Position numbers and translations under genes: made by a program
Notes under the pieces: generated by a model
Database searches by the model: none
What the model saw: the letters and a program-made list of their open reading frames with translations, nothing else
Told to the model about the DNA's origin: nothing
Shown: positions 1-56,673 of the stretch, in pieces
Layout of the letters: each line of letters opens with the position of its first letter
Numbering within the stretch: the stretch's first letter is position 1
Assembly: GCA_030528885.1 (NCBI GenBank)
Contig: JAUMXY010000015.1
Span: 1 to 56,673, forward strand
Direction: 5' to 3'
DNA length: 56,673 bases
Source of the DNA: Bacteroidales bacterium
Lineage (GTDB): Bacteria; Bacteroidota; Bacteroidia; Bacteroidales; Bacteroidaceae

Positions 1-749
1 ACGCTATTCGGAATAGTGATTTCCTTCAATTCTGAGCCAGAGAAAGCATGGTCACCGATGCTTGTCGTTCCTTCCTTTACATCTATTGATGTTTCTGAAG
101 GCATAACTCCCTTGTATCCATACAACATACTACCAAGGTAAACCACTCCTTCTGCTTGGCTTTCCCACCAAGCGGTATCATGGAACGCAGGACCGCCGTG
201 GATAACATTGCTTAGAATAGTGATTTCCTTCAAGCTAGAGCAGCCCTCGAAAGCATATTCACCGATGCTTGTAACAGTGCTTAGAATAGTGATTTCCTTC
301 AAACCATAGCAGCTCTCGAAAGCACCGTTACCAATGCTTGTAACAGTGCTTAGAATAGTGATTTCTTGTAACTCATCGCAGTGAGAGAAAGCTCTGACCC
401 CAATGCTCGTAACGCTATTCGGAATTGTGATTCCCTTCAATTCAAAGCAATGAAAGAAAGCACCGTTTCCGATGCTCGTAACGCTGTTCGGAATGCTGAT
501 GGAGGTCAAGCTGGAGCAACCACCGAAAGCACTTTCTCCGATGCTCGTAACGCTATAAGTGCTTCCTTCATAAGTCACAGTTTCAGGAATAGTCACATCA
601 CCTGTGATTTTATCCGGACAATCAGCAACCTCCACTGTTGTTGAGGAAAGCTTGTTGTAATAGATGCCATCCACTTCAAAATCATAAGCAGAAGCGATGC
701 TGCAGCATAGCGCGGCTATCAGTACAGCCAATGTTCGTAGTTTTTTCAT
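1..749 (-). CDS. BspA-type leucine-rich-repeat surface protein, partial (C-terminus beyond window)
   Basis: The frame is open from an ATG at 749 to the left edge, so only the first ~249 residues are present. It starts with a signal peptide (MKKLRTLAVLIAALCCSIAS) followed by a short linker and then tandem ~23-residue repeats with the pattern SVTSIGxxAFxxCxxLxxIxIPN, which is the LRR_5/BspA (Treponema pallidum-type) leucine-rich repeat. A non-repeat insert follows (around residues 165-210, containing AWWESQAEGVVYLG) and then the repeats resume. Family proteins are secreted or surface-anchored and act in adhesion or binding; the ligand here is unknown. The same repeat type occurs in the dockerin-bearing protein at 28967-32134. 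The start is preceded by a long structured leader (824-1167) and a TACCTTTGC promoter box. Whether a dockerin or a sorting tail is present cannot be seen because the gene is cut by the window edge. Confidence 0.9.
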   Translation of the reverse strand, partial: MKKLRTLAVLIAALCCSIASAYDFEVDGIYYNKLSSTTVEVADCPDKITGDVTIPETVTYEGSTYSVTSIGESAFGGCSSLTSISIPNSVTSIGNGAFFHCFELKGITIPNSVTSIGVRAFSHCDELQEITILSTVTSIGNGAFESCYGLKEITILSTVTSIGEYAFEGCSSLKEITILSNVIHGGPAFHDTAWWESQAEGVVYLGSMLYGYKGVMPSETSIDVKEGTTSIGDHAFSGSELKEITIPNS

Positions 750-823
750 TGTTTTTAATGATTCTTTTTGTTTGCCTTTGCCTCTCCCCTACTTCCGGCG
801 GTTAACAATTAAAATGTACGGAT

Positions 824-1167
824 AAAAAAGACGTGGGAGAATGCTTCCTCGCTTATCCCACATCCTAGGCCTTCGCATTGCCCTTTTACCGAGATAAGCA
901 ACTTAGCCAGCCCACGCCGTTGGGTATTATAGTCAATGCATGCTGCTGGCCAATGGTGGCTAACGAGCATACGGGTATAATACACCCTACGTGGACGCTT
1001 CGTTGCGGTATCTTCTGGTAAAAACAGAGTTGCGAAGTTCTGGATGTAGAAGATAACGTATGAATACGTCCTTTCAATGTCCTGCGTCTCAGCGGTTCTC
1101 GACCGGCAAAGACTGAGGAACATGATCCCATGATGTCACGACCCGCCCTCCCGTAGGTTGGCTAAGT
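824..1167 (-). ncRNA. Structured RNA or long 5' leader with intrinsic terminator, upstream of LRR gene
   Basis: A TACCTTTGC box (1173-1181, minus) puts the transcript start near 1167. The 5' end ACTTAGCC (1167-1160) pairs perfectly with GGCTAAGT (908-901), closing a ~267-nt domain that holds several strong hairpins, including a long one at 1123-1079. Immediately 3', GCTTATCTC (899-891) can pair with GGGATAAGC (859-851). That competes with a 9-bp stem (864-856 with 838-830) followed by six U, which looks like an intrinsic terminator. The LRR start codon lies 75 nt further on. The weak ORFs across this stretch have no protein-like composition. It could be a free-standing small RNA or an attenuating leader. 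It lacks the hallmarks of tmRNA (no CCA-ending acceptor, no T-arm) and of RNase P RNA (no GAGGAAAGUC block). I could not assign it to a family; 6S-type RNA was considered but not shown. Confidence 0.55.
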
Positions 1168-1172
1168 CGAGG

Positions 1173-1181
1173 GCAAAGGTA
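1173..1181 (-). promoter_or_regulatory. Promoter -7 box TACCTTTGC for structured RNA/LRR leader
   Basis: Matches the Bacteroidota sigma-ABfr -7 consensus TAnnTTTGC. No clear TTTG is present at -33. It lies about 420 bp upstream of the LRR start codon and just upstream of the closing stem of the structured RNA. Confidence 0.6.
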
Positions 1182-1399
1182 ATGAAAGTTTTTGAAACTA
1201 TGGCATAATTGCCTGGAAAAGTAGCAAAAGAAGAAAACTGCCTTTCCTGCCAAGTGTTATTTTTCTGCTGGAAGAACTACTATCCACAACAGGACATCAT
1301 CTGTCGGGGGTGAAAGCGATGGATTTTTGTTGAATTTGCCAGAACAAGCGTGTTGCTGGAATGCCCATCGGGAGAAACCGAAAAGGGGCTCTTTTTGTG

Positions 1400-1460
1400 T
1401 CTCGAAACAGGTGAGACTCTTACCTATGGTATAGGTGAGACTCTCACCTATTTTGAGGCT
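1400..1460. repeat. Intergenic double-palindrome element (GGTGAGACTCTCACC family), copy 1
   Basis: Two palindromic units occur in tandem: GGTGAGACTCTTACC (imperfect) and AGGTGAGACTCTCACCT. They are enclosed by the inverted flanks CTCGAAAC and TTTTGAGG. The element and about 100 bp of its left flank (GAATT..GC..GAACAAGC..GTTG, then CTCTTTTTGTG) match the sequence around 43026-43106, so this is a dispersed intergenic repeat. The small minus-strand ORF covering it is a by-product of the repeat. The rest of 1182-1692 holds only this element and the promoter of the next gene. Confidence 0.75.
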
Positions 1461-1605
1461 GTTTAAGGGGACTGGCTGCCCCATCATGTATTTCCCCTTT
1501 TTCTTTGCAAGTATCAGACGATGGGATGCTTTTGCAAAAACTCAAAGTGGAATGTTAAAAAAACAAAAACTTATGTCTTTTTGTTTGTTTTCCCGTATAT
1601 TGTGT

Positions 1606-1614
1606 TAACTTTGC
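1606..1614 (+). promoter_or_regulatory. Promoter -7 box TAACTTTGC with TTTG -33 box
   Basis: TAACTTTGC is preceded by TTTG at about 18 bp, close to the Bacteroidota promoter consensus. It lies 79 bp upstream of the first of the two tandem secreted-protein genes. Confidence 0.7.
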
Positions 1615-1692
1615 AAAAAATCAGCAGGCACAACATTAAAGATTGGAATTCAAGAGTAAAGTAAAGAATCGTTATAAAAAATCCCCATCATT

Positions 1693-2763
1693 ATGCTCAA
1701 GAATCTTATATTAAAGGCTTTATTTTCGGCTTTGCTGTCTGCAGTCACCGGCACGATGCTGGCACAGCACGGTTGGGTTATGGCTACAATTGAAGATGGG
1801 AAAAACATGCCGTCTTTTACCGAATTTCATTGTCTGCCCGAAAAGGGAGCAAACGACATTTATTACCACAGAATCTATGATGAGAGTTCCCGCTTGGGTC
1901 AGGAGTATTACAATCCCGTGAAATTGCAGTACGGCTATCGGATGGAAAATAAACGCATCTTTGTCTATGATTTTGAAAAAGATGAGGAACGGCTGGCTTT
2001 CGACTTCACGCTCTCTGTTGGCAATCGTTTCAGCACATACAATGGCATGGAGTGGGAGGTGGAAGCAGTCATGGACACCCTTGTGAACCTATCTTACATG
2101 GGCAAGGGAGAAAGCTGTACGAAGCGACTTCTGAAAGTGCGTTCGGTTGATGGCAAATATTCCGACCAATGGCTTGAAGACTTTGGCTCGTTTTCCAACC
2201 ATTTCATGATTCTTCCGATGAATGAAACTCTGCAGACTCAGACGCTCTGGATGGAATATGAGGAAGGTCAATACTTAACTCGTGAAATATCCTTAGACCC
2301 TCTCTTTGCGCATGATTCTGGCGCACCAAGGGATGAATCAGGAGCTTTCAATGGCTTATTCGTGAATTGCACCTATAAGGATGGGACTCTTGTTGTTGAA
2401 GATGAACGACACCGCTCGCCAAACCGCGAATACACCTGCTTCTATCGTGTTGGTGATGACATTTATTGTGCATATGTTTGGGAACTGAATCCTGCCACAG
2501 AAGCTGCCTACGTTGTATGGTATCGAGACATTGCTTATTACTATGGACTTCCAGACCCCCCAAGCGGCAAATACACGATGCATTTCAACATGAATGAGAG
2601 GCCGACGGATAAAGTAACAAAGATTGCAGATGTAATTGGTGTTGTCAGCAACCATCTCACGAAATCGCCTTTATACGACCTCACGGGTCGTCCTGTCGCA
2701 GCTCCAGCGAAAGGTATTTACATTCAGAACGGAAGGAAGGTGATATTAACCACGGGAAAATAA
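1693..2763 (+). CDS. Secreted hypothetical protein with short C-terminal sorting-like tail (tandem paralogue 1)
   Basis: 356 residues. An N-terminal signal peptide (hydrophobic to about residue 24, ending MLAQ) precedes a beta-rich body of unrecognised fold. The C-terminus carries YDLTGRPVAAPAKGIYIQNG followed by a basic end, a tail found on several secreted proteins in this window. The next gene starts 9 bp downstream and has a similar layout, the same length class and a near-identical tail, so the two are tandem paralogues in one operon. The tail resembles a shortened type IX secretion C-terminal domain (pattern YxxxGxx...GIYIxxGxK), which suggests export to the surface; that is inference. 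No catalytic motif was recognised. Confidence 0.85.
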   Translation: MLKNLILKALFSALLSAVTGTMLAQHGWVMATIEDGKNMPSFTEFHCLPEKGANDIYYHRIYDESSRLGQEYYNPVKLQYGYRMENKRIFVYDFEKDEERLAFDFTLSVGNRFSTYNGMEWEVEAVMDTLVNLSYMGKGESCTKRLLKVRSVDGKYSDQWLEDFGSFSNHFMILPMNETLQTQTLWMEYEEGQYLTREISLDPLFAHDSGAPRDESGAFNGLFVNCTYKDGTLVVEDERHRSPNREYTCFYRVGDDIYCAYVWELNPATEAAYVVWYRDIAYYYGLPDPPSGKYTMHFNMNERPTDKVTKIADVIGVVSNHLTKSPLYDLTGRPVAAPAKGIYIQNGRKVILTTGK

Positions 2764-2772
2764 ACTAGGCTT

Positions 2773-3939
2773 ATGAAACACTTATTGTTACTTTTCATTT
2801 TAAGTTTCGGCTTGGGCTTTACGGCAAAAGCCGACAAGATTCCTTTCATCGAGAACGGCAAGACTTGGCATCTGCGATTTTATTCGTTGAAAGCAGGGAT
2901 GACACATGCATTTCATGAGGGGCCATCTGACGAATACGACTTGCATTTTGGTAAGAATGAGTCATGGCAAACACAAGAGGGAGCAGAGGAGGACACCGTA
3001 ATAGTGGGATGCGCTTACAAGAAACTCTATCGCGGATATGGCGAGGATTTGTCTGTAGCGGCATTGTTGCGCGAAGAGGAAGGAAAAGTGTATCAGTGGG
3101 ACATGAATGCGGAGAAGGAAAGAGTGCTGTATGATTTCACACTGAATCAAGGAGATGTATTTTACATGCCTTATCAAGAAGGAGGGAAAGAGGAAGCCTT
3201 CACATGTACGGTGACGAAGGTGGACGAATATGAAATAGCGGAGCGTCGTCTGAAAAGAATCCATTTTGATGCACAAGTTCTTAACGAAGATGGAGAGGGG
3301 AATAATGGAGGGGTATCGAAAAATGTGTGGATAGAAGGACTTGGTGTGCCTAATGGGAATCCGTTAAAAAGTGTGATAGACCCTGCTCTGGTTGGAGGCT
3401 GGTCTTGCTATTGTCCTTACATCTATACACCAACAGTGTTTTACCCATTCTCTTTTGCTAAACAAGGATTTAGAGGACAAGAACTGATTTTGTATGAAGA
3501 AATGCCTGAAATCAATTCTGATGGAACGAGTCAAAAGGATCAGTTGCAATATGAATTGCTTACAGGCAATGAAGAAGAAACAGACACCTTGCATATTTCC
3601 GGCTATATGTGGGCAAATGCTGATTGCAACCATTACATATATTGCTACGATGACTCTAAAAAGGTTTGTTGGGAGCGAGTGGAAATAGGACAAGCGAAAG
3701 GCACTCCAAAGGCTTACCGGGTGGATGTAAAGTTCCCGATGTTCTATAATGAATATTATCAATATGTAGTTGAGGATAATGAAGGGGAACATCCTATAGG
3801 AGGGGTTGTTAATTCAATTAGCGACATCGCTGAAGAGAGAATGTTTCCTACTGGTATATACGACCTCACGGGGCGTCCTTTCGCAGTTCCAGCGAAAGGT
3901 ATCTATATTCAGAATGGGAAGAAGGTATTGACGAGGTGA
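2773..3939 (+). CDS. Secreted hypothetical protein with C-terminal sorting-like tail (tandem paralogue 2)
   Basis: 388 residues with a signal peptide (MKHLLLLFILSFGLGFTAKA) and an acidic, beta-rich body. In both paralogues a segment reading VYDFEKDEERLAFDFTLSVG (copy 1) or QWDMNAEKERVLYDFTLNQG (copy 2) aligns, supporting common descent. The tail YDLTGRPFAVPAKGIYIQNG matches that of the upstream gene almost residue for residue. The stop is followed by a strong bidirectional terminator hairpin (3964-3994), so this is the last gene of a two-gene operon. Function is unknown. Confidence 0.85.
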   Translation: MKHLLLLFILSFGLGFTAKADKIPFIENGKTWHLRFYSLKAGMTHAFHEGPSDEYDLHFGKNESWQTQEGAEEDTVIVGCAYKKLYRGYGEDLSVAALLREEEGKVYQWDMNAEKERVLYDFTLNQGDVFYMPYQEGGKEEAFTCTVTKVDEYEIAERRLKRIHFDAQVLNEDGEGNNGGVSKNVWIEGLGVPNGNPLKSVIDPALVGGWSCYCPYIYTPTVFYPFSFAKQGFRGQELILYEEMPEINSDGTSQKDQLQYELLTGNEEETDTLHISGYMWANADCNHYIYCYDDSKKVCWERVEIGQAKGTPKAYRVDVKFPMFYNEYYQYVVEDNEGEHPIGGVVNSISDIAEERMFPTGIYDLTGRPFAVPAKGIYIQNGKKVLTR

Positions 3940-3963
3940 TGGTTTCATAGTATCGGTAAAAAA

Positions 3964-3994
3964 CGTGTGGCTTAGGGGTTGCCTAAGCCACACG
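3964..3994. terminator. Bidirectional terminator between convergent genes
   Basis: Perfect 13-bp stem CGTGTGGCTTAGG / CCTAAGCCACACG with a 5-nt loop. It is followed by six T on the minus strand and by a weaker AT-rich stretch on the plus strand. It separates the tandem paralogues (+) from the GH31 gene (-). Confidence 0.85.
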
Positions 3995-4021
3995 ATTTGT
4001 ATAAAGGAATGAGTTGTGTCT

Positions 4022-6406
4022 TTACTTAACGTTGATAGCCTTGCCGCTGTAAGTTACGGTCGTTTCCTTGCCTCCGATGACTTTCACGTTGAAGGTGCGA
4101 GTGGCGAGCATGCCTTTGAATGAGCCTGTGCGCTTGCCGATGGTGAGCGTCTTAGAGCGGTCGTTCCACTTGAGCTGGATGGTGCTGTATTCTCCTTTTT
4201 CGTAGTTGTAGTTGTCGCCTTCGTCTTCGTAGAGGGTGAAGGTGGCATCTGCTCCTGGGTAGACTACAAGGTCGAGGTTGTCGAACTTGTTTTCGTTGGC
4301 ATACTGTACGTCTGGTCCGAGTGGGAGGATGGAGCCTGCCTTGATGTAGAGCGGTGCCTTGCTGAGTGGTGCGCTGGCTTTGAGTGTCTGACCGCCATTG
4401 TGCTTGGTGTTGGTCCAGTAGTCGTACCATTGTGCGCCTGCAGGGAGGTATACGTCGTAGCTCTTTTCTGCTGTCCAGTCAACACGGGCATAGGTTTCTC
4501 TGTCGAGTTCTTTCTTGTCCCATCCTGACATGGGGTCGGTCTTGACTATCTTTTCTTGTGTGTAGAGTGGGTCAACGACTGGGCAGACGAGGACGTTGTG
4601 TCCGAAGAGGAACTGACGGTTGTTGTTCCATGTGTTGCGGTCTTCCTTGAAGTCCATGAAGAGGGCGCGCATGAAGGAGTCGTTGTGCTTGGTCACTTGC
4701 CATGACTGGCTGTAGATGTAAGGCAGGAAGCGGTAGCGCAGCTTGACAGCATCGACCAGCGCGTCATAGACGGGTTCGCCTTGCTTGCCGAAGTAGTAGA
4801 TTTCACGGTAGATGTCGGCTCCATGGCTGCGCATCATTGGAGTGAAGGCACCGAACTGCATCCAGCGCACGTAGAGCTCCTGGTACTGAGGGTTGCGAGT
4901 GGCAGAGTTGTGGCCTTGGGTGCTGTAAGAGCCTGCGAAGAAACCGCCGATGTCGGCATTTACGTTAGGGTTGGCAGTGAGGGTATAGTTCAGGCAGATG
5001 GGCACCTGCTTGCGGAAGCTGTCCCATGAAGAGCCGATGTCGCCGCTCCATGTGTTGGCTCCGTAGCGCTGCTGACCTGCGAAGTAGGAACGTGTGAGGA
5101 TGAAGACGCGCTTGGTTGAGTCGACTGCACGCTGGCTGTCATACACACCGCCTACAGTCATGAGTGGGAAGGCGTTGCGCACGCTGCGGTAGCTGCCCAT
5201 GGCTGTGGGCTGGTCGCGCTGCTCTTCGGTCAGGTTCATCTGGTCGGGGTCGGTTGAGTCCATCCACCAAGCGTCGATGCCCATCTTGTGGAGTCGGGTG
5301 AGATTGTTCCAGTAGATGTCGCGAGCTTCCTTGCTGTACACGTCGTAGCAACGCACACCGCTGGGGTAGTCCATGCGTGGAGGCCACTGTGAGAGTCCGC
5401 TCTGGGGCCATGTCTGGAAGTCGAGCAGGAGCCCTTTTTCTTTCAACTCCTTGAATGCCTTGGTCTCAGGACCGAAGGATGCCCAGATGGAGATGCTCAT
5501 GTGGGCGTTCTGGCGATGTACCTCGTCTATCATCTCTTGTGCGCGGTCGAAGTCGGGGTTGATGAACTCCATGGCGTTCCATGTGTAGTTGCTGCCCCAA
5601 TACTGCCAGTCTTGGATGATGCCGTCGAAAGGTATCTTGAGGTCGCGGTATTTGTGTACTACCTCGAGCAGCTCGCGCTGTGACTTGTAGCGTTCGCGTG
5701 ACTGGTGGAAGCCGTAGGTCCAAAGCGGGAACATGGGCACTTCGCCTGAGAGGTGACGCATCTCGGCTATGACGCCATCGGCATTGCCGCCATAGATGAA
5801 GTAGTAGTCGATGAGCTTGCCTACTTCTGATTCCAGCTCGATGTTGCCTGCCTGTCCTTCTTCAGGAGTGACGAGATGGGTGGGGGAGTAGTTGTCCCAG
5901 AAGATGCCATAGCCTTTGATGGTCTGGTAGAAGTGGGCGAAGTCTTCCAGATTGCTCTGCTCCATGCGGCGTCTCTCGCCGCGCTGGCTCATCTTGCCGT
6001 TTTGGAGAAGTCCAACACCATAGATGCCTTCATCTGCTTCGACAGAGAAGGTCTGCTTTACGCGGAAAGCTCCTGTGTCTGGGCCTTTCGTGATGGGGGT
6101 GAAAGCGTGGTTCCCTTCTTGGGTGAGCAGGTTGCCCTTCGCATCGGCGAAGGATACTTTGCCGCCATCTACCGTAACGGTCAGGGCTGATGACTTGTAG
6201 ATGGTTGCTGTACCTTTTTTCTGCTGGCTCACCTTCACCTTCTCGGGTGAGGCAATGACCACTAAGGATTTCTTTTCGTCGTTCGCAGTTTGCTGTCCGT
6301 TGTCTTTCACGATTCGCACAGTGCGAGGCGTGTAGAACTCAACGGTCTGGGCGCTCATGCTGAGGCACGCTGCAAACATAAGGCTTGTTAGGATGTTTCT
6401 TTTCAT
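4022..6406 (-). CDS. GH31 alpha-glycosidase (alpha-xylosidase/alpha-glucosidase type)
   Basis: 794 residues with a signal peptide (MKRNILTSLMFAACLSMSAQ). Layout: N-terminal galactose-mutarotase-like beta-sandwich (~25-225), GH31 TIM barrel (~226-600), then C-terminal beta domains of DUF5110 type. The nucleophile motif WWMDSTDPD puts the catalytic Asp at 383 and SGDIGSSW puts the acid/base Asp at 456. IIQDWQYWG (~264-271) is a subsite motif usual in alpha-xylosidases and alpha-glucosidases. The family hydrolyses terminal alpha-linked xylose or glucose; exact specificity cannot be read from sequence. It lies 39 bp downstream of the GH26 gene on the same strand and is the last gene of that operon. 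A mannanase partner suggests action on side chains of hemicellulose. Confidence 0.93.
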   Translation of the reverse strand: MKRNILTSLMFAACLSMSAQTVEFYTPRTVRIVKDNGQQTANDEKKSLVVIASPEKVKVSQQKKGTATIYKSSALTVTVDGGKVSFADAKGNLLTQEGNHAFTPITKGPDTGAFRVKQTFSVEADEGIYGVGLLQNGKMSQRGERRRMEQSNLEDFAHFYQTIKGYGIFWDNYSPTHLVTPEEGQAGNIELESEVGKLIDYYFIYGGNADGVIAEMRHLSGEVPMFPLWTYGFHQSRERYKSQRELLEVVHKYRDLKIPFDGIIQDWQYWGSNYTWNAMEFINPDFDRAQEMIDEVHRQNAHMSISIWASFGPETKAFKELKEKGLLLDFQTWPQSGLSQWPPRMDYPSGVRCYDVYSKEARDIYWNNLTRLHKMGIDAWWMDSTDPDQMNLTEEQRDQPTAMGSYRSVRNAFPLMTVGGVYDSQRAVDSTKRVFILTRSYFAGQQRYGANTWSGDIGSSWDSFRKQVPICLNYTLTANPNVNADIGGFFAGSYSTQGHNSATRNPQYQELYVRWMQFGAFTPMMRSHGADIYREIYYFGKQGEPVYDALVDAVKLRYRFLPYIYSQSWQVTKHNDSFMRALFMDFKEDRNTWNNNRQFLFGHNVLVCPVVDPLYTQEKIVKTDPMSGWDKKELDRETYARVDWTAEKSYDVYLPAGAQWYDYWTNTKHNGGQTLKASAPLSKAPLYIKAGSILPLGPDVQYANENKFDNLDLVVYPGADATFTLYEDEGDNYNYEKGEYSTIQLKWNDRSKTLTIGKRTGSFKGMLATRTFNVKVIGGKETTVTYSGKAINVK

Positions 6407-6445
6407 ATTTATATAGGTTTTTGAAGTGGTTGTTTTCTTGATTGC

Positions 6446-7441
6446 TTAATCTCTATGGATGATATTCTCTTCGGAAAGGAATTGTTCCCAAAATTCATTT
6501 GTGTTGCCGTAGTCGAAAGCGCCGCCGCCACACCACGGAGCCACCATCAGCCAAAGTGCGTTGTCTTTCTGCATGTTTTCCCACGATGGCACGCTGTTGC
6601 ATTCTGGCAGGGCTGTCATCTTGTTGGGGTGTGCTTGGCGCAGTCGGCGGAAGTCTTCTGCTTGGGAAATGTGTGTGGTGTTGTTCTTGGGGTATCCGTC
6701 GCGTGCCACAATGTCTACGTATTCGTCGCCTGGATACCAGTCGTCATCGCCTGTCTCTGATGTCCACACCCAGATGAGGTTGTGTACGCCTGCCTGACAA
6801 AAGTAATCGAACATGTAGCGGTAGAGCTGTTTGTAGGCTGCACCATCTTCGGCTCCCCACCAGAACCATTGGCCTGAAGCTTCGTGCAAGGGGCGCCAGA
6901 TGATGGGAATGCCTTGGCTCTGATAGTAGAGCAGCAATTGTGCAACCCCTTCCAACTTTTGCTGGAAGATTCGGTTTTCCAGTGTTTCCTCTGTGGCACA
7001 ACGCGAGGGCAGGATATGGCAGGGCTTTTCTCCGTGGATGTAGAAGCCCTCCCAGTCTGACTTCTGTTCAACGAAAGCGTTGGTGGGCATGTGGATGTGC
7101 CACATGAATGAGACGATGCCGCCTGACTGATGCCACTGCTTGGCGGTTGGGGTGCGGTAGTTAATCCACGGCTGGTCGAAGTGCTGAAAGTCGAACACGT
7201 TCACCTTGGGGTATTTGCCGCTTGCTTTGTAGATGCGCTCGGCATCGTTGATGTTGTAGTTCCATTCTGCTTGGCATCCTGATAGCACTTTCTTGCCCCA
7301 CACCTCATTGCGCAGGTATTGGTAAAGTTCGCGAGTCTCTTCGTTGGCTTCTGGGTCAGCAAGATGCTCGTCGATTTGTGCACGGGTGGAGACAACGAGT
7401 CCCATCAGCGCTAATATACATATCAGTTTCTTCATTTCCAT
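6446..7441 (-). CDS. GH26 endo-beta-mannanase-type glycosidase
   Basis: 331 residues. Signal peptide, then a single GH26 TIM barrel running almost to the C-terminus. IIWRPLHEASG carries the acid/base Glu (E187) and MTALPEC the nucleophile Glu (E280), numbered from MEMKK. The aromatic run QWFWWGAED is typical of GH26 mannanases. The stop of the upstream gene overlaps the second Met (ATGA, 7435-7432), so translation probably starts at MKKLICIL by coupling; the upstream Met at 7441 is also in frame. The product probably cleaves beta-1,4-mannan in the periplasm or at the surface. It is co-transcribed with GH31 downstream and with an accessory secreted protein upstream. Confidence 0.92.
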   Translation of the reverse strand: MEMKKLICILALMGLVVSTRAQIDEHLADPEANEETRELYQYLRNEVWGKKVLSGCQAEWNYNINDAERIYKASGKYPKVNVFDFQHFDQPWINYRTPTAKQWHQSGGIVSFMWHIHMPTNAFVEQKSDWEGFYIHGEKPCHILPSRCATEETLENRIFQQKLEGVAQLLLYYQSQGIPIIWRPLHEASGQWFWWGAEDGAAYKQLYRYMFDYFCQAGVHNLIWVWTSETGDDDWYPGDEYVDIVARDGYPKNNTTHISQAEDFRRLRQAHPNKMTALPECNSVPSWENMQKDNALWLMVAPWCGGGAFDYGNTNEFWEQFLSEENIIHRD

Positions 7442-8358
7442 TCTTTCCGAACGATATTCCGGCCTCCTTCTAAGTTCATTTTGACAATGTTGATACCTGG
7501 CTGGGGAGATGCAAGGCGTATGCCAGCGGTGTTGTAGTATTCAGTACCGATGACTTGATAATAGTCTGGGCGCAAGCCTTTTACCTCTGTTGTTACGGCA
7601 TTGCCTTGCTTGTCTATCAGATTTACGCTGCCTATGCTGACAGTCTGTGCCTTTTCTGAAATGATATTCAAGCTATACACTTTCTTGTGGGCGGCGGTAA
7701 GGGAGAGTTCGCATTGCGTGGCATTCTTGCTGATGGCTTGGCTCTTGACGCTCTTGTTGCCATAAAGCAACTGCACGGTCATAGGTTCTGTTGCGGGCTG
7801 TAGCAATTTGACCACGATTCCGCTGTGGTTGCTCAGATTGACCGTCTCGGGCCAGTACCATCCTGCTCCACCGTAGGGTTTCAGTCTGATGGTGCACTTT
7901 CCCCCTTGTGTGGCTCCGCTTGTCAGCATGTCTTTCCAGGCGAAAAGGTCTTCGGCATGCGTGGTGTACTCCCCGTCGTTGCTTCTGAGGGTGACAGCTG
8001 TTAACGTGAAGTTCACGCCCTTGATGTGTATGCCTTGACGCAACTGGTCTGCATCTTGCGCTGTAAGCAGCATCTCATAGTTGCCGCTGATGTCCTTGTG
8101 CTCCATTCCCTCGAAGCATGTCCAGTTGTTTCCCCATGACAATTGCAGCTGTGCCCCGTCTGTGGCGGTAATGCTTAGCAGCAACACATCGTCGGTCTTC
8201 GCTTCTTTTAGCTTGTACCCTTCCACGTTGAGCACATCACTCCAATTCGTGAACTTTTGTGTGCCTTCCCATACGACTGTTTGGGCTGCGCTCGCGCTTA
8301 GTGCGAGCAGCAGTGTCAATACTGATAGTAAAAGTGTCTTTTTCTCCATTTTCATCAT
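7432..8358 (-). CDS. Secreted accessory protein with C-terminal tail, partner of GH26
   Basis: About 308 residues from the Met at 8358 (MMKMEKKTLLLSVLTLLLAL, a signal peptide). A longer frame reaches 8454, but its first codons overlap the -7 box at 8452-8459, so the later start is preferred. The body is beta-rich with two similar halves: one contains WEGTQKFTNWSDVLNVEG and the other AWKDMLTSGA..GGWYWPE-like text, suggestive of two carbohydrate-binding-like modules. The C-terminus reads YYNTAGIRLASPQPGINIV and ends basic, a variant of the sorting-like tail shared in this window. No catalytic residues were recognised. The coupled ATGA junction with GH26 suggests a fixed partnership, perhaps substrate binding. 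Confidence 0.8.
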   Translation of the reverse strand: MMKMEKKTLLLSVLTLLLALSASAAQTVVWEGTQKFTNWSDVLNVEGYKLKEAKTDDVLLLSITATDGAQLQLSWGNNWTCFEGMEHKDISGNYEMLLTAQDADQLRQGIHIKGVNFTLTAVTLRSNDGEYTTHAEDLFAWKDMLTSGATQGGKCTIRLKPYGGAGWYWPETVNLSNHSGIVVKLLQPATEPMTVQLLYGNKSVKSQAISKNATQCELSLTAAHKKVYSLNIISEKAQTVSIGSVNLIDKQGNAVTTEVKGLRPDYYQVIGTEYYNTAGIRLASPQPGINIVKMNLEGGRNIVRKEWK

Positions 8359-8451
8359 TGCTTTCTGCGTGTACTGGGGTGCAGCAGGTTTTGGGGTGAC
8401 TAATTGAGAATTGTTGGATGTGTCTCTTTTTGTCGATAGGTTTTGATGGCA

Positions 8452-8459
8452 CAAAGGTA
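8452..8459 (-). promoter_or_regulatory. Promoter -7 box TACCTTTG for the GH26/GH31 operon
   Basis: Fits TAnnTTTG. No TTTG occurs at the expected -33 distance, which would fit activator dependence. A palindrome GTTGAATCAAC lies just upstream. Confidence 0.6.
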
Positions 8460-8490
8460 GCGTTTTTCTCGCAGCGGAGGAGACGGTGTG

Positions 8491-8544
8491 GTTGATTCAA
8501 CAGAGTAGAATTGTTGATTTTATTGAGTGGTCAGGTTGATTCAA
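8491..8544. promoter_or_regulatory. Candidate operator: two GTTGATTCAAC palindromes 43 bp apart
   Basis: The 11-bp odd palindrome occurs at 8491-8501 and again at 8534-8544, about four helical turns apart. The distal copy overlaps the last codons of the AraC-type regulator gene and the proximal copy abuts the -33 region of the GH26 operon promoter. A role as binding sites for the neighbouring regulator is inferred from position. Confidence 0.45.
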
Positions 8545-9928
8545 CAATGTGCTCTGTCTGATTTTTACGGAGTTCGGAAGGATTCTTCCCCAAGTCCTCT
8601 TGAAAGCATTTTGCCATGTAGGAGGCGGAACTGAAGCCTGTTTGCTCAGCCACTTCTGTCATGGTGTGTTTGCCTGCTTGGATGAGTTGCATAGCATGCT
8701 TGATGCGGATGCTTCGGATAAAGGCTGTGGGTGTCTTGCCCAGCATGGCGGTTAGCTTCTTGTAGAGTCCTGTGCGGTCCATGCAGAGGTCTTGTGCCAG
8801 TCGCTCCACCGTATAGTTTGGGGTGGTGAGGTTTTGTTCTACAAAGGTGGTAGCGCGGCTGATGAGCTCGTGGTCTATCGGGATGTTGGGTGTGGATGCC
8901 TCTTTCTTTTCGTCGGTGTGTGTTCTCTTTCTTCTTATCCACAGTAATCCGCAAAGAGAAAGTATACCGCATGCTATCCCTGCTATGATGCCCCACAAGG
9001 GCTGATTGTCCGTTGAAGGTCTCTCGCCAGAGGTGGCTTTTGTTCCTCTGAGCATTCCATGTTCGTAAGAACCTAGCCAGACTGTGCCGTTGCGGTCGGT
9101 GTAGATGGCATTGAGTCGGCTGGAGGAGACGTAGGTGCCATCAGCTAGCATCACTTGCTCTATTTCCTCTGCTTTGCGGGAGTCAAGGTCTATGCGCCAC
9201 ATCCCATCGCGGCTGACGATGTATGCGGTATGGGGGTCGGTGAGTGCGATGGTGTGCAGGCGTTGGGCACGGAATATTTCTGTCCAGCGTTGGGTACGGG
9301 TATCAAATTCAAGACAGAATTTCTGGTCGATGAGTTGGTAGAAGCGTTTGCGCAGCGTGTCGGTGATGACGAGCGAGGTGGTTGCGGTGGAGTCGAGCGA
9401 TGCCTGGACTGCATAGATGGAACGGTTGCCCTGATGGCAGGTCACGGTACCATCGGCATAGAAGCGGTAGGTGTTCCCGTCCATACTTTTGAGGTCGAGC
9501 AGCAGGTTGGTGGTGTCTTGATGGATATAGTACACTTTGCCTTTGTCGTCTATAAACACATCGTCGGCTGTATCGGGGAGACAGTCAGTGACTTGGTTGA
9601 GCTGTGTGTCATAACACCATAATTTCTTGTAGTCTTTCACCCAAAGGCGGTTCTGCTGGTCGGCATAGGCATGGTAGGCACCTCGGTACCCTGTGAGCGG
9701 ATGGGAAGTGAGGCTGTCTTTCTCAACGCTTTGGCAGGTGTGCCCGTCCCAAAGGTCAATGCTGTAGGGTGTGGTGGCGGCAATCCTGCCATCGGGCAGT
9801 TGCAGGATGTGCAGGACGCAGTGGTGGCTCAGTCCGTAGGAGGTGCCTATGGGGGTGAATACGTACTGTTGGGCGCAACAGGTGATTGCTCCCAACAGTG
9901 CGATGATATGTAATAGTCCCTTTCTCAA
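8531..9928 (-). CDS. Membrane-anchored AraC-family regulator with periplasmic sensor domain
   Basis: 465 residues. Signal-like N-terminus (MRKGLLHIIALLGAITCCAQ). Residues ~22-305 contain propeller-like repeats (ISYGLSHHCV-, DGRIAATTPYSIDLWDG, DRNGTVWLGSYEHG) of the Reg_prop type found in hybrid two-component sensors. A single membrane helix (~312-331, WGIIAGIACGILSLCGLLWI) is followed by basic residues and then an AraC/XylS double helix-turn-helix (~353-455; LAQDLCMDRTGLYKKL and MTEVAEQTGFSSASYMAKCF). There is no histidine kinase or receiver domain, so sensing and DNA binding are joined directly across the inner membrane. The start codon is TTG placed directly after the TAA stop of the upstream glycosidase, so translation is probably coupled. 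It likely controls the adjacent hemicellulase genes. Confidence 0.85.
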   Translation of the reverse strand: MRKGLLHIIALLGAITCCAQQYVFTPIGTSYGLSHHCVLHILQLPDGRIAATTPYSIDLWDGHTCQSVEKDSLTSHPLTGYRGAYHAYADQQNRLWVKDYKKLWCYDTQLNQVTDCLPDTADDVFIDDKGKVYYIHQDTTNLLLDLKSMDGNTYRFYADGTVTCHQGNRSIYAVQASLDSTATTSLVITDTLRKRFYQLIDQKFCLEFDTRTQRWTEIFRAQRLHTIALTDPHTAYIVSRDGMWRIDLDSRKAEEIEQVMLADGTYVSSSRLNAIYTDRNGTVWLGSYEHGMLRGTKATSGERPSTDNQPLWGIIAGIACGILSLCGLLWIRRKRTHTDEKKEASTPNIPIDHELISRATTFVEQNLTTPNYTVERLAQDLCMDRTGLYKKLTAMLGKTPTAFIRSIRIKHAMQLIQAGKHTMTEVAEQTGFSSASYMAKCFQEDLGKNPSELRKNQTEHIVEST

Positions 9929-12736
9929 TTATTTTCTGTAGATGATTTTTCCGCCTTGTATGAGGAAGCCCTTGGTGTGTGGCTGGACAGGCTTTCCACT
10001 GAGGTCGTAGCTCTGAGTGTTGCCTGTGGTGGGCTGTCCGCTGTCGGTTACGGCTTGGATGTGGGTGCTGATGGTCTCTTCGTAGTTATCGCTGATGTCC
10101 TTTGACTGGGTGTCGAGGTCAGTCATGATGGCTGCTACGGCATCGGGACTGAGTGCGTGGCTGTAGATGCGGAAGTCGTCGATGCGTCCGTTGAAGTTGG
10201 GGTCTGCCTTAAACATGGAGCGACCGATGTAGCAGAGTGAGGGGGCTATGTCTGTGGGGCAGATGGTGAAGTCGTCTTTCTGTGCCACATTCTCGCCATC
10301 GACGTAGAGGGTGGCCTGTACCTTGTCGCCAAGAGGTTGCAGGGTGATGGCTACGTGATGCCAGCTGGAGGCGCTGAGGGGTTTGCCGTTGGTGAGTATT
10401 TGTTCCTCGCCTCCGTTTTTCATGACGAAGCGCATTTCGCTGCCGTTGCTGGGGGTGAAGAACATGTAGCTGTGGGTGCCGTTGCCGAAGTCGAAGAGGC
10501 GTTGCCAGTTGCCGCCCGATGTGTTGTAGCGTACCCATGCAGCGATGGTGATGGCTTCGTGGTGTACGGCGGAGTAGGGCAGCATGGCATAGGTGCTTCC
10601 GTTGAGGCTGAGGCTGTGAGTGCCTGACTTGACGAGGGCTGAGGGGCTGGAGTATGTTGCTGTGCCGTAGAGGGATGCGCCCAAATGGTTAGGGCTATTG
10701 TCGGCAAGTGTGCCGTCAAACTGGAGTTGGCAGATGAGTCCCTGCTCGGCGAGGGGAGCAGCCTGAAGGCTGTCGGAGGGTACGGAGCGGTTGCAGTGGC
10801 GATCGACGGCTTGTACCTTGTAGATGTACTGCTTGCCTGCGATGGCGGTGTTGTCGATGAAGGTGGTGAGGCTGTCGTTGCGTCCGATGGTGTTGTACTG
10901 CGCGGGTGTTCCTGCTGCAGGCACTTCTGCCCTCAGGATGGTGTATGATGCGACATCATCGTCGGCTGGCGCTGTCCAGCTGAGCTCAACGCTGCCGTTG
11001 CGCTGTTTGGCTTGGAGACCTGTTGGCGCTTGGGGAGCTTGGAGCACAGTGAGGGTGGGTGTCTTCACGTCGGTGGGGAGGAAACGCCACAGGTACTTCT
11101 TGTGCTCTGCGTTGGTGGTGAGGCTGGTGGGAGCGTTCTTGGATATGATGCGAGTGCCTGCAGTGGAGGAGCTGCAGTAGAGGTATTTGTTGGTCAGGCG
11201 GTTGATGATGTAGAAGGAGCCTTCCTGTGCGTACTTGATGTACCATTGCTCTTCCATCGGGTGGTTTGTGCCAGTGTTGTACACGATGACGTTGGCCGTG
11301 GAGGTGAACATGGTGTTGAGGTTACCCCACTCAAGTGCGGTGTTGAGGTGCATGTGGTTATTGCCGGCATTGTCGATGAACCAGTAAGAGATGTCGCCGT
11401 CTGTGTAGCTTGGATAGACGTTCCATTGCTGCGTGGTGCCGCTGGTCTTTCGAGTGTCGGAGGTAGCGTTGCTTCCGCTCATGGTGAGCAACTTCTTGCT
11501 GGAGATGTTCATGATTTGGTATGTTCCGTTGACCTCGAAGGGAGCAACATCCTCACCCCAAGTGATGTCGAAGAGGCGCTCGGCGTTGATTTGTCCTTGT
11601 TGGTAGCCTGTGCCGCCCGGCACGTCATAGACATAGACACGGGTGGGTCCGTAGCCATTGAAATAAACGTCCTGCGTGGTGCTGACGAAGGCGAAGGAGG
11701 ATTTGGAGGCTTGTCGCTCGCTGGAGCCGAGGTATCCGTGCACCTCGCCTGTGTTTTCGTTGCGATAGACTGCGCCGCTGGTCCATGCCTTGCGGTTTTC
11801 GCCGTAGCCGATGCGCACGCCTTCGTTGGAGTCGATGCAGAATTGCCCTCTTGCCTTGGAGTCAAAGCCCCACCAAATGCCGTTCTCCATGCCGTAGTTG
11901 ACACCTACGATGGCTTCGCCTACGTTGTGGAGCTCGTCAGCGGTTGCGGCCTTGCCATCGGCTTTGACGGTGGCGAAGAAGTCGGCGTAGGTGGGGAACT
12001 CACCTGCCAGCTGATGGGTGTTGCCCTCGTCAAGATAGTCCTTCAGGTAGTTATACCATGGCAGTGCGCGGTCGCAGTTGAGGGTGTTTCCTCCGCTGAT
12101 GCGGATGCCGTCAAAGTAGGGGTCGGCCTTGATAAGCTTGGCGATGGCGAGGAAGTCCTTCATGGCTTGCCCCTCGCTGCTTGCCTGGTCCCAAACGAAG
12201 TCGGGCTCGTTGAAGGGAGAGACGCTGACGACTTGCAGGCCCTGCTGCTGCACATATTGAGCTGTAGCTTTGATGAGTTTGTACCATTCCTCGGGCTTTC
12301 CCTGATAGTTGCTGCGCCCGGTATAGTCGGTGTTGTCCCCGTCCTTGAACAGCGCTTCGTGGTCGCAGTTGATGTTGACTGCTGTGGTGCCTGTCAGTTT
12401 CATCAGGTCGCATCGCCACTTCAGGCGTTGCTGCTGACGTGCGGTGAGGGTGTAGGTGTCGTCTCCATTGTCTTTGACGAGGTCGTTGGGCTGAAAGGAT
12501 ACGCGCCCTGTGGCAAAGTTGCCTTTGCCGATGTGCGCAATGCCGCGGTAGACGTTGTAGTCCCAGTCCCATGCGGCATCCATGCCCCAATTCACTTTGT
12601 ATGCCTTTCCTTCGGCGTTGACGTCAAAGGCAATGTCTGTGTCGGCTTCTTTCAGAGCCTTCATGTAGTCTGTTCCCGTCTGTGCATGGAGGGTGGTTGC
12701 TATGGTGAGTGTTGCGAGCAGGATGGTCTTCTTCAT
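9929..12736 (-). CDS. Multidomain secreted glycoside hydrolase (clan A, GH30-like) with lectin, FN3 and LamG modules
   Basis: 935 residues with a signal peptide (MKKTILLATLTIATTLHA). The catalytic part (~20-400) has the clan GH-A motif VSPFNEPDF, with acid/base candidate E177, and a nucleophile candidate E274 in ELHNVGEAIVG. This layout is closest to GH30-type barrels, though I cannot confirm the family. It is followed by a ricin-type beta-trefoil (~405-555, QQWNVYPSY..NHMHLN), an FN3 domain (~570-665, PTGLQAK..VELSWTAPADDDVASY), a LamG/concanavalin-like domain (~675-865, WHHVAITLQPLG..ATLYVDGE) and the C-terminal tail SYDLSGKPVQPHTKGFLIQG. The substrate is unknown. It begins 47 bp after serB on the same strand and runs directly into the AraC regulator. 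Confidence 0.82.
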   Translation of the reverse strand: MKKTILLATLTIATTLHAQTGTDYMKALKEADTDIAFDVNAEGKAYKVNWGMDAAWDWDYNVYRGIAHIGKGNFATGRVSFQPNDLVKDNGDDTYTLTARQQQRLKWRCDLMKLTGTTAVNINCDHEALFKDGDNTDYTGRSNYQGKPEEWYKLIKATAQYVQQQGLQVVSVSPFNEPDFVWDQASSEGQAMKDFLAIAKLIKADPYFDGIRISGGNTLNCDRALPWYNYLKDYLDEGNTHQLAGEFPTYADFFATVKADGKAATADELHNVGEAIVGVNYGMENGIWWGFDSKARGQFCIDSNEGVRIGYGENRKAWTSGAVYRNENTGEVHGYLGSSERQASKSSFAFVSTTQDVYFNGYGPTRVYVYDVPGGTGYQQGQINAERLFDITWGEDVAPFEVNGTYQIMNISSKKLLTMSGSNATSDTRKTSGTTQQWNVYPSYTDGDISYWFIDNAGNNHMHLNTALEWGNLNTMFTSTANVIVYNTGTNHPMEEQWYIKYAQEGSFYIINRLTNKYLYCSSSTAGTRIISKNAPTSLTTNAEHKKYLWRFLPTDVKTPTLTVLQAPQAPTGLQAKQRNGSVELSWTAPADDDVASYTILRAEVPAAGTPAQYNTIGRNDSLTTFIDNTAIAGKQYIYKVQAVDRHCNRSVPSDSLQAAPLAEQGLICQLQFDGTLADNSPNHLGASLYGTATYSSPSALVKSGTHSLSLNGSTYAMLPYSAVHHEAITIAAWVRYNTSGGNWQRLFDFGNGTHSYMFFTPSNGSEMRFVMKNGGEEQILTNGKPLSASSWHHVAITLQPLGDKVQATLYVDGENVAQKDDFTICPTDIAPSLCYIGRSMFKADPNFNGRIDDFRIYSHALSPDAVAAIMTDLDTQSKDISDNYEETISTHIQAVTDSGQPTTGNTQSYDLSGKPVQPHTKGFLIQGGKIIYRK

Positions 12737-12783
12737 ATTGCTGTTTGATTTATGGTTGAGTATAGGCTTGCTTTTTGGGGGGA

Positions 12784-14010
12784 TTATTCTCTTCCTTTTT
12801 CGTCAAGATAGCTGTCTTTGAACCCGAGGAAGTAGAGCACGCCGTCTAGTCCGATGGTGTTGATGCTTTGCTGAGCGTTGGCAACAACACGAGGCTTGGC
12901 GTGGAAGGCGATGCCCAGACCCGCTTGGGACAGCATAGGCAGGTCGTTGGCGCCATCACCTACGGCGATGGTCTGCTGCAGGTCCACCTTCTCCACTTGG
13001 GCGATGAGCTTGAGCAGTTCGGCTTTGCGGCGGCCGTCTACGACTTCGCCCACATAGTTTCCAGTGAGGTGTCCGCTGTCGTCTATCTCAAGCTCGTTGG
13101 CATAGACGTAGTCGATGCCGTATTTCTTCTGGATGTACTCGCCAAAGAAGGTGAAGCCGCCGCTGAGTATGGCTATCTTGTAGCCGTACTTCTTGAGCAC
13201 GTACATCAGGCGGTCCACTCCTTCGGTAAACGGGAGGTTCTCCGCAATGTCTTTCATGACGTTGACATCAAGTCCTTTGAGCAGTTTGCATCGCTGGGTG
13301 AAGCTTTCCTTGAAGTCGATTTCGCCTCTCATGGCTTGCTCCGTGATGGCTGCCACCTCTTCATACACGCCGTGCGCTCTGGCAAGTTCGTCGATAACTT
13401 CTGTCTGTATGAGTGTGGAATCCATGTCGAAGCAGATGAGGCGTCGCATGCGGCGGTACATATTGTCGGTCTGGAACGAACAGTCTATCTCCAGGTCGCG
13501 CGACATCTTGAGCAGGGCTGCATGCAGTGCCTCGTTGTCCTTGGGGGTGCCGCGGACTGAGAACTGGATGCAGGCGCGTGTCTTTTCCATGGGGCGAAGT
13601 ATGCTGTCGCGTCCTGACAGGCGCTGTATGCCGTCGATGTTGAGGCCTTGGTCTGCTATCAGCTGACTGACAGCTTCTATTTGCTTTGCTTTCAGCCTGC
13701 GTCCCAGAGCGGTCAAGATGTATCGGTTCTTGCCTTGTCGGGACACCCAAGCTTCATACTCTTCGATGGTGACGGGCTGGAAACGGATGTTCACTCCAAG
13801 CTCGTTGGCCTTGAAGAGCAGTTCTTTCATGACGTAGCCGGAGTTCTGCTCTGCTACTCGAATCAAGATGCCCAGCGAAAGGGTGGAGTGTATGTCAGCC
13901 TGTCCGATGTCTTGGATGTCGACGTCGTAGCGTGCCAGAATGTCCATGATGCTGGCCGTGAGTCCAGGTCTGTCTTCGCCGGTAATACGTAAAATGATAA
14001 GCTCTTCCAT
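12784..14010 (-). CDS. serB: Phosphoserine phosphatase with N-terminal ACT domains
   Basis: 408 residues. Two ACT-like regulatory domains (~1-80, ITGEDRPGLTASIMDIL, and ~95-175) precede the HAD phosphatase domain. The HAD motif FDMDST gives catalytic D195 and D197. ILSGGFTFF (motif II, Ser), then the Lys of GRRKAELLK, and VGDGANDLPML (motif III/IV) are all present. It dephosphorylates O-phosphoserine in the last step of serine synthesis. Cytoplasmic; no signal peptide. It has its own promoter box (14036-14044). No terminator was seen before the multidomain glycosidase gene 47 bp downstream, so read-through into the polysaccharide genes is possible. Confidence 0.96.
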   Translation of the reverse strand: MEELIILRITGEDRPGLTASIMDILARYDVDIQDIGQADIHSTLSLGILIRVAEQNSGYVMKELLFKANELGVNIRFQPVTIEEYEAWVSRQGKNRYILTALGRRLKAKQIEAVSQLIADQGLNIDGIQRLSGRDSILRPMEKTRACIQFSVRGTPKDNEALHAALLKMSRDLEIDCSFQTDNMYRRMRRLICFDMDSTLIQTEVIDELARAHGVYEEVAAITEQAMRGEIDFKESFTQRCKLLKGLDVNVMKDIAENLPFTEGVDRLMYVLKKYGYKIAILSGGFTFFGEYIQKKYGIDYVYANELEIDDSGHLTGNYVGEVVDGRRKAELLKLIAQVEKVDLQQTIAVGDGANDLPMLSQAGLGIAFHAKPRVVANAQQSINTIGLDGVLYFLGFKDSYLDEKGRE

Positions 14011-14035
14011 CGTAGGTGGTTAGTGATTGTTTTGT

Positions 14036-14044
14036 GCAAAGATA
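14036..14044 (-). promoter_or_regulatory. Promoter -7 box TATCTTTGC for serB
   Basis: Fits TAnnTTTGC and lies about 26 bp upstream of the serB start codon. Confidence 0.65.
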
Positions 14045-14130
14045 CGATTATGTGGAAAAAAAAGCAAATTTTAGTGCATTTTTACCTTTGTTTTGGGAAA
14101 GATTGCAGAAGTTGAATCGTTGAACATGCA

Positions 14131-14199
14131 AAGCGTACCCCTCGGGTACGATGCACCGGACCCGAGGGGTGCGGTATGCCGTACCCGAGGGGTACGCTT
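14131..14199. repeat. Intergenic triple-palindrome element (CCCGAGGGG core)
   Basis: The outer arms AAGCGTACCCCTCGGGTACG (14131-14150) and its exact reverse complement (14180-14199) are each palindromic themselves. Between them lies a third hairpin unit, GCACCggacccgaggGGTGC (14153-14172). It sits between tyrS and serB, downstream of the tyrS terminator. The layout mirrors the elements at 1400-1460 and 43026-43106, but the sequence is unrelated. The rest of 14011-14313 holds only the serB promoter and the tyrS terminator. Confidence 0.75.
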
Positions 14200-14258
14200 G
14201 AGGCGGACATGGGAAAAGGCACTTTTTTCAGGCGGGCATGCTTGTCCCTAAAAAGAAT

Positions 14259-14288
14259 GTGCTCCATCCTCGTGGCGAGGTGGAGCAC
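14259..14288 (-). terminator. tyrS terminator
   Basis: Stem GTGCTCCACCTCG / CGAGGATGGAGCAC with one bulge and a 3-nt loop, followed on the minus strand by ATTCTTTTT. It lies 26 bp after the tyrS stop. Confidence 0.8.
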
Positions 14289-14313
14289 GCATGTCTTATA
14301 GTAGGGAAAAGGC

Positions 14314-15612
14314 CTATTTTGCGATGATGAGGAAATACTTTTTCTTTCCCTGCTGAACAAGGAGGTATTTCCCGTCGAGCAAGTCGGCCTCCGTCAATAG
14401 CTGGTCAGCTTGTGTCACCTTGTCTTTGTTGACACTTACGCCGCCTCCCTTGACGAGCGTCTTTACCTCGCCCTTGCTGGGGAACACCTGTGTGTGGTCA
14501 ACCGTGAGGTCGGCGAGCTTCACGCCTTCGCCAGCGAAGAGTGACTTCTCCACCTCGAAGTGAGGCACGCCGGCAAAGACGTCGAGCAGTGTCTGCTCGT
14601 CCAGTTTCAGCAGGCTCTCCTTTGTGGACTTGCCGAAAAGGATGTTGGATGCTTCGACAGCCATGTCATAGTCTTCCTGAGAGTGAACCATGATGGTGAC
14701 CTCCTCAGCCAGCCTCTTCTGCAATACGCGGCGGCCAGGGTCAGCATCCTGCTCAGCAATGATGCTGTCAATCTCTTCCTTCTCCAGCGAGGTGAATATC
14801 TTGATGTAGCGCTTGGCGTCCTCGTCTGGCACATTGAGCCAGAACTGATAGAACTGATAAGGTGACGTGTAGTTGCGGTCGAGCCAGATGTTTCCGCTTT
14901 CTGTTTTGCCAAACTTCCTGCCGTCGCTCTTCGTCACCAGCGGACAAGTCAGCGCAAAGCACTCTCCGCCGTTCATACGGCGAATCAGCTCGGAGCCGGT
15001 CGTGATGTTGCCCCATTGGTCAGCACCGCCCAATTGCAGCTTGCAGCCCTTGTGCTCGTTCAGGTAGTAGAAGTCATAGCCTTGCAGCAGCTGGTAGGTG
15101 AACTCTGTGAAGCTCAGTCCGTCACGCGCTTCGCCGTTCAGGCGCTTCTGTACACTTTCCTTCGCCATCATGTAGTTGACAGTGATGTGCTTGCCAATGT
15201 CGCGCACAAAGTCGAGGAATCGGAAATCCTTCATCCAGTCGTAGTTGTTCACCAGCTCAGCCTTGTTCGGAGCGTCGCTGTCGAAGTCAAGGAAACGAGA
15301 GAGCTGCTCCTTGATGCAAGCGACGTTGTGTCGCAAAGTCTCCTCGTCCAGCAGATTGCGCTCTTGGCTCTTTCCTGATGGGTCGCCAATCATGCCTGTA
15401 GCGCCTCCGATGAGTGCCAAAGGCTTGTGTCCGCAGCGTTGGAAGTGACGGAGCATCATCACTCCACATAAGTGTCCGATGTGCAATGAATCTGCTGTTG
15501 GGTCAATGCCCAGATATGCTGTAACCTGCTCCTTCTTGAGCAGTTCGTCAGTGCCCGGCATCATCTGATGTATCATGCCGCGCCATGTGAGTTCCTGTAC
15601 AAAGTCCTTCAT
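14314..15612 (-). CDS. tyrS: Tyrosyl-tRNA synthetase
   Basis: 432 residues from the Met at 15612 ([20 protein letters not shown]). The frame extends upstream to 15693, but that would start inside the promoter box at 15691-15698, so the internal Met is chosen. Class I signatures are present: HIGH at residues 44-47 ([10 protein letters not shown]) and a KMSKS variant, KFGKT, in [27 protein letters not shown] and [12 protein letters not shown] form the tyrosine-binding region. A C-terminal S4-like RNA-binding domain ([17 protein letters not shown]) ends the protein. It charges tRNA-Tyr in the cytoplasm. It has its own promoter and terminator. Confidence 0.97.
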
Positions 15613-15690
15613 TTTATTGTGTGTTGTTAATCGTCCTTGGTATGTTGCCCATCGCTGGTTGTCCGTCGTGCGATGTGCATCATTGCGCCA

Positions 15691-15698
15691 CAAAGGTA
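15691..15698 (-). promoter_or_regulatory. Promoter -7 box TACCTTTG for tyrS
   Basis: Fits TAnnTTTG; implies a leader of about 70 nt before the tyrS ATG at 15612. Confidence 0.6.
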
Positions 15699-16005
15699 CG
15701 ATTTTCTTTCTGATTATTGTCTATTTAATGCTGTTTTTCTTTTTTCAGGCAGGATTTTGCCTTTCGAGTCATGGCGCAATGTTTCTTTTGCCGGTGGCAA
15801 TGGAGGTGCGAGGTGACATTCTTCATTCTTTGATTCATCATCATTTCGGGCACTGATTCAAGAAGAAGGTTGGGCTGGCGGAAAGGGTGCAGGACTCGCT
15901 CGTTTTAGGCCGTGAACTCGCGTTGTTGGAGCGGAATATGAGGTGTAAGTTACAAGAGTGATAGTTTTTGTTACAACAGTTTTATGGGAAAATGAAGAAT
16001 TTATG

Positions 16006-16014
16006 TATCTTTGC
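16006..16014 (+). promoter_or_regulatory. Promoter -7 box TATCTTTGC for GH51
   Basis: Fits TAnnTTTGC. Transcription would start near 16020, which rules out Met codons further upstream as the GH51 start and supports 16076. Confidence 0.6.
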
Positions 16015-16075
16015 ATGTCTTTTACCAAGAACTGTATCATTTATCAAATATCTTTTATCAAAAACTTATACATTT

Positions 16076-18055
16076 ATGACATTAAGAAACACGATGCAGG
16101 CGATAGCGCTTGTAGCTGCGCTGGGCACACCGATGAGCATGGCTGCTCAGAATTTGAAGGCTCCTTCAGGGGGAAAGAAAATCAGCAAGGAATTGATAGG
16201 CATCTTCTTTGAGGACATCAGCCACTCGGCAGACGGAGGTCTGTATGCGGAACTGGTGCAGAACGGCTCGTTCGAGTACTCTCCAGTAGAGCGTGATGGC
16301 TGGGGACCCGGTTCATTCTGGAGAATGATGAGACATGGACACTCAACAGGATATATAGAGGCACGTATGGATAGTCCGCTGAATGACCGTAATCCGCATT
16401 ATATGCGTATCGTGGCAGAGAGAGTAGGACGTTTCTCTGACTTTAACGGCTGGACTGGCGTAGGCATTCAGAATCAAGGTTTTGACGGCATCGCCGTGAA
16501 AGCTGGCGCAAAGTATGATTTCTCAGTGTTCATGCGCAATCAGGAAGGAAAAGCTATGCCGGTGCGCATCGTGTTGGTGGGCGACCGCAACAAGGTGCTG
16601 GCTGAGGCAGAGCTGAAGACGGACGGCACGGGCTGGAAGAAGTATGCTCAGGTGCTGACTGCTGCAGAGGACTGTGCCAATGCGCAGCTGGCAGTGCTGG
16701 CGATGGAGAAGGGTTCGCTGGATGTGGACATGGTGTCATTGATGCCACAGGATACCTATAAGGGGCATGGTCTCCGCAAGGATTTGGCTGAGACGATAGC
16801 AGCCTTAGAGCCAAAGTTTGTGCGTTTCCCTGGTGGATGCGTCGTGCATGGCGGCGGTGACGGCTTCTGGAACACTTATCGCTGGAAGAACACGATTGGT
16901 CCGAAGGAAGAGCGTGTGGCACAGAAGAACACATGGGGTTACCACCAGTCTATGGGCTTGGGCTATTTCGAGTACTTCCAGTTCTGCGAAGACCTTGGAG
17001 CTGAACCTATTCCAATCTTGCCTGTGGGCGTGAGCTGTCAGGGTGCTGGCGGCAGCTGGGGCTTGAGAGAGCAGGCGCAGATGGCTGTGCCGATGAGCGA
17101 GATGGACGAGTGGGTGGATGAGGCGCTTGACTTGATTGAGTGGGCAAATGGCGACGTGACCACCGAGTGGGGAAAGAAGCGTGCTGAGGCTGGCCATCCG
17201 GAACCTTTCAACCTGAAGTACTTGGGTCTGGGCAATGAAGAGAAGATTACTCCAGAATTTGAGGAGCGTTTCAAGTATATATATTATAAGATTCGCGAGA
17301 AGCATCCTGAAATCATCATCGTAGGAACGGCTGGACCAGGCTCTCACAAGGGCAACCCGGATTACGACACAGGTTGGAGAATTGCCGAGGACATAGATCT
17401 TGCAATCTTGGACGAGCACTATTATGAGCCAAGAGATTACTTCCTGAACAATCAGCAGAACTATGACAATTATCCTCGCAAGCGCAAGACCAAGGTGTAT
17501 CTGGGTGAGTATGCAGCGAAGGACAAGAAGATGGCTGATGCGCTGTACGAGGCACTCTACCTGCTGGGCATTGAGCGCAACGGCGATGTGGTAGTGATGA
17601 CAAGCTATGCGCCGCTGCTGGCAAAGAAGGGACAGACGAACTGGAATCCAGACTTGATTTATTTCGACAACACGAAAGTATACCCAACCTGCAGTTACTA
17701 TGTGCAGCAGATGTTTGGCACAACAGCTGGCGACTACTACTATGGCGATGTGGCTAAAGTGGAGGGCGCTGACAAGTTCCAGGGAACCTCATGCGTGCTC
17801 AACACGGAGAAGAGAGAACTGTACATCAAGGTGGTGAATGCGGCAGCGGAGGCAAAGAAGACGGCTATCAACCTGAGTCGCTTCAAGAATCTTCCTGCTA
17901 AGGCTACAATGACTACCATCAGCGGACAGCCCGACGTGGAGAACAACTACGAAGTGCAGCCTATCGCTCCTGTGACAAAGGAGGTGAACATTTCCAAGAA
18001 GATGAACATCACAGCTGAGCCTTACTCTTGCTCTGTCATCCGCATTAAGTTATAA
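16076..18055 (+). CDS. GH51 alpha-L-arabinofuranosidase
   Basis: 659 residues from the Met at 16076 (MTLRNTMQAIALVAALGTPM, a signal peptide). An earlier in-frame Met at 15968 lies upstream of the promoter box. GH51 features: an N-terminal carbohydrate-binding-like segment (~50-230), then a TIM barrel with KYLGLGNEEK (acid/base E388) and VYLGEYAA (nucleophile E478), then a C-terminal beta-sandwich. RFPGGCVVHG is typical of the family. It removes terminal arabinofuranose from arabinoxylan or arabinan. The GH8 gene follows 106 bp downstream on the same strand, so the pair probably acts on arabinoxylan oligosaccharides. The hairpin between them (around 18085-18117) has no U-run and may only modulate expression. 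Confidence 0.93.
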   Translation: MTLRNTMQAIALVAALGTPMSMAAQNLKAPSGGKKISKELIGIFFEDISHSADGGLYAELVQNGSFEYSPVERDGWGPGSFWRMMRHGHSTGYIEARMDSPLNDRNPHYMRIVAERVGRFSDFNGWTGVGIQNQGFDGIAVKAGAKYDFSVFMRNQEGKAMPVRIVLVGDRNKVLAEAELKTDGTGWKKYAQVLTAAEDCANAQLAVLAMEKGSLDVDMVSLMPQDTYKGHGLRKDLAETIAALEPKFVRFPGGCVVHGGGDGFWNTYRWKNTIGPKEERVAQKNTWGYHQSMGLGYFEYFQFCEDLGAEPIPILPVGVSCQGAGGSWGLREQAQMAVPMSEMDEWVDEALDLIEWANGDVTTEWGKKRAEAGHPEPFNLKYLGLGNEEKITPEFEERFKYIYYKIREKHPEIIIVGTAGPGSHKGNPDYDTGWRIAEDIDLAILDEHYYEPRDYFLNNQQNYDNYPRKRKTKVYLGEYAAKDKKMADALYEALYLLGIERNGDVVVMTSYAPLLAKKGQTNWNPDLIYFDNTKVYPTCSYYVQQMFGTTAGDYYYGDVAKVEGADKFQGTSCVLNTEKRELYIKVVNAAAEAKKTAINLSRFKNLPAKATMTTISGQPDVENNYEVQPIAPVTKEVNISKKMNITAEPYSCSVIRIKL

Positions 18056-18161
18056 TATTCGGTTATTTGGTTATTCGGTCGTGCGGTTTTGTGGATGTCT
18101 TTCCACAACCGCAAGGCCGACTGCCGCTAAATAATACAATTACACATTCACAAAAAGTAAA

Positions 18162-19481
18162 ATGAAAAGATTTTGTTTAGGAGTCATTGCCATGTGCATG
18201 ACAGTGTGCCTCAGCGCACAAACTTACAAGCCTTGGGACAAAGGGGCTTTTGAGACAGGTAAGTATCGTAACCTGTTCGTGGAAATGGGCTATTCGGAGA
18301 AGGAAGTGGAGAAGAAAGTGAAGGAGGTGTTCAACGATGTGTTCCGTGGATCGAACAAGGTGTACTTCGAGGTTGGCGACACAATGGGCTATGTGTCTGA
18401 CATCAAGAACAACGACGCACGCACCGAGGGCATGTCTTATGGCATGATGATTGCAGTGCAGTTCGGCGAGAAGGACATCTTCGATCGTCTGTGGCGATGG
18501 AGCCGAAAGTACATGCAGCATCAGTCTGGACCTCGCGAAGGTTACTTCGCTTGGAGCTGCAAGGTAGATGGCACGAAGAATTCAGATGGCGCAGCCAGCG
18601 ACGGCGAGCTTTACTTCATCACAGCTCTTATTTTCGCGTCTAACCGTTGGGGCGACGATACGGGCATCAACTACAAGGCTGAAGCGCAGCGCATCCTCAA
18701 CTGCACCATGCCTCGTGAAATCGAAGGACGCCCCATGCCAGCCTTCGGACAGCAGGGACAGCAGGCGCCACAAAAGCAGCAGATGTTCTTGATTAACCCT
18801 GAAAACAAGCTGATTACGTTTACGCCCGACGGGTATGGACAGCGGTTCACTGACCCTTCTTACCATGTGCCTGCTTTCTACGAGGTGTGGGCTAAATGGG
18901 CTGATGACGGACGTGCGGACTACTGGAACGAGTGTGCGCAGAAGTCTCGCGAATACTTGCACAAGGCTATTCATGAGAAGACAGGCCTCAATGCTGACTA
19001 CAGCCAGTACGATGGCAGCCAGATGCAGAGCTTTGGCGGACGTCCAAACGGTTCCAACAATTTCCGTTATGACTCATGGCGCGTTCCTATGAACATTGCG
19101 CTCGACTACGAGTGGAGCTGTGCTGACCGCGAGTGGCAGCAGCAGTACGGAGAGAAGATTCAGAACTTCTTCTATTCTCAGGGAATCAATGACTTTGTGG
19201 ACCAGTACAGAGTGGATGGCACATTGCCAGAGGAAGGCGAAATCCTTCAGGCAGGAGGCTTCCGCAAGCTGCGTCACTCTATCGGCCTTGTGGCTACTAC
19301 CGCTGCGGCATCAATGATGTGCAGCCATGCTAAAAGCAAGGAGTTTGTCGATGCACTCTGGAACGCTAAGCATGTGCCTTTTGAAGATGGCTATTTCGAT
19401 GCCTATTACGATGGGCTTCTTCGCCTGTTCTCGTTCATGCACCTGAGCGGAAACTACAGAATTATCACTCCTGAGAAGTGA
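18162..19481 (+). CDS. GH8 exo-oligoxylanase/xylanase-type hydrolase
   Basis: 439 residues with a signal peptide (MKRFCLGVIAMCMTVCLSAQ). The (alpha/alpha)6 barrel family GH8 is shown by NNDARTEGMSYGMMIAVQ, whose E89 is the likely general acid, and by NSDGAASDGELYF (D147). Further on, NNFRYDSWRVPMNIALDYEW is also typical. Family members close to this are reducing-end xylose-releasing exo-oligoxylanases, which fits the GH51 neighbour; endo-activity cannot be excluded. An unusual Q/P-rich segment (MPAFGQQGQQAPQKQQ, ~193-208) looks like a loop insertion. The gene ends at a large palindromic terminator. Confidence 0.9.
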   Translation: MKRFCLGVIAMCMTVCLSAQTYKPWDKGAFETGKYRNLFVEMGYSEKEVEKKVKEVFNDVFRGSNKVYFEVGDTMGYVSDIKNNDARTEGMSYGMMIAVQFGEKDIFDRLWRWSRKYMQHQSGPREGYFAWSCKVDGTKNSDGAASDGELYFITALIFASNRWGDDTGINYKAEAQRILNCTMPREIEGRPMPAFGQQGQQAPQKQQMFLINPENKLITFTPDGYGQRFTDPSYHVPAFYEVWAKWADDGRADYWNECAQKSREYLHKAIHEKTGLNADYSQYDGSQMQSFGGRPNGSNNFRYDSWRVPMNIALDYEWSCADREWQQQYGEKIQNFFYSQGINDFVDQYRVDGTLPEEGEILQAGGFRKLRHSIGLVATTAAASMMCSHAKSKEFVDALWNAKHVPFEDGYFDAYYDGLLRLFSFMHLSGNYRIITPEK

Positions 19482-19510
19482 TAAGGTCACATAGCCTTTG
19501 AAGGCAGAAT

Positions 19511-19562
19511 ACATAAGTAAGGCGGGGATGCAAGTCAACTTGCACCCCCGCCTTACTTATGT
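19511..19562. terminator. 52-bp near-perfect palindrome, bidirectional terminator
   Basis: ACATAAGTAAGGCGGGG and its exact reverse complement form a 17-bp outer stem. One A:C mismatch follows, then a 7-bp inner stem TGCAAGT/ACTTGCA with a 2-nt turn. It sits between convergent GH8 (+) and DUF4435 (-) genes. U-runs are weak on both sides, so termination may rely on the stem; the length is exceptional. Confidence 0.75.
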
Positions 19563-19573
19563 GCTTATCTCGC

Positions 19574-20617
19574 TTATAGTGAAGACTCTTGCTTGCTCTG
19601 TTGGGTCTGTTCTTTGTTGCCTTTCCTGTCCAACACCCTCTCGATATGGGCCTGCAGCAGCTGATAAGTCTCGCATTCCTTGTAGAGAACGTTGCGGCGC
19701 AGCATTTGACTTGGGAGAAATTGGCTGTGCGAGTAGCATGACAGTTCGTTGTCCATCTGCTGGGTGTTGCCGTGAGCCAGGAGCTTGATGTCCTTTTCCC
19801 TCTCTCTCCGCAGAATGGTGCATACGGGAGTGAGGGCTGCATCGACGATGTTTTCCATGAGATGATGCCCTTGTATGAAGAGATAAGTGTTGTCGGGGGT
19901 TACTCCGAGGTTGGCGAGCTCTTCCCTGAGCCTGCCGAGCTTGCCCTTGGCCTCGGGGACATGCCGTTGTAGCCATGCGATTTTCTTGTTGACGTTGCGG
20001 CGCACCTGATCCAATGCGTCAACGGGCTTGTACACGTTGAGTTGTTCGACGGCGGTGATGTTGTTGAAGGAGGTCAGGGGCATGTCGTTGAAGCGTCCGC
20101 GACGGTGCAGCCAGATGAGCCAAACGAAGAGCTCGTACACTATGTTGGAATACTGCTTGAGATACTCTTCAAAGTTGAATATGTTGCGGTCGTTGAGCGT
20201 AGCCATCACGCATACGTCGTGAAGACTGGGCGCATAGCATAGGTAGTTCTCGATGGCGTAAGTGTAGGTGTGCACGACGTAGGGATTGTCAAGCATCTTG
20301 GCTGAACTTGGCGTGTGTCCTTGCAGCAGATAGTCCAGGTCGGCATCAACGCAAGCAATCATGCAGGTGCCCAGCGATTCGCCCAGCCTGTTCATCATGG
20401 CAGTCTTCTTGCCGCGGTTGAGATTCTTGCGGCTGGGCAGCATCACTTGAAACATCGTCTCATCATCCTCGAAGTCGCTGAACACACTGCGCCAGAAGAA
20501 GATGTCGTCATAGGATTCGACGTATGCCACAATCTTCCTTTTCTTGCTTTTGGGGCGAAGCTTGTTTGCTGCTTCGATGTAAGCCGAGGTGATATTTGAT
20601 GTGAGGTGCCGTGCCAT
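19574..20617 (-). CDS. DUF4435 (TOPRIM-like) protein, putative effector of an ATPase pair
   Basis: 347 residues, no signal peptide. The N-terminal half matches the DUF4435 pattern: VAYVESYDDIFFWRSVF carries the acidic E34 and CVDADLDYLL carries D91 and D93, an arrangement like the Glu / DxD metal site of TOPRIM nucleases. YTYAIENYLC follows, a conserved segment of this family. The C-terminal part is helical and basic, ending in a Q-rich stretch. Its ATG shares one base with the stop of the upstream ATPase gene, so the two are translated together. An AAA ATPase plus DUF4435 is the composition of the PARIS anti-phage system (AriA/AriB), with AriB as the toxic TOPRIM protein. Equivalence here is inference. 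Confidence 0.8.
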   Translation of the reverse strand: MARHLTSNITSAYIEAANKLRPKSKKRKIVAYVESYDDIFFWRSVFSDFEDDETMFQVMLPSRKNLNRGKKTAMMNRLGESLGTCMIACVDADLDYLLQGHTPSSAKMLDNPYVVHTYTYAIENYLCYAPSLHDVCVMATLNDRNIFNFEEYLKQYSNIVYELFVWLIWLHRRGRFNDMPLTSFNNITAVEQLNVYKPVDALDQVRRNVNKKIAWLQRHVPEAKGKLGRLREELANLGVTPDNTYLFIQGHHLMENIVDAALTPVCTILRREREKDIKLLAHGNTQQMDNELSCYSHSQFLPSQMLRRNVLYKECETYQLLQAHIERVLDRKGNKEQTQQSKQESSL

Positions 20618-21456
20618 CAGTTGGTGATTTCGTTCACTTCAGTGACATTGCTGACCCATCCGTCCATGATGAGTGCCGGGGAGTGGGTCGAAAGGATAAT
20701 CTGCACGTTGGGGTTGAGCTGGCGGATGAGGTCGATGAGCCTTTGCTGCCAGTCGATGTGCAGGGATATTTCCGGTTCATCCATCAGCAGGGCGTAGGGC
20801 TCTCTGTTCTCCACCAGCACCGTGAGCAGGATGGCCAGCATCTGCTTCTCGCCGCTGGAGAGCTGGTAGGGTGTGATGGTCTCAGTCCCCGTCCCCATCG
20901 TCTGGATGAACTGTATCTCGTTGTTCTTCCTGTCAATCTTTTTGTTTGTTTCTGCAAAAAGCTCGTCTATCATATCCTGAAATTCCTTCTTCGGCTGGCT
21001 CACCTCTGCCGCCTTGAGCTGGTCGGCAGGGTCGCCGCTGGTCAGCAGCTCGATGATTTGGTTTCCGATGTTCACCTGATAGTCGAGAAAACGCTTTTGC
21101 AGCCTGTAGATTTGCCAGTCCAGCTCCGTCTTGACACGCGAGTCTGAGAGTTTCTCAAGCAGGTCGCTGTGCAGGAGCGGGCGGTCGAAAGAGCGGATGA
21201 CGTCAAACTTGATGTAGGTTGCATCTTCGGGCATGAGTTTGATGGACACCCCTAGGGGCGCATCTTCAGGCACAATTTCTCCTCGGTCAATCATGTCCAG
21301 CCTGTTGGCAGAGTGGTTGATGATGGTGCTTTTCCCTACGCCGTTGATGCCGCTCAGAATGTTCACGTCGGGCTGCAGATGCCAGATGATGTGCCTGCCG
21401 CCTTTCCAAAGCGCTTCGATTTCTATGCTCTGTATGTATTCAGCTCTTTTTTTCAT
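20617..21456 (-). CDS. OLD/AriA-like AAA (ABC-type) ATPase
   Basis: 279 residues. Walker A GINGVGKST (36-44), ABC signature LSSGEKQ (199-205), Walker B ALLMDEPE (222-229) and the switch histidine in STHSPAL (H258) are all intact, so ATPase activity is expected. A helical insert (~105-185) separates the Walker A from the signature. This is the AAA_15/AAA_21 type found in OLD nucleases, PARIS AriA and retron or Septu ATPases. It is shorter than I would expect for AriA. The last base of its stop is the first of the DUF4435 start. A TATATTTGC box (21477-21485) lies 21 bp upstream of the ATG. Possible roles are defence or DNA-end sensing; no trigger can be inferred. Confidence 0.85.
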   Translation of the reverse strand: MKKRAEYIQSIEIEALWKGGRHIIWHLQPDVNILSGINGVGKSTIINHSANRLDMIDRGEIVPEDAPLGVSIKLMPEDATYIKFDVIRSFDRPLLHSDLLEKLSDSRVKTELDWQIYRLQKRFLDYQVNIGNQIIELLTSGDPADQLKAAEVSQPKKEFQDMIDELFAETNKKIDRKNNEIQFIQTMGTGTETITPYQLSSGEKQMLAILLTVLVENREPYALLMDEPEISLHIDWQQRLIDLIRQLNPNVQIILSTHSPALIMDGWVSNVTEVNEITN

Positions 21457-21476
21457 CGTTTTTCCTGTTTAATATT

Positions 21477-21485
21477 GCAAATATA
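21477..21485 (-). promoter_or_regulatory. Promoter -7 box TATATTTGC for the ATPase-DUF4435 operon
   Basis: Fits TAnnTTTGC; implies a very short leader before the ATPase ATG at 21456. No clear -33 box. Confidence 0.55.
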
Positions 21486-21601
21486 GTGAAAAGTTAGGAG
21501 TTTGTTCTTTGATTTGAATGTTTTTTGTCTTTTTAAGCCTTTTTTCACATACAGAAATCACAAAACCACCGCTTGCCTCCGTCATTCCTAATTCTTTTTC
21601 T

Positions 21602-21609
21602 TACCTTTG
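21602..21609 (+). promoter_or_regulatory. Promoter -7 box TACCTTTG for the PurF-like gene
   Basis: Fits TAnnTTTG and lies 30 bp upstream of the chosen ATG at 21639; the earlier Met at 21573 would lie outside the transcript. Confidence 0.6.
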
Positions 21610-21638
21610 TACCCGAATTTTTAATCGCATATCATATT

Positions 21639-23126
21639 ATGGGAGGTTTTTTCGGAGTCGTTTCCACAGAAAAATGTGCTGCAGAATTGTTTTATGGCAC
21701 AGATTACCAGTCACACTTGGGCACTCGCCGTGGCGGTATGGCTACATACTGCGAGGAGAAAGGTTTTTATCGTGCCATCCACAATCTTGAGAATACATAT
21801 TTCCGTACTCGCTTCGAGTCCGAATTGCCAAAGTTCGAAGGGAAATCGGGCATTGGCGTCATCAGCGACACCGACGCTCAGCCCATGCTCTTCAACAGCC
21901 ATCTGGGGCGCTTTGCGCTGGTGACTGTTGCGAAAGTCAATAACATAGAGGAAATAGCCGACCATCTGCTGCAAGAGAATATGCACTTGTCGGAGTTCTC
22001 GTCAGGCAAGATCAATCCGACGGAGTTGATAGGCTTGCTGATTGTGAAAGGAAAGGACTTCGTGGATGGAATCGAGAACGTTTTCAGGACAGTGAAGGGC
22101 TCCTGCTCCATGTTGCTGCTCACGGAGAACGGCATCATAGCTGCTCGCGATGCCTGGGGGCGCACTCCCATTGTCGTTGGCGAAAAAGAGGGTGCCATGG
22201 CGGCAACCAGCGAGAATACAGCATTCCCCAATCTCGGATACGAGACTTCCTATTATGTTGGTCCGGGCGAAATCGTGCACCTGACGGCTAGCGGCATGAA
22301 GCAGCTGCGCAAGCCCAACAAGCGCATGCAGATATGCTCCTTCCTGTGGGTGTACTATGGATTCCCTACTTCGTCCTACGAAGGTAAGAATGTGGAGGAC
22401 ATGCGCTACCACACCGGCCGCGTGATGGGAGAAGAAGATGAGACCGAAGTTGACTCCGTTGGCGGCATCCCCGATTCAGGCATAGGCATGGCTATAGGCT
22501 ATAGTGCAGGCCACAATACTCCTTATCAGCGTGGCATCAGCAAGTACACCCCCACTTGGCCGCGCTCGTTCACTCCTGCCAATCATGAAATGCGCTCATT
22601 GGTGGCAAAGATGAAGCTCATTCCAAATAAGGATATGTTGCGTGGCAAGCGATGCTTGTTCTGCGACGACTCAATCGTTCGAGGAACGCAGTTGCGTGAA
22701 AACGGCAAGGTGCTCAAGGAACTGGGCGCAAAGGAGGTGCACATGCGAGTAGCGTGTCCGCCGCTCATCTATGCTTGTCCTTTTGTGAATTTTGCAGCCA
22801 GCAAGTCTGAGTTGGAGTTAATCACTCGCCGTGTCATCAAAGACCTCGAGTCTCACTCCAATACGGTAACTCTGCTCACTGACGCGCTTGCTGACAACCA
22901 GAATGTTACCATTTCTCCCGAGCGTCTAAAGGCCTATGCCACAACCGACTCGCCAGAGTACAAGGCTATGGTGCGCGAAGTGGCGCGTCGTCTTGACCTC
23001 GACAGCCTCAAGTTCTCTAAGTTGGAGACCATCGTGGAAGCCATCGGCTTGGACAAGTGCCAAATCTGCACCCACTGCTTCGATGGCAGTTCCTTCTACT
23101 CGCTCGAAGAAGAAAACGAGCAATAA
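21639..23126 (+). CDS. PurF-like amidophosphoribosyltransferase lacking the catalytic cysteine
   Basis: 495 residues from MGGFFGVVSTEKCAAELFYG. The Ntn-type glutamine amidotransferase domain comes first (HLGTRRGGMATY, GIGVISDTDAQP, IIAARDAWGRTP, ATSENTAFPNLGY), followed by a phosphoribosyltransferase domain with the PRPP loop LFCDDSIVRGTQL. True PurF starts with Met-Cys, and that Cys is the nucleophile that splits glutamine. Here residue 2 is Gly and no Cys occurs before residue 13. The C-terminal CQICTHCFDG resembles the Fe-S cysteine cluster of Bacillus-type PurF. It may be an ammonia-dependent or non-catalytic paralogue, or a regulator of purine synthesis. The upstream in-frame Met at 21573 precedes the promoter and gives an implausible hydrophobic leader. 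Confidence 0.85.
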   Translation: MGGFFGVVSTEKCAAELFYGTDYQSHLGTRRGGMATYCEEKGFYRAIHNLENTYFRTRFESELPKFEGKSGIGVISDTDAQPMLFNSHLGRFALVTVAKVNNIEEIADHLLQENMHLSEFSSGKINPTELIGLLIVKGKDFVDGIENVFRTVKGSCSMLLLTENGIIAARDAWGRTPIVVGEKEGAMAATSENTAFPNLGYETSYYVGPGEIVHLTASGMKQLRKPNKRMQICSFLWVYYGFPTSSYEGKNVEDMRYHTGRVMGEEDETEVDSVGGIPDSGIGMAIGYSAGHNTPYQRGISKYTPTWPRSFTPANHEMRSLVAKMKLIPNKDMLRGKRCLFCDDSIVRGTQLRENGKVLKELGAKEVHMRVACPPLIYACPFVNFAASKSELELITRRVIKDLESHSNTVTLLTDALADNQNVTISPERLKAYATTDSPEYKAMVREVARRLDLDSLKFSKLETIVEAIGLDKCQICTHCFDGSSFYSLEEENEQ

Positions 23127-23151
23127 TGCTCCGCAGAAATATCAATCATAG

Positions 23152-23865
23152 CTAACGTTGCGCTGACAGGTGTTCGATGATTCTCTCATTGGCATCTTTC
23201 AGCGCTTCGCATGCTTTGCCCAGGTTGCGCGAGAACTCCTCAAACGTCTCGGCCCCGCTGTCACACAGGTCTGTCACGGACTTGACATACAGGACAGGCT
23301 TGCCAAACAGCGAGCAGACAAACCCGACGGCAGCCCCTTCCATGTCTTTCAGCTCTCCACCGTTTTCTTGAATCATCTTGAGGTCGCACGGCTGCATGTC
23401 GAGCGACGAGCCCGTTGTCACCTTCCCCGTCTTAAACCCAAGGTCCTCAGCCAGTTGCTTGCTCCCTTCCCATACGGGATAGTTCCCGATGCTCTGAGTG
23501 CTCCAAGCGTCATCGCCAGGCACGCGGCGGTCGTGAAACATCGCCCGGTTGCCAATATACACATCGGCAATGCCCGCTCCGTTGGTAAGGAATGCGCCGC
23601 AAGTGCCCGAGTTGATGATGAGGTCAGGGTTCAGTTTCTGTATGGCAGCCATCGTCGCAATCGAAGCCGCCTCACAACCCACCAAGTCGCTGCCATGCTG
23701 CTGACCGTTCAGCACCACCGACAGCTTCATGCCGTTCACCATGCCCTCGTACAGCTGGCACGGCAGCGGGGCGAAAAAGTCCTCCACCTCCTTTATTCCG
23801 TATTTTTTGATAAAAGGCTCTGCTTCAGCACGCATCGCCACGACATAGCAAATGTTGTTCATCAT
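23152..23865 (-). CDS. Nucleoside phosphorylase/hydrolase family protein (MTA/SAH nucleosidase-like)
   Basis: 237 residues of the PNP/UDP family. Motifs: an N-terminal VVAMRAEAEPF, the glycine-rich LIINSGTCGAFL, and KDMEGAAVGFV, which holds the Glu contacting the ribose hydroxyls in MTA/SAH nucleosidases. VTDLCDSGAETFEEF gives the purine-site Asp. The expected reaction is cleavage of the N-glycosidic bond of methylthioadenosine, S-adenosylhomocysteine or a related nucleoside; futalosine hydrolase is an alternative. Cytoplasmic. It converges on the PurF-like gene with only 25 bp between stops, so the two may interfere transcriptionally. Two Met codons in a row start the frame; the second is equally likely. 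Confidence 0.87.
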   Translation of the reverse strand: MMNNICYVVAMRAEAEPFIKKYGIKEVEDFFAPLPCQLYEGMVNGMKLSVVLNGQQHGSDLVGCEAASIATMAAIQKLNPDLIINSGTCGAFLTNGAGIADVYIGNRAMFHDRRVPGDDAWSTQSIGNYPVWEGSKQLAEDLGFKTGKVTTGSSLDMQPCDLKMIQENGGELKDMEGAAVGFVCSLFGKPVLYVKSVTDLCDSGAETFEEFSRNLGKACEALKDANERIIEHLSAQR

Positions 23866-23879
23866 GTTTCTCCAGATAA

Positions 23880-25025
<1,146 letters not shown>

Positions 25026-25618
25026 CCCGTGCATCGCTCCCCCTTGAGCGAATTAAATAGAGAAGGTATTTACTCGGAATTTCCTTACAATTTACTTTCT
25101 TCTTCCAAGAGCCGCGCAAGGCTCTCATCCGTGCAATCGGTGAAATCTGTGAGAGAATAAAAATGAATCGTAGAAATCCGCTCAATCCGTTCAATCATCG
25201 TGAAGCGGTATGTCGTAGAAGACAAGTTCCGTTGGAACGATGGATCGGATTGAACGGATTGCGGATTTTTTCACGTTGCCGACTGCGGCTATTCCCTCTC
25301 CAGACGTGAGTTTTTGTGCCCTTTCCCCTCCAAAATTCCAAATCGTTGATACTCAGACATGCCGCCCGTGTCGGAAATAATAGGCACAGGGTGTTCGTGT
25401 TATTATGCGCACGGTGTCTGAAACCTTGTCTGCGCGGTGTGCGTTTGCAGCCACTTGCCCAGCCCTCCTCAAAAAGAAAAGAGGCACAAGGTGAAAATGC
25501 CCTGTGCCTCCATGCTGGAGTGCTATTATCAGTGGACAATACGGATTTAATTGTCAAAAGGTCGTTAGTACCTCAACTTTAGACACACCTGTTGGTCGGA
25601 ACGTTGGTGAATGGGAGG
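25026..25618. other. Repeat-rich intergenic region after the CE6 gene
   Basis: 593 bp without a credible gene. It contains an inverted repeat, AAATCCGCTCAATCCGTTCA.. at 25174-25196 and its complement at 25248-25268, a nearby CGTGCAATCGGTGAAATCTG stretch of similar style, and the 77-bp dispersed repeat (25446-25522). Small ORFs here follow the repeats and have no protein-like features. Confidence 0.6.
25446..25522 (-). repeat. 77-bp dispersed repeat with terminator hairpin, copy 1
   Basis: Matches 27358-27434 over 77 bp with three differences, in the same orientation. It contains the hairpin GAGGCACA..TGTGCCTC (25481-25510), followed on the minus strand by TTTTCTTTTT. It therefore could terminate the ATPase-nuclease gene ending at 25619. 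Identity extends through the flanks of the hairpin, which a terminator alone would not require. Confidence 0.8.
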
Positions 25619-27082
25619 TCAACGTTCCACAAACAGGTCTTCCAATGTAATTGATTGGTTGACGATACTGGCATGTTCACCCTTTGCAATTCCTGTCGTC
25701 GTAACCATAACCAGTTGAATGCTATGTGTCTTGTTGTGCATCTTGCTTGCGACAAAGGCTTCTATCTTGTTCAGGAAATTCTCTTCATCATTTTTCGTTA
25801 TGGCATATTTAGTTCCAGTAAATTTCATTTCACACAGATAGTCTGTTCTGTCAGCCTTGCTTTCTAAGAGCAAGTCTATCTGTGCCCCTCGTCCGTTAGA
25901 ACTCTTCCCGCTCCAGCAATAATTACGGTCGATGGAGGCTATACGCAGCGAATCCTGAATCTGAGGTAGATGCTCTATGCAAAGCAGTTCAAAGGTGTCT
26001 CCTGCCCATGTGTAGAAGGTGGGAGTTCCATGAATGGAGTTCCATAATCCTTTCTTGGCCTGTTGTCCCTGTATGAAACGCAGATAGAACAAAGAGAAGA
26101 AATCTATCAGTTGATAAACGGTCTCCACACGTTCTTTGCCATAGCGTGGATAAGTCCTGATAATGCCAGACTCAATGAGGTTCTCAAGCAACTTGGTCAG
26201 GGTTCCTCCACTTTTGACATCTATGGCAGCACCAATCTCTTTCTGAGTCATTCCGTAGAATTGGTTTCCCAAGACTTTTACTATGTCCACATACCGTTCT
26301 TTGCTGGCATAAAGTCCAGCGTACACATCGATAAACTCTTGATGTATTTTCTCGTCAGCGAAGAAAATGCGGTCAATGTTTTCCGTAATAGTCTGACTGT
26401 TACGCAACTTGTCGAGATAAAAGGGAACACCTCCTAATGCCATGTAGCAGATGCACATCTCATATGGGGACAGACGGAACCCGTTTCGCCTGTAATACTT
26501 TTGGCATTCTGCCAATGTAAAGGGGGTAAGCTTGATAGTCTCAGTGAGTCGTCCATGCAGGCCTCCGTAATCACGTATCACATTGTCAAGCATCCAACTC
26601 GTTGCCGAGCCGCACACCACCAGTACTATATTCCTTTGTCCGTCTGCCCAAGAGTTCCAAAAATAGCCGAGTTCCGAAATCATCTCTGATGACTGTGGAC
26701 CCGCCAGCCAAGGAAGTTCGTCTATGAGAATAACCTTTCGACGAGAACGCATGCTTTCAAGCAGCTTGCGCAGAAGCAGAAAGGCTTCACGCCAACAAGA
26801 TGGCTTTCTTGAAGTAGCGGCGTCAAGACCAGAAAACAGCAAAGAATCATAGAAATGATCCAGCTGCAACTTTCGGTAGGTTTCGTAATTCTTATCTCCG
26901 TCCTTTACGTATGTGCCAACGGCAGAAAAGGCAATCTTGTTGCCATACACTTCGCTGACCAGATACGACTTGCCTATGCGTCTGCGTCCATAAATGGCCA
27001 CAAACTCTGATTTCTTCGATTTGTACAGACGTTCAAGTGTCTCGATTTCAGCTCGTCTGCCAATAATATTCGGATACTTCAT
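25619..27082 (-). CDS. ATPase_2/DUF234-type ATPase with C-terminal PD-(D/E)XK-like nuclease domain
   Basis: 487 residues. Walker A is YGRRRIGKSY (~31-40), Walker B KVILIDELPWLAG, and LVVCGSATSWM the sensor-like segment. This is the archaeal-type ATPase family (pfam ATPase_2/AAA_14). A winged-helix-like part (~275-330, MTQKEIGAAIDVKSGGTLTKLLENL) precedes a C-terminal domain in which GAQIDLLLES and LCEMKF supply the D...ExK pattern of PD-(D/E)XK nucleases (DUF234-like). The family is common in Bacteroidota, often in variable loci, with unknown role. The gene lies alone between two direct copies of a 77-bp repeat, which may have brought it in or could delete it. Confidence 0.85.
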   Translation of the reverse strand: MKYPNIIGRRAEIETLERLYKSKKSEFVAIYGRRRIGKSYLVSEVYGNKIAFSAVGTYVKDGDKNYETYRKLQLDHFYDSLLFSGLDAATSRKPSCWREAFLLLRKLLESMRSRRKVILIDELPWLAGPQSSEMISELGYFWNSWADGQRNIVLVVCGSATSWMLDNVIRDYGGLHGRLTETIKLTPFTLAECQKYYRRNGFRLSPYEMCICYMALGGVPFYLDKLRNSQTITENIDRIFFADEKIHQEFIDVYAGLYASKERYVDIVKVLGNQFYGMTQKEIGAAIDVKSGGTLTKLLENLIESGIIRTYPRYGKERVETVYQLIDFFSLFYLRFIQGQQAKKGLWNSIHGTPTFYTWAGDTFELLCIEHLPQIQDSLRIASIDRNYCWSGKSSNGRGAQIDLLLESKADRTDYLCEMKFTGTKYAITKNDEENFLNKIEAFVASKMHNKTHSIQLVMVTTTGIAKGEHASIVNQSITLEDLFVER

Positions 27083-27167
27083 CTTTTTATGTTTCTAATG
27101 CGCTTCAAAATTACAACTTTTATTTTAAAACCAAAATTCCTTGCTTAAAAATCAGCGAAAAAGGGAA

Positions 27168-27290
27168 TTATTTCTCTGTTTTCGCTGATTTTTGAAAAGC
27201 ATGTAATTGTTTAATGTAGGAATGATAATCTTCGACGTCTGTCTCGTCTATCGTGATGTAACCCTTGATTGTGTGTTCCTCTTTTGTGGA
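27168..27290 (-). pseudogene. Possible 3' remnant of a coding sequence
   Basis: The last ~40 codons of an open minus-strand frame read like a protein end (IKGYITIDETDVEDYHSYIK, then QLHAFQKS and a basic finish) and stop inside the hairpin at 27147-27193. Upstream of about 27290 the frame loses protein character and enters the 77-bp repeat. This fits a gene whose 5' part was lost next to the repeat. I do not recognise the family, and chance coding cannot be excluded. Confidence 0.25.
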
Positions 27291-27357
27291 AAATCTACCA
27301 ACACTGACAGGACATAGCACATATATAATAGCCATAGCACAGGATGCATAGGATAAA

Positions 27358-27434
27358 TGCAGCCACTTGCCCGGCCCTCCTCGAAAAGAAAAGAGGCACA
27401 AGGTGAAAATGCCCTGTGCCTCCATGCTGAAGTG
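27358..27434 (-). repeat. 77-bp dispersed repeat with terminator hairpin, copy 2
   Basis: Second copy of the element at 25446-25522, direct orientation, about 96% identical. On the minus strand it lies 39 bp after the 60-residue peptide gene and its hairpin with T-rich tail could terminate the LRR-dockerin operon. Confidence 0.8.
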
Positions 27435-27472
27435 TCAGTGTCTGACAAGTGTCGTGAGCGTTTGGAAAGGCT

Positions 27473-27655
27473 TTACCACAGCCCTTCCAACGCTTCCTCA
27501 AAGTCGCGCCGTATGTTAGCGGCAGGCTCATGGCTGCCATCAGTCACACCGCCATAGCCAACGTCTACAGATCTGCTGCTGATACTGCCGCACAGAGGAA
27601 GTTCCTCCTCCATCATCTCTATCTCCATAAGAGGAGCAACATATTCTCTTTTCAT
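27473..27655 (-). CDS. 60-residue peptide of a Bacteroidales small-protein type
   Basis: Begins MKREYVAPLMEIEMMEEELP and ends in an acidic helix-like stretch with a terminal Trp. Small Bacteroidales peptides with an MKKxYIxPxxEV start and a Cys/Gly-Ser middle (LCGSISS here) are common and usually annotated as hypothetical. It lies 35 bp after the cohesin-like protein gene on the same strand and ends before the repeat terminator, so it is probably the last gene of the LRR-dockerin operon. Function is unknown; no signal peptide is visible. Conservation of the start motif and position supports it as a real gene rather than a chance ORF. Confidence 0.65.
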   Translation of the reverse strand: MKREYVAPLMEIEMMEEELPLCGSISSRSVDVGYGGVTDGSHEPAANIRRDFEEALEGLW

Positions 27656-27690
27656 TTTTTATGTTTTTTATTTGTTAAAATTACCAATTC

Positions 27691-28920
27691 TTATTTCACT
27701 ACAATCTTCTGACCGTTCTTGATATAGATGCCGGCAGGAAGCGTCTCCATGTCGACATCGTAGCCTATCTTCTGACCGTTCAATCTGTAAACTGCACCCG
27801 TCTCGTCGGCTACGGAAGGGAAACCCTCGATGGAAGTCACTTCGCTGTCAACCACGAAACGAACATTGGCCTCCTTGGCGTCGCCTTCAACTTCTGTCAA
27901 AACTGTATAGAAGACGAAATAGGCACGATAGGCTTTCATTTTGGGCAGCCCATTGGAATAGTAAAATTTATTTCCATTGAGAAAAAGAGCTAATTCAGGA
28001 ACTTCTGTATTTGCCTTATATGTTCCAATGAAGCTGTTGTATAATCTGATGGGTCCCATCTTAATTCCATCTTTGTTAATAGCAGGTTCTTCTTCTGGCT
28101 CGATGTCCACCCCATCCACCGTAAACTCACTGATTGCTGAACTAACCTTGATGAGATAAGGATGGTTTGCCTCAATAGCACTTGCATCATTAAAGTTTAC
28201 TGTTAGACCCACGATGTTTTCATCTTGATCCTCTTCTGTTTCAACCCCTGTAAAGTCAGCTAGTTGTACATCCTCGCCGAATGCGCTCTTCACCTGCTCT
28301 GCGGTCATAGCGAACGGCAGCACCAGCGTGCTCCACTCGTTCGCCTTGATAGTGCGATTCACACGCACGTTCACACCTTCGGCAGCCTCGGGCATGGTTG
28401 TTGAGAGCTCGTCAAGCAGAACGCGGTTCTCTGCAATCTCGATGTCGAAAGTGGCATTGTCAAACAAGATTGCCTCGGATGAAGTGGTGGTGAATTCAAT
28501 CTCGCTCAGCGCCGCAGTCAGCTCTGTTCCGATAGCCAGCTCTGCATCCGCCTTCACATACACTTTCAGTAAGGTTCCACTTGTGTCGGCAAAAGGAAGT
28601 TTCAAATTTGAATAGCAAATGAACTTGGCAGCCCGCTCTGTTTGCATCGCTGAGCTTACCGTGAAGCTTTCGTCGTTCATGCGGCCGGTCTTGGCTGATG
28701 TTGGAATGCCTTTGTCGTTCAGCACGAAGCTCAGCCCTTCGGGAAGGGTGAGAGTGATATCGAAAGCGGTTAGTTCATAGTCATCGTTGACCAGTTCGAT
28801 GTCTATGGTGCCGATGCCGCCTTGGGGGATGTAGGTTTTCCCGACCTTGACGCCATTCTCGGCATGCACCGGCAAGAAGCTTGCCAGCAGCGCAAAAAGG
28901 ATGAAAATGTTTTTCTTCAT
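27691..28920 (-). CDS. Secreted protein with N-terminal cohesin-like domain and C-terminal tail
   Basis: 409 residues with a signal peptide (MKKNIFILFALLASFLPVHA). Residues ~24-165 have the cohesin-type beta-sandwich pattern: VGKTYIPQGGIGTIDIELVN, then AFDITLTLPEGLSF, then FADTSGTLLKVYVKADAEL, then SEIEFTTTSSEAILFDNATF. A second beta-rich domain follows (~180-370, TIKANEWSTLVLPFAMTAEQ and onward) of a kind common in Prevotella surface proteins. The tail is VYRLNGQKIGYDVDMETLPA then GIYIKNGQKIVVK. It lies 46 bp after the LRR-dockerin gene in the same operon. The cohesin call is by pattern only. Cohesins bind dockerins in cellulosome-type assemblies, which makes the neighbour relevant. Confidence 0.78.
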   Translation of the reverse strand: MKKNIFILFALLASFLPVHAENGVKVGKTYIPQGGIGTIDIELVNDDYELTAFDITLTLPEGLSFVLNDKGIPTSAKTGRMNDESFTVSSAMQTERAAKFICYSNLKLPFADTSGTLLKVYVKADAELAIGTELTAALSEIEFTTTSSEAILFDNATFDIEIAENRVLLDELSTTMPEAAEGVNVRVNRTIKANEWSTLVLPFAMTAEQVKSAFGEDVQLADFTGVETEEDQDENIVGLTVNFNDASAIEANHPYLIKVSSAISEFTVDGVDIEPEEEPAINKDGIKMGPIRLYNSFIGTYKANTEVPELALFLNGNKFYYSNGLPKMKAYRAYFVFYTVLTEVEGDAKEANVRFVVDSEVTSIEGFPSVADETGAVYRLNGQKIGYDVDMETLPAGIYIKNGQKIVVK

Positions 28921-28966
28921 AAGATATATTTTTAAAAGTTATTTAATACGAATGATGGACAGTGGC

Positions 28967-31900
28967 TCATTGTGGGTCAAGCATCTCAACCATGCTTTTT
29001 CTGCTCTTGGCCGGCGCATTGCCTTCCAGCAGGATGTCGATAACAGCAACGGCATCGGTAATCGTTATGTCGCCGCTGCCATTCACGTCGGCTGCCACGC
29101 TGACGAAATCGATAGGAGTGCTTCCTAAGAGGTGGCTCACAATGGCAACAGCGTCAGTGATGGAGATTCTTCCGTCACCATTCGTGTCGGCTACCTTTAC
29201 GCCGCTCACTTTGAGCGTAGCATTCGCGTTGTAAGGACGAATGGCTTTCACGTCTTCAGTGGTCAGCTCGATGTTCTTGATGGTAACAGAATGATGGTCA
29301 GCTGCCATTTCTTGGCTGGTCTCTACAACAAGGTTGAGCAGCGCGCCTTCTGTGCCGCTGAAAACAGACTTGGTATTTGAAAGCACAGTAATCAGATAAT
29401 TTCCGCTTGCCAGTTGCTTGAAGGATACGGCATGGTCCTCTCCCTTGCGTTCTGTCAGCTGGCACTCAGACAAGGTGGCGTTCTCGGGAAGAGCGACCTC
29501 AAGCTGCAGGGCAGTGATAGGTTTGTTGTTGTGCATGTTGACAGGGACGGTGATGCTCTTTCCGCGGATGACCTCAGCGTCGCTAATCTCCAGGTAGTTG
29601 TCTTTTCCCGGGTTGTATGGCGCTTCGACAATGCCGCCTTTGAATATCTCTTCCGTCCAGCCTGCGGCAATGTAGGCGTCACGCGTTCCGTAGGGGACGG
29701 TCAATTGGCAAGCGTCTGCAAGTCCAGAGAATACGTTAGAAGGGGTAGTATAGGATGAAGCATCATAAGCACTATAATGAGAAATAGTGGTGGGGTCTTC
29801 AATTTCAGAAATTATTGACGTCAACTGATTGCAATTAGCGAAGGCATTCCCCGAAATGTTTTTTATATTATTAGGGAGGGTGATGGAGGTCAGGCCAGTA
29901 CAATCTCTGAAGGCATCGTTCCCTATGCTCTCCACACTGTTGGGGATAATGATAGAGGTCAGACCAGTACAGCCAGAGAAGGCGGACGATGCGATTCCCT
30001 TCGTCCCTTCTTTGATGGTTATATCCGTGTCTTCTGGCATATTCCCTTTATAAAGAACAACTCGGCCGATGTAAACCAATCCATCTTCTTGGCTGTTAAG
30101 TAAATCGACACCATAAAATGCATAGTCTCCAATTTCTGTCACGCTGTTGGGGATGGAGAGGGACGTCAGGTTGTAACAATAATTGAATGCATATCCACCA
30201 ATCCATGTCACGCTGTTTGGGATGGTTGCAGAGGTCAGTCCTCTACATCCCTCAAAAGCGCCGCTCTCAATGCGCGTCACTCCGTTGGGGATATCGATAG
30301 AGGTCAGACCATCGCACCAGATGAATGCATGAGGCCCAATAGCGGTCACACCGCTGGGAATCGTTGTGTTTTTGCATCCTGCAATCAGCTTCCCGCTTTC
30401 GGTATGGATAAGCGCATTGCAATTATCTCGTGAATCATAAATAGGGTTGTCTGCGTCAACTTTGATTGAAGTTAGGCTGGAGCAGTTATAGAATGCCTCA
30501 TTGCCGATGCTTGTCACGCCTTCTGGAATGTTGATGGAAGTAAGGCTGGAGCAGTACGAGAAAGCATTATCGCCAATGCTTGTTACGTCCTCTGGTATGT
30601 TGATGGAGGTCAGTGAAGAGCAGTTCCAGAAAGCATTATCGCCAATGCTTGTCACGCTTGAAGGTATGCTGACGGATGTCAGGGAGGAACAGCCTGAGAA
30701 TGCTCCATTGCCTATGTTTGTCACGCCTTCTGATATGTTGACGGATGTCAGGGAGGTGCAGTTTGTGAAAGCTCTATTGCCGATGTTTGTCACGCTGTTG
30801 GGGATGGAGAGGGAAGTCAGGTTGTCACAGCCAGTGAAAGCATATTCGTCAATGCTTGTCACGCCCTCTGGTATGTTGACGGATGTCAGTGAAGAGCAGT
30901 TCACGAAAGCGCAACTGCCTATGCTTGTCACACTTGAAGGTATGCTGACGGAGGTCAGTGAAGAGCAACTCCTGAAAGCGTCACCGCCTATGCTTGTCAC
31001 GCCCTCTGGTATGTTGATGGAAGTCAGTGAAGAGTAGCCCCGGAAAGCACCAAAGCCTATGCTTGTCACCGTATTGGGAATGGCCGTATTCTTGCATCCT
31101 GTAATCAGTTCTCCGCTTTCGGTATGGATAAGTGCATTGCAATTGTCTCGTGAATCATAAATAGGATTGTCCGCGTCAACTTTGATAGAAGTCAGGGATT
31201 CGCAGTAAGAAAAAGCATAATAGCTAATGCTTGTCACGCTTGAAGGTATGTTGACAGATGCCAGGGAAGAGCAGTTCATGAAAGCACCAAAGCCTATGCT
31301 TGTCACGCCCTCTGGTATGTTGACGGATGTCAGGGAGGTGCAGCCATTGAAAGCATATTCGCCAATGCTTGTCACGCCCTCCGGTATGTTGACGGATGTC
31401 AGTGAAGAGCACTGAGAGAAAACACTATCGCCAATGTTTGTCACGTTTGAGGGTATGTTGATAGAAGTCAGGTTGGAACAGCCTTTGAATGCTGATTCGT
31501 CTATATATGTCACGCCCTCGGGGATAACGACAGTATTTAAAGAAGTACAGCCTTTGAAAGTTCTTTCGCCTATATATGACAAATTCTCAGAAAGGGTCAC
31601 AGAAGTCAGTCCAGTACAATTTAGAAACACATTTCCCTGCATTTCTGTCACGCTATTCGGTATCGTGACAGAAGTCAGTCCGGTACATCCAGAGAAAATA
31701 CCGCCTTCAATGGATGTTACACTGTTGGGTATCGTGATAGAAGTCAAGCCGGAGTGAGCGAAAGCACCGCCTCCAATGCTTGTTACGCTGTTGGGTATCG
31801 TGATAGAAGTCAATTCGGAACAGCTCCAGAAAGAACCGTCTCCAATGCTTGTTACAGTATTGGGTATCGTGACAGAGGTTAATTCGGAACAGCTCCAGAA

Positions 31901-32134
31901 AGTACCGTTTCCAATGCTCGTTACGGTATACTGTACACCTTCCTTCATGAAAGAAGACGGAATCACGATGTCGCCAGAATAGTAGTAGCCCTCTGGATAC
32001 GTCACTTCCACGTCTTTGTGCGTGTCGTCGGTCGTTGCGATGACGTTGTAGTGCAAACCTTCATGCTCGATTTCGTACGCAAAAGCCATGCTGTTCAGCC
32101 ATAGGGCGAACAAAAAGAATAAGGTTTTCTTCAT
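28967..32134 (-). CDS. BspA-type LRR surface protein with cohesin-like module and C-terminal dockerin
   Basis: 1055 residues with a signal peptide (MKKTLFFLFALWLNSMAFA). About 30 LRR_5/BspA repeats of 23 residues (SLTSVNIPEGVTSIGxxAF) fill ~70-830. Two long inserts that share IKVDADNPIYDSRDNCNALI lie 241 residues apart, showing an internal duplication. Residues ~840-965 read as a cohesin-like beta-sandwich (LEISDAEVIRGKSITVPVNM, ITALQLEVALPENATLSE). The C-terminus (~983-1040) has two calcium-loop repeats, DTNGDGRISITDAVAIVSHL and DVNGSGDITITDAVAVIDIL, the signature of a type I dockerin. It is expressed from a distant promoter (32482-32490) through a ~340-nt leader and is followed by the cohesin-like gene. 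It may be a surface adhesin or scaffold component. It lacks the YDLTG-type tail of its neighbours. Confidence 0.9.
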   Translation of the reverse strand: MKKTLFFLFALWLNSMAFAYEIEHEGLHYNVIATTDDTHKDVEVTYPEGYYYSGDIVIPSSFMKEGVQYTVTSIGNGTFWSCSELTSVTIPNTVTSIGDGSFWSCSELTSITIPNSVTSIGGGAFAHSGLTSITIPNSVTSIEGGIFSGCTGLTSVTIPNSVTEMQGNVFLNCTGLTSVTLSENLSYIGERTFKGCTSLNTVVIPEGVTYIDESAFKGCSNLTSINIPSNVTNIGDSVFSQCSSLTSVNIPEGVTSIGEYAFNGCTSLTSVNIPEGVTSIGFGAFMNCSSLASVNIPSSVTSISYYAFSYCESLTSIKVDADNPIYDSRDNCNALIHTESGELITGCKNTAIPNTVTSIGFGAFRGYSSLTSINIPEGVTSIGGDAFRSCSSLTSVSIPSSVTSIGSCAFVNCSSLTSVNIPEGVTSIDEYAFTGCDNLTSLSIPNSVTNIGNRAFTNCTSLTSVNISEGVTNIGNGAFSGCSSLTSVSIPSSVTSIGDNAFWNCSSLTSINIPEDVTSIGDNAFSYCSSLTSINIPEGVTSIGNEAFYNCSSLTSIKVDADNPIYDSRDNCNALIHTESGKLIAGCKNTTIPSGVTAIGPHAFIWCDGLTSIDIPNGVTRIESGAFEGCRGLTSATIPNSVTWIGGYAFNYCYNLTSLSIPNSVTEIGDYAFYGVDLLNSQEDGLVYIGRVVLYKGNMPEDTDITIKEGTKGIASSAFSGCTGLTSIIIPNSVESIGNDAFRDCTGLTSITLPNNIKNISGNAFANCNQLTSIISEIEDPTTISHYSAYDASSYTTPSNVFSGLADACQLTVPYGTRDAYIAAGWTEEIFKGGIVEAPYNPGKDNYLEISDAEVIRGKSITVPVNMHNNKPITALQLEVALPENATLSECQLTERKGEDHAVSFKQLASGNYLITVLSNTKSVFSGTEGALLNLVVETSQEMAADHHSVTIKNIELTTEDVKAIRPYNANATLKVSGVKVADTNGDGRISITDAVAIVSHLLGSTPIDFVSVAADVNGSGDITITDAVAVIDILLEGNAPAKSRKSMVEMLDPQ

Positions 32135-32475
32135 AGTTTTTCATAAGACCCCTGGAGTTCCGACAAAGGTGCTATAGATTGGTTAATTAAACACAAGAAG
32201 CGTGGAACTGTATGTCCGCATCTTCAAGGTGAGGGTCGTCAGAATTACCCGAATAGCAAAGATGGTTTTTTGAGCAGTTCCACGCAACAACGCGTGAAGC
32301 CGCTATGTCCTCTTCTGCTATTCGAGTATGGCTGTGGCACGCGAGCCTCCTCAAAAATTTTGCAATGATTGAAAGTTTCTGACGTTTTCACCTTGCAAGA
32401 AAGAGCATAACGCTTCTGTTTGTCGATAAGGCACAGCGCCGAAACGCTGCACGGGAGCACATACGGGATGCGCTC
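32135..32475 (-). promoter_or_regulatory. Long structured 5' leader of the LRR-dockerin operon
   Basis: The promoter at 32482-32514 implies a ~340-nt leader. It contains a perfect 11-bp inverted repeat GCGTGGAACTG (32285-32275) / CAGTTCCACGC (32210-32200) with nested stems CATCTT/AAGATG and GGGT/ACCC. It also has TGCTATTCG and CGAATAGCA segments (around 32318-32326 and 32251-32259) that could pair with each other instead. A further hairpin ATACGG/CCGTAT sits near the 5' end. No terminator with U-run was found. The minus-strand ORF at 32245-32658 crosses the promoter and is not credible. Confidence 0.5.
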
Positions 32476-32481
32476 CGTATG

Positions 32482-32490
32482 GCAAAGGTA
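32482..32490 (-). promoter_or_regulatory. Promoter TTTG-N20-TACCTTTGC for the LRR-dockerin operon
   Basis: -7 box TACCTTTGC, with TTTG at 32511-32514 twenty bases upstream: a good match to the Bacteroidota consensus. It lies ~350 bp from the start codon at 32134. Confidence 0.7.
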
Positions 32491-32686
32491 GCTTAAATCT
32501 TTTAATCCGCCAAACTTTTCTGTGATTTTTTTATCTGGCGTTTCTCTTTCGTTTGGTTTGCCGCACTGGTGTTGGTCGGGACATTCGTGCCTTCTCGTGT
32601 GCATAAAAAGCCTCCTTTTTCTATGTTTATAGATAGAATGTGGTCGGTTTGGGGGCAAATCTTTTTGTTGAATGATATTTTTCTCT

Positions 32687-32695
32687 TAACTTTGC
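32687..32695 (+). promoter_or_regulatory. Promoter TTTG-N19-TAACTTTGC for the metalloprotease-SusCD operon
   Basis: TTTG at 32664-32667, 19-bp spacer, TAACTTTGC at 32687-32695; 22 bp before the ATG at 32718. One of the best promoter matches in the window. Confidence 0.75.
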
Positions 32696-32717
32696 AAATT
32701 AAAAGGTTAACTAAGAT

Positions 32718-35339
32718 ATGTCGCTGAATAGAAAAACGCTAGTAATATGCTTGATGTCAGCTTTCCTGTCGGGTACGGGCGAGTTGATGGCGATGGCAGA
32801 ATCGAATGCTGAAGCAAGTGCAGAGCTGTTCTTGAAAAAGAAAGACAGCAAGGAAAGTACGAAGGACTCCAAGAAGTCTAAGAAATCTAAGAAGTCAAAG
32901 GGAGAAGAGGCTCCGCCGCCTTCTGCTTACAAGCTGATGACGGGCAGAGACTCTGTGGCGATGTCGGGCGTGATGAATGTCGTGCAGAAAGGGGATACCG
33001 TTTATCTTGAACTGCCGGTTGACTTGCTGGGCAAGCCTTTCCTCGTGTCGAACAAGTTGCAGCAGGTTCCTGCCGAACTGAACGAGGCAAGCGCGAATAA
33101 GGGCATCAATTATGCCAATCAGATGGTGCGTTTTGAGTGGGACAAGGATGCCAAGCTGGTCAAGATGCGCCAGCAGCGTGTCACTCCCGAAGCTCCAGAG
33201 GGCTCTTATCTGGCTCGTTCTGTGGCTGACAACTACATCGATCCGCTGATTGCGTCGATGAAGGTGGAAGCGGTTTCTCCAGACTCCTCAACCGTCATCT
33301 TTAAGGTAAACGATTTCTTCAACGGAAAGAAGAATGTGCTGAATGATGTGTTTAACGACATCAACATCGGCACATCTCCTGTCAGCGAACTCTCTCGCAT
33401 TGTCAGCGTGAAGGCATACGAGCAGAGTGTTGTGGCAAAGTCGGAGTTGACGACTACGGTCAGAGAGGGCTTGTCTAAGGTCAATGTGACAGTGGTGGTG
33501 AGCACGGCTATCTGCCTGCTGCCCGAGGAGCCGATGGCACGCCGCCGAGAGGATTGGCGCGTTGGCTATTTCTCTACGCCTGCAACTATCTACAATGACC
33601 ACCAGCAGAAGGTGGAGCATACCAACTACGTGACACGTTGGCGCTTGGAGCCAAGCGATCCGGAGGCGTATATGCGTGGAGAGCTGACAGAGCCTGTCAA
33701 GCCCATCACGTTCTACATCGGCGGCGCTGTTCCTCAGCATCTTCGTCCTTATATCACAAAGGGAATCCTTGACTGGAACAAGGCTTTTGAGCATGCAGGA
33801 TTCAAGAATGCTGTCAAGGTGGTGGTGCCGGATGACACAACAGACGTGGAAGGGGATGACATGAGGTATTCTGTGCTCACCTACGCAGCATCGGAGAAAG
33901 CGAATGCCATGGGGCCTTCCACGATAGACCCTCGTACAGGTGAGATTCTGGAGGCTGACATTATCTGGTGGCATAACGTGCAGTCTCTCATCAGCGAGTG
34001 GATTGTCGTGCAGACAGGAGCGGTGGATTCGCGCGCTCGTTCGCTCGAACTTCCTATAGAGCTCATTGGTGATGCTGTTCGCTTTGTGGCTTGCCATGAG
34101 GCGGGACATTCATTGGGCCTTCGTCACAACATGATAGCTTCGGCTGCCTATCCGACTGACTCTTTGCGCTCGGCTACATTTACATCGCGCATGGGCGGAA
34201 CATCGGCGAGCATCATGGATTATGCGCGATTCAACTATGTGGCTCAGCCTGGCGATGAGGTGAAAGTGATGTCTCCTAATATTGGCCCGTACGACTTCAT
34301 GGCTATAGAATGGGGCTATCGCTGGTATCCTGCTGGCACAAACGAAGACAAGGTGCTGACCGATTTGCTGGCAAAGTATCAGGGTAAGGAATACCGATAC
34401 AGCGAGACGCAGCCACAGCGTTCAGCCGTTGACCCTCGTGCGCTGAGCGAAGACTTGGGCGATGACCCCGTTAAGTCTGCACGTTTGGGCATCGAGAACC
34501 TTAAGCGCGTCATGCCGAATCTGGTTGACTGGACGCGTAACAATAAAGCAGGGCAGAACTACGATGAGGCTGGCGGACTTTATTCGGCTGTCATCTTCCA
34601 GTGGACTCTTTACCTGTATCATGTGATGGCAAACGTGGGAGGCATCTATATGGATCGCCCAACAGTGGAGTGGGCTAATTTCCCGCGTCGAGATGCTTAT
34701 ACCTTCGTGGAGAAAGAGCGCCAGAGAGAGGCGGTGCAGTTCTTGATAGATGAAGTTCTCTGCTTCCCTGAATGGCTCTTTGGCTCTCCGCTTTCAACAC
34801 AGATATACCCGCTCAGGAAAACTCCGCTGGGCACGACCGAGCAGGAGCCTGCCATGCTGTTGAAGAACCAGCAAAACTACATCCTTTGGGATTTGTTGGC
34901 AAATGACCGATTGGTCAGAATGTACGAAAACGAATGGGTGAACGGAGAGGATGCCTATACTGCGGTTGAGTTGCTGCAAACTCTGCATGAGGCAATCTTC
35001 CGCAAGACCATTGCGGGACAGAAGCTGAATGTGATGGAGCGCAGTTTGCAGAAGAGCTTTGTGGATGCACTCATCACTGCTGCTGCCGAAAGCGAAGGGG
35101 TGAAGATAAACAAGAGCCTTGCTGACGACAGGCAGGTCGGCACCAGTGCGCCACGCACCATTGACATGACTATGACGCAGATTACACGTACCAGCGACGC
35201 GCTTAGCGTCAAGCGTGCAGAAATGCTGAGAATCATGAAGCTGCTGAAGAGTCGCGCCAATAGCGGAGATTTAAGTACACAAATGCATTATGAGGATGTT
35301 GTGCTGCGCATACAGACAGCCCTCGGCTTGCAGAAATAA
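32718..35339 (+). CDS. DUF5117/DUF5118-type zinc metalloprotease
   Basis: 873 residues. A signal-like N-terminus (ICLMSAFLSGTGELMAMA) is followed by a lysine/serine-rich linker (~40-65, KDSKESTKDSKKSKKSKKSK), then N-terminal DUF5118/DUF5117-type domains (~70-400). The zinc site HEAGHSLGLRH matches HExxHxxGxxH (H460, H464, H470) with the Met-turn ASIMDYARFNYV downstream, as in metzincins. The C-terminal part (~560-870) is helical. The family is widespread in Bacteroidota and secreted; substrates are not known. It is the first gene of an operon: SusC follows after 26 bp, so it may mature or recycle surface proteins of this uptake system. Confidence 0.9.
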   Translation: MSLNRKTLVICLMSAFLSGTGELMAMAESNAEASAELFLKKKDSKESTKDSKKSKKSKKSKGEEAPPPSAYKLMTGRDSVAMSGVMNVVQKGDTVYLELPVDLLGKPFLVSNKLQQVPAELNEASANKGINYANQMVRFEWDKDAKLVKMRQQRVTPEAPEGSYLARSVADNYIDPLIASMKVEAVSPDSSTVIFKVNDFFNGKKNVLNDVFNDINIGTSPVSELSRIVSVKAYEQSVVAKSELTTTVREGLSKVNVTVVVSTAICLLPEEPMARRREDWRVGYFSTPATIYNDHQQKVEHTNYVTRWRLEPSDPEAYMRGELTEPVKPITFYIGGAVPQHLRPYITKGILDWNKAFEHAGFKNAVKVVVPDDTTDVEGDDMRYSVLTYAASEKANAMGPSTIDPRTGEILEADIIWWHNVQSLISEWIVVQTGAVDSRARSLELPIELIGDAVRFVACHEAGHSLGLRHNMIASAAYPTDSLRSATFTSRMGGTSASIMDYARFNYVAQPGDEVKVMSPNIGPYDFMAIEWGYRWYPAGTNEDKVLTDLLAKYQGKEYRYSETQPQRSAVDPRALSEDLGDDPVKSARLGIENLKRVMPNLVDWTRNNKAGQNYDEAGGLYSAVIFQWTLYLYHVMANVGGIYMDRPTVEWANFPRRDAYTFVEKERQREAVQFLIDEVLCFPEWLFGSPLSTQIYPLRKTPLGTTEQEPAMLLKNQQNYILWDLLANDRLVRMYENEWVNGEDAYTAVELLQTLHEAIFRKTIAGQKLNVMERSLQKSFVDALITAAAESEGVKINKSLADDRQVGTSAPRTIDMTMTQITRTSDALSVKRAEMLRIMKLLKSRANSGDLSTQMHYEDVVLRIQTALGLQK

Positions 35340-35365
35340 AACACGACAACCAAATAAGGAAAAGT

Positions 35366-38300
35366 ATGACAAGAAAACTCCAAGCATTCATCTTCGCGTT
35401 CATCTGCTTTGTGTCGATGATGGCACAGGAACGCACCATCACTGGCACTGTCATGGATGGGGAATTTAAGGGAGAACCTCTGATGGGAGCCACTGTGACT
35501 ACAGGTACAGGAAAGGCAATCAAGGGAGTTGTTACGGATTTGGAAGGAAAGTTCACTATCAAGGTGCCGGCTGATACGAAGAAACTGCTGGTCAGCTATA
35601 TGGGTTACAAGACTTATTCGCTGACTCTGAAGCCCAGTGTCAACACCTATCAGGTTACCCTCTATTTCTCTGATAAGAGCCTTGATGAGTTCATCGTGAC
35701 CGGCTATCAGCAGATTGACCGCCGAAAGTTGACCGCTGCGGTCACAACCGTTGATATATCAGAAGAAACGGTAGGAGCAGTAAAGAACATTGACCAAGCG
35801 TTGGCAGGTCAGGTCGCAGGTCTCTCTACTGTAGCAGCGAGCGGTGCGCCAGGTGCTCCGATGAAGATACGCATCCGTGGTACTTCTTCTATCAATGGCG
35901 TGCAGGAACCCCTTTGGGTGCTTGACGGTATACCTTTGGAAGGCAATGAGATTCCGGCAATGGAAAATCTGAACGATATTGACGATATCTACCAGACCAG
36001 CATCGCTGGCTTGAATCCGGCAGATATCGAGAACATCACCGTCTTGAAAGACGCTGCTGCGACTGCTATCTATGGAGCTCGGGCTGCCAATGGCGTCATT
36101 GTCATCACTACTAAGAAAGGTAAGGTAGGACGTCCTGTAGTCAATTTCTCAGCAAAGCTTACCTATAATCCTCGTGCAGACATCGACCGCTTGAACCTGC
36201 TGAATGCAGACGAGAAGGTCGACCTTGAGCTTGCTCTGCTCCAGACACCTTATGATTATCGACAGCATAAGGGTGGGGTGGCAAACATCCTGGACGAGTT
36301 GGGAGAGTTCAGCACTTATCAGACTGGAGGATGGGATGCGCTCTCTCCTCAGGCACAGCAGCGCATCAACCATTTGCGCTCCATCAATACTGATTGGAAT
36401 GACATCCTTTTCCGTGATGTGCTGAACCAAGAGTATAATGTTAGCTTGAGCGGAGGTTCTGACAAGGCGCACTACTATGCTTCTGCAGGTTACTATACGG
36501 AGCAGGGTACGGTGAAGGGCGTGGAGAACAATCGCTACAACCTGACCCTGAAGACAGACTTCAAGCTCAACAAGATACTGACGGTGGGGGCATCTGTGTT
36601 TGCTAATCAGCGCAATCAGAAGAGCTATATGACCGACGGAGGAGGCTTTACGAATCCTGTGTATTACTCTCGTATGGCAAATCCTTATTTCGAGCCTTAC
36701 GATGCCTTGGGCAACTACATCTACGATACCAATGTGCAGGGACGTGAGTCAGAGGCTCCTGATTTCAATATATTCGAAGAACGCAGCAATACAGCAAAGG
36801 AGCGAAAAGACCGCTCTTTCATGGCGATTTTCGATGCAGAGTTCAAGTTCAACAGCCATTTGAAATTGACCACTCAGTATGGCTTGCAGCACGATAACTA
36901 CACGCTGACACGCTATGCAGGTCATGACAGCTATGCGATGCGCAAGACCAAGGAATATGCGACTTTCATTGTGGATGGAGTAAGAAAGTCCATCCTTCCC
37001 GATGGTGGCATGAACAAGCAGACCGAAGCGCACACCGACCAGTGGACGTGGAAGGCTATGCTGGAGTGGAACAACCGCTTTAATGAAATCCATGATGTGG
37101 AGTTGATGGGAGGAACGGAGGTTCGTCATGTGGAAACAGAGGTGCTCACCTCTACAGCCTATGGCTACGACCCTCGCACGCTCACCACTCAGCCTGTTCT
37201 TTTCCCTTCAGAAAGTATAGCGCAGCGCTATCCGCTTTATGAAGAAGGACATACGGAGAATGCTTTCGTTTCGTGGTTTGCAACAGGCTCTTACACACTT
37301 CTCCATCGTTACACATTAGGAGCCAGTGTTCGCTTTGACGGCAGTGACGTGTTTGGCGTTGCCAAGAAATATCGCTATCTGCCTCTTTACTCATTCAGTG
37401 GCTTGTGGCGTGGAAAGGAAGAGAAGTTCCTTCAGGATGTTGATTGGCTGGATGAGTTGTCGCTCCGTGCTTCTTATGGTTTGCAGGGTAACATCGACAA
37501 GAATACCTCTCCCTATCTCATCGGAACATTCGACAAGATAACAGTCTTGCCAGGTTACATTGAGAATGTCATCTCTGCCGAGACGGCTCCCAACCCGAAC
37601 CTGAAGTGGGAGAAGACGAAGAACGTGAACGTGGGACTTAATCTGGCTTTCCTGAAAAATCGTGTGCGTTTGAATGTTGACTATTACTATCGTCGAAGCA
37701 CAGACCTGATCAGCTCTCGCCAGCTGCCTTTAGAGACAGGTTTTGCCAGCACTACAGTCAACTGGGCTTCGATGGAGAATCGTGGATGGGAAATCGCGCT
37801 CAACACACGTAACATCGTAACAGACAACTTCTCTTGGACAACAAGCCTGAACATGGGTTTCAATACCAATAAGATTCTGAACGAGACGGTTGCGGAGAAT
37901 TCTACTTATCCGAGCCGCGAAGGCTATCCGGTGGGTGCCCTCTTTGCCTATAAGACAGCAGGGCTTGATGCCGATGGCTATCCGTTGTTTGTAGCGAAAG
38001 ACGGTACCAAGCAGACGGCTGCAGAGTTCTTCCGTTTGAATCGCTTTGGTGCCAGCACACTATCAGCAGAGGAGCAGCGCAATCTGTACACTTATATGGG
38101 CACGACAGAACCTGAGTGCTCAGGTGGTTTTATCAACACCTTTGAGTGGGGTGATTGGCAGCTCAACGCCAACTTTGTCTTTAACCTTGGCATGAAGGTT
38201 CGTGTGCAGCCTTCTTATTCGCCCACTTACTTTGACAGAGGTCTGAACACCAACCATGACATCCTCAACCGTTGGACGTCTGCCAATCCGAATACAAACA

Positions 38301-38620
38301 TGCCTGCTCTGATGGTCAACACACCTGCCCGTGCCAGCGAATTCACTCATTTCTCAGAGTATAACACATATAGCATGCTCGACCTCTGGGTGCGTTCCCT
38401 CAACTATTGCCGCTTGCAGAGCTTGCGTTTGGGCTACAAGATTCCTAAGCGCTTCTTGGCGCCAATCGGCATTACCTCTGCTTCTCTCTCGCTCGAGGGG
38501 CGCAACTTGTTCGTCGTGGCAAGCAACTACGACAACTATCTTGACCCTGAAACAATGGGCAATCCGTATGCACAACCTATTACACGCAGTTTCATATTCG
38601 GACTCAATGTCAACTTCTAA
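35366..38620 (+). CDS. SusC/RagA-family TonB-dependent outer membrane transporter
   Basis: 1084 residues. Signal peptide, then a carboxypeptidase-regulatory-like domain (~24-108, TITGTVMDGEFKGEPLMGAT), a TonB-box-like segment (LDEFIVTGYQ), the plug (~120-245, VAGLSTVAASGAPGAPMKIR, VLDGIPL, ENITVLKDAAATAIYGARAA) and the beta-barrel ending in an aromatic strand (SFIFGLNVNF). It imports oligosaccharides across the outer membrane with the SusD partner encoded 46 bp downstream. The ligand cannot be read from sequence; the nearby GH43, GH51 and GH8 suggest xylan or arabinan fragments. Confidence 0.95.
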   Translation: MTRKLQAFIFAFICFVSMMAQERTITGTVMDGEFKGEPLMGATVTTGTGKAIKGVVTDLEGKFTIKVPADTKKLLVSYMGYKTYSLTLKPSVNTYQVTLYFSDKSLDEFIVTGYQQIDRRKLTAAVTTVDISEETVGAVKNIDQALAGQVAGLSTVAASGAPGAPMKIRIRGTSSINGVQEPLWVLDGIPLEGNEIPAMENLNDIDDIYQTSIAGLNPADIENITVLKDAAATAIYGARAANGVIVITTKKGKVGRPVVNFSAKLTYNPRADIDRLNLLNADEKVDLELALLQTPYDYRQHKGGVANILDELGEFSTYQTGGWDALSPQAQQRINHLRSINTDWNDILFRDVLNQEYNVSLSGGSDKAHYYASAGYYTEQGTVKGVENNRYNLTLKTDFKLNKILTVGASVFANQRNQKSYMTDGGGFTNPVYYSRMANPYFEPYDALGNYIYDTNVQGRESEAPDFNIFEERSNTAKERKDRSFMAIFDAEFKFNSHLKLTTQYGLQHDNYTLTRYAGHDSYAMRKTKEYATFIVDGVRKSILPDGGMNKQTEAHTDQWTWKAMLEWNNRFNEIHDVELMGGTEVRHVETEVLTSTAYGYDPRTLTTQPVLFPSESIAQRYPLYEEGHTENAFVSWFATGSYTLLHRYTLGASVRFDGSDVFGVAKKYRYLPLYSFSGLWRGKEEKFLQDVDWLDELSLRASYGLQGNIDKNTSPYLIGTFDKITVLPGYIENVISAETAPNPNLKWEKTKNVNVGLNLAFLKNRVRLNVDYYYRRSTDLISSRQLPLETGFASTTVNWASMENRGWEIALNTRNIVTDNFSWTTSLNMGFNTNKILNETVAENSTYPSREGYPVGALFAYKTAGLDADGYPLFVAKDGTKQTAAEFFRLNRFGASTLSAEEQRNLYTYMGTTEPECSGGFINTFEWGDWQLNANFVFNLGMKVRVQPSYSPTYFDRGLNTNHDILNRWTSANPNTNMPALMVNTPARASEFTHFSEYNTYSMLDLWVRSLNYCRLQSLRLGYKIPKRFLAPIGITSASLSLEGRNLFVVASNYDNYLDPETMGNPYAQPITRSFIFGLNVNF

Positions 38621-38666
38621 TCTAAAGAAAGGTTGACGGTCCATCAAGCTAAAAGAAAATAAAGCG

Positions 38667-40016
38667 ATGAAAATAAAGACACTTATCATTCCTATCCTTG
38701 CAGCCTTGGTGTTGGTCGCATGCGATGATTTCCTTGATATAACGCCAACGGGTAAGGTGATTGCCAAGACAGGGGACGAGTACCGCGCCTTGCTGACATA
38801 CGAATACAAGTACTTCCCTAAAGACAGGTATATGACGACAGTGAGAACTGACGAGGTAATCATGGACAAGTCTAAGTCTTCAAGCACAGACTTGGATGCG
38901 TATCTGGATTTGTGGCGCTGGAAGGACGACAACCCTTCTCCCACCACCACCTATTTCTCTTGGCGCACTTATTATCACTCTATCTATATTGCCAACTACA
39001 TCATAGAGCATCAGGAGGAGATAACAGATGCCACTGCCGACGAAATCAGTCAGTTGGTAGGTGAGGCATACATGATGCGTGCCTATTGCCATTTCCTGCT
39101 CGTCAACCTCTATGCTGAACCCTTCACTCACTGCAATCCGGCGGTGACTCGCGGAGTGCCCATGCAGTTGCAGGCAGATGTGAATGCCATGCCAGGCAGC
39201 AGCAGCGTGGAGGCAATCTATCAGCAGGTTCTTGCAGACCTCGCGCAGGCAGAGCAGTACCTGAAGGTGGATAAATGGGAAGAAGGAAAGAACTATCGTT
39301 TCAATAAGTCTTCCGTTCAGGCGTTACGTGCGCGTACCTATTTATATATGGGGCGCTGGCAAGATGCGCTTGATGCCGCCGATGCAGTTATTGCTGCACA
39401 TGGGGAGTTGGAGGACCTCAACAGCAGCGCTGTCTTGCCTAACAGCTTCAAGTCGGTGGAGAACATCGTGGCGCTCGAACGTTTCAGCAGCAATCTCTTC
39501 ACGGTCATCAATATGCCTTCCCCTGATTTCATCAGCATGTATCGTTCAGGCGACCAGCGCAGAACCAAGTTCTTCAAGCGCGTTACATCGTCTTCCTATG
39601 CTCTGCAGAAGGGTGGCAACGACGAGTATGCCAGCACCTTCCGCACTTCTGAGGCCTATTTGACTGCCGCTGAAGCTGCTGCACGCTTAGGACATTTGGA
39701 AGATGCCGTGGATTATCTGATTCCGTTGATGGAGAAGCGTCTGAATGCCTCTGCTTATCAGGCAACGATGGAGCTTGTTGAGGCAATGGACCAAGATGCG
39801 CTGATTCAGGAGATTCTTGATGAGCGTGCTCGCGAACTGGCATTCGAAGGTCATCGTTGGAACGACCTGCGACGTACAACGCAGCCCGAACTGACCCGTA
39901 CCTATGACGGCGAAGTTTATACGCTCGTCGCCGACCGCTACACCATGCGTTTCCCAACAGGAGCTGTTGAGGCGAACCCAGAGATTGAGCGTTGGGAACC
40001 TCAGGTTTCGGAATAA
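38667..40016 (+). CDS. SusD/RagB-family surface glycan-binding lipoprotein
   Basis: 449 residues with a lipoprotein signal (IPILAALVLVAC, lipobox Cys at ~19) followed by DDFLDITPTGK, the usual SusD start. TPR-like helices include QLVGEAYMMRAYCHFLLVNL (family RAxxHxxLLxxY motif). The C-terminus has ILDERARELAFEGHRWNDLR, another SusD hallmark. It is somewhat short for the family. It caps the SusC barrel and binds glycan at the cell surface. It lies between SusC and the 903-residue surface protein in one operon. Confidence 0.95.
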   Translation: MKIKTLIIPILAALVLVACDDFLDITPTGKVIAKTGDEYRALLTYEYKYFPKDRYMTTVRTDEVIMDKSKSSSTDLDAYLDLWRWKDDNPSPTTTYFSWRTYYHSIYIANYIIEHQEEITDATADEISQLVGEAYMMRAYCHFLLVNLYAEPFTHCNPAVTRGVPMQLQADVNAMPGSSSVEAIYQQVLADLAQAEQYLKVDKWEEGKNYRFNKSSVQALRARTYLYMGRWQDALDAADAVIAAHGELEDLNSSAVLPNSFKSVENIVALERFSSNLFTVINMPSPDFISMYRSGDQRRTKFFKRVTSSSYALQKGGNDEYASTFRTSEAYLTAAEAAARLGHLEDAVDYLIPLMEKRLNASAYQATMELVEAMDQDALIQEILDERARELAFEGHRWNDLRRTTQPELTRTYDGEVYTLVADRYTMRFPTGAVEANPEIERWEPQVSE

Positions 40017-40086
40017 TAGAAACAAGAAAGAAAAAGCTATAAAGCTGTATCAATAAACATTATTAACCTCAAAAAAAAAAGTAATT

Positions 40087-42798
40087 ATGAAGAAACTATT
40101 ACTTACATTGACAGCATTCGTTGCTGTTTTGGGTGCTTCTGCTCAGAGCCTCTTCGAAGGTGGTTGGGCTGCATCTTATGAGCCCGTATCTAAGGCAGAG
40201 GAGCTGAAAGGTGTTTACACCGCAGTTGCTGAAGATGGCTCTGTTTATGTGTCAGGAACTTACGACAAGGCTTTCACTTTTGCAGGTAAGGAAGTTGCAG
40301 ACCCAGAAGGCTTGACTTCTGCCAGCATCGTTAAGTACAACGAGAAGGGCGAAGAGCAGTGGATTGTAACCATGGAAGGTAACGCAATCGTTTCTGCAAT
40401 TGATGTAGATGCTGATGGCACATTGTATGCAGCAGGCTACTTCATGGATGCTGTTAAGTACGAAGGTGCGGAAGGCATATCAGCAGAACTTGCAGGAAGC
40501 GCTGATGCTTATGCTGCTTTCGTAGCAAAGATTAGCAAAGATGGCAAGTTTGAAACTGTTAAGGTCATTGCTTCTGCAGCAAATGAAGAGATTGTTAATA
40601 CATTCATGTATTCCCCACTGGCAGGTGATGTATATGTAAAGCCATGCAAGATTCAGATTGATGGCGATAAGGTATATGTTGCTGCTAATTACGCTGGTGA
40701 TGTTGCAGAACTTTCATGGAAAGGTGCTTACATTAATGTATTCGATTTTATGTATATGGATAACAGAAATGTGGGTGTCTTCTCTCTGAACAAGAGTGAT
40801 TTGACTGGAGCTGCTAATGTCGCAACCGTACAGAATACAGAGGTTGTGTCTTATGTCGATTACTATGCAAAAGCGTTTGATTTCGTAGTAGATAATGGTA
40901 CAGTTTATGTAGGCTTTATTGGTGTTGGTAATCTGACTTTGGCAACATCTGCAGAAAAGAAGGATTTTACTTTTGCAAAGACTGACGAGGGTGCTTTGGA
41001 GCATGCTTTTGTATTAGCAGCTATTGGTGAAACTGTAGCAACTAAGGTTTACAATGTTGCTCTGAGTGAGAAACTGTATACACCTTACAACCTCTTTATG
41101 GGTGCAGATGATGAAAACCTCATCATTGGCGGTACATTCTCAGGCGAACTGCCATTCGACACACAGAAGACTTCTGGCGAGTTGGCATCAGACGTGTTCA
41201 TGGCTTCTGTGAAGAAGGCTGACGGTGCAGTAAACTGGACTTATGTAAGCGGTCAAGAGTCTGTTGCAACTTACGTAGTTGCTGCAACTAATGCAGTTGT
41301 CGCAACAGACAGCGTTGTTACATTCTTGAGCCGTGCTACAGGTGAAATTCTGAAGACAGATGCAGTGGCAACTCTCGCTGCTGACGGATGTGCTGCTGCA
41401 AGAGCCGTTGTTTGTGCATCAGAGACTAAGGTCATGGTTAGCGGTGAACTCATTGCAGAGGAGACTCCAGCGGAGGCTGTTCCTTATAAGTGGACTTACG
41501 ACTTCGAGTCAGCTGACGAAAACGTTAAGATTATTGGTGCAGGCTCATTCGTTGACGATGCTGATGCTAAGTTTGGCAAGGTATTCTCTAACGTAGGCGG
41601 TGCGATTCGTACAAACTACCTCACACTCCCTGACACAGTGCTTGCACAGAGCGCAGTTTCTAAGGAACTCTCTATCGGTTTCTGGGTAAATGCAAATGGT
41701 CAGGCTCCAAGTGCATACACTTATGCTCCATTCTTCACTGCATACGCAAGCAACACTAATGGTGCAGACAATGGATCCCCAATGCTTGCTCTTCAGAGCC
41801 GTGGTCTTGCACAGGTGAACTGCGCTGGCTGGACTGACTTTGCTGGTACAGAGCATGTAAATGGCAAGAGCAACGTTTACAACCAGAACGCTTGGGAAGC
41901 AGGCGACGCAGCATTCAATTTCGTAGAGAACTGGCTTGAAGACAACGAGTGGCACTACTACACTGCTGTATATACAGAGGCTGGTCTTACTATCTATCTT
42001 GATGGTGAAGTGAAGAACCAGTGGACTTGTGATGGTACAGAAGGCAAGTCTCTTGCTGGCTTGTTCAGCAATGGTGGCGACCTCAAGCACATCTGCCTTG
42101 GCGGTAACCAGGCTTGGGGCTGGGTTGACGGTGACTCTCCATTCAAGTTTGACGATGTAATGATTACTAACTATGTTCTCACTCCAGAGGAAATCGCTGC
42201 TATCATCAGCGAAAAGACAGCAGAGCCAGAAGCTGAGCCAATGCATGTTATTGATTTCTCAACTCAGACGGCTTATCCTTACTACAGAATGGAAGGTCCT
42301 GAGGGTACTTCATTTGACGTTATCAATGGCGCGCTTGTTATCGAGAACAATGCAGAGCGTGCAAATCCATGGGATCTTCAGCCATTTATCTGTGACTGGT
42401 TTAACCTCAAGTTGGATTATGACTATGTTGTTCGTATCACAATGAAGGCTTCTGCTGACGGTGGTGCTCAGCTCAACATGGGAACTTGGAGCGCAGCTAT
42501 GTACCAGCAGCTCAGCTTCACAGCAAGCGAAGAATATCAGACATACGAAGTTACATTCCCTAAGTCAACAGTAGAAAGTAACGGTAATGATGTACACATC
42601 CTCTTCCAGGGCGGTAAATTCGTTGGTAAGGTTGAAATCGCTAAGGTTGAAGTCTTTGAGATTGCTCCAGAAATCCCAGATGCTATCGAAGAGGTAGAGG
42701 TTGCTGCTCCTGCTGCTCGCAAGTACATGGAGAACGGCAAGCTCGTTATCATCAAGGACGGCAAGAAGTTTGGCGTGAATGGTGTAGCTGTTAAGTAA
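40087..42798 (+). CDS. Large secreted protein with propeller-like, LamG and CBM-like domains
   Basis: 903 residues with a signal peptide (MKKLLLTLTAFVAVLGASAQ). Residues ~25-460 hold propeller-type repeats (VYTAVAEDGSVYVSGTYDKA; AIDVDADGTLYAAGYF) like SBBP repeats. Residues ~465-715 read as LamG/concanavalin-like (ELSIGFWVNANG, WHYYTAVYTEAGLTIYLDGE). Residues ~720-860 look like a CBM4/9-type sandwich. The end has MENGKLVIIKDGKKFGVNGV, a degenerate form of the shared tail. It follows SusD by 70 bp in the place where surface glycan-binding proteins are usually encoded. Third codon positions favour T and A (gct, gtt, aag, gca) more than in the neighbours, consistent with high expression. A strong terminator follows. 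Confidence 0.85.
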   Translation: MKKLLLTLTAFVAVLGASAQSLFEGGWAASYEPVSKAEELKGVYTAVAEDGSVYVSGTYDKAFTFAGKEVADPEGLTSASIVKYNEKGEEQWIVTMEGNAIVSAIDVDADGTLYAAGYFMDAVKYEGAEGISAELAGSADAYAAFVAKISKDGKFETVKVIASAANEEIVNTFMYSPLAGDVYVKPCKIQIDGDKVYVAANYAGDVAELSWKGAYINVFDFMYMDNRNVGVFSLNKSDLTGAANVATVQNTEVVSYVDYYAKAFDFVVDNGTVYVGFIGVGNLTLATSAEKKDFTFAKTDEGALEHAFVLAAIGETVATKVYNVALSEKLYTPYNLFMGADDENLIIGGTFSGELPFDTQKTSGELASDVFMASVKKADGAVNWTYVSGQESVATYVVAATNAVVATDSVVTFLSRATGEILKTDAVATLAADGCAAARAVVCASETKVMVSGELIAEETPAEAVPYKWTYDFESADENVKIIGAGSFVDDADAKFGKVFSNVGGAIRTNYLTLPDTVLAQSAVSKELSIGFWVNANGQAPSAYTYAPFFTAYASNTNGADNGSPMLALQSRGLAQVNCAGWTDFAGTEHVNGKSNVYNQNAWEAGDAAFNFVENWLEDNEWHYYTAVYTEAGLTIYLDGEVKNQWTCDGTEGKSLAGLFSNGGDLKHICLGGNQAWGWVDGDSPFKFDDVMITNYVLTPEEIAAIISEKTAEPEAEPMHVIDFSTQTAYPYYRMEGPEGTSFDVINGALVIENNAERANPWDLQPFICDWFNLKLDYDYVVRITMKASADGGAQLNMGTWSAAMYQQLSFTASEEYQTYEVTFPKSTVESNGNDVHILFQGGKFVGKVEIAKVEVFEIAPEIPDAIEEVEVAAPAARKYMENGKLVIIKDGKKFGVNGVAVK

Positions 42799-42860
42799 GA
42801 AAAGACGAGGCAGTGCAGTCTTGGGCAATCAAGATTGCATGGCTGAAAGATAAATGTTCA

Positions 42861-42893
42861 GAAGGGGCTGTATCCGTTGGATGCAGCCCCTTC
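42861..42893 (+). terminator. Terminator of the metalloprotease-SusCD operon
   Basis: Perfect-type stem GAAGGGGCTG(T)ATCC / GGAT(G)CAGCCCCTTC with a 3-nt loop, followed by TTTGTTTTTC. It lies 62 bp after the last gene. Confidence 0.85.
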
Positions 42894-43025
42894 TTTGTTT
42901 TTCCCCTTTTGCTATTGGGAGGAGTGTGAATGGCGGGAATACGATTGCTTTGTGTGGAATTCGCATCGGACAAGCATTGTTTTGTAAGGGTTGTTTAGGG
43001 GAGTTGTCTAACCCCTCTTTTTGTG

Positions 43026-43106
43026 CCTCAAAACTGGTGAGACTCTCACCGCTGTGTCGGTGAGAGTCTGACCTCTGTATCGGTGAGAGTCTCACCGATT
43101 TTGAGG
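43026..43106. repeat. Intergenic triple-palindrome element (GGTGAGACTCTCACC family), copy 2
   Basis: Three palindromic units (GGTGAGACTCTCACC, CGGTGAGAGTCTGACC, CGGTGAGAGTCTCACCG) lie in tandem, bounded by CCTCAAAAC and its complement-like ATTTTGAGG. The middle unit is imperfect. Together with the left flank it matches copy 1 at 1400-1460. The remaining part of 42799-43259 holds the terminator at 42861 and the GH43 promoter. Confidence 0.8.
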
Positions 43107-43220
43107 TGTAAAGTGCAGTGTCGGGGCGCCCTGTTCATTCTTGTTGGATGGCGTGGGCATTTCGACTTCAAATGTTTCAGGAAAAATGATGTAATGCTTG
43201 TTTTTTTTCTTGTATAATTG

Positions 43221-43229
43221 TACCTTTGC
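43221..43229 (+). promoter_or_regulatory. Promoter -7 box TACCTTTGC for GH43
   Basis: Fits TAnnTTTGC. Transcription starting near 43236 excludes the in-frame Met at 43218 and supports the ATG at 43260. Confidence 0.65.
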
Positions 43230-43259
43230 AAGGTATTCATCTATCAAAGTCTTATTGTC

Positions 43260-45527
43260 ATGAAAAAAACATTTCTATTTGCTGTAGCTCTGTTGGCAGG
43301 CATGTGTATGAGCCATGCGCAGGAAGTGAAGGATTTTTCCTATCGTTGGACGGCAGACCAGGGGGACGGAACATATATCAACCCCATTGTGAATGCTGAT
43401 TTCCCCGATTGTGACGTTATTCGGGTAGGCGACACCTATTACTTCGCTTCTACCACCATGTATCATTTCCCGGGTGCGACGATTCTGAAATCAAAAGACC
43501 TAGTGAACTGGGAGTTTTGTGCCAATCCTTTGGAAATAGTCCTTGACAATGATGCTTATGGCTTGCTCAATGGCGAACACCACTATTCGCAAGGTATGTG
43601 GGCTTCGACCCTCCAGTATCACGATGGAAAGTTCTACTACTATTTCCCTTGTTCAACGTGGTCGAAGGATTCGCAGAGCATCCTTCTCACAGCAGAAGAC
43701 CCAGAGGGTATGTGGGAAGTGATTCGATTGCCCGAGGCTTATCATGACCCAGGGTGGCTCTTCGACGATGGAGAGAACGGTGACGGCTGCCTCTATGTGG
43801 CTTGCGGCATCGGTGACATCTGGGTGAACAAGCTGGACCCGAAGACTTTTGAGAAGATTGACAGCAAGAAAGTCATCTCGGTAGGCAACGGATGCGAGGG
43901 AGCGCACATGTACCATATAGGCGACTATTACTATATCTATGCGACTTATGGCGGTACGGAGGGTTCGCAGACCATTTTCCGTTCGAAGAGCCCGATGGGC
44001 ACCTATGAGGAGCATAAGGGGCGCGTGTTCGAGAAGCAGCATATCCATCAGGGGGCATTGGTCGAGACGCAGACAGGAGAGTGGTGGACGGTGCTTTTCC
44101 GTGATAATGGCGCCATCGGCCGCATCCCTTATCTGGAACCTGTTGTGTGGAAGGATGGCTGGCCCATCATCGGCAATAACGGTATCGATGTGAGCAAAGA
44201 CGGCAAGCCTTATCCGAAGCCAAACGTGGGTGCGGAACATCCGAAGAAGTATATCGAGACGAACGACCCCTTTGTTGCTCCGCAGCTTGGCAAGCAGTGG
44301 GCATGGAACCACAATCCCGACAACTCGGCATGGAGCTTGCAGACAAGGCCGGGGTGGTTGCGCTTGGGCACAGCGTCGGTCACCGACGATTTGGTTTCAG
44401 CACGCAACTCGCTCACGCAGCGTATTCTCGGATTTAATCCGACAGGCACTCCTTCCAACGAGTTCAAGTGGTGCTATGGAACCATCAAGATGGACCTGAG
44501 TGCGATGCAGGAAGGCGATGTGGCGGGTCTCTCTGTGTTTCAGCAGCCTTATTCGTTCATTGCGGTGAAGATGCAGAACGGAAAGAAAGTGCTGTACAGC
44601 GAGCGGTGCACGTTTAACAGTCAGGCGCACAAGAAGGTCGAGTCAAAGACAGGCAGCGAGGTCAGCAGCGACATCATCTATCTTCGTGCCATGCTGAACT
44701 TTGGCACCAATGCTTGCCGCTACCAATACAGCTATGACAATGTGACGTGGAAGAGCTTTGGAGTGCAGATGACGATGGGCTACACGCTCGACTTCTTTGT
44801 GGGGCAGCGCTTCTATCTGTTCAATTACGCAACCAAGGCGACAGGTGGCTATGTGGATATAGACTGGTTCTCGACAGAAAAGACGTTTACGGAAGAGGAT
44901 TTCTATGCACCAGAGACTTTGCAGGCTTTGGCTGAGGAGCCTGAGGGAGAAGTGAAGAAGCCACAAGAGCTGTTCCCTCGCAGCGCTTTCGCCCCAAGCC
45001 TGTATCTTACCGGAACCTATAAGAATACAGGCCTGATGGGCACATTCCGCTCTGGGGTGAATGGCATAGGCGGATGGTATGAACCGCAAGGGGTGAACCT
45101 GTCGGCATATAACTATTTAGTGCTCGAACTGTTGAAGTCGCCTGCCTGCAAGCCTGTGCTGCGTGTCTATGATAAGCATACGCTCTTCATGGCTGAGCCG
45201 TATGAGATTCCTGTCACATCGAAGAAGACGGTGGTGGACCTGAAGAATATGGTGACGGAAAGCGGCAAACGTATAGACCCTGCCCATGTGTACATTGTAG
45301 GACTTGGCTCCAATGGCTCGAGCGATATCTATATCAAGGATTTGTATGTGTCGATGGACGGGGAGACAAAGGCTACCGAGGAGGCGCTTGCAGTAGAAGG
45401 CATAGAGGCAACTTCTCAGCTCTCCGAGATATACAGCGTTTCGGGAGTGCGCCAGCCAGAGCTGCAGAAGGGTGTGAACATCATTCGTAGCAAGGAGGGC
45501 GCAACCGTGAAGGTGCTATCGAAATAA
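43260..45527 (+). CDS. GH43 beta-xylosidase/alpha-L-arabinofuranosidase
   Basis: 755 residues from MKKTFLFAVALLAGMCMSHA. GH43 five-bladed propeller (~38-330): NPIVNADFPDCDVI supplies the general base D47, DPGWLFDDGENGDGCLYV the pKa-modulating Asp, and GCEGAHMYHIGDYYY the acid E213. A GH43 C-terminal beta-sandwich (~345-560) follows, then an extra domain (~590-720, SAFAPSLYLTGTYKNTGLMG) and the tail IYSVSGVRQPELQKGVNIIR. It releases xylose or arabinose from xylo- or arabino-oligosaccharides. It has its own promoter after the SusCD operon terminator. It converges on the HD-domain gene across a shared terminator. Confidence 0.93.
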   Translation: MKKTFLFAVALLAGMCMSHAQEVKDFSYRWTADQGDGTYINPIVNADFPDCDVIRVGDTYYFASTTMYHFPGATILKSKDLVNWEFCANPLEIVLDNDAYGLLNGEHHYSQGMWASTLQYHDGKFYYYFPCSTWSKDSQSILLTAEDPEGMWEVIRLPEAYHDPGWLFDDGENGDGCLYVACGIGDIWVNKLDPKTFEKIDSKKVISVGNGCEGAHMYHIGDYYYIYATYGGTEGSQTIFRSKSPMGTYEEHKGRVFEKQHIHQGALVETQTGEWWTVLFRDNGAIGRIPYLEPVVWKDGWPIIGNNGIDVSKDGKPYPKPNVGAEHPKKYIETNDPFVAPQLGKQWAWNHNPDNSAWSLQTRPGWLRLGTASVTDDLVSARNSLTQRILGFNPTGTPSNEFKWCYGTIKMDLSAMQEGDVAGLSVFQQPYSFIAVKMQNGKKVLYSERCTFNSQAHKKVESKTGSEVSSDIIYLRAMLNFGTNACRYQYSYDNVTWKSFGVQMTMGYTLDFFVGQRFYLFNYATKATGGYVDIDWFSTEKTFTEEDFYAPETLQALAEEPEGEVKKPQELFPRSAFAPSLYLTGTYKNTGLMGTFRSGVNGIGGWYEPQGVNLSAYNYLVLELLKSPACKPVLRVYDKHTLFMAEPYEIPVTSKKTVVDLKNMVTESGKRIDPAHVYIVGLGSNGSSDIYIKDLYVSMDGETKATEEALAVEGIEATSQLSEIYSVSGVRQPELQKGVNIIRSKEGATVKVLSK

Positions 45528-45570
45528 GCATGGGCTTGCAGGCAGGTTGTGAGAACATGGCAAAAAAAGA

Positions 45571-45601
45571 AGCAGGTGGAGCGTTGGGCGTTCCACCTGC
45601 T
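45571..45601. terminator. Bidirectional terminator between GH43 and HD-domain genes
   Basis: Stem AGCAGGTGGA / TCCACCTGCT with an 11-nt loop. It is followed on the minus strand by TTCTTTTTTT and on the plus strand by TTGTGTTG (weak). Confidence 0.8.
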
Positions 45602-45617
45602 TTGTGTTGTAAGGCTG

Positions 45618-46625
45618 CTATTCTCCCCAGACGGGAATGTCGAGCGGGGTGTCAAGGAAGCGTTGAAGTGCTTCGGCAAAAGGAGCGGAGCATTCAGTGA
45701 CTCTGCCTTTTCCCGCAACGCAGGGGTTGATGTGCCGCTTCTTCGCAACGATAATCTTTGCTTCCGGATGTTGGCAGCCTCGGCAGATGCGGTGAAGCTG
45801 GCGGAATCTGTTCCAGTCGGCGGCAGCTACAGCATCGCTGCCAAGCAGGGCAATGACTCTCTCTTCTGTCTGATAAAGGTCGGAAGTGTCGAGAATGCCT
45901 CGTTTGATATGCTTTTTCAGCAGTTCGGCAAGCGTCTGCATGGCAAATCTGTCCTCATCGGCAATGTAGATGGCGGAGGTGCGCAAGGCTGCAAGGCTGA
46001 ACTGCTCAGCAGCTTCTGGATTGTTGAACATCAGTTCCTCCTCTCCCTCGTCATTGGCACTGACGGTAAGGTCTTCAAACCAGCGTTGCACGTCCTCGTA
46101 TGGGGCTACGCAGTAGTTCACCATATTGGTCAGCGTGTACTCCAGCCTGTCAGCCGACAGCTTGGGCGAATCATTGTCAGCAATAGGGTATCGGTGATAG
46201 TCTGCCACGTCGTCGAGCGTCAGCCCCAGTTCCTTCAGCTTCTCCATGATTTCTGCCGACGAGGCGATGATTTCTGTCGTGCCGTGTTCGGTGGACTCTT
46301 GCTTCAAGTGGTCGTTGTTGAGAAAGTCGATGACATGGGCGAAGGTTGGGGTGGCGATGTCGTGAAGCAAGGCTGCTATGGTCTGCTTGACATCATGCGT
46401 GAATCGCCACACAATCAATGCGCAACCTACGCTGTGGCTGTATCTTGAGTAGTTTCTCAGCCCATCGAAGAGCGGGAAAGACGTGTATTCGCACCCGCAG
46501 TTCATGCCGACGCCTTTCAGCCGTTGCATGGCTGGAGTGCCGGCAAGGTCGTTGATAAAGCTGGGAGTGGACGGATAGTACAGCTTCCACATGAACTCGG
46601 TGTTCTGTTCGTGCTGTGCCATCAT
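45618..46625 (-). CDS. HD-superfamily phosphohydrolase
   Basis: 335 residues, no signal peptide. LFDGLRNYSRYSHSVGCALI holds the first metal-ligand His, and ALLHDIATPTFAHVIDFLNN the HD pair plus a further His. This arrangement is that of dGTPase-like and SAMHD1-like HD hydrolases. The substrate is unknown; nucleotides are most likely by family. The ATG overlaps the stop of the FKBP gene by four bases (ATGA, 46625-46622), so the two are co-translated from one message. A conserved GCQHPEAKIIVAKKRHINPC segment near the C-terminus has two Cys that might bind metal. Confidence 0.87.
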   Translation of the reverse strand: MMAQHEQNTEFMWKLYYPSTPSFINDLAGTPAMQRLKGVGMNCGCEYTSFPLFDGLRNYSRYSHSVGCALIVWRFTHDVKQTIAALLHDIATPTFAHVIDFLNNDHLKQESTEHGTTEIIASSAEIMEKLKELGLTLDDVADYHRYPIADNDSPKLSADRLEYTLTNMVNYCVAPYEDVQRWFEDLTVSANDEGEEELMFNNPEAAEQFSLAALRTSAIYIADEDRFAMQTLAELLKKHIKRGILDTSDLYQTEERVIALLGSDAVAAADWNRFRQLHRICRGCQHPEAKIIVAKKRHINPCVAGKGRVTECSAPFAEALQRFLDTPLDIPVWGE

Positions 46626-47020
46626 GCGATACCTAACAGTTCAATGTCGAATATAAGTGTAGAGCCGCCGGGGATGCCGGGCTGAGAGAACTTGCCGTAG
46701 CCTAATTCGGCAGGGATGTAGATTTCCCATCTGTCGCCGATGCGCATCTGTTGAAGGGCAATGATCCAGCCCTCAATCAGGTCGCTGAGCCGGCAGGCCA
46801 GAGGAACGCCGCCTCGGCTGCTGTCAAACTGCTTGCCGTTGATGGTCTTGCCTGTGTAGTGCGCTGTGATGATGCTGCGCGTTGCAGGGTGAGCTCCGTT
46901 GGAGTCTCCTTCGCTAATCACCTTGTAGCAGATGCCTTTTGCAAGAGCCTTCACGCCCTCTTCCTGCGCTTTTGCCGTGAGCCATTCTTTGTTGGCCTGT
47001 ATGTAATCGCGTTTAGCCAT
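46622..47020 (-). CDS. FKBP-type peptidyl-prolyl cis-trans isomerase
   Basis: 132 residues. After an N-terminal helical stretch (QANKEWLTAKAQEEGVKALA) the FKBP fold is shown by IITAHYTGKTINGKQFDSSR, LIEGWIIALQQMRIGDRWEI and YIPAELGYGKFSQPGIPGGS then TLIFDIELLGI. No signal peptide, so it acts in the cytoplasm. It speeds proline isomerisation or acts as a chaperone. It is coupled to the HD hydrolase downstream by an ATGA overlap; a strong terminator lies between it and the next upstream gene, so its promoter should lie in 47021-47060. Confidence 0.93.
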   Translation of the reverse strand: MAKRDYIQANKEWLTAKAQEEGVKALAKGICYKVISEGDSNGAHPATRSIITAHYTGKTINGKQFDSSRGGVPLACRLSDLIEGWIIALQQMRIGDRWEIYIPAELGYGKFSQPGIPGGSTLIFDIELLGIA

Positions 47021-47062
47021 GATTCTTCTGTCTTGTTGGGGTATGGAGATGGTTGCTGAAAA

Positions 47063-47104
47063 AGAGCAATGTGCGTAAGTGGTGCCACTGTTGCATATTG
47101 CTCT
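47063..47104 (-). terminator. Terminator after the DUF2795 gene
   Basis: Stem AGAGCAAT(A/G)TGC / GCATATTGCTCT enclosing a smaller AGTGG/CCACT hairpin, followed on the minus strand by TTTTTC. Confidence 0.75.
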
Positions 47105-47141
47105 TTTGTTTCCTGTCTCTTTCGATTTGCCTGAAGAAACG

Positions 47142-47363
47142 TTAATATTCTTCTTCGTCCCAGAGGAAATCTTCCTTAGATGGATAGTCTGGCCAAATCT
47201 CTTCGATGGATTCGTAGATGTCTCCTTCGTCTTCTATTTCTTCCAGGTTTTCAATGACTTCGAGGGGCGCACCTGAGCGCGTGGCGTAGTCGATGAGCTC
47301 TTCTTTGGTTGCAGGCCATGGTGCATCTTCAAGTTTTGATGCTAATTCAAGTGTCCAGTACAT
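47142..47363 (-). CDS. DUF2795 family small protein
   Basis: 73 residues beginning MYWTLELASKLEDAPWPATK and continuing EELIDYATRSGAPLEVIENL, the DUF2795 signature, with a strongly acidic C-terminal half. The family is widely conserved in Bacteroidota and other phyla; the fold is small and helical and the role is unknown. It is a single-gene unit with its own TATCTTTGC box (47392-47400) and terminator (47063-47104). Confidence 0.85.
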   Translation of the reverse strand: MYWTLELASKLEDAPWPATKEELIDYATRSGAPLEVIENLEEIEDEGDIYESIEEIWPDYPSKEDFLWDEEEY

Positions 47364-47391
47364 ATTGTTTATGATATTAAATTTTCAAGAT

Positions 47392-47400
47392 GCAAAGATA
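47392..47400 (-). promoter_or_regulatory. Promoter -7 box TATCTTTGC for the DUF2795 gene
   Basis: Fits TAnnTTTGC and lies 29 bp upstream of the ATG. Confidence 0.65.
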
Positions 47401-47514
47401 AGGTAATTCAGATATAAAACAAAATAAAAGAGGTTTTTTTATGGCATATCTTCATTTGGAGACTTGGCTGCTGGTGATGTGCTAAGTGTGTGCGGCACTT
47501 CTGAATGGGCTTGG

Positions 47515-48075
47515 CTAATTGTCTTGGGGTGGTGCCCAGAGGGTTTCGGGCTGATTTTCATCCATGTTGAGTTTCCGTGCCAGAACAAAGAAGTAGTCGC
47601 TGAGCCTGTTGATGTAGGCCAGGGCGGCAGGGGCAATCGCTGTGTGCTCCTCGGGCAGATTGAGCATGCACCGTTCAGCGCGTCGGCAGATGGTGCGGCA
47701 GACGTGGCTGATGGCGGCAGCGCGGCAACCTCCAGGCAATACAAAGCTCTTGAGCGGCGGCAGCAGGGATGAGATGCTGTCTATCTGCTGCTCCATCTCT
47801 TGCAGGTCGCTGCTGTTGATGCTGCATGCAGGATGGGGGCAGCGAGGGGAGGGCTCTGTTGCCAAATAGCCTCCGATGATGAAGAGTTTGTTCTGTATGG
47901 TGGTCAGGAACGCCCGGTCTATGCTGTCTTTGCAGTAGGTGATGAGCAGCCCGGTGGTGGAGTTGAGCTCGTCGATGGTGCCATACGATTCGAGGCGTGT
48001 GCAAGTCTTGCTGACACGTTGTCCGCTGGCAAGCGAGGTCATGCCGTTGTCTCCTGTTTTGGTATATATTTTCAT
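47515..48075 (-). CDS. PduO-type cob(I)yrinic acid a,c-diamide adenosyltransferase
   Basis: 186 residues from MKIYTKTGDNGMTSLASGQR, the family N-terminus that binds ATP (TKTGDxGxT). ESYGTIDELNSTTGLLI, LPGGCRAAAISHVCRTICRR (ATP/corrinoid site; the usual motif is PGG..aa.lh.aRt..RRaER) and LAYINRLSDYFFVLAR follow. It transfers the adenosyl group of ATP to cobalamin to make coenzyme B12. The longer frame to 48180 overlaps the upstream gene heavily. The chosen ATG overlaps that gene's stop by ATGA (48075-48072), which decides the start. It is the last gene of a three-gene unit with a sensor kinase. Confidence 0.92.
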   Translation of the reverse strand: MKIYTKTGDNGMTSLASGQRVSKTCTRLESYGTIDELNSTTGLLITYCKDSIDRAFLTTIQNKLFIIGGYLATEPSPRCPHPACSINSSDLQEMEQQIDSISSLLPPLKSFVLPGGCRAAAISHVCRTICRRAERCMLNLPEEHTAIAPAALAYINRLSDYFFVLARKLNMDENQPETLWAPPQDN

Positions 48076-48512
48076 AAGAGGTAGTTTTGCTTGATGCGCT
48101 TGTTGTCGAAAGTGACCAGGCCGCGGCGTCTCATGTCGAATGTGACGATGGCTCGTGGGTCGTTGACGATATGCTGCCAAAGGGCTGCATTGTCGTTGTG
48201 TATGTGCTCCACGATGAGGACGGTCTGGGCGTTTGCGTGCTGCACTGCTTCTTCATAAGAAACTGCTGCTGCTTGCGCTTTTTGGTCTATGATGACAACG
48301 GGCTGGTTGCGGTAGTGGTTGCAGATGCGGTAGAGCTGTTGCTGTTGAGCATTCATGTGCTGTTCCTGATAGGCATAGTATTGATGCCGCTCAAAGAGCA
48401 CGTCTCGCACGAGCTCGTATGCCCATGGGGAATGAATGCCATAGCCGTGTCGGTGGATAGCTCTCGGCAACGCTGTGAGTACAAGGTGTGTGGCGCGTTG
48501 CAGGTTCATCAT
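48072..48512 (-). CDS. Short conserved hypothetical protein, related to Bacteroidota SAM-methyltransferase-like family
   Basis: 146 residues. The N-terminal RHGYGIHSPWAYELVRDVLF resembles the GIHSPFVYxLV signature found at the start of a Bacteroidota family of methyltransferase-like proteins. The C-terminal AIVTFDMRRRGLVTFDNKRI resembles its end. The central nucleotide-binding part is much reduced, so it may be a shortened, non-catalytic version. It overlaps both neighbours by ATGA, so translation is coupled in the order kinase, this gene, adenosyltransferase. Function unknown. Confidence 0.75.
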   Translation of the reverse strand: MMNLQRATHLVLTALPRAIHRHGYGIHSPWAYELVRDVLFERHQYYAYQEQHMNAQQQQLYRICNHYRNQPVVIIDQKAQAAAVSYEEAVQHANAQTVLIVEHIHNDNAALWQHIVNDPRAIVTFDMRRRGLVTFDNKRIKQNYLL

Positions 48513-50371
48513 GATGGGATGTTGTTTTCGCTGTCGCTGTCGCCAGCTTCCGTTTCTGCAGGTTGGTTAGGGACGGTAAAGACGAAGCGGGCTCCTTGCG
48601 TATAGCCTGTGTCAAGATAAATTTCTCCTCCGAGTGCCTGAGCGATAAGGTTGCAGACATAGAGTCCGAGACCAAGGCCGGGGCTATAGTGGTCGAGCTT
48701 CTCAAAGTGCTCGAAAATCTTTTTTGCCTTATCAGCTGGAACGCCTACGCCCGTATCGGTAACGATGAACTGTACGCTGTTGTTGGCAATGTAGTGTGCG
48801 ACGCTAAGCGTGATGCTGCCGCTCGTTGTGTTCTTGCAGGCGTTGGAGAGCAGGTTGAAGAGTACTTGCGACACACGCTTTCTGTCGGTGTGCAGGCAAA
48901 GCCCTTCTTGCAGTGGCTGATAGGAGTAGCATACCCCGTCGGGAATCAGTTCCCTGATTGCCTCTTCCTGACTTTGGCAGAGCTGGTCAACGTCGGCGTG
49001 CTCGAATTGGAAGTTGAATGTGCCGACTTCCATATTGCTCACGTCGATGATGTCGTCAAGCGTGGAAAGCAGTTGGTTGTTGCTCTCCAGGATATATCCG
49101 TTGTAGAGATTCCTTTCCTCTTCCGTAAGGTCGTTTGACATGAGTTGCGCAAACCCCATGATGGCATTGAGCGGTGTGCGTATCTCGTGCCTCATGTTCT
49201 GGATAAACACGTTCTTGATGCGGTCGGCGATGTTTGCCTGTTCCAGCGCCTTCTGCAATTCATCCGCTCTCCTCTTCTCCTCCACGGTGTTGTTGTGGCG
49301 CCATCCCAGGTAGAACACAGCGCAGAGCGATACGCCCAGCAGGGCGAACGTGATGGTGAGCGAGTCTTTCTGTATCTTGTCCGACTTCTCCAGCTTCTCT
49401 TGGTACAAGTTGTATTCGTTGTTGATGACCGGGAAGTTGCGGGATATCTCCAGCGCCAAGCTGCGTGAAGGGTAGATGTTGGCATCTTCCATCGTGCAGA
49501 TGAGGTACTTGTAAGCGTGGCTGATGTCCCCCTGCTCGTGCAGCAGCTGCACCAGATAGGGGAGCGCCTGGTAGTCCGTCGTACCGTTCTTGATGTCTTC
49601 TGTGGCCGTCACAGCCAGATAATAGATGTTGTTGGTGCTGTCTTGCAGCATCTCGTAGATAGAGGCGAGCGTCGTGTGCAGATACAGGTAGTTGTTGCCA
49701 TCCGCCTTGTTCAGGTATCGTGTGGCTACATAGAGCGCTTTGCTGAGATGCTTCTTGCTCATCTCCCGAGTGGCCAGCGTGATGTTCTTGCTGAATCCCT
49801 CGGGATGCAGCAGGAAGATGCTGTCGATGCAAGCCTGTATCTTGCTGTCTGCGCTGTCCTCAGTATGAAGATTCTGAGTGTACTCCTCAATCTTCTGGTA
49901 GTTGCCCAGGCAGGTTCGGTAGTAATGCAGCCTTTCCTCTTTCGTAAGCGGAGAAGGGTCCATCTCGTTGGTGATGGCATTCGCCTTATGGTACAGACCC
50001 ATGGTGCCGAATATCTGCGACTTGTTGAGCATGACCCACGCCTGCAGGTTAACGTCCTTGGTGTAGGCATCCGTTGCCTCAATCCGCTCCAGCGTCTTCA
50101 GCGACTTGTTGCCGTCGATGTCGCACAGCGCCCAATAAAGTTCCTTGCATTTCTCTATATATACGTCTTGCGAACAAGTGTTGACGACTTTCTCGAGGCT
50201 GTCGGCATGCAGTCTTCGCTGAGCCTGATAAGTGCTTTTGTGCGCGATGGCACTGTCGAGCGCAGTCAATGCAGCCTCAATTTCCTTGGTGCTATATGTC
50301 TTTTGGGCAAGTGCCATCAGAGGCGCTGCCGACAAGGCGAGAAGTAGGATGACGATGCGTATGCGCTGCAT
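48509..50371 (-). CDS. Orphan sensor histidine kinase with periplasmic TPR-like domain
   Basis: 620 residues. A signal-like N-terminus (MQRIRIVILLLALSAAPLMA) precedes an all-helical TPR-like periplasmic region (~25-325) and a membrane helix (~332-352, LTITFALLGVSLCAVFYLGW). Then come a coiled linker, HisKA (FIQNMRHEIRTPLNAIMGFA, phospho-acceptor H395) and HATPase_c with N box NLLSNACKNT, G1 VTDTGVGVP and G2 GLGLGLYV. No receiver or DNA-binding domain is fused and no response regulator lies nearby, so its partner is elsewhere. A TACATTTGC box (50424-50432) lies upstream, divergent from birA. The downstream genes overlap by ATGA. Confidence 0.92.
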   Translation of the reverse strand: MQRIRIVILLLALSAAPLMALAQKTYSTKEIEAALTALDSAIAHKSTYQAQRRLHADSLEKVVNTCSQDVYIEKCKELYWALCDIDGNKSLKTLERIEATDAYTKDVNLQAWVMLNKSQIFGTMGLYHKANAITNEMDPSPLTKEERLHYYRTCLGNYQKIEEYTQNLHTEDSADSKIQACIDSIFLLHPEGFSKNITLATREMSKKHLSKALYVATRYLNKADGNNYLYLHTTLASIYEMLQDSTNNIYYLAVTATEDIKNGTTDYQALPYLVQLLHEQGDISHAYKYLICTMEDANIYPSRSLALEISRNFPVINNEYNLYQEKLEKSDKIQKDSLTITFALLGVSLCAVFYLGWRHNNTVEEKRRADELQKALEQANIADRIKNVFIQNMRHEIRTPLNAIMGFAQLMSNDLTEEERNLYNGYILESNNQLLSTLDDIIDVSNMEVGTFNFQFEHADVDQLCQSQEEAIRELIPDGVCYSYQPLQEGLCLHTDRKRVSQVLFNLLSNACKNTTSGSITLSVAHYIANNSVQFIVTDTGVGVPADKAKKIFEHFEKLDHYSPGLGLGLYVCNLIAQALGGEIYLDTGYTQGARFVFTVPNQPAETEAGDSDSENNIPS

Positions 50372-50423
50372 GCTAAGGCTATAAAATAAACTCTTGTTTT
50401 CCCGGGTTATTAAACTTTCTTTC

Positions 50424-50432
50424 GCAAATGTA
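50424..50432 (-). promoter_or_regulatory. Promoter -7 box TACATTTGC for the histidine kinase operon
   Basis: Fits TAnnTTTGC; about 50 bp upstream of the start codon. Confidence 0.65.
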
Positions 50433-50527
50433 GTTTTTTGTTTGTTAAAAACACAATAAATTCGTGAGTTTTTATTGAAGAAACGCTAAAATAGTGTCCA
50501 AGAGGGTGTTTTTTTTGCATTTTGTTT

Positions 50528-50536
50528 TAACTTTGC
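50528..50536 (+). promoter_or_regulatory. Promoter -7 box TAACTTTGC for the birA-queA operon
   Basis: Fits TAnnTTTGC. It makes the in-frame Met at 50494 impossible as a start and supports the ATG at 50551. Confidence 0.7.
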
Positions 50537-50550
50537 AAAAAAAACAAGAA

Positions 50551-51321
50551 ATGGAAGATGTTTGTCGTATCAACCTTCCTGTGGCTGATTCAACCAACCT
50601 TTTTGTCCGCGAAATGCTGGAGGAACAGCGTTCCGGGCAGGTCGTTTCGCCAGGGGTTCAGTCTGGCTTCACCTTGGTTGTGGCAGACCACCAGACAGCC
50701 GGCCGAGGTCAGCAAGGCAACTCTTGGGAGTCCGAGCGCGGCAAGAATCTTACCTTCTCCTTGTTGTGCCATCCCGTTTTCGTCAAGCCTTCCAGCCAGT
50801 TCCTGCTGTCACAGTGCATGGCATTAGCTGTCCGAGAGGCACTGGCTCCCCACGTGGCAGCAGTGCAGGTGAAGTGGCCCAACGACATTTATATAGGCGA
50901 CAAGAAAATCAGCGGCACGCTCATCGAGTGCGACCTGCAAGGCGGAAAAATCTCCAGCTGCATTATTGGTGTAGGCGTCAACGTGAATCAGGAAGTGTTT
51001 CTGAGCGATGCCCCCAATCCTGTGTCACTGCAGCAGCTGACAGGGCGGCAGACCGACCGCGAGGCTCTGCTGCAGGACATCATCCGCCACTTCCAGCACT
51101 ACTACGCAAGGCTGCGCGAAGGACGAGAGGAAGAGATACGGCAGGCATACATGCAATGCCTGTACCGGCGCACAGGGCTGCACCGCTACGCCGATGTGCG
51201 CGGCGAGTTCATGGCCGAGATTGCCGATGTCGAGCCGACAGGGCATCTTCATTTGCGCTTTGCCGATGGCAGGGTGGTGAGATACGAGTTCAAGGAAGTG
51301 CGTTTTATGCTTGAAAACTAA
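50551..51321 (+). CDS. birA: Biotin--[acetyl-CoA-carboxylase] ligase
   Basis: 256 residues from MEDVCRINLPVADSTNLFVR. Biotinyl-lipoyl ligase motifs: QTAGRGQQGNSWESERGKNL (the biotinyl-AMP loop, usually GRGRxGR), KWPNDIYIGDKKISGTLIEC and IIGVGVNVN. A C-terminal SH3-like domain ends with GRVVRYEFKEVRF. There is no N-terminal winged helix, so it is a non-regulatory (class I) ligase. It attaches biotin to the acetyl-CoA carboxylase or other biotin carrier proteins. First gene of a compact operon; queA begins 8 bp later. Confidence 0.94.
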   Translation: MEDVCRINLPVADSTNLFVREMLEEQRSGQVVSPGVQSGFTLVVADHQTAGRGQQGNSWESERGKNLTFSLLCHPVFVKPSSQFLLSQCMALAVREALAPHVAAVQVKWPNDIYIGDKKISGTLIECDLQGGKISSCIIGVGVNVNQEVFLSDAPNPVSLQQLTGRQTDREALLQDIIRHFQHYYARLREGREEEIRQAYMQCLYRRTGLHRYADVRGEFMAEIADVEPTGHLHLRFADGRVVRYEFKEVRFMLEN

Positions 51322-51329
51322 ATACAGAG

Positions 51330-52550
51330 ATGCAGAACCCCAAGAATATACATATAGCAGACTATCAATACGACTTGCCCGACGAGCGCATCGCCAAGTT
51401 CCCTCTGGCCGAGCGCGACGCAAGCAAGCTGCTCATCTATCGCCATGGCGAGGTCACCGAAGACGTGTTCACCTCTCTGCCCCAATACCTCCCGTCAGGC
51501 GCCTTGATGGTCTTCAACAACACAAGAGTCATACAGGCCCGCCTGCATTTCCGTAAGGCTGCAGCCGACGGGGCGACAGGCGCCCTCATCGAGGTGTTCT
51601 GCCTCGAGCCCTCCCTCCCGCGCGACTACCAGCTGAACTTCTCCCAGAAAGGCCATGTCCAGTGGCATTGCCTCATCGGAAACCTGAAGAAGTGGAAAGG
51701 CGGCAAGCTGTATCGGTCGATTCAGATGCCAGACGGAGCGACCATCACGTTGTCGTGCGAGCGCAAAGAAGCGAACGGCACCTCCCACGCCGTTGACTTT
51801 GTGTGGGACGGAGAATATACCTGGGCAGAACTGCTCGACGCCATCGGCGAGCTGCCCATTCCCCCCTATCTCAATCGCTCCACCCAAGAGAGCGACAAAA
51901 GAACCTACCAGACCGTCTATTCCAAGATAAAAGGCTCGGTGGCAGCCCCCACCGCCGGACTGCACTTCACCGACAAGGTCCTTGCCGCGCTGGATGCAGC
52001 AGGCGTGGTGCGCGAAGAGCTGACGCTCCACGTCGGAGCCGGCACGTTCAAGCCCGTAAAGAGCCATGAGATAGGCGACCACGATATGCACACGGAGCAC
52101 ATCGCCGTGCGCAGGCAGACCATCCGGCAGCTCATAGCGCATGGCGGACAAGCCATCGCCGTAGGCACCACCAGCGTGCGCACCCTCGAAAGCCTCTACT
52201 ACATGGGCGTGCTCGCCTCACAAGGGCAGGAAGAGCTTCATGTGCCCCAGTGGCTCCCCTACGAGTGCGCAGCCACCCTGACAGCCGTAGAGTCGCTGCA
52301 AGCGCTGCTCAGCTATATGGACACCCATCAGCTGGACGTGCTCCAGTCCTCCACCCAAATCATCATAGCCCCGGGCTACCGCTACCATATCGTGACACAG
52401 ATGGTCACCAACTTCCACCAGCCCCAGTCCACCTTGCTGCTGCTGGTCTCCGCCTTCCTGAAAGGCGATTGGAAGAAAGTCTATGATTACGCCTTGGCCC
52501 ACGACTTCCGATTCCTGAGCTACGGCGACTCCTCCCTGTTAATACCCTGA
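51330..52550 (+). CDS. queA: S-adenosylmethionine:tRNA ribosyltransferase-isomerase
   Basis: 406 residues. Begins with DYQYDLPDERIAKFPLAERD, the QueA start, then VFNNTRVIQARLHFRK. The conserved ELPIPPYLNR and YQTVYSKIKGSVAAPTAGLH segments are present, as are VGAGTFKPVK and GTTSVRTLESL. It makes epoxyqueuosine from preQ1-tRNA in the cytoplasm. It carries some extra length relative to the shortest family members. The nudix gene starts 5 bp after its stop. Confidence 0.96.
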   Translation: MQNPKNIHIADYQYDLPDERIAKFPLAERDASKLLIYRHGEVTEDVFTSLPQYLPSGALMVFNNTRVIQARLHFRKAAADGATGALIEVFCLEPSLPRDYQLNFSQKGHVQWHCLIGNLKKWKGGKLYRSIQMPDGATITLSCERKEANGTSHAVDFVWDGEYTWAELLDAIGELPIPPYLNRSTQESDKRTYQTVYSKIKGSVAAPTAGLHFTDKVLAALDAAGVVREELTLHVGAGTFKPVKSHEIGDHDMHTEHIAVRRQTIRQLIAHGGQAIAVGTTSVRTLESLYYMGVLASQGQEELHVPQWLPYECAATLTAVESLQALLSYMDTHQLDVLQSSTQIIIAPGYRYHIVTQMVTNFHQPQSTLLLLVSAFLKGDWKKVYDYALAHDFRFLSYGDSSLLIP

Positions 52551-52555
52551 CCAGC

Positions 52556-53083
52556 ATGATGAAAGACAATAGCGAAGAAATGTTCCCAATCGTTGATGAG
52601 CACGGCAGCATCACTGGCGCGGCAACTCGTGGCGAGTGCCATGGCGGCAGCAAGCTCCTGCATCCCGTCGTCCACCTCCATGTCTTCAACAGCCGCGGTG
52701 ACCTCTACTTGCAGCATCGGCCCGCATGGAAAGACATCCAGCCCGGCAAATGGGACACAGCAGTCGGCGGCCATGTAGGGCTGGGCGAGTGTGCAGGCGA
52801 TGCCCTGCGGCGCGAAGCCCTCGAGGAGCTCGGCATCACCGAGTTCGTCCCCGAGCAGCTGGAACAGTACGTCTTTGAGAGCGAGCGCGAACGAGAGCTG
52901 GTGTTTGTCTTCAAGACCCTATATGACGGTCCGATCACACCCTCCGACGAATTGGACGGCGGCCGCTTCTGGACCGCTCAAGAGATACACGAAGCGTTAG
53001 GAACAGGCGTGCTCACCCCCAATTTTGAACAAGAACTGAAACGCGTAAATTTACTTAAAACAGAGAAAGGAAATAATATATGA
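52556..53083 (+). CDS. NUDIX hydrolase
   Basis: 175 residues. The Nudix box GGHVGLGECAGDALRREALE with ELGI following (residues 71-94) fits GxxxxxExxxxxxxREUxEExGU. The upstream LHPVVHLHVFNSRGDLYLQH and the RPAWKDIQPGKWDTAVGGHV context match the isopentenyl-diphosphate-isomerase-like nudix group with uncertain substrate. It starts with two Met codons, and the stop overlaps the esterase ATG by ATGA (53080-53083). Confidence 0.92.
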   Translation: MMKDNSEEMFPIVDEHGSITGAATRGECHGGSKLLHPVVHLHVFNSRGDLYLQHRPAWKDIQPGKWDTAVGGHVGLGECAGDALRREALEELGITEFVPEQLEQYVFESERERELVFVFKTLYDGPITPSDELDGGRFWTAQEIHEALGTGVLTPNFEQELKRVNLLKTEKGNNI

Positions 53084-54789
53084 GAAGGTTATTTGCAATC
53101 ATGTTAGCCCTGGCAGTCCATGCGGCATTCCTCGTTCTGCCAGCCCATGCCCAGCGCGACATTTGGTTAGACATCAACGGAGTCCGCGACCTCACCGCCG
53201 ATTCCATCAGCATCCTGAAGCAGGTGCGCCCCGTCCCCGGCAGCAGCCGCCAAGGCGACAACCCCGTCCTCTTCCTGGTGGGCAACAGCACCATGCGCAC
53301 CGGCACACTCGGCAATGGCAACAATGGCCAGTGGGGGTGGGGATACTATGCCCATGAATACTACGACGAAAGCAAAATCACCGTCGAGAACCATGCCCTG
53401 GGAGGCACCTCCCCGCGCACCTTCTACAACTCCTTCTGGCAGCCGGTCCTGGAGGCAGTGCAGCAGGGCGACTACGTCTTCCTGGAGTTAGGCCACAACG
53501 ACAACGGACCGATAGACTCCATCCGGGCACGCTCCAGCTACAGGCCCGACGGAAAGCTGACCGTCAGGGAAGACTCCACCACCATCTATAACAAAGTCAC
53601 CCGACAGCGCGAGACCGTTTACACCTTCGGAGGCTATATCCGTCGCTTCATCAGCGAGATACGCGCCAAAGGCGCCACCCCCGTCCTCTTCACCCTCACC
53701 CCTCGCAACGACTACGAGAAGGACGACCCCAAGAAGATTCAGCGCAAGCTCGCCGACTTCACCCCGGCCATCTTTGCCATAGGCGAAGAGACAGGCACCC
53801 CCGTCATCGACCTCAACGACCTCTCAGCCACCAAGCTCGAGAAGTATGGCCCTTGGAAGACCGACTACCATTTCTACCTCGACAAGATACACACCTCCGC
53901 CTACGGAGCCATGATGAATGCACAGAGTGCAGCCGAGGGCATCCTTGCCAGCAGCGACGAGCAGATAGCATTCCTCAAGTCATGCCTCAGCGACAAGGTG
54001 CACCCCAAGCGCTGCGACCAGAAGCGCAAGCCGGGCATGCCCGTCGTCTTTCTCTGCGGCGACTCCACAGGCAAGAACGAAGACAAGCGCCCCGACGGCA
54101 TGTGGGGATGGGGCAGTCAGGGATATACCGTCTTCGACTCCACCAAGTGCGTCTTCCAGAACCAGGCTCGTGCAGGGCGCTCAGCCCGCACCTTCGTCGA
54201 AGAAGGACTGTGGGACATCGTTTACAACTCGTTGGAGCCGGGTGACTTTGTCCTCATCCAGTTTGGCCACAACGACATCGGCGGCATCAAGGATGGCAAA
54301 GAGCGAGGCGCCATCGCCACAGCCCGAGACACCAGCCACGTCTATCGCCTCGAAAGCTCAGGGCAGTTCCAAGTCGTCTATTCCTATGGCTGGTATCTGA
54401 AGAAGATGATACGCGACGCCCAGGAAAAAGGCGCGACGCCCATCCTCCTCTCCCTCACCCCTCGCAACGAGTGGCATGTGGGCGACGGCCACCCCAAGGG
54501 CTTCATCTATCCCGTCAAGGAAAAGAAAGGAAAGAAATACATCGAGCGCCGCAATGAGACATACGGCTCCTGGTGCCGCGAAGTGGCAAAAGAGACAGGC
54601 ATCGAGTTCGTCGATGTCCACAACATCACCGCCAACGCCCTCGACAAGAAAGGCGAGAAGAAGGCAGCAGCCTACTTCAACCACGACCACACCCACACCT
54701 CCCTCAAGGGAGCGCAGCTCAATGCCCAGAGCGTAGCCGACGGACTGCGCGACAATGAAAGCCCGGCGGCAGCCCTGCTCAAGAAGTGA
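53080..54789 (+). CDS. Tandem-domain CE12-type (rhamnogalacturonan) acetylesterase
   Basis: 569 residues with a signal peptide (LFAIMLALAVHAAFLVLPAH). Two SGNH hydrolase domains are fused. Domain 1 (~60-300): FLVGNSTMRTG with S70, ELGHND, and YLDKIHTSAYGA as the Asp-x-x-His. Domain 2 (~320-560): FLCGDSTGKNED with S329, IQFGHND, and HDHTHTSLKGA (D536, H539). Both triads appear intact; in domain 1 the usual GDS is GNS. CE12 enzymes remove acetyl groups from pectin rhamnogalacturonan or xylan. It is embedded in a tRNA-modification operon by ATGA and GTGA overlaps, an unusual place for a secreted polysaccharide esterase. Confidence 0.9.
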   Translation: MRRLFAIMLALAVHAAFLVLPAHAQRDIWLDINGVRDLTADSISILKQVRPVPGSSRQGDNPVLFLVGNSTMRTGTLGNGNNGQWGWGYYAHEYYDESKITVENHALGGTSPRTFYNSFWQPVLEAVQQGDYVFLELGHNDNGPIDSIRARSSYRPDGKLTVREDSTTIYNKVTRQRETVYTFGGYIRRFISEIRAKGATPVLFTLTPRNDYEKDDPKKIQRKLADFTPAIFAIGEETGTPVIDLNDLSATKLEKYGPWKTDYHFYLDKIHTSAYGAMMNAQSAAEGILASSDEQIAFLKSCLSDKVHPKRCDQKRKPGMPVVFLCGDSTGKNEDKRPDGMWGWGSQGYTVFDSTKCVFQNQARAGRSARTFVEEGLWDIVYNSLEPGDFVLIQFGHNDIGGIKDGKERGAIATARDTSHVYRLESSGQFQVVYSYGWYLKKMIRDAQEKGATPILLSLTPRNEWHVGDGHPKGFIYPVKEKKGKKYIERRNETYGSWCREVAKETGIEFVDVHNITANALDKKGEKKAAAYFNHDHTHTSLKGAQLNAQSVADGLRDNESPAAALLKK

Positions 54790-55253
54790 AATCAGCCAAG
54801 CAGCCTTTCATGCCTATGACAGCAGATGAGAAATACATGTCTTTAGCCTTAGACGAAGCGCGGGCAGCCATGGCACAAGACGAGATTCCTGTCGGAGCCG
54901 TCGTGGTAGCCGACGGCATCGTGATAGGTCGCGGACATAACCTGACAGAGACCCTGCACGATGTGACAGCCCATGCCGAGATGCAGGCAATCACTGCAGC
55001 GGCAGAGTATCTCGGCGGCAAGTATCTCGACAAGTGCACCCTTTATGTGACAGTCGAGCCATGCGTCATGTGCGCCGGTGCCATCGCATGGAGCCAGCTG
55101 GGCAGGCTCGTCTGGGGAACCGGCGACGAGAAGCGCGGCTTCCGCAGGTATGCGCCAGAGGCATTGCACCCCAAGACCCAAGTGGCCTTCGGCGTGTGCG
55201 AAGAAGCCTGCGCCCGGCTGATGAAAGATTTTTTTAAGGGAAAAAGAAAGTGA
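54786..55253 (+). CDS. tadA: tRNA-specific adenosine deaminase
   Basis: 155 residues if the GTG at 54786, which overlaps the esterase stop (GTGA), is used. An ATG at 54816 gives MTADEKYMSLALDEARAAMA, the more usual TadA start, and is a real alternative. The zinc-site motifs HAEMQA and PCVMCAGAI of cytidine/adenosine deaminases are present. It deaminates A34 to inosine in tRNA-Arg in the cytoplasm. The stop overlaps the MATE gene start by GTGA. Confidence 0.94.
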   Translation: MKSAKQPFMPMTADEKYMSLALDEARAAMAQDEIPVGAVVVADGIVIGRGHNLTETLHDVTAHAEMQAITAAAEYLGGKYLDKCTLYVTVEPCVMCAGAIAWSQLGRLVWGTGDEKRGFRRYAPEALHPKTQVAFGVCEEACARLMKDFFKGKRK

Positions 55254-56611
55254 CGAAGGATATGACGGTGGGGAAGCCCTTCCCCTTGATACTCAATTTT
55301 GCCCTGCCGCTGTTGCTCGGCAATCTGCTCATCCAGGCCTATAGCCTTGTCGATGCAGCCATTGTGGGGCAGACGATAGGCTTGAATGCGTTGGCCGGCG
55401 TAGGTGCCAGTTCCAGCGTGCTGTTCCTCATCCTTGGCTTTTGTACAGGACTCACAGGAGGCTTCGGCATCCCGGTGGCGCAAGCCTTTGGCGCACATGA
55501 CTATGCGCGGATGCGCCGCTATGTGAAGGCGAGCTATATGTTGAGCATCTTCTTTGCCATCCTGCTGTCGGTCGCCTGTTCGTTATTATGCGCCGACATC
55601 CTTCGCTGGATGCAGACTCCAGAGGAAATATTCGACGATGCCTACATCTATCTCTTCATCACCTTCGTCACCATCCCTTGCAACCTGGCTTACAACTTGC
55701 TGGCAAGCATCATCCGTGCATTGGGCGACAGCAAGACCCCCTTCTACTTTCTGCTGATTGGTGCAGTGCTCAACATCGGCCTTGACTTCCTGCTCATCCT
55801 TGTGTTCCACATGGGAGTGGCGGGAGCCTCTGTTGCCACAGCCATTGCACAGACTGTCAGTTTCCTGCTGTGCGCCATCTACATGAACAAGGCATTCCCC
55901 ATCCTCAAATCCCCTGCACCTTCAGCAGAACGAGTGCGCTGGCGCGATGTCTGGTTCGCGCTCTCCATAGGCGTTCCCATGGGGTTGCAGTTCTCCATCA
56001 CAGCCATAGGCTCCATCATGCTGCAAAGTGCCAACAATGCTTTGGGAACGATGTACGCCACGGCCTTCACCGCAGCCATGCGCATCAAGATGTTTTTCAT
56101 CTGTCCCTTCGAGAATTTAGGCGTGGCACTTGCCACCTATTGCGGGCAGAATCTGGGGGCGAAGAAGTTCGACCGCATCCGCGCCGGATTGAAAGACGCC
56201 ATATACATCATGCTCGCATATAGCCTTATCGCCTTCTTCGTGGTGTGGTTCTTCGCGCGCGACCTTTCCACCCTTTTCATTGCAGCCGACGAGACCGTGC
56301 TGCTCGACCACAGCGTCATGTTCCTGCGCACCTCCTGCTGTTGCTATGCCTTCTTGGGTATTCTCACCATCTTCCGCTACTCTCTGCAAGGAGTGGGCAA
56401 AGCCAAGCTCAGCATCGGCTCAGGTGTAAGCGAACTGCTTGCCCGCGGATTAGTCAGCCTCTTCCTTGTTCCTGTAGCAGGCTTCTTCGGAGTTTGTGTC
56501 GGCGACCCCTTGGCATGGATTGCAGCCGACCTCTTCCTCGTACCCACCTTTTTCTTCGTCCTGAAACGTTTGAGGACATCCGAACTTGAAACCCCAAGTT
56601 CTCCTGTGTAA
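55250..56611 (+). CDS. MATE-family multidrug/Na+ antiporter
   Basis: 453 residues with about 12 membrane helices. Begins MTKDMTVGKPFPLILNFALP; the GTG at 55250 overlaps the tadA stop (GTGA), and a Met at 55262 (MTVGKPF) is the alternative. Typical MATE features: LPLLLGNLLIQAYSLVDAAI in helix 1, and FGIPVAQAFGAHDYARMRRY and SKTPFYFLLIGAVLNIGLDF further on. It exports cationic drugs or metabolites in exchange for Na+ or H+ across the inner membrane. Last gene of the operon in view. Confidence 0.94.
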   Translation: MTKDMTVGKPFPLILNFALPLLLGNLLIQAYSLVDAAIVGQTIGLNALAGVGASSSVLFLILGFCTGLTGGFGIPVAQAFGAHDYARMRRYVKASYMLSIFFAILLSVACSLLCADILRWMQTPEEIFDDAYIYLFITFVTIPCNLAYNLLASIIRALGDSKTPFYFLLIGAVLNIGLDFLLILVFHMGVAGASVATAIAQTVSFLLCAIYMNKAFPILKSPAPSAERVRWRDVWFALSIGVPMGLQFSITAIGSIMLQSANNALGTMYATAFTAAMRIKMFFICPFENLGVALATYCGQNLGAKKFDRIRAGLKDAIYIMLAYSLIAFFVVWFFARDLSTLFIAADETVLLDHSVMFLRTSCCCYAFLGILTIFRYSLQGVGKAKLSIGSGVSELLARGLVSLFLVPVAGFFGVCVGDPLAWIAADLFLVPTFFFVLKRLRTSELETPSSPV

Positions 56612-56630
56612 CCTCAACAACTCCCTTCCC

Positions 56631-56673
56631 AGTACCTCCGAAGAGGTACTCGAATACCTCCTAGGCGGTACTC
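56631..56673. repeat. Intergenic palindrome element (AGTACCTC family), cut by window edge
   Basis: AGTACCTC-CGAA-GAGGTACT is a perfect 8-bp hairpin. It is followed directly by a second unit GAATACCTCCTAGGCGGTAC, imperfect by one base, and then the window ends. It could be a terminator for the operon, but the tandem layout resembles the palindrome elements at 1400, 14131 and 43026. Confidence 0.6.

Follow-up and report, generated by a model that had tools for sequence, protein, structure and literature searches.

A leucine-rich-repeat protein with a terminal dockerin and its adjacent one-cohesin partner: a probable surface-display pair in a Bacteroidales bacterium

Two neighbouring genes of a Bacteroidales bacterium probably encode a single surface-display unit, in which a leucine-rich-repeat (LRR) adhesin would dock through calcium onto a surface anchor carrying one cohesin. 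The genes lie within the 56,673-nucleotide stretch of DNA that we analysed (the window; Table 1). In the proposed mechanism the partner protein (gene 2), with its single cohesin and secretion-type tail, would be placed on the cell surface, exported probably by the type IX secretion system (T9SS); SprA, the one translocon component searched for, is encoded in the genome (SprA_N at G000:C65, E = 3.2e-214). The LRR adhesin (gene 1) is without a tail of this kind and its C-terminal dockerin would bind the partner's cohesin in a calcium-dependent manner, so that the adhesin would be held at the surface via the partner. The cohesin preceding the dockerin may bind the dockerin of another copy, giving chain growth, or pack on the dockerin of its own chain. 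From the sequences we infer binding, calcium dependence, surface location and a role in adhesion.

Table 1. Features of the two-gene locus, in window coordinates.
Feature	Position	Strand	Basis
Gene 1: 1055-aa LRR protein of BspA type, ending in cohesin-like domain plus dockerin	28967..32134	-	ORF; PF13306, PF00404
Gene 1 signal-peptide-like N-terminal stretch, aa 1-19	32078..32134	-	Read by eye
Gene 1 LRR region, about aa 84-767	29834..31885	-	PF13306, 7 stretches; motif scan
Gene 1 cohesin-like domain, aa 844-978, immediately ahead of dockerin	29201..29605	-	Own profile, 123 bits
Gene 1 type I dockerin, aa 980-1042, two calcium-type loops	29009..29197	-	PF00404; extent from own profile
Gene 1 C-terminal LDPQ tetrapeptide	28970..28981	-	Sequence
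Intergenic gap, 46 bp, between genes 1 and 2	28921..28966	-	ORF coordinates; motif scan
Gene 2: 409-aa partner with cohesin-like domain, conserved C-terminal region and secretion-type tail	27691..28920	-	ORF; 65-row family A5
Partner cohesin-like domain, aa 20-164	28429..28863	-	Own profile, 106 bits; A5 against solved cohesins
Partner C-terminal region (PCT), aa 166-409, without Pfam family	27694..28425	-	Pfam scan; family A5
Partner C-terminal tail YRLNGQ...GIYIKNGQKIVVK, resembling T9SS secretion tail	27694..27789	-	Pattern in relatives
T-rich, terminator-like hairpin of 12 pairs beyond the end of gene 2	27392..27423	-	Motif scan

The identity of the modules by profile, the pairing of the genes, their fusions, the co-variation across the gene boundary and the distribution of tails are established here. 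A sequence-only reading of this DNA had described gene 1 as a BspA-type protein ending in a type I dockerin, and the profiles agree. The LRR_5 repeats that define the BspA type are matched by PF13306 (E = 2.1e-215), and PF00404 scores 35.1 bits against a cut-off of 22.9 when the full protein is scanned (aa 982-1035, E = 1.5e-8) and 44.2 bits with the cohesin-dockerin segment scanned alone; a score above the Pfam cut-off rules out a chance motif. The two calcium-type loops, DTNGDGRISITD and DVNGSGDITITD, carry aspartate at positions 1 and 12. Both gene products start with signal-peptide-like N-termini. The intergenic gap contains no terminator-like site and is overlapped by a promoter-like match (28980-28952), one of a class that is not in excess in the region (nine found, shuffle mean 7.2). 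Between 27000 and 33000 the hairpin past gene 2 is the sole terminator-like site, a count that is not evidence in itself since shuffles average 5.7. With neither kind of site above the shuffles, it is the order of the genes and their close spacing that point to an operon.

Both window sandwiches are cohesin-related, as judged by profile comparison. The sequence-only reading had placed one ahead of the dockerin and another at the start of the next gene. PF00963, the Pfam cohesin family, matches neither at E <= 1. Profiles built from relatives of the pre-dockerin sandwich do match solved cohesins, with 5n5p_A the best for A4 (E = 5.5e-7) and for A6 (E = 2.6e-11, the lowest of the three profiles A4-A6); A6 also recovers the gene 1 domain, at 29186-29605. 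The N-terminal region of the partner profile A5 finds 2zf9_A (E = 0.0013). The best 30 PDB rows for A6 (E <= 0.019) comprise 21 labelled cohesin or scaffoldin/scaffolding, three anchoring protein, four NagJ and two 'Endoglucanase', the last nine of which we take to be cohesin modules too. The first non-cohesin row is a designed Ig protein (E = 0.029). A generic Ig or BACON fold was considered and is not supported, no such family topping the PDB rows or appearing for the window's partner in Pfam. The two sandwich types are related to each other: aa 20-164 of the partner match the pre-dockerin sandwich of a paralogous locus on contig C7 (E = 9.5e-4, 24% identity), whose cohesin-like domain reaches 22.6 bits with PF00963 (cut-off 24.1). 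At E <= 1, PF00963 matches 20 of 48 and, in the partner family A5, 16 of 65 family members.

The arrangement recurs in other genomes. We inspected 80 partner loci, the best 80 of 217 relatives, a sample that for this reason leans to full-length partners. A dockerin is present in 73: in 65 it is encoded by the gene immediately upstream, in four it is fused to the partner in the order cohesin, dockerin, cohesin, PCT, and in four more it was found by a six-frame recheck, in one of these separated from the partner by an intervening frame. Six of the 80 loci have no upstream dockerin, the check having covered 79 of them. None of the 35 pattern matches on viral contigs encodes a relative.

The distribution of tails is consistent with a division of roles, dockerin proteins terminating at the dockerin and partners in a secretion-type tail. 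The tail pattern is present in all 65 partners of relatives; it also flags seven of the 65 upstream dockerin proteins, only one of which (L132) has a tail by eye. The A5 tail aligns with those of 4kca and 7jvi in the PDB profile comparison. PF18962 and TIGR04183, searched as recognised type A C-terminal domains of T9SS cargo, each match three of the 65 partner relatives weakly, and neither matches the window's partner. The closest named relatives are gut Bacteroidota, those of the partner coming partly from ruminant guts.

Dockerin and cohesin sequences also vary together across loci. Over 47 loci (67 pairs minus a near-duplicate and the 19 in which no own cohesin was present), dockerin distances correlate with those of the partner cohesin (r = 0.776) and with those of the cohesin in the same protein (r = 0.711), neither value being reached in 1000 permutations. 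The dockerin does not track PCT (r = -0.036, 629/1000 permutations). Across all 65 non-redundant loci the dockerin-cohesin correlation is 0.703 (Spearman 0.578), and the three nearest neighbours include the nearest dockerin neighbour in 45 of 65 cases by partner cohesin, seven by PCT and eight by partner signal peptide, with three expected by chance.

These values bear on the idea that the relationship is an internal clasp, in which the pre-dockerin cohesin packs on the dockerin of the same molecule, the dockerin serves chiefly an internal role and the partner is merely a co-expressed surface protein. The spacing of about two residues between the modules (aa 978 and 980) would suit such packing, as would the co-variation of the own cohesin with the dockerin, which persists at 0.409 given PCT and the partner cohesin. 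The partner cohesin, however, tracks the dockerin more closely (0.584 given PCT and the own cohesin). Moreover, the profile detects no own cohesin in 16 of the 65 upstream dockerin proteins, all of which nevertheless adjoin a cohesin partner, and in four loci the two proteins are fused. We regard a clasp as unlikely to account for the locus.

Alternatively, the modules might correlate only because they are inherited together in a conserved operon, the cohesin-like sandwiches serving as general spacers without dockerin binding. Dockerin and partner cohesin physically adjoin in the DNA, so that some of the co-variation may come from shared inheritance; the intervening 20-residue signal peptide shows a weak correlation with each (r about 0.25). 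When 13 columns equivalent to 5n5p contacts were compared with other columns for coupling to the dockerin recognition positions, p was 0.063 for the partner cohesin and 0.31 for the own cohesin, no clear excess over the other columns. As a full explanation, shared inheritance seems to us quite improbable. Within one gene, partner cohesin and PCT are uncorrelated (r = 0.073, 163/1000 permutations), whereas dockerin and cohesin correlate across a gene boundary; PCT distances do hold some signal (split halves, r = 0.41). The correlation remains at r = 0.489 among pairs with a cohesin distance above 0.7 (1820 of 2080 pairs), and the profile's best PDB matches are to cohesin modules, counting the nine that we take to be such. 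How well the clusters of dockerins agree with those of cohesins varies with the thresholds chosen, the adjusted Rand index ranging from 0.06 to 0.82.

We also considered whether the own cohesin is a recent copy of the partner's. This is not the general case: the matching partner ranks first in eight of 46 comparisons, and mean identity between the two is 0.276 within a locus and 0.207 for non-matching loci. Five loci (L104, L128, L133, L141 and L149) have own and partner cohesins that are 59-68% identical.

The sequence-only reading had seen in this locus the parts list for a calcium-dependent scaffold. The pairing of the parts stands, given their recurrence together in 73 of 80 loci and their co-variation, but a multi-arm scaffold is not supported, the partner having one cohesin; for that reason we prefer a one-to-one anchor pair.

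In this genome, which is 89% complete, PF00404 finds three dockerin proteins. They share the same three loci with the seven cohesin-like profile matches (E <= 0.1), the profile having been seeded at those loci. No recognised hydrolase domain was found on the three PF00404 dockerin proteins, the scan having covered the C7 protein as cut by the contig end and 2096 residues of the 2401-residue C73 frame; the C73 dockerin scores 21.8 bits in that scan (cut-off 22.9) and 26.6 in the genome-wide scan. The only PF00404 site on the window's contig is that of gene 1, which agrees, within the reach of PF00404, with the earlier observation that the window encodes no dockerin-bearing hydrolase.

A conventional cellulosome, with the LRR proteins as accessory parts of an enzyme complex, is very improbable here. 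LRR-dockerin proteins do belong to Ruminococcus cellulosomes, according to text in PMC2930009 and PMC7480376, and the window's contig also encodes GH31, GH8 and arabinofuranosidase genes. Against this, the 89%-complete genome has no PF00404 dockerin on a recognised glycoside hydrolase, and by profile none of its proteins contains more than two cohesin-like domains, leaving no multi-cohesin scaffoldin. Among the loci examined, proteins with five to eight cohesin-like domains occur only in genome G039.

The cargo in relatives is more varied. Loci L070-L149 encode 85 dockerin proteins, of which the domain scan covered 66 (48578 aa). Among the 25 commonest of the 54 families matched, BspA-type LRRs occur in 26 of the 66, CotH kinase in three, subtilase in two and alpha-amylase in two; more enzymes may exist among the other families. 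The suggestion that such assemblies hold adhesins instead of enzymes survives for this genome, as judged by PF00404, but in relatives some dockerin proteins are enzymes.

Modules of the two kinds also occur together across the genus. Of 37 same-genus genomes, our own included, 28 have both, six neither, two a dockerin only and one a cohesin-like domain only (Fisher p = 8e-5). Among the matches listed, and with four rows containing in-frame stops left out of the tally, 46 of 51 dockerins lie no more than 6 kb from a cohesin-like domain (same protein counted) when genomes G004, G015, G034 and G035 are set aside; in these four dockerin-rich genomes the figure is four of 56. PF00963 exceeds its cut-off in 11 of the 37 genomes and reaches E <= 0.001 in 15, while the new profile finds a cohesin-like domain in 29 (E <= 0.001); dockerins are found in 30.

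Surveys of rumen Bacteroidota report dockerins but few or no cohesins (PMC6071333). Among the Bacteroidetes bins in Table 1 of that paper, 49 and 58 each count 11 dockerins and no cohesins, bin 136 has five and one, and bin 129 none and two; PMC9177762 reports cohesins detected in Firmicutes_A bins only. Our profile matches suggest that Bacteroidota do encode cohesins, most of which escape PF00963. If binding is confirmed, the pair would provide a directly testable answer to what many rumen Bacteroidota dockerins hold and a new means of attaching cargo to the outer surface, together with an extensive natural set of paired specificities.

BspA-type surface proteins of Bacteroidota share the LRR_5 repeats with the window protein and 26 of the 66 dockerin proteins; gene 1 differs from them in its C-terminal cohesin and dockerin and in the absence of a tail of its own. 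Clostridial secreted glycosidases carry a NagJ-type cohesin (2jh2, 2ozn) that is likewise non-cellulosomal and related by profile (2jh2, E = 7.5e-5). In NagJ-type systems cohesin and dockerin are on secreted enzymes, not on an adhesin and an anchor. The best solved match to the window family profile, 5n5p, is placed with the cellulosome of Ruminococcus flavefaciens, which likewise has cohesins, dockerins with two calcium loops and LRR-dockerin proteins (PMC2930009, PMC5934362) but, as described there, is built from enzymes and multi-cohesin scaffoldins. Single-cohesin surface anchoring has been suggested for R. albus (PMC6118326), where, as in our model, one cohesin anchors separate dockerin proteins; that account has one anchor for many enzymes, whereas here there is an anchor gene per locus and the cargo is mostly non-catalytic. 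ANME archaea also encode extracellular, non-cellulosomal cohesin and dockerin proteins; these are archaeal and partly S-layer linked, and the portions of PMC9012536 that we used describe no dedicated adjacent anchor gene.

More tentatively, and possible rather than probable, gut Bacteroidota may possess a large and so far unnoticed repertoire of mutually specific cohesin-dockerin plugs, in which the tail of a cargo protein is replaced by a dockerin and a dedicated one-cohesin partner supplies the tail; several such systems, of different classes, may coexist per cell. Because the cohesin within the cargo co-varies with that dockerin too, head-to-tail chaining of copies into an adhesive fibre is conceivable, which the partner would cap and anchor.

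The ScaA dockerin of R. flavefaciens was solved with a single binding mode, as reported in PMC5934362. Here, unlike in that organism, a one-cohesin tailed partner lies beside the dockerin gene, and the two repeats of the dockerin show broad symmetry. In the test of this, which covered 57 of 65 dockerins, the repeats of one protein agree at positions 10, 11, 13, 14, 17 and 18, agreement there being 0.68-0.81 within and 0.22-0.34 between proteins (0/500 shuffles). The symmetry extends beyond the recognition positions to 7, 9, 15, 20 and 21, where all shuffles are likewise beaten, so that it may owe something to repeat duplication or to conversion of one repeat by the other. Finally, an ending of the form (D/E/N)P(Q/E/M/N), as in the terminal tetrapeptide of gene 1, occurs in 30 of the 65 upstream dockerin proteins of relatives.

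The sequence-only reading had proposed a type I dockerin at the C-terminus of the LRR protein, and PF00404 (dockerin type I) places one there at 35.1 bits (cut-off 22.9). PF00963 (cohesin) matched neither sandwich when the products of gene 1 and gene 2 were scanned; the equivalent domain encoded by a paralogous gene pair of contig C7 scored 22.6 bits (cut-off 24.1), and at E ≤ 1 the family matched 20 of 48 COH-DOC (cohesin-like domain plus dockerin) relatives and 16 of 65 partners. A profile built from 129 diverse cohesin-like domains matched solved cohesins, with a best E value of 2.6e-11. The 30 best structure rows (E ≤ 0.019) include 21 whose labels read cohesin or scaffoldin/scaffolding protein and nine labelled anchoring protein, NagJ or endoglucanase (two chains), which we also regard as cohesin modules; a designed Ig protein at E 0.029 is the first clearly unlike structure. 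Since the profile matches solved cohesins and PF00963 matches family members, a merely generic Ig or BACON fold is not supported, and the sandwiches are cohesin-like, as first described.

Features of the gene pair, of other genes on the contig and of the G039 loci
Feature	Location	Strand	Remarks
Gene 1	28967-32134	-	1055 aa, BspA-type LRR protein
Gene 1 start	N-terminus	-	signal-peptide-like, judged by eye
Gene 1 LRR region	between start and sandwich	-	BspA-type
Gene 1 sandwich domain	aa 844-978	-	cohesin-like
Gene 1 dockerin	aa 980-1042	-	type I
Gene 1 C-terminal end	28970-28981	-	LDPQ
Gene 2	27691-28920	-	409 aa, partner
Gene 2 start	N-terminus	-	signal-peptide-like
Gene 2 sandwich	aa 20-164	-	cohesin-like
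Gene 2 PCT	C-terminal region	-	conserved, without Pfam name
Gene 2 tail	C-terminus	-	GIYIKNGQKIVVK
Second BspA-type LRR gene	3-749	-	cut by contig end
GH31	4022-6406	-	
Laminin-G/ricin-type lectin protein	9929-12736	-	
Alpha-L-arabinofuranosidase	15968-18055	+	
GH8	18162-19481	+	
G039 loci	L050 5477-12874 and 13022-16738; L051 3-10934; L052; L152-L159		other genome

Gene order and the 46 bp gap between the two minus-strand genes point to an operon. Pattern scans contribute little to this reading: they gave one promoter-like match at the gap and, past the end of gene 2, a single terminator-like hairpin (5.7 in shuffles).

Three proteins of the genome (89% complete) match PF00404: that of the window, that of the copied gene pair on contig C7 and an Ala/Glu/Lys-rich protein of more than 2000 residues on contig C73 (L006), in which a cohesin-like domain follows the dockerin. 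The next gene on C73 encodes 1360 residues, with two cohesin-like domains at the start and a carbohydrate-binding domain, CBM_4_9; judged by sequence, this locus is a predicted third cohesin-dockerin system. A cohesin-like profile seeded at the three dockerin loci has seven matches in the genome (E ≤ 0.1), all within those loci. No recognised hydrolase domain occurs in any of the three dockerin proteins, which extends the earlier remark that the window lacks a dockerin-bearing hydrolase to the genome, as far as PF00404 detects dockerins.

Searching by the partner family alone retrieved 80 loci, the best 80 of 217 relatives, many with record titles mentioning rumen or other ruminant-gut samples. 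A dockerin gene lies immediately upstream in 65 (dockerin C-terminal in 64; gap 10-61 bp in 52), and COH-DOC-COH-PCT is fused in a single frame in four. Eleven loci were exceptions at first count. A six-frame recheck found a dockerin in L081, L094, L118 and L130 (the last with one intervening frame) and none in L106, L127, L136, L140, L144 and L147; L123, counted among the 80, has no upstream DNA to check. In total, 73/80 loci have a dockerin. Across 37 same-genus genomes (own included), 28 hold both modules, six neither, two a dockerin only and one a cohesin-like domain only (p 8e-5).

Four genomes of the genus (G004, G015, G034 and G035) have 16-34 dockerin matches versus 2-8 detectable cohesin-like domains. 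Their many dockerins are scattered, with a cohesin-like domain nearby for 4 of the 56 listed. A second use of dockerins is therefore likely; either the cohesins are too diverged for detection or the dockerin partner is different.

The cargo scan covered 66 of 85 dockerin proteins of partner loci. Among the families listed (25 of 54), LRR_5 was commonest (26/66) and Big_2 occurred in 17/66, with CotH in three, subtilase in two and alpha-amylase in two, so the cargo is not always non-catalytic. The idea of adhesins instead of enzymes thus holds for the genome itself (0/3 with a recognised hydrolase domain) but not for some relatives. The arrangement is a recurrent two-gene cohesin-dockerin one with mainly adhesin-like cargo.

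In a set of 47 non-redundant loci, the distances between dockerins follow those between partner cohesins (correlation 0.776) and between the dockerin proteins' own cohesins (0.711), and not those between PCT regions (-0.036); partner cohesin and PCT gave 0.073 despite their shared gene. PCT distances are not signal-free (split halves 0.41), and among diverged pairs (cohesin distance >0.7) the dockerin-cohesin relation is 0.489. Nearest neighbours agreed with those of the dockerin in 45 of 65 loci for the cohesin, seven for PCT and eight for the intervening signal peptide (chance, three). Because dockerin and cohesin adjoin in the DNA, shared inheritance may account for part of this co-variation. 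In one genome (records CAMVIM) the loci fall into four cohesin clusters and show four distinct dockerin recognition strings; agreement between dockerin and cohesin clusters varies with threshold (adjusted Rand 0.06-0.82). Dockerin repeats agree far more within than between dockerins at positions 10, 11, 13, 14, 17 and 18 (0/500 shuffles each), and such agreement at recognition positions is expected of two equivalent binding faces. Positions 7, 9, 15, 20 and 21 likewise agree more within than between, so duplication may contribute to the symmetry. For 13 cohesin columns mapped from contacts in the published 5n5p interface (PMC5934362), coupling to the recognition residues of the dockerin did not clearly exceed that of the remaining columns (p 0.063 for the partner cohesin, 0.31 for the own cohesin).

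All 65 partners carry a secretion-type tail pattern, as do 7/65 upstream dockerin proteins (by eye, a true tail in L132 alone), and the type IX translocon protein SprA is present in the genome. In the simplest model the partner would be exported and retained at the cell surface, its cohesin would hold the LRR adhesin, and the latter's own cohesin could recruit further copies. The own cohesin is not needed everywhere, since none was found in 16/65 upstream proteins. What this model adds to module identity, pairing and co-variation we infer. A C-terminal (D/E/N)P(Q/E/M/N), often LDPQ, follows soon after the dockerin in 30/65 upstream proteins (L070-L149).

Among the titles and abstract openings listed by searches of open-licence literature we found no account of the two-gene arrangement reported here, and among the papers searched no joint mention of dockerin, leucine-rich repeat and BspA. 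The survey of non-cellulosomal modules by Peer and coworkers (2009) may mention Bacteroidota cohesins. Published studies list bins of rumen Bacteroidetes in which 11 dockerins stand against zero cohesins, and others with five and one or none and two, and note the presence of cohesins in certain members of the Bacteroidetes (PMC6071333); place cohesins in Firmicutes_A only (PMC9177762); describe one Bacteroidetes genome that lacks both modules, as others are said to do (PMC5831590); and record LRR-dockerin proteins in Ruminococcus (PMC2930009; PMC7480376).

G039, a genome from another family of the same order, encodes proteins with eight, five and seven cohesin-like domains. Ten of its dockerin proteins were scanned: four carry a C25-family peptidase, one an M14 peptidase and one LRRs, and in two the secretion tail PF18962 follows the dockerin. 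From these domains the set looks cellulosome-like and peptidase-centred. On the contig, the GH31, arabinofuranosidase, GH8 and lectin-protein genes point to probable plant polysaccharide use.
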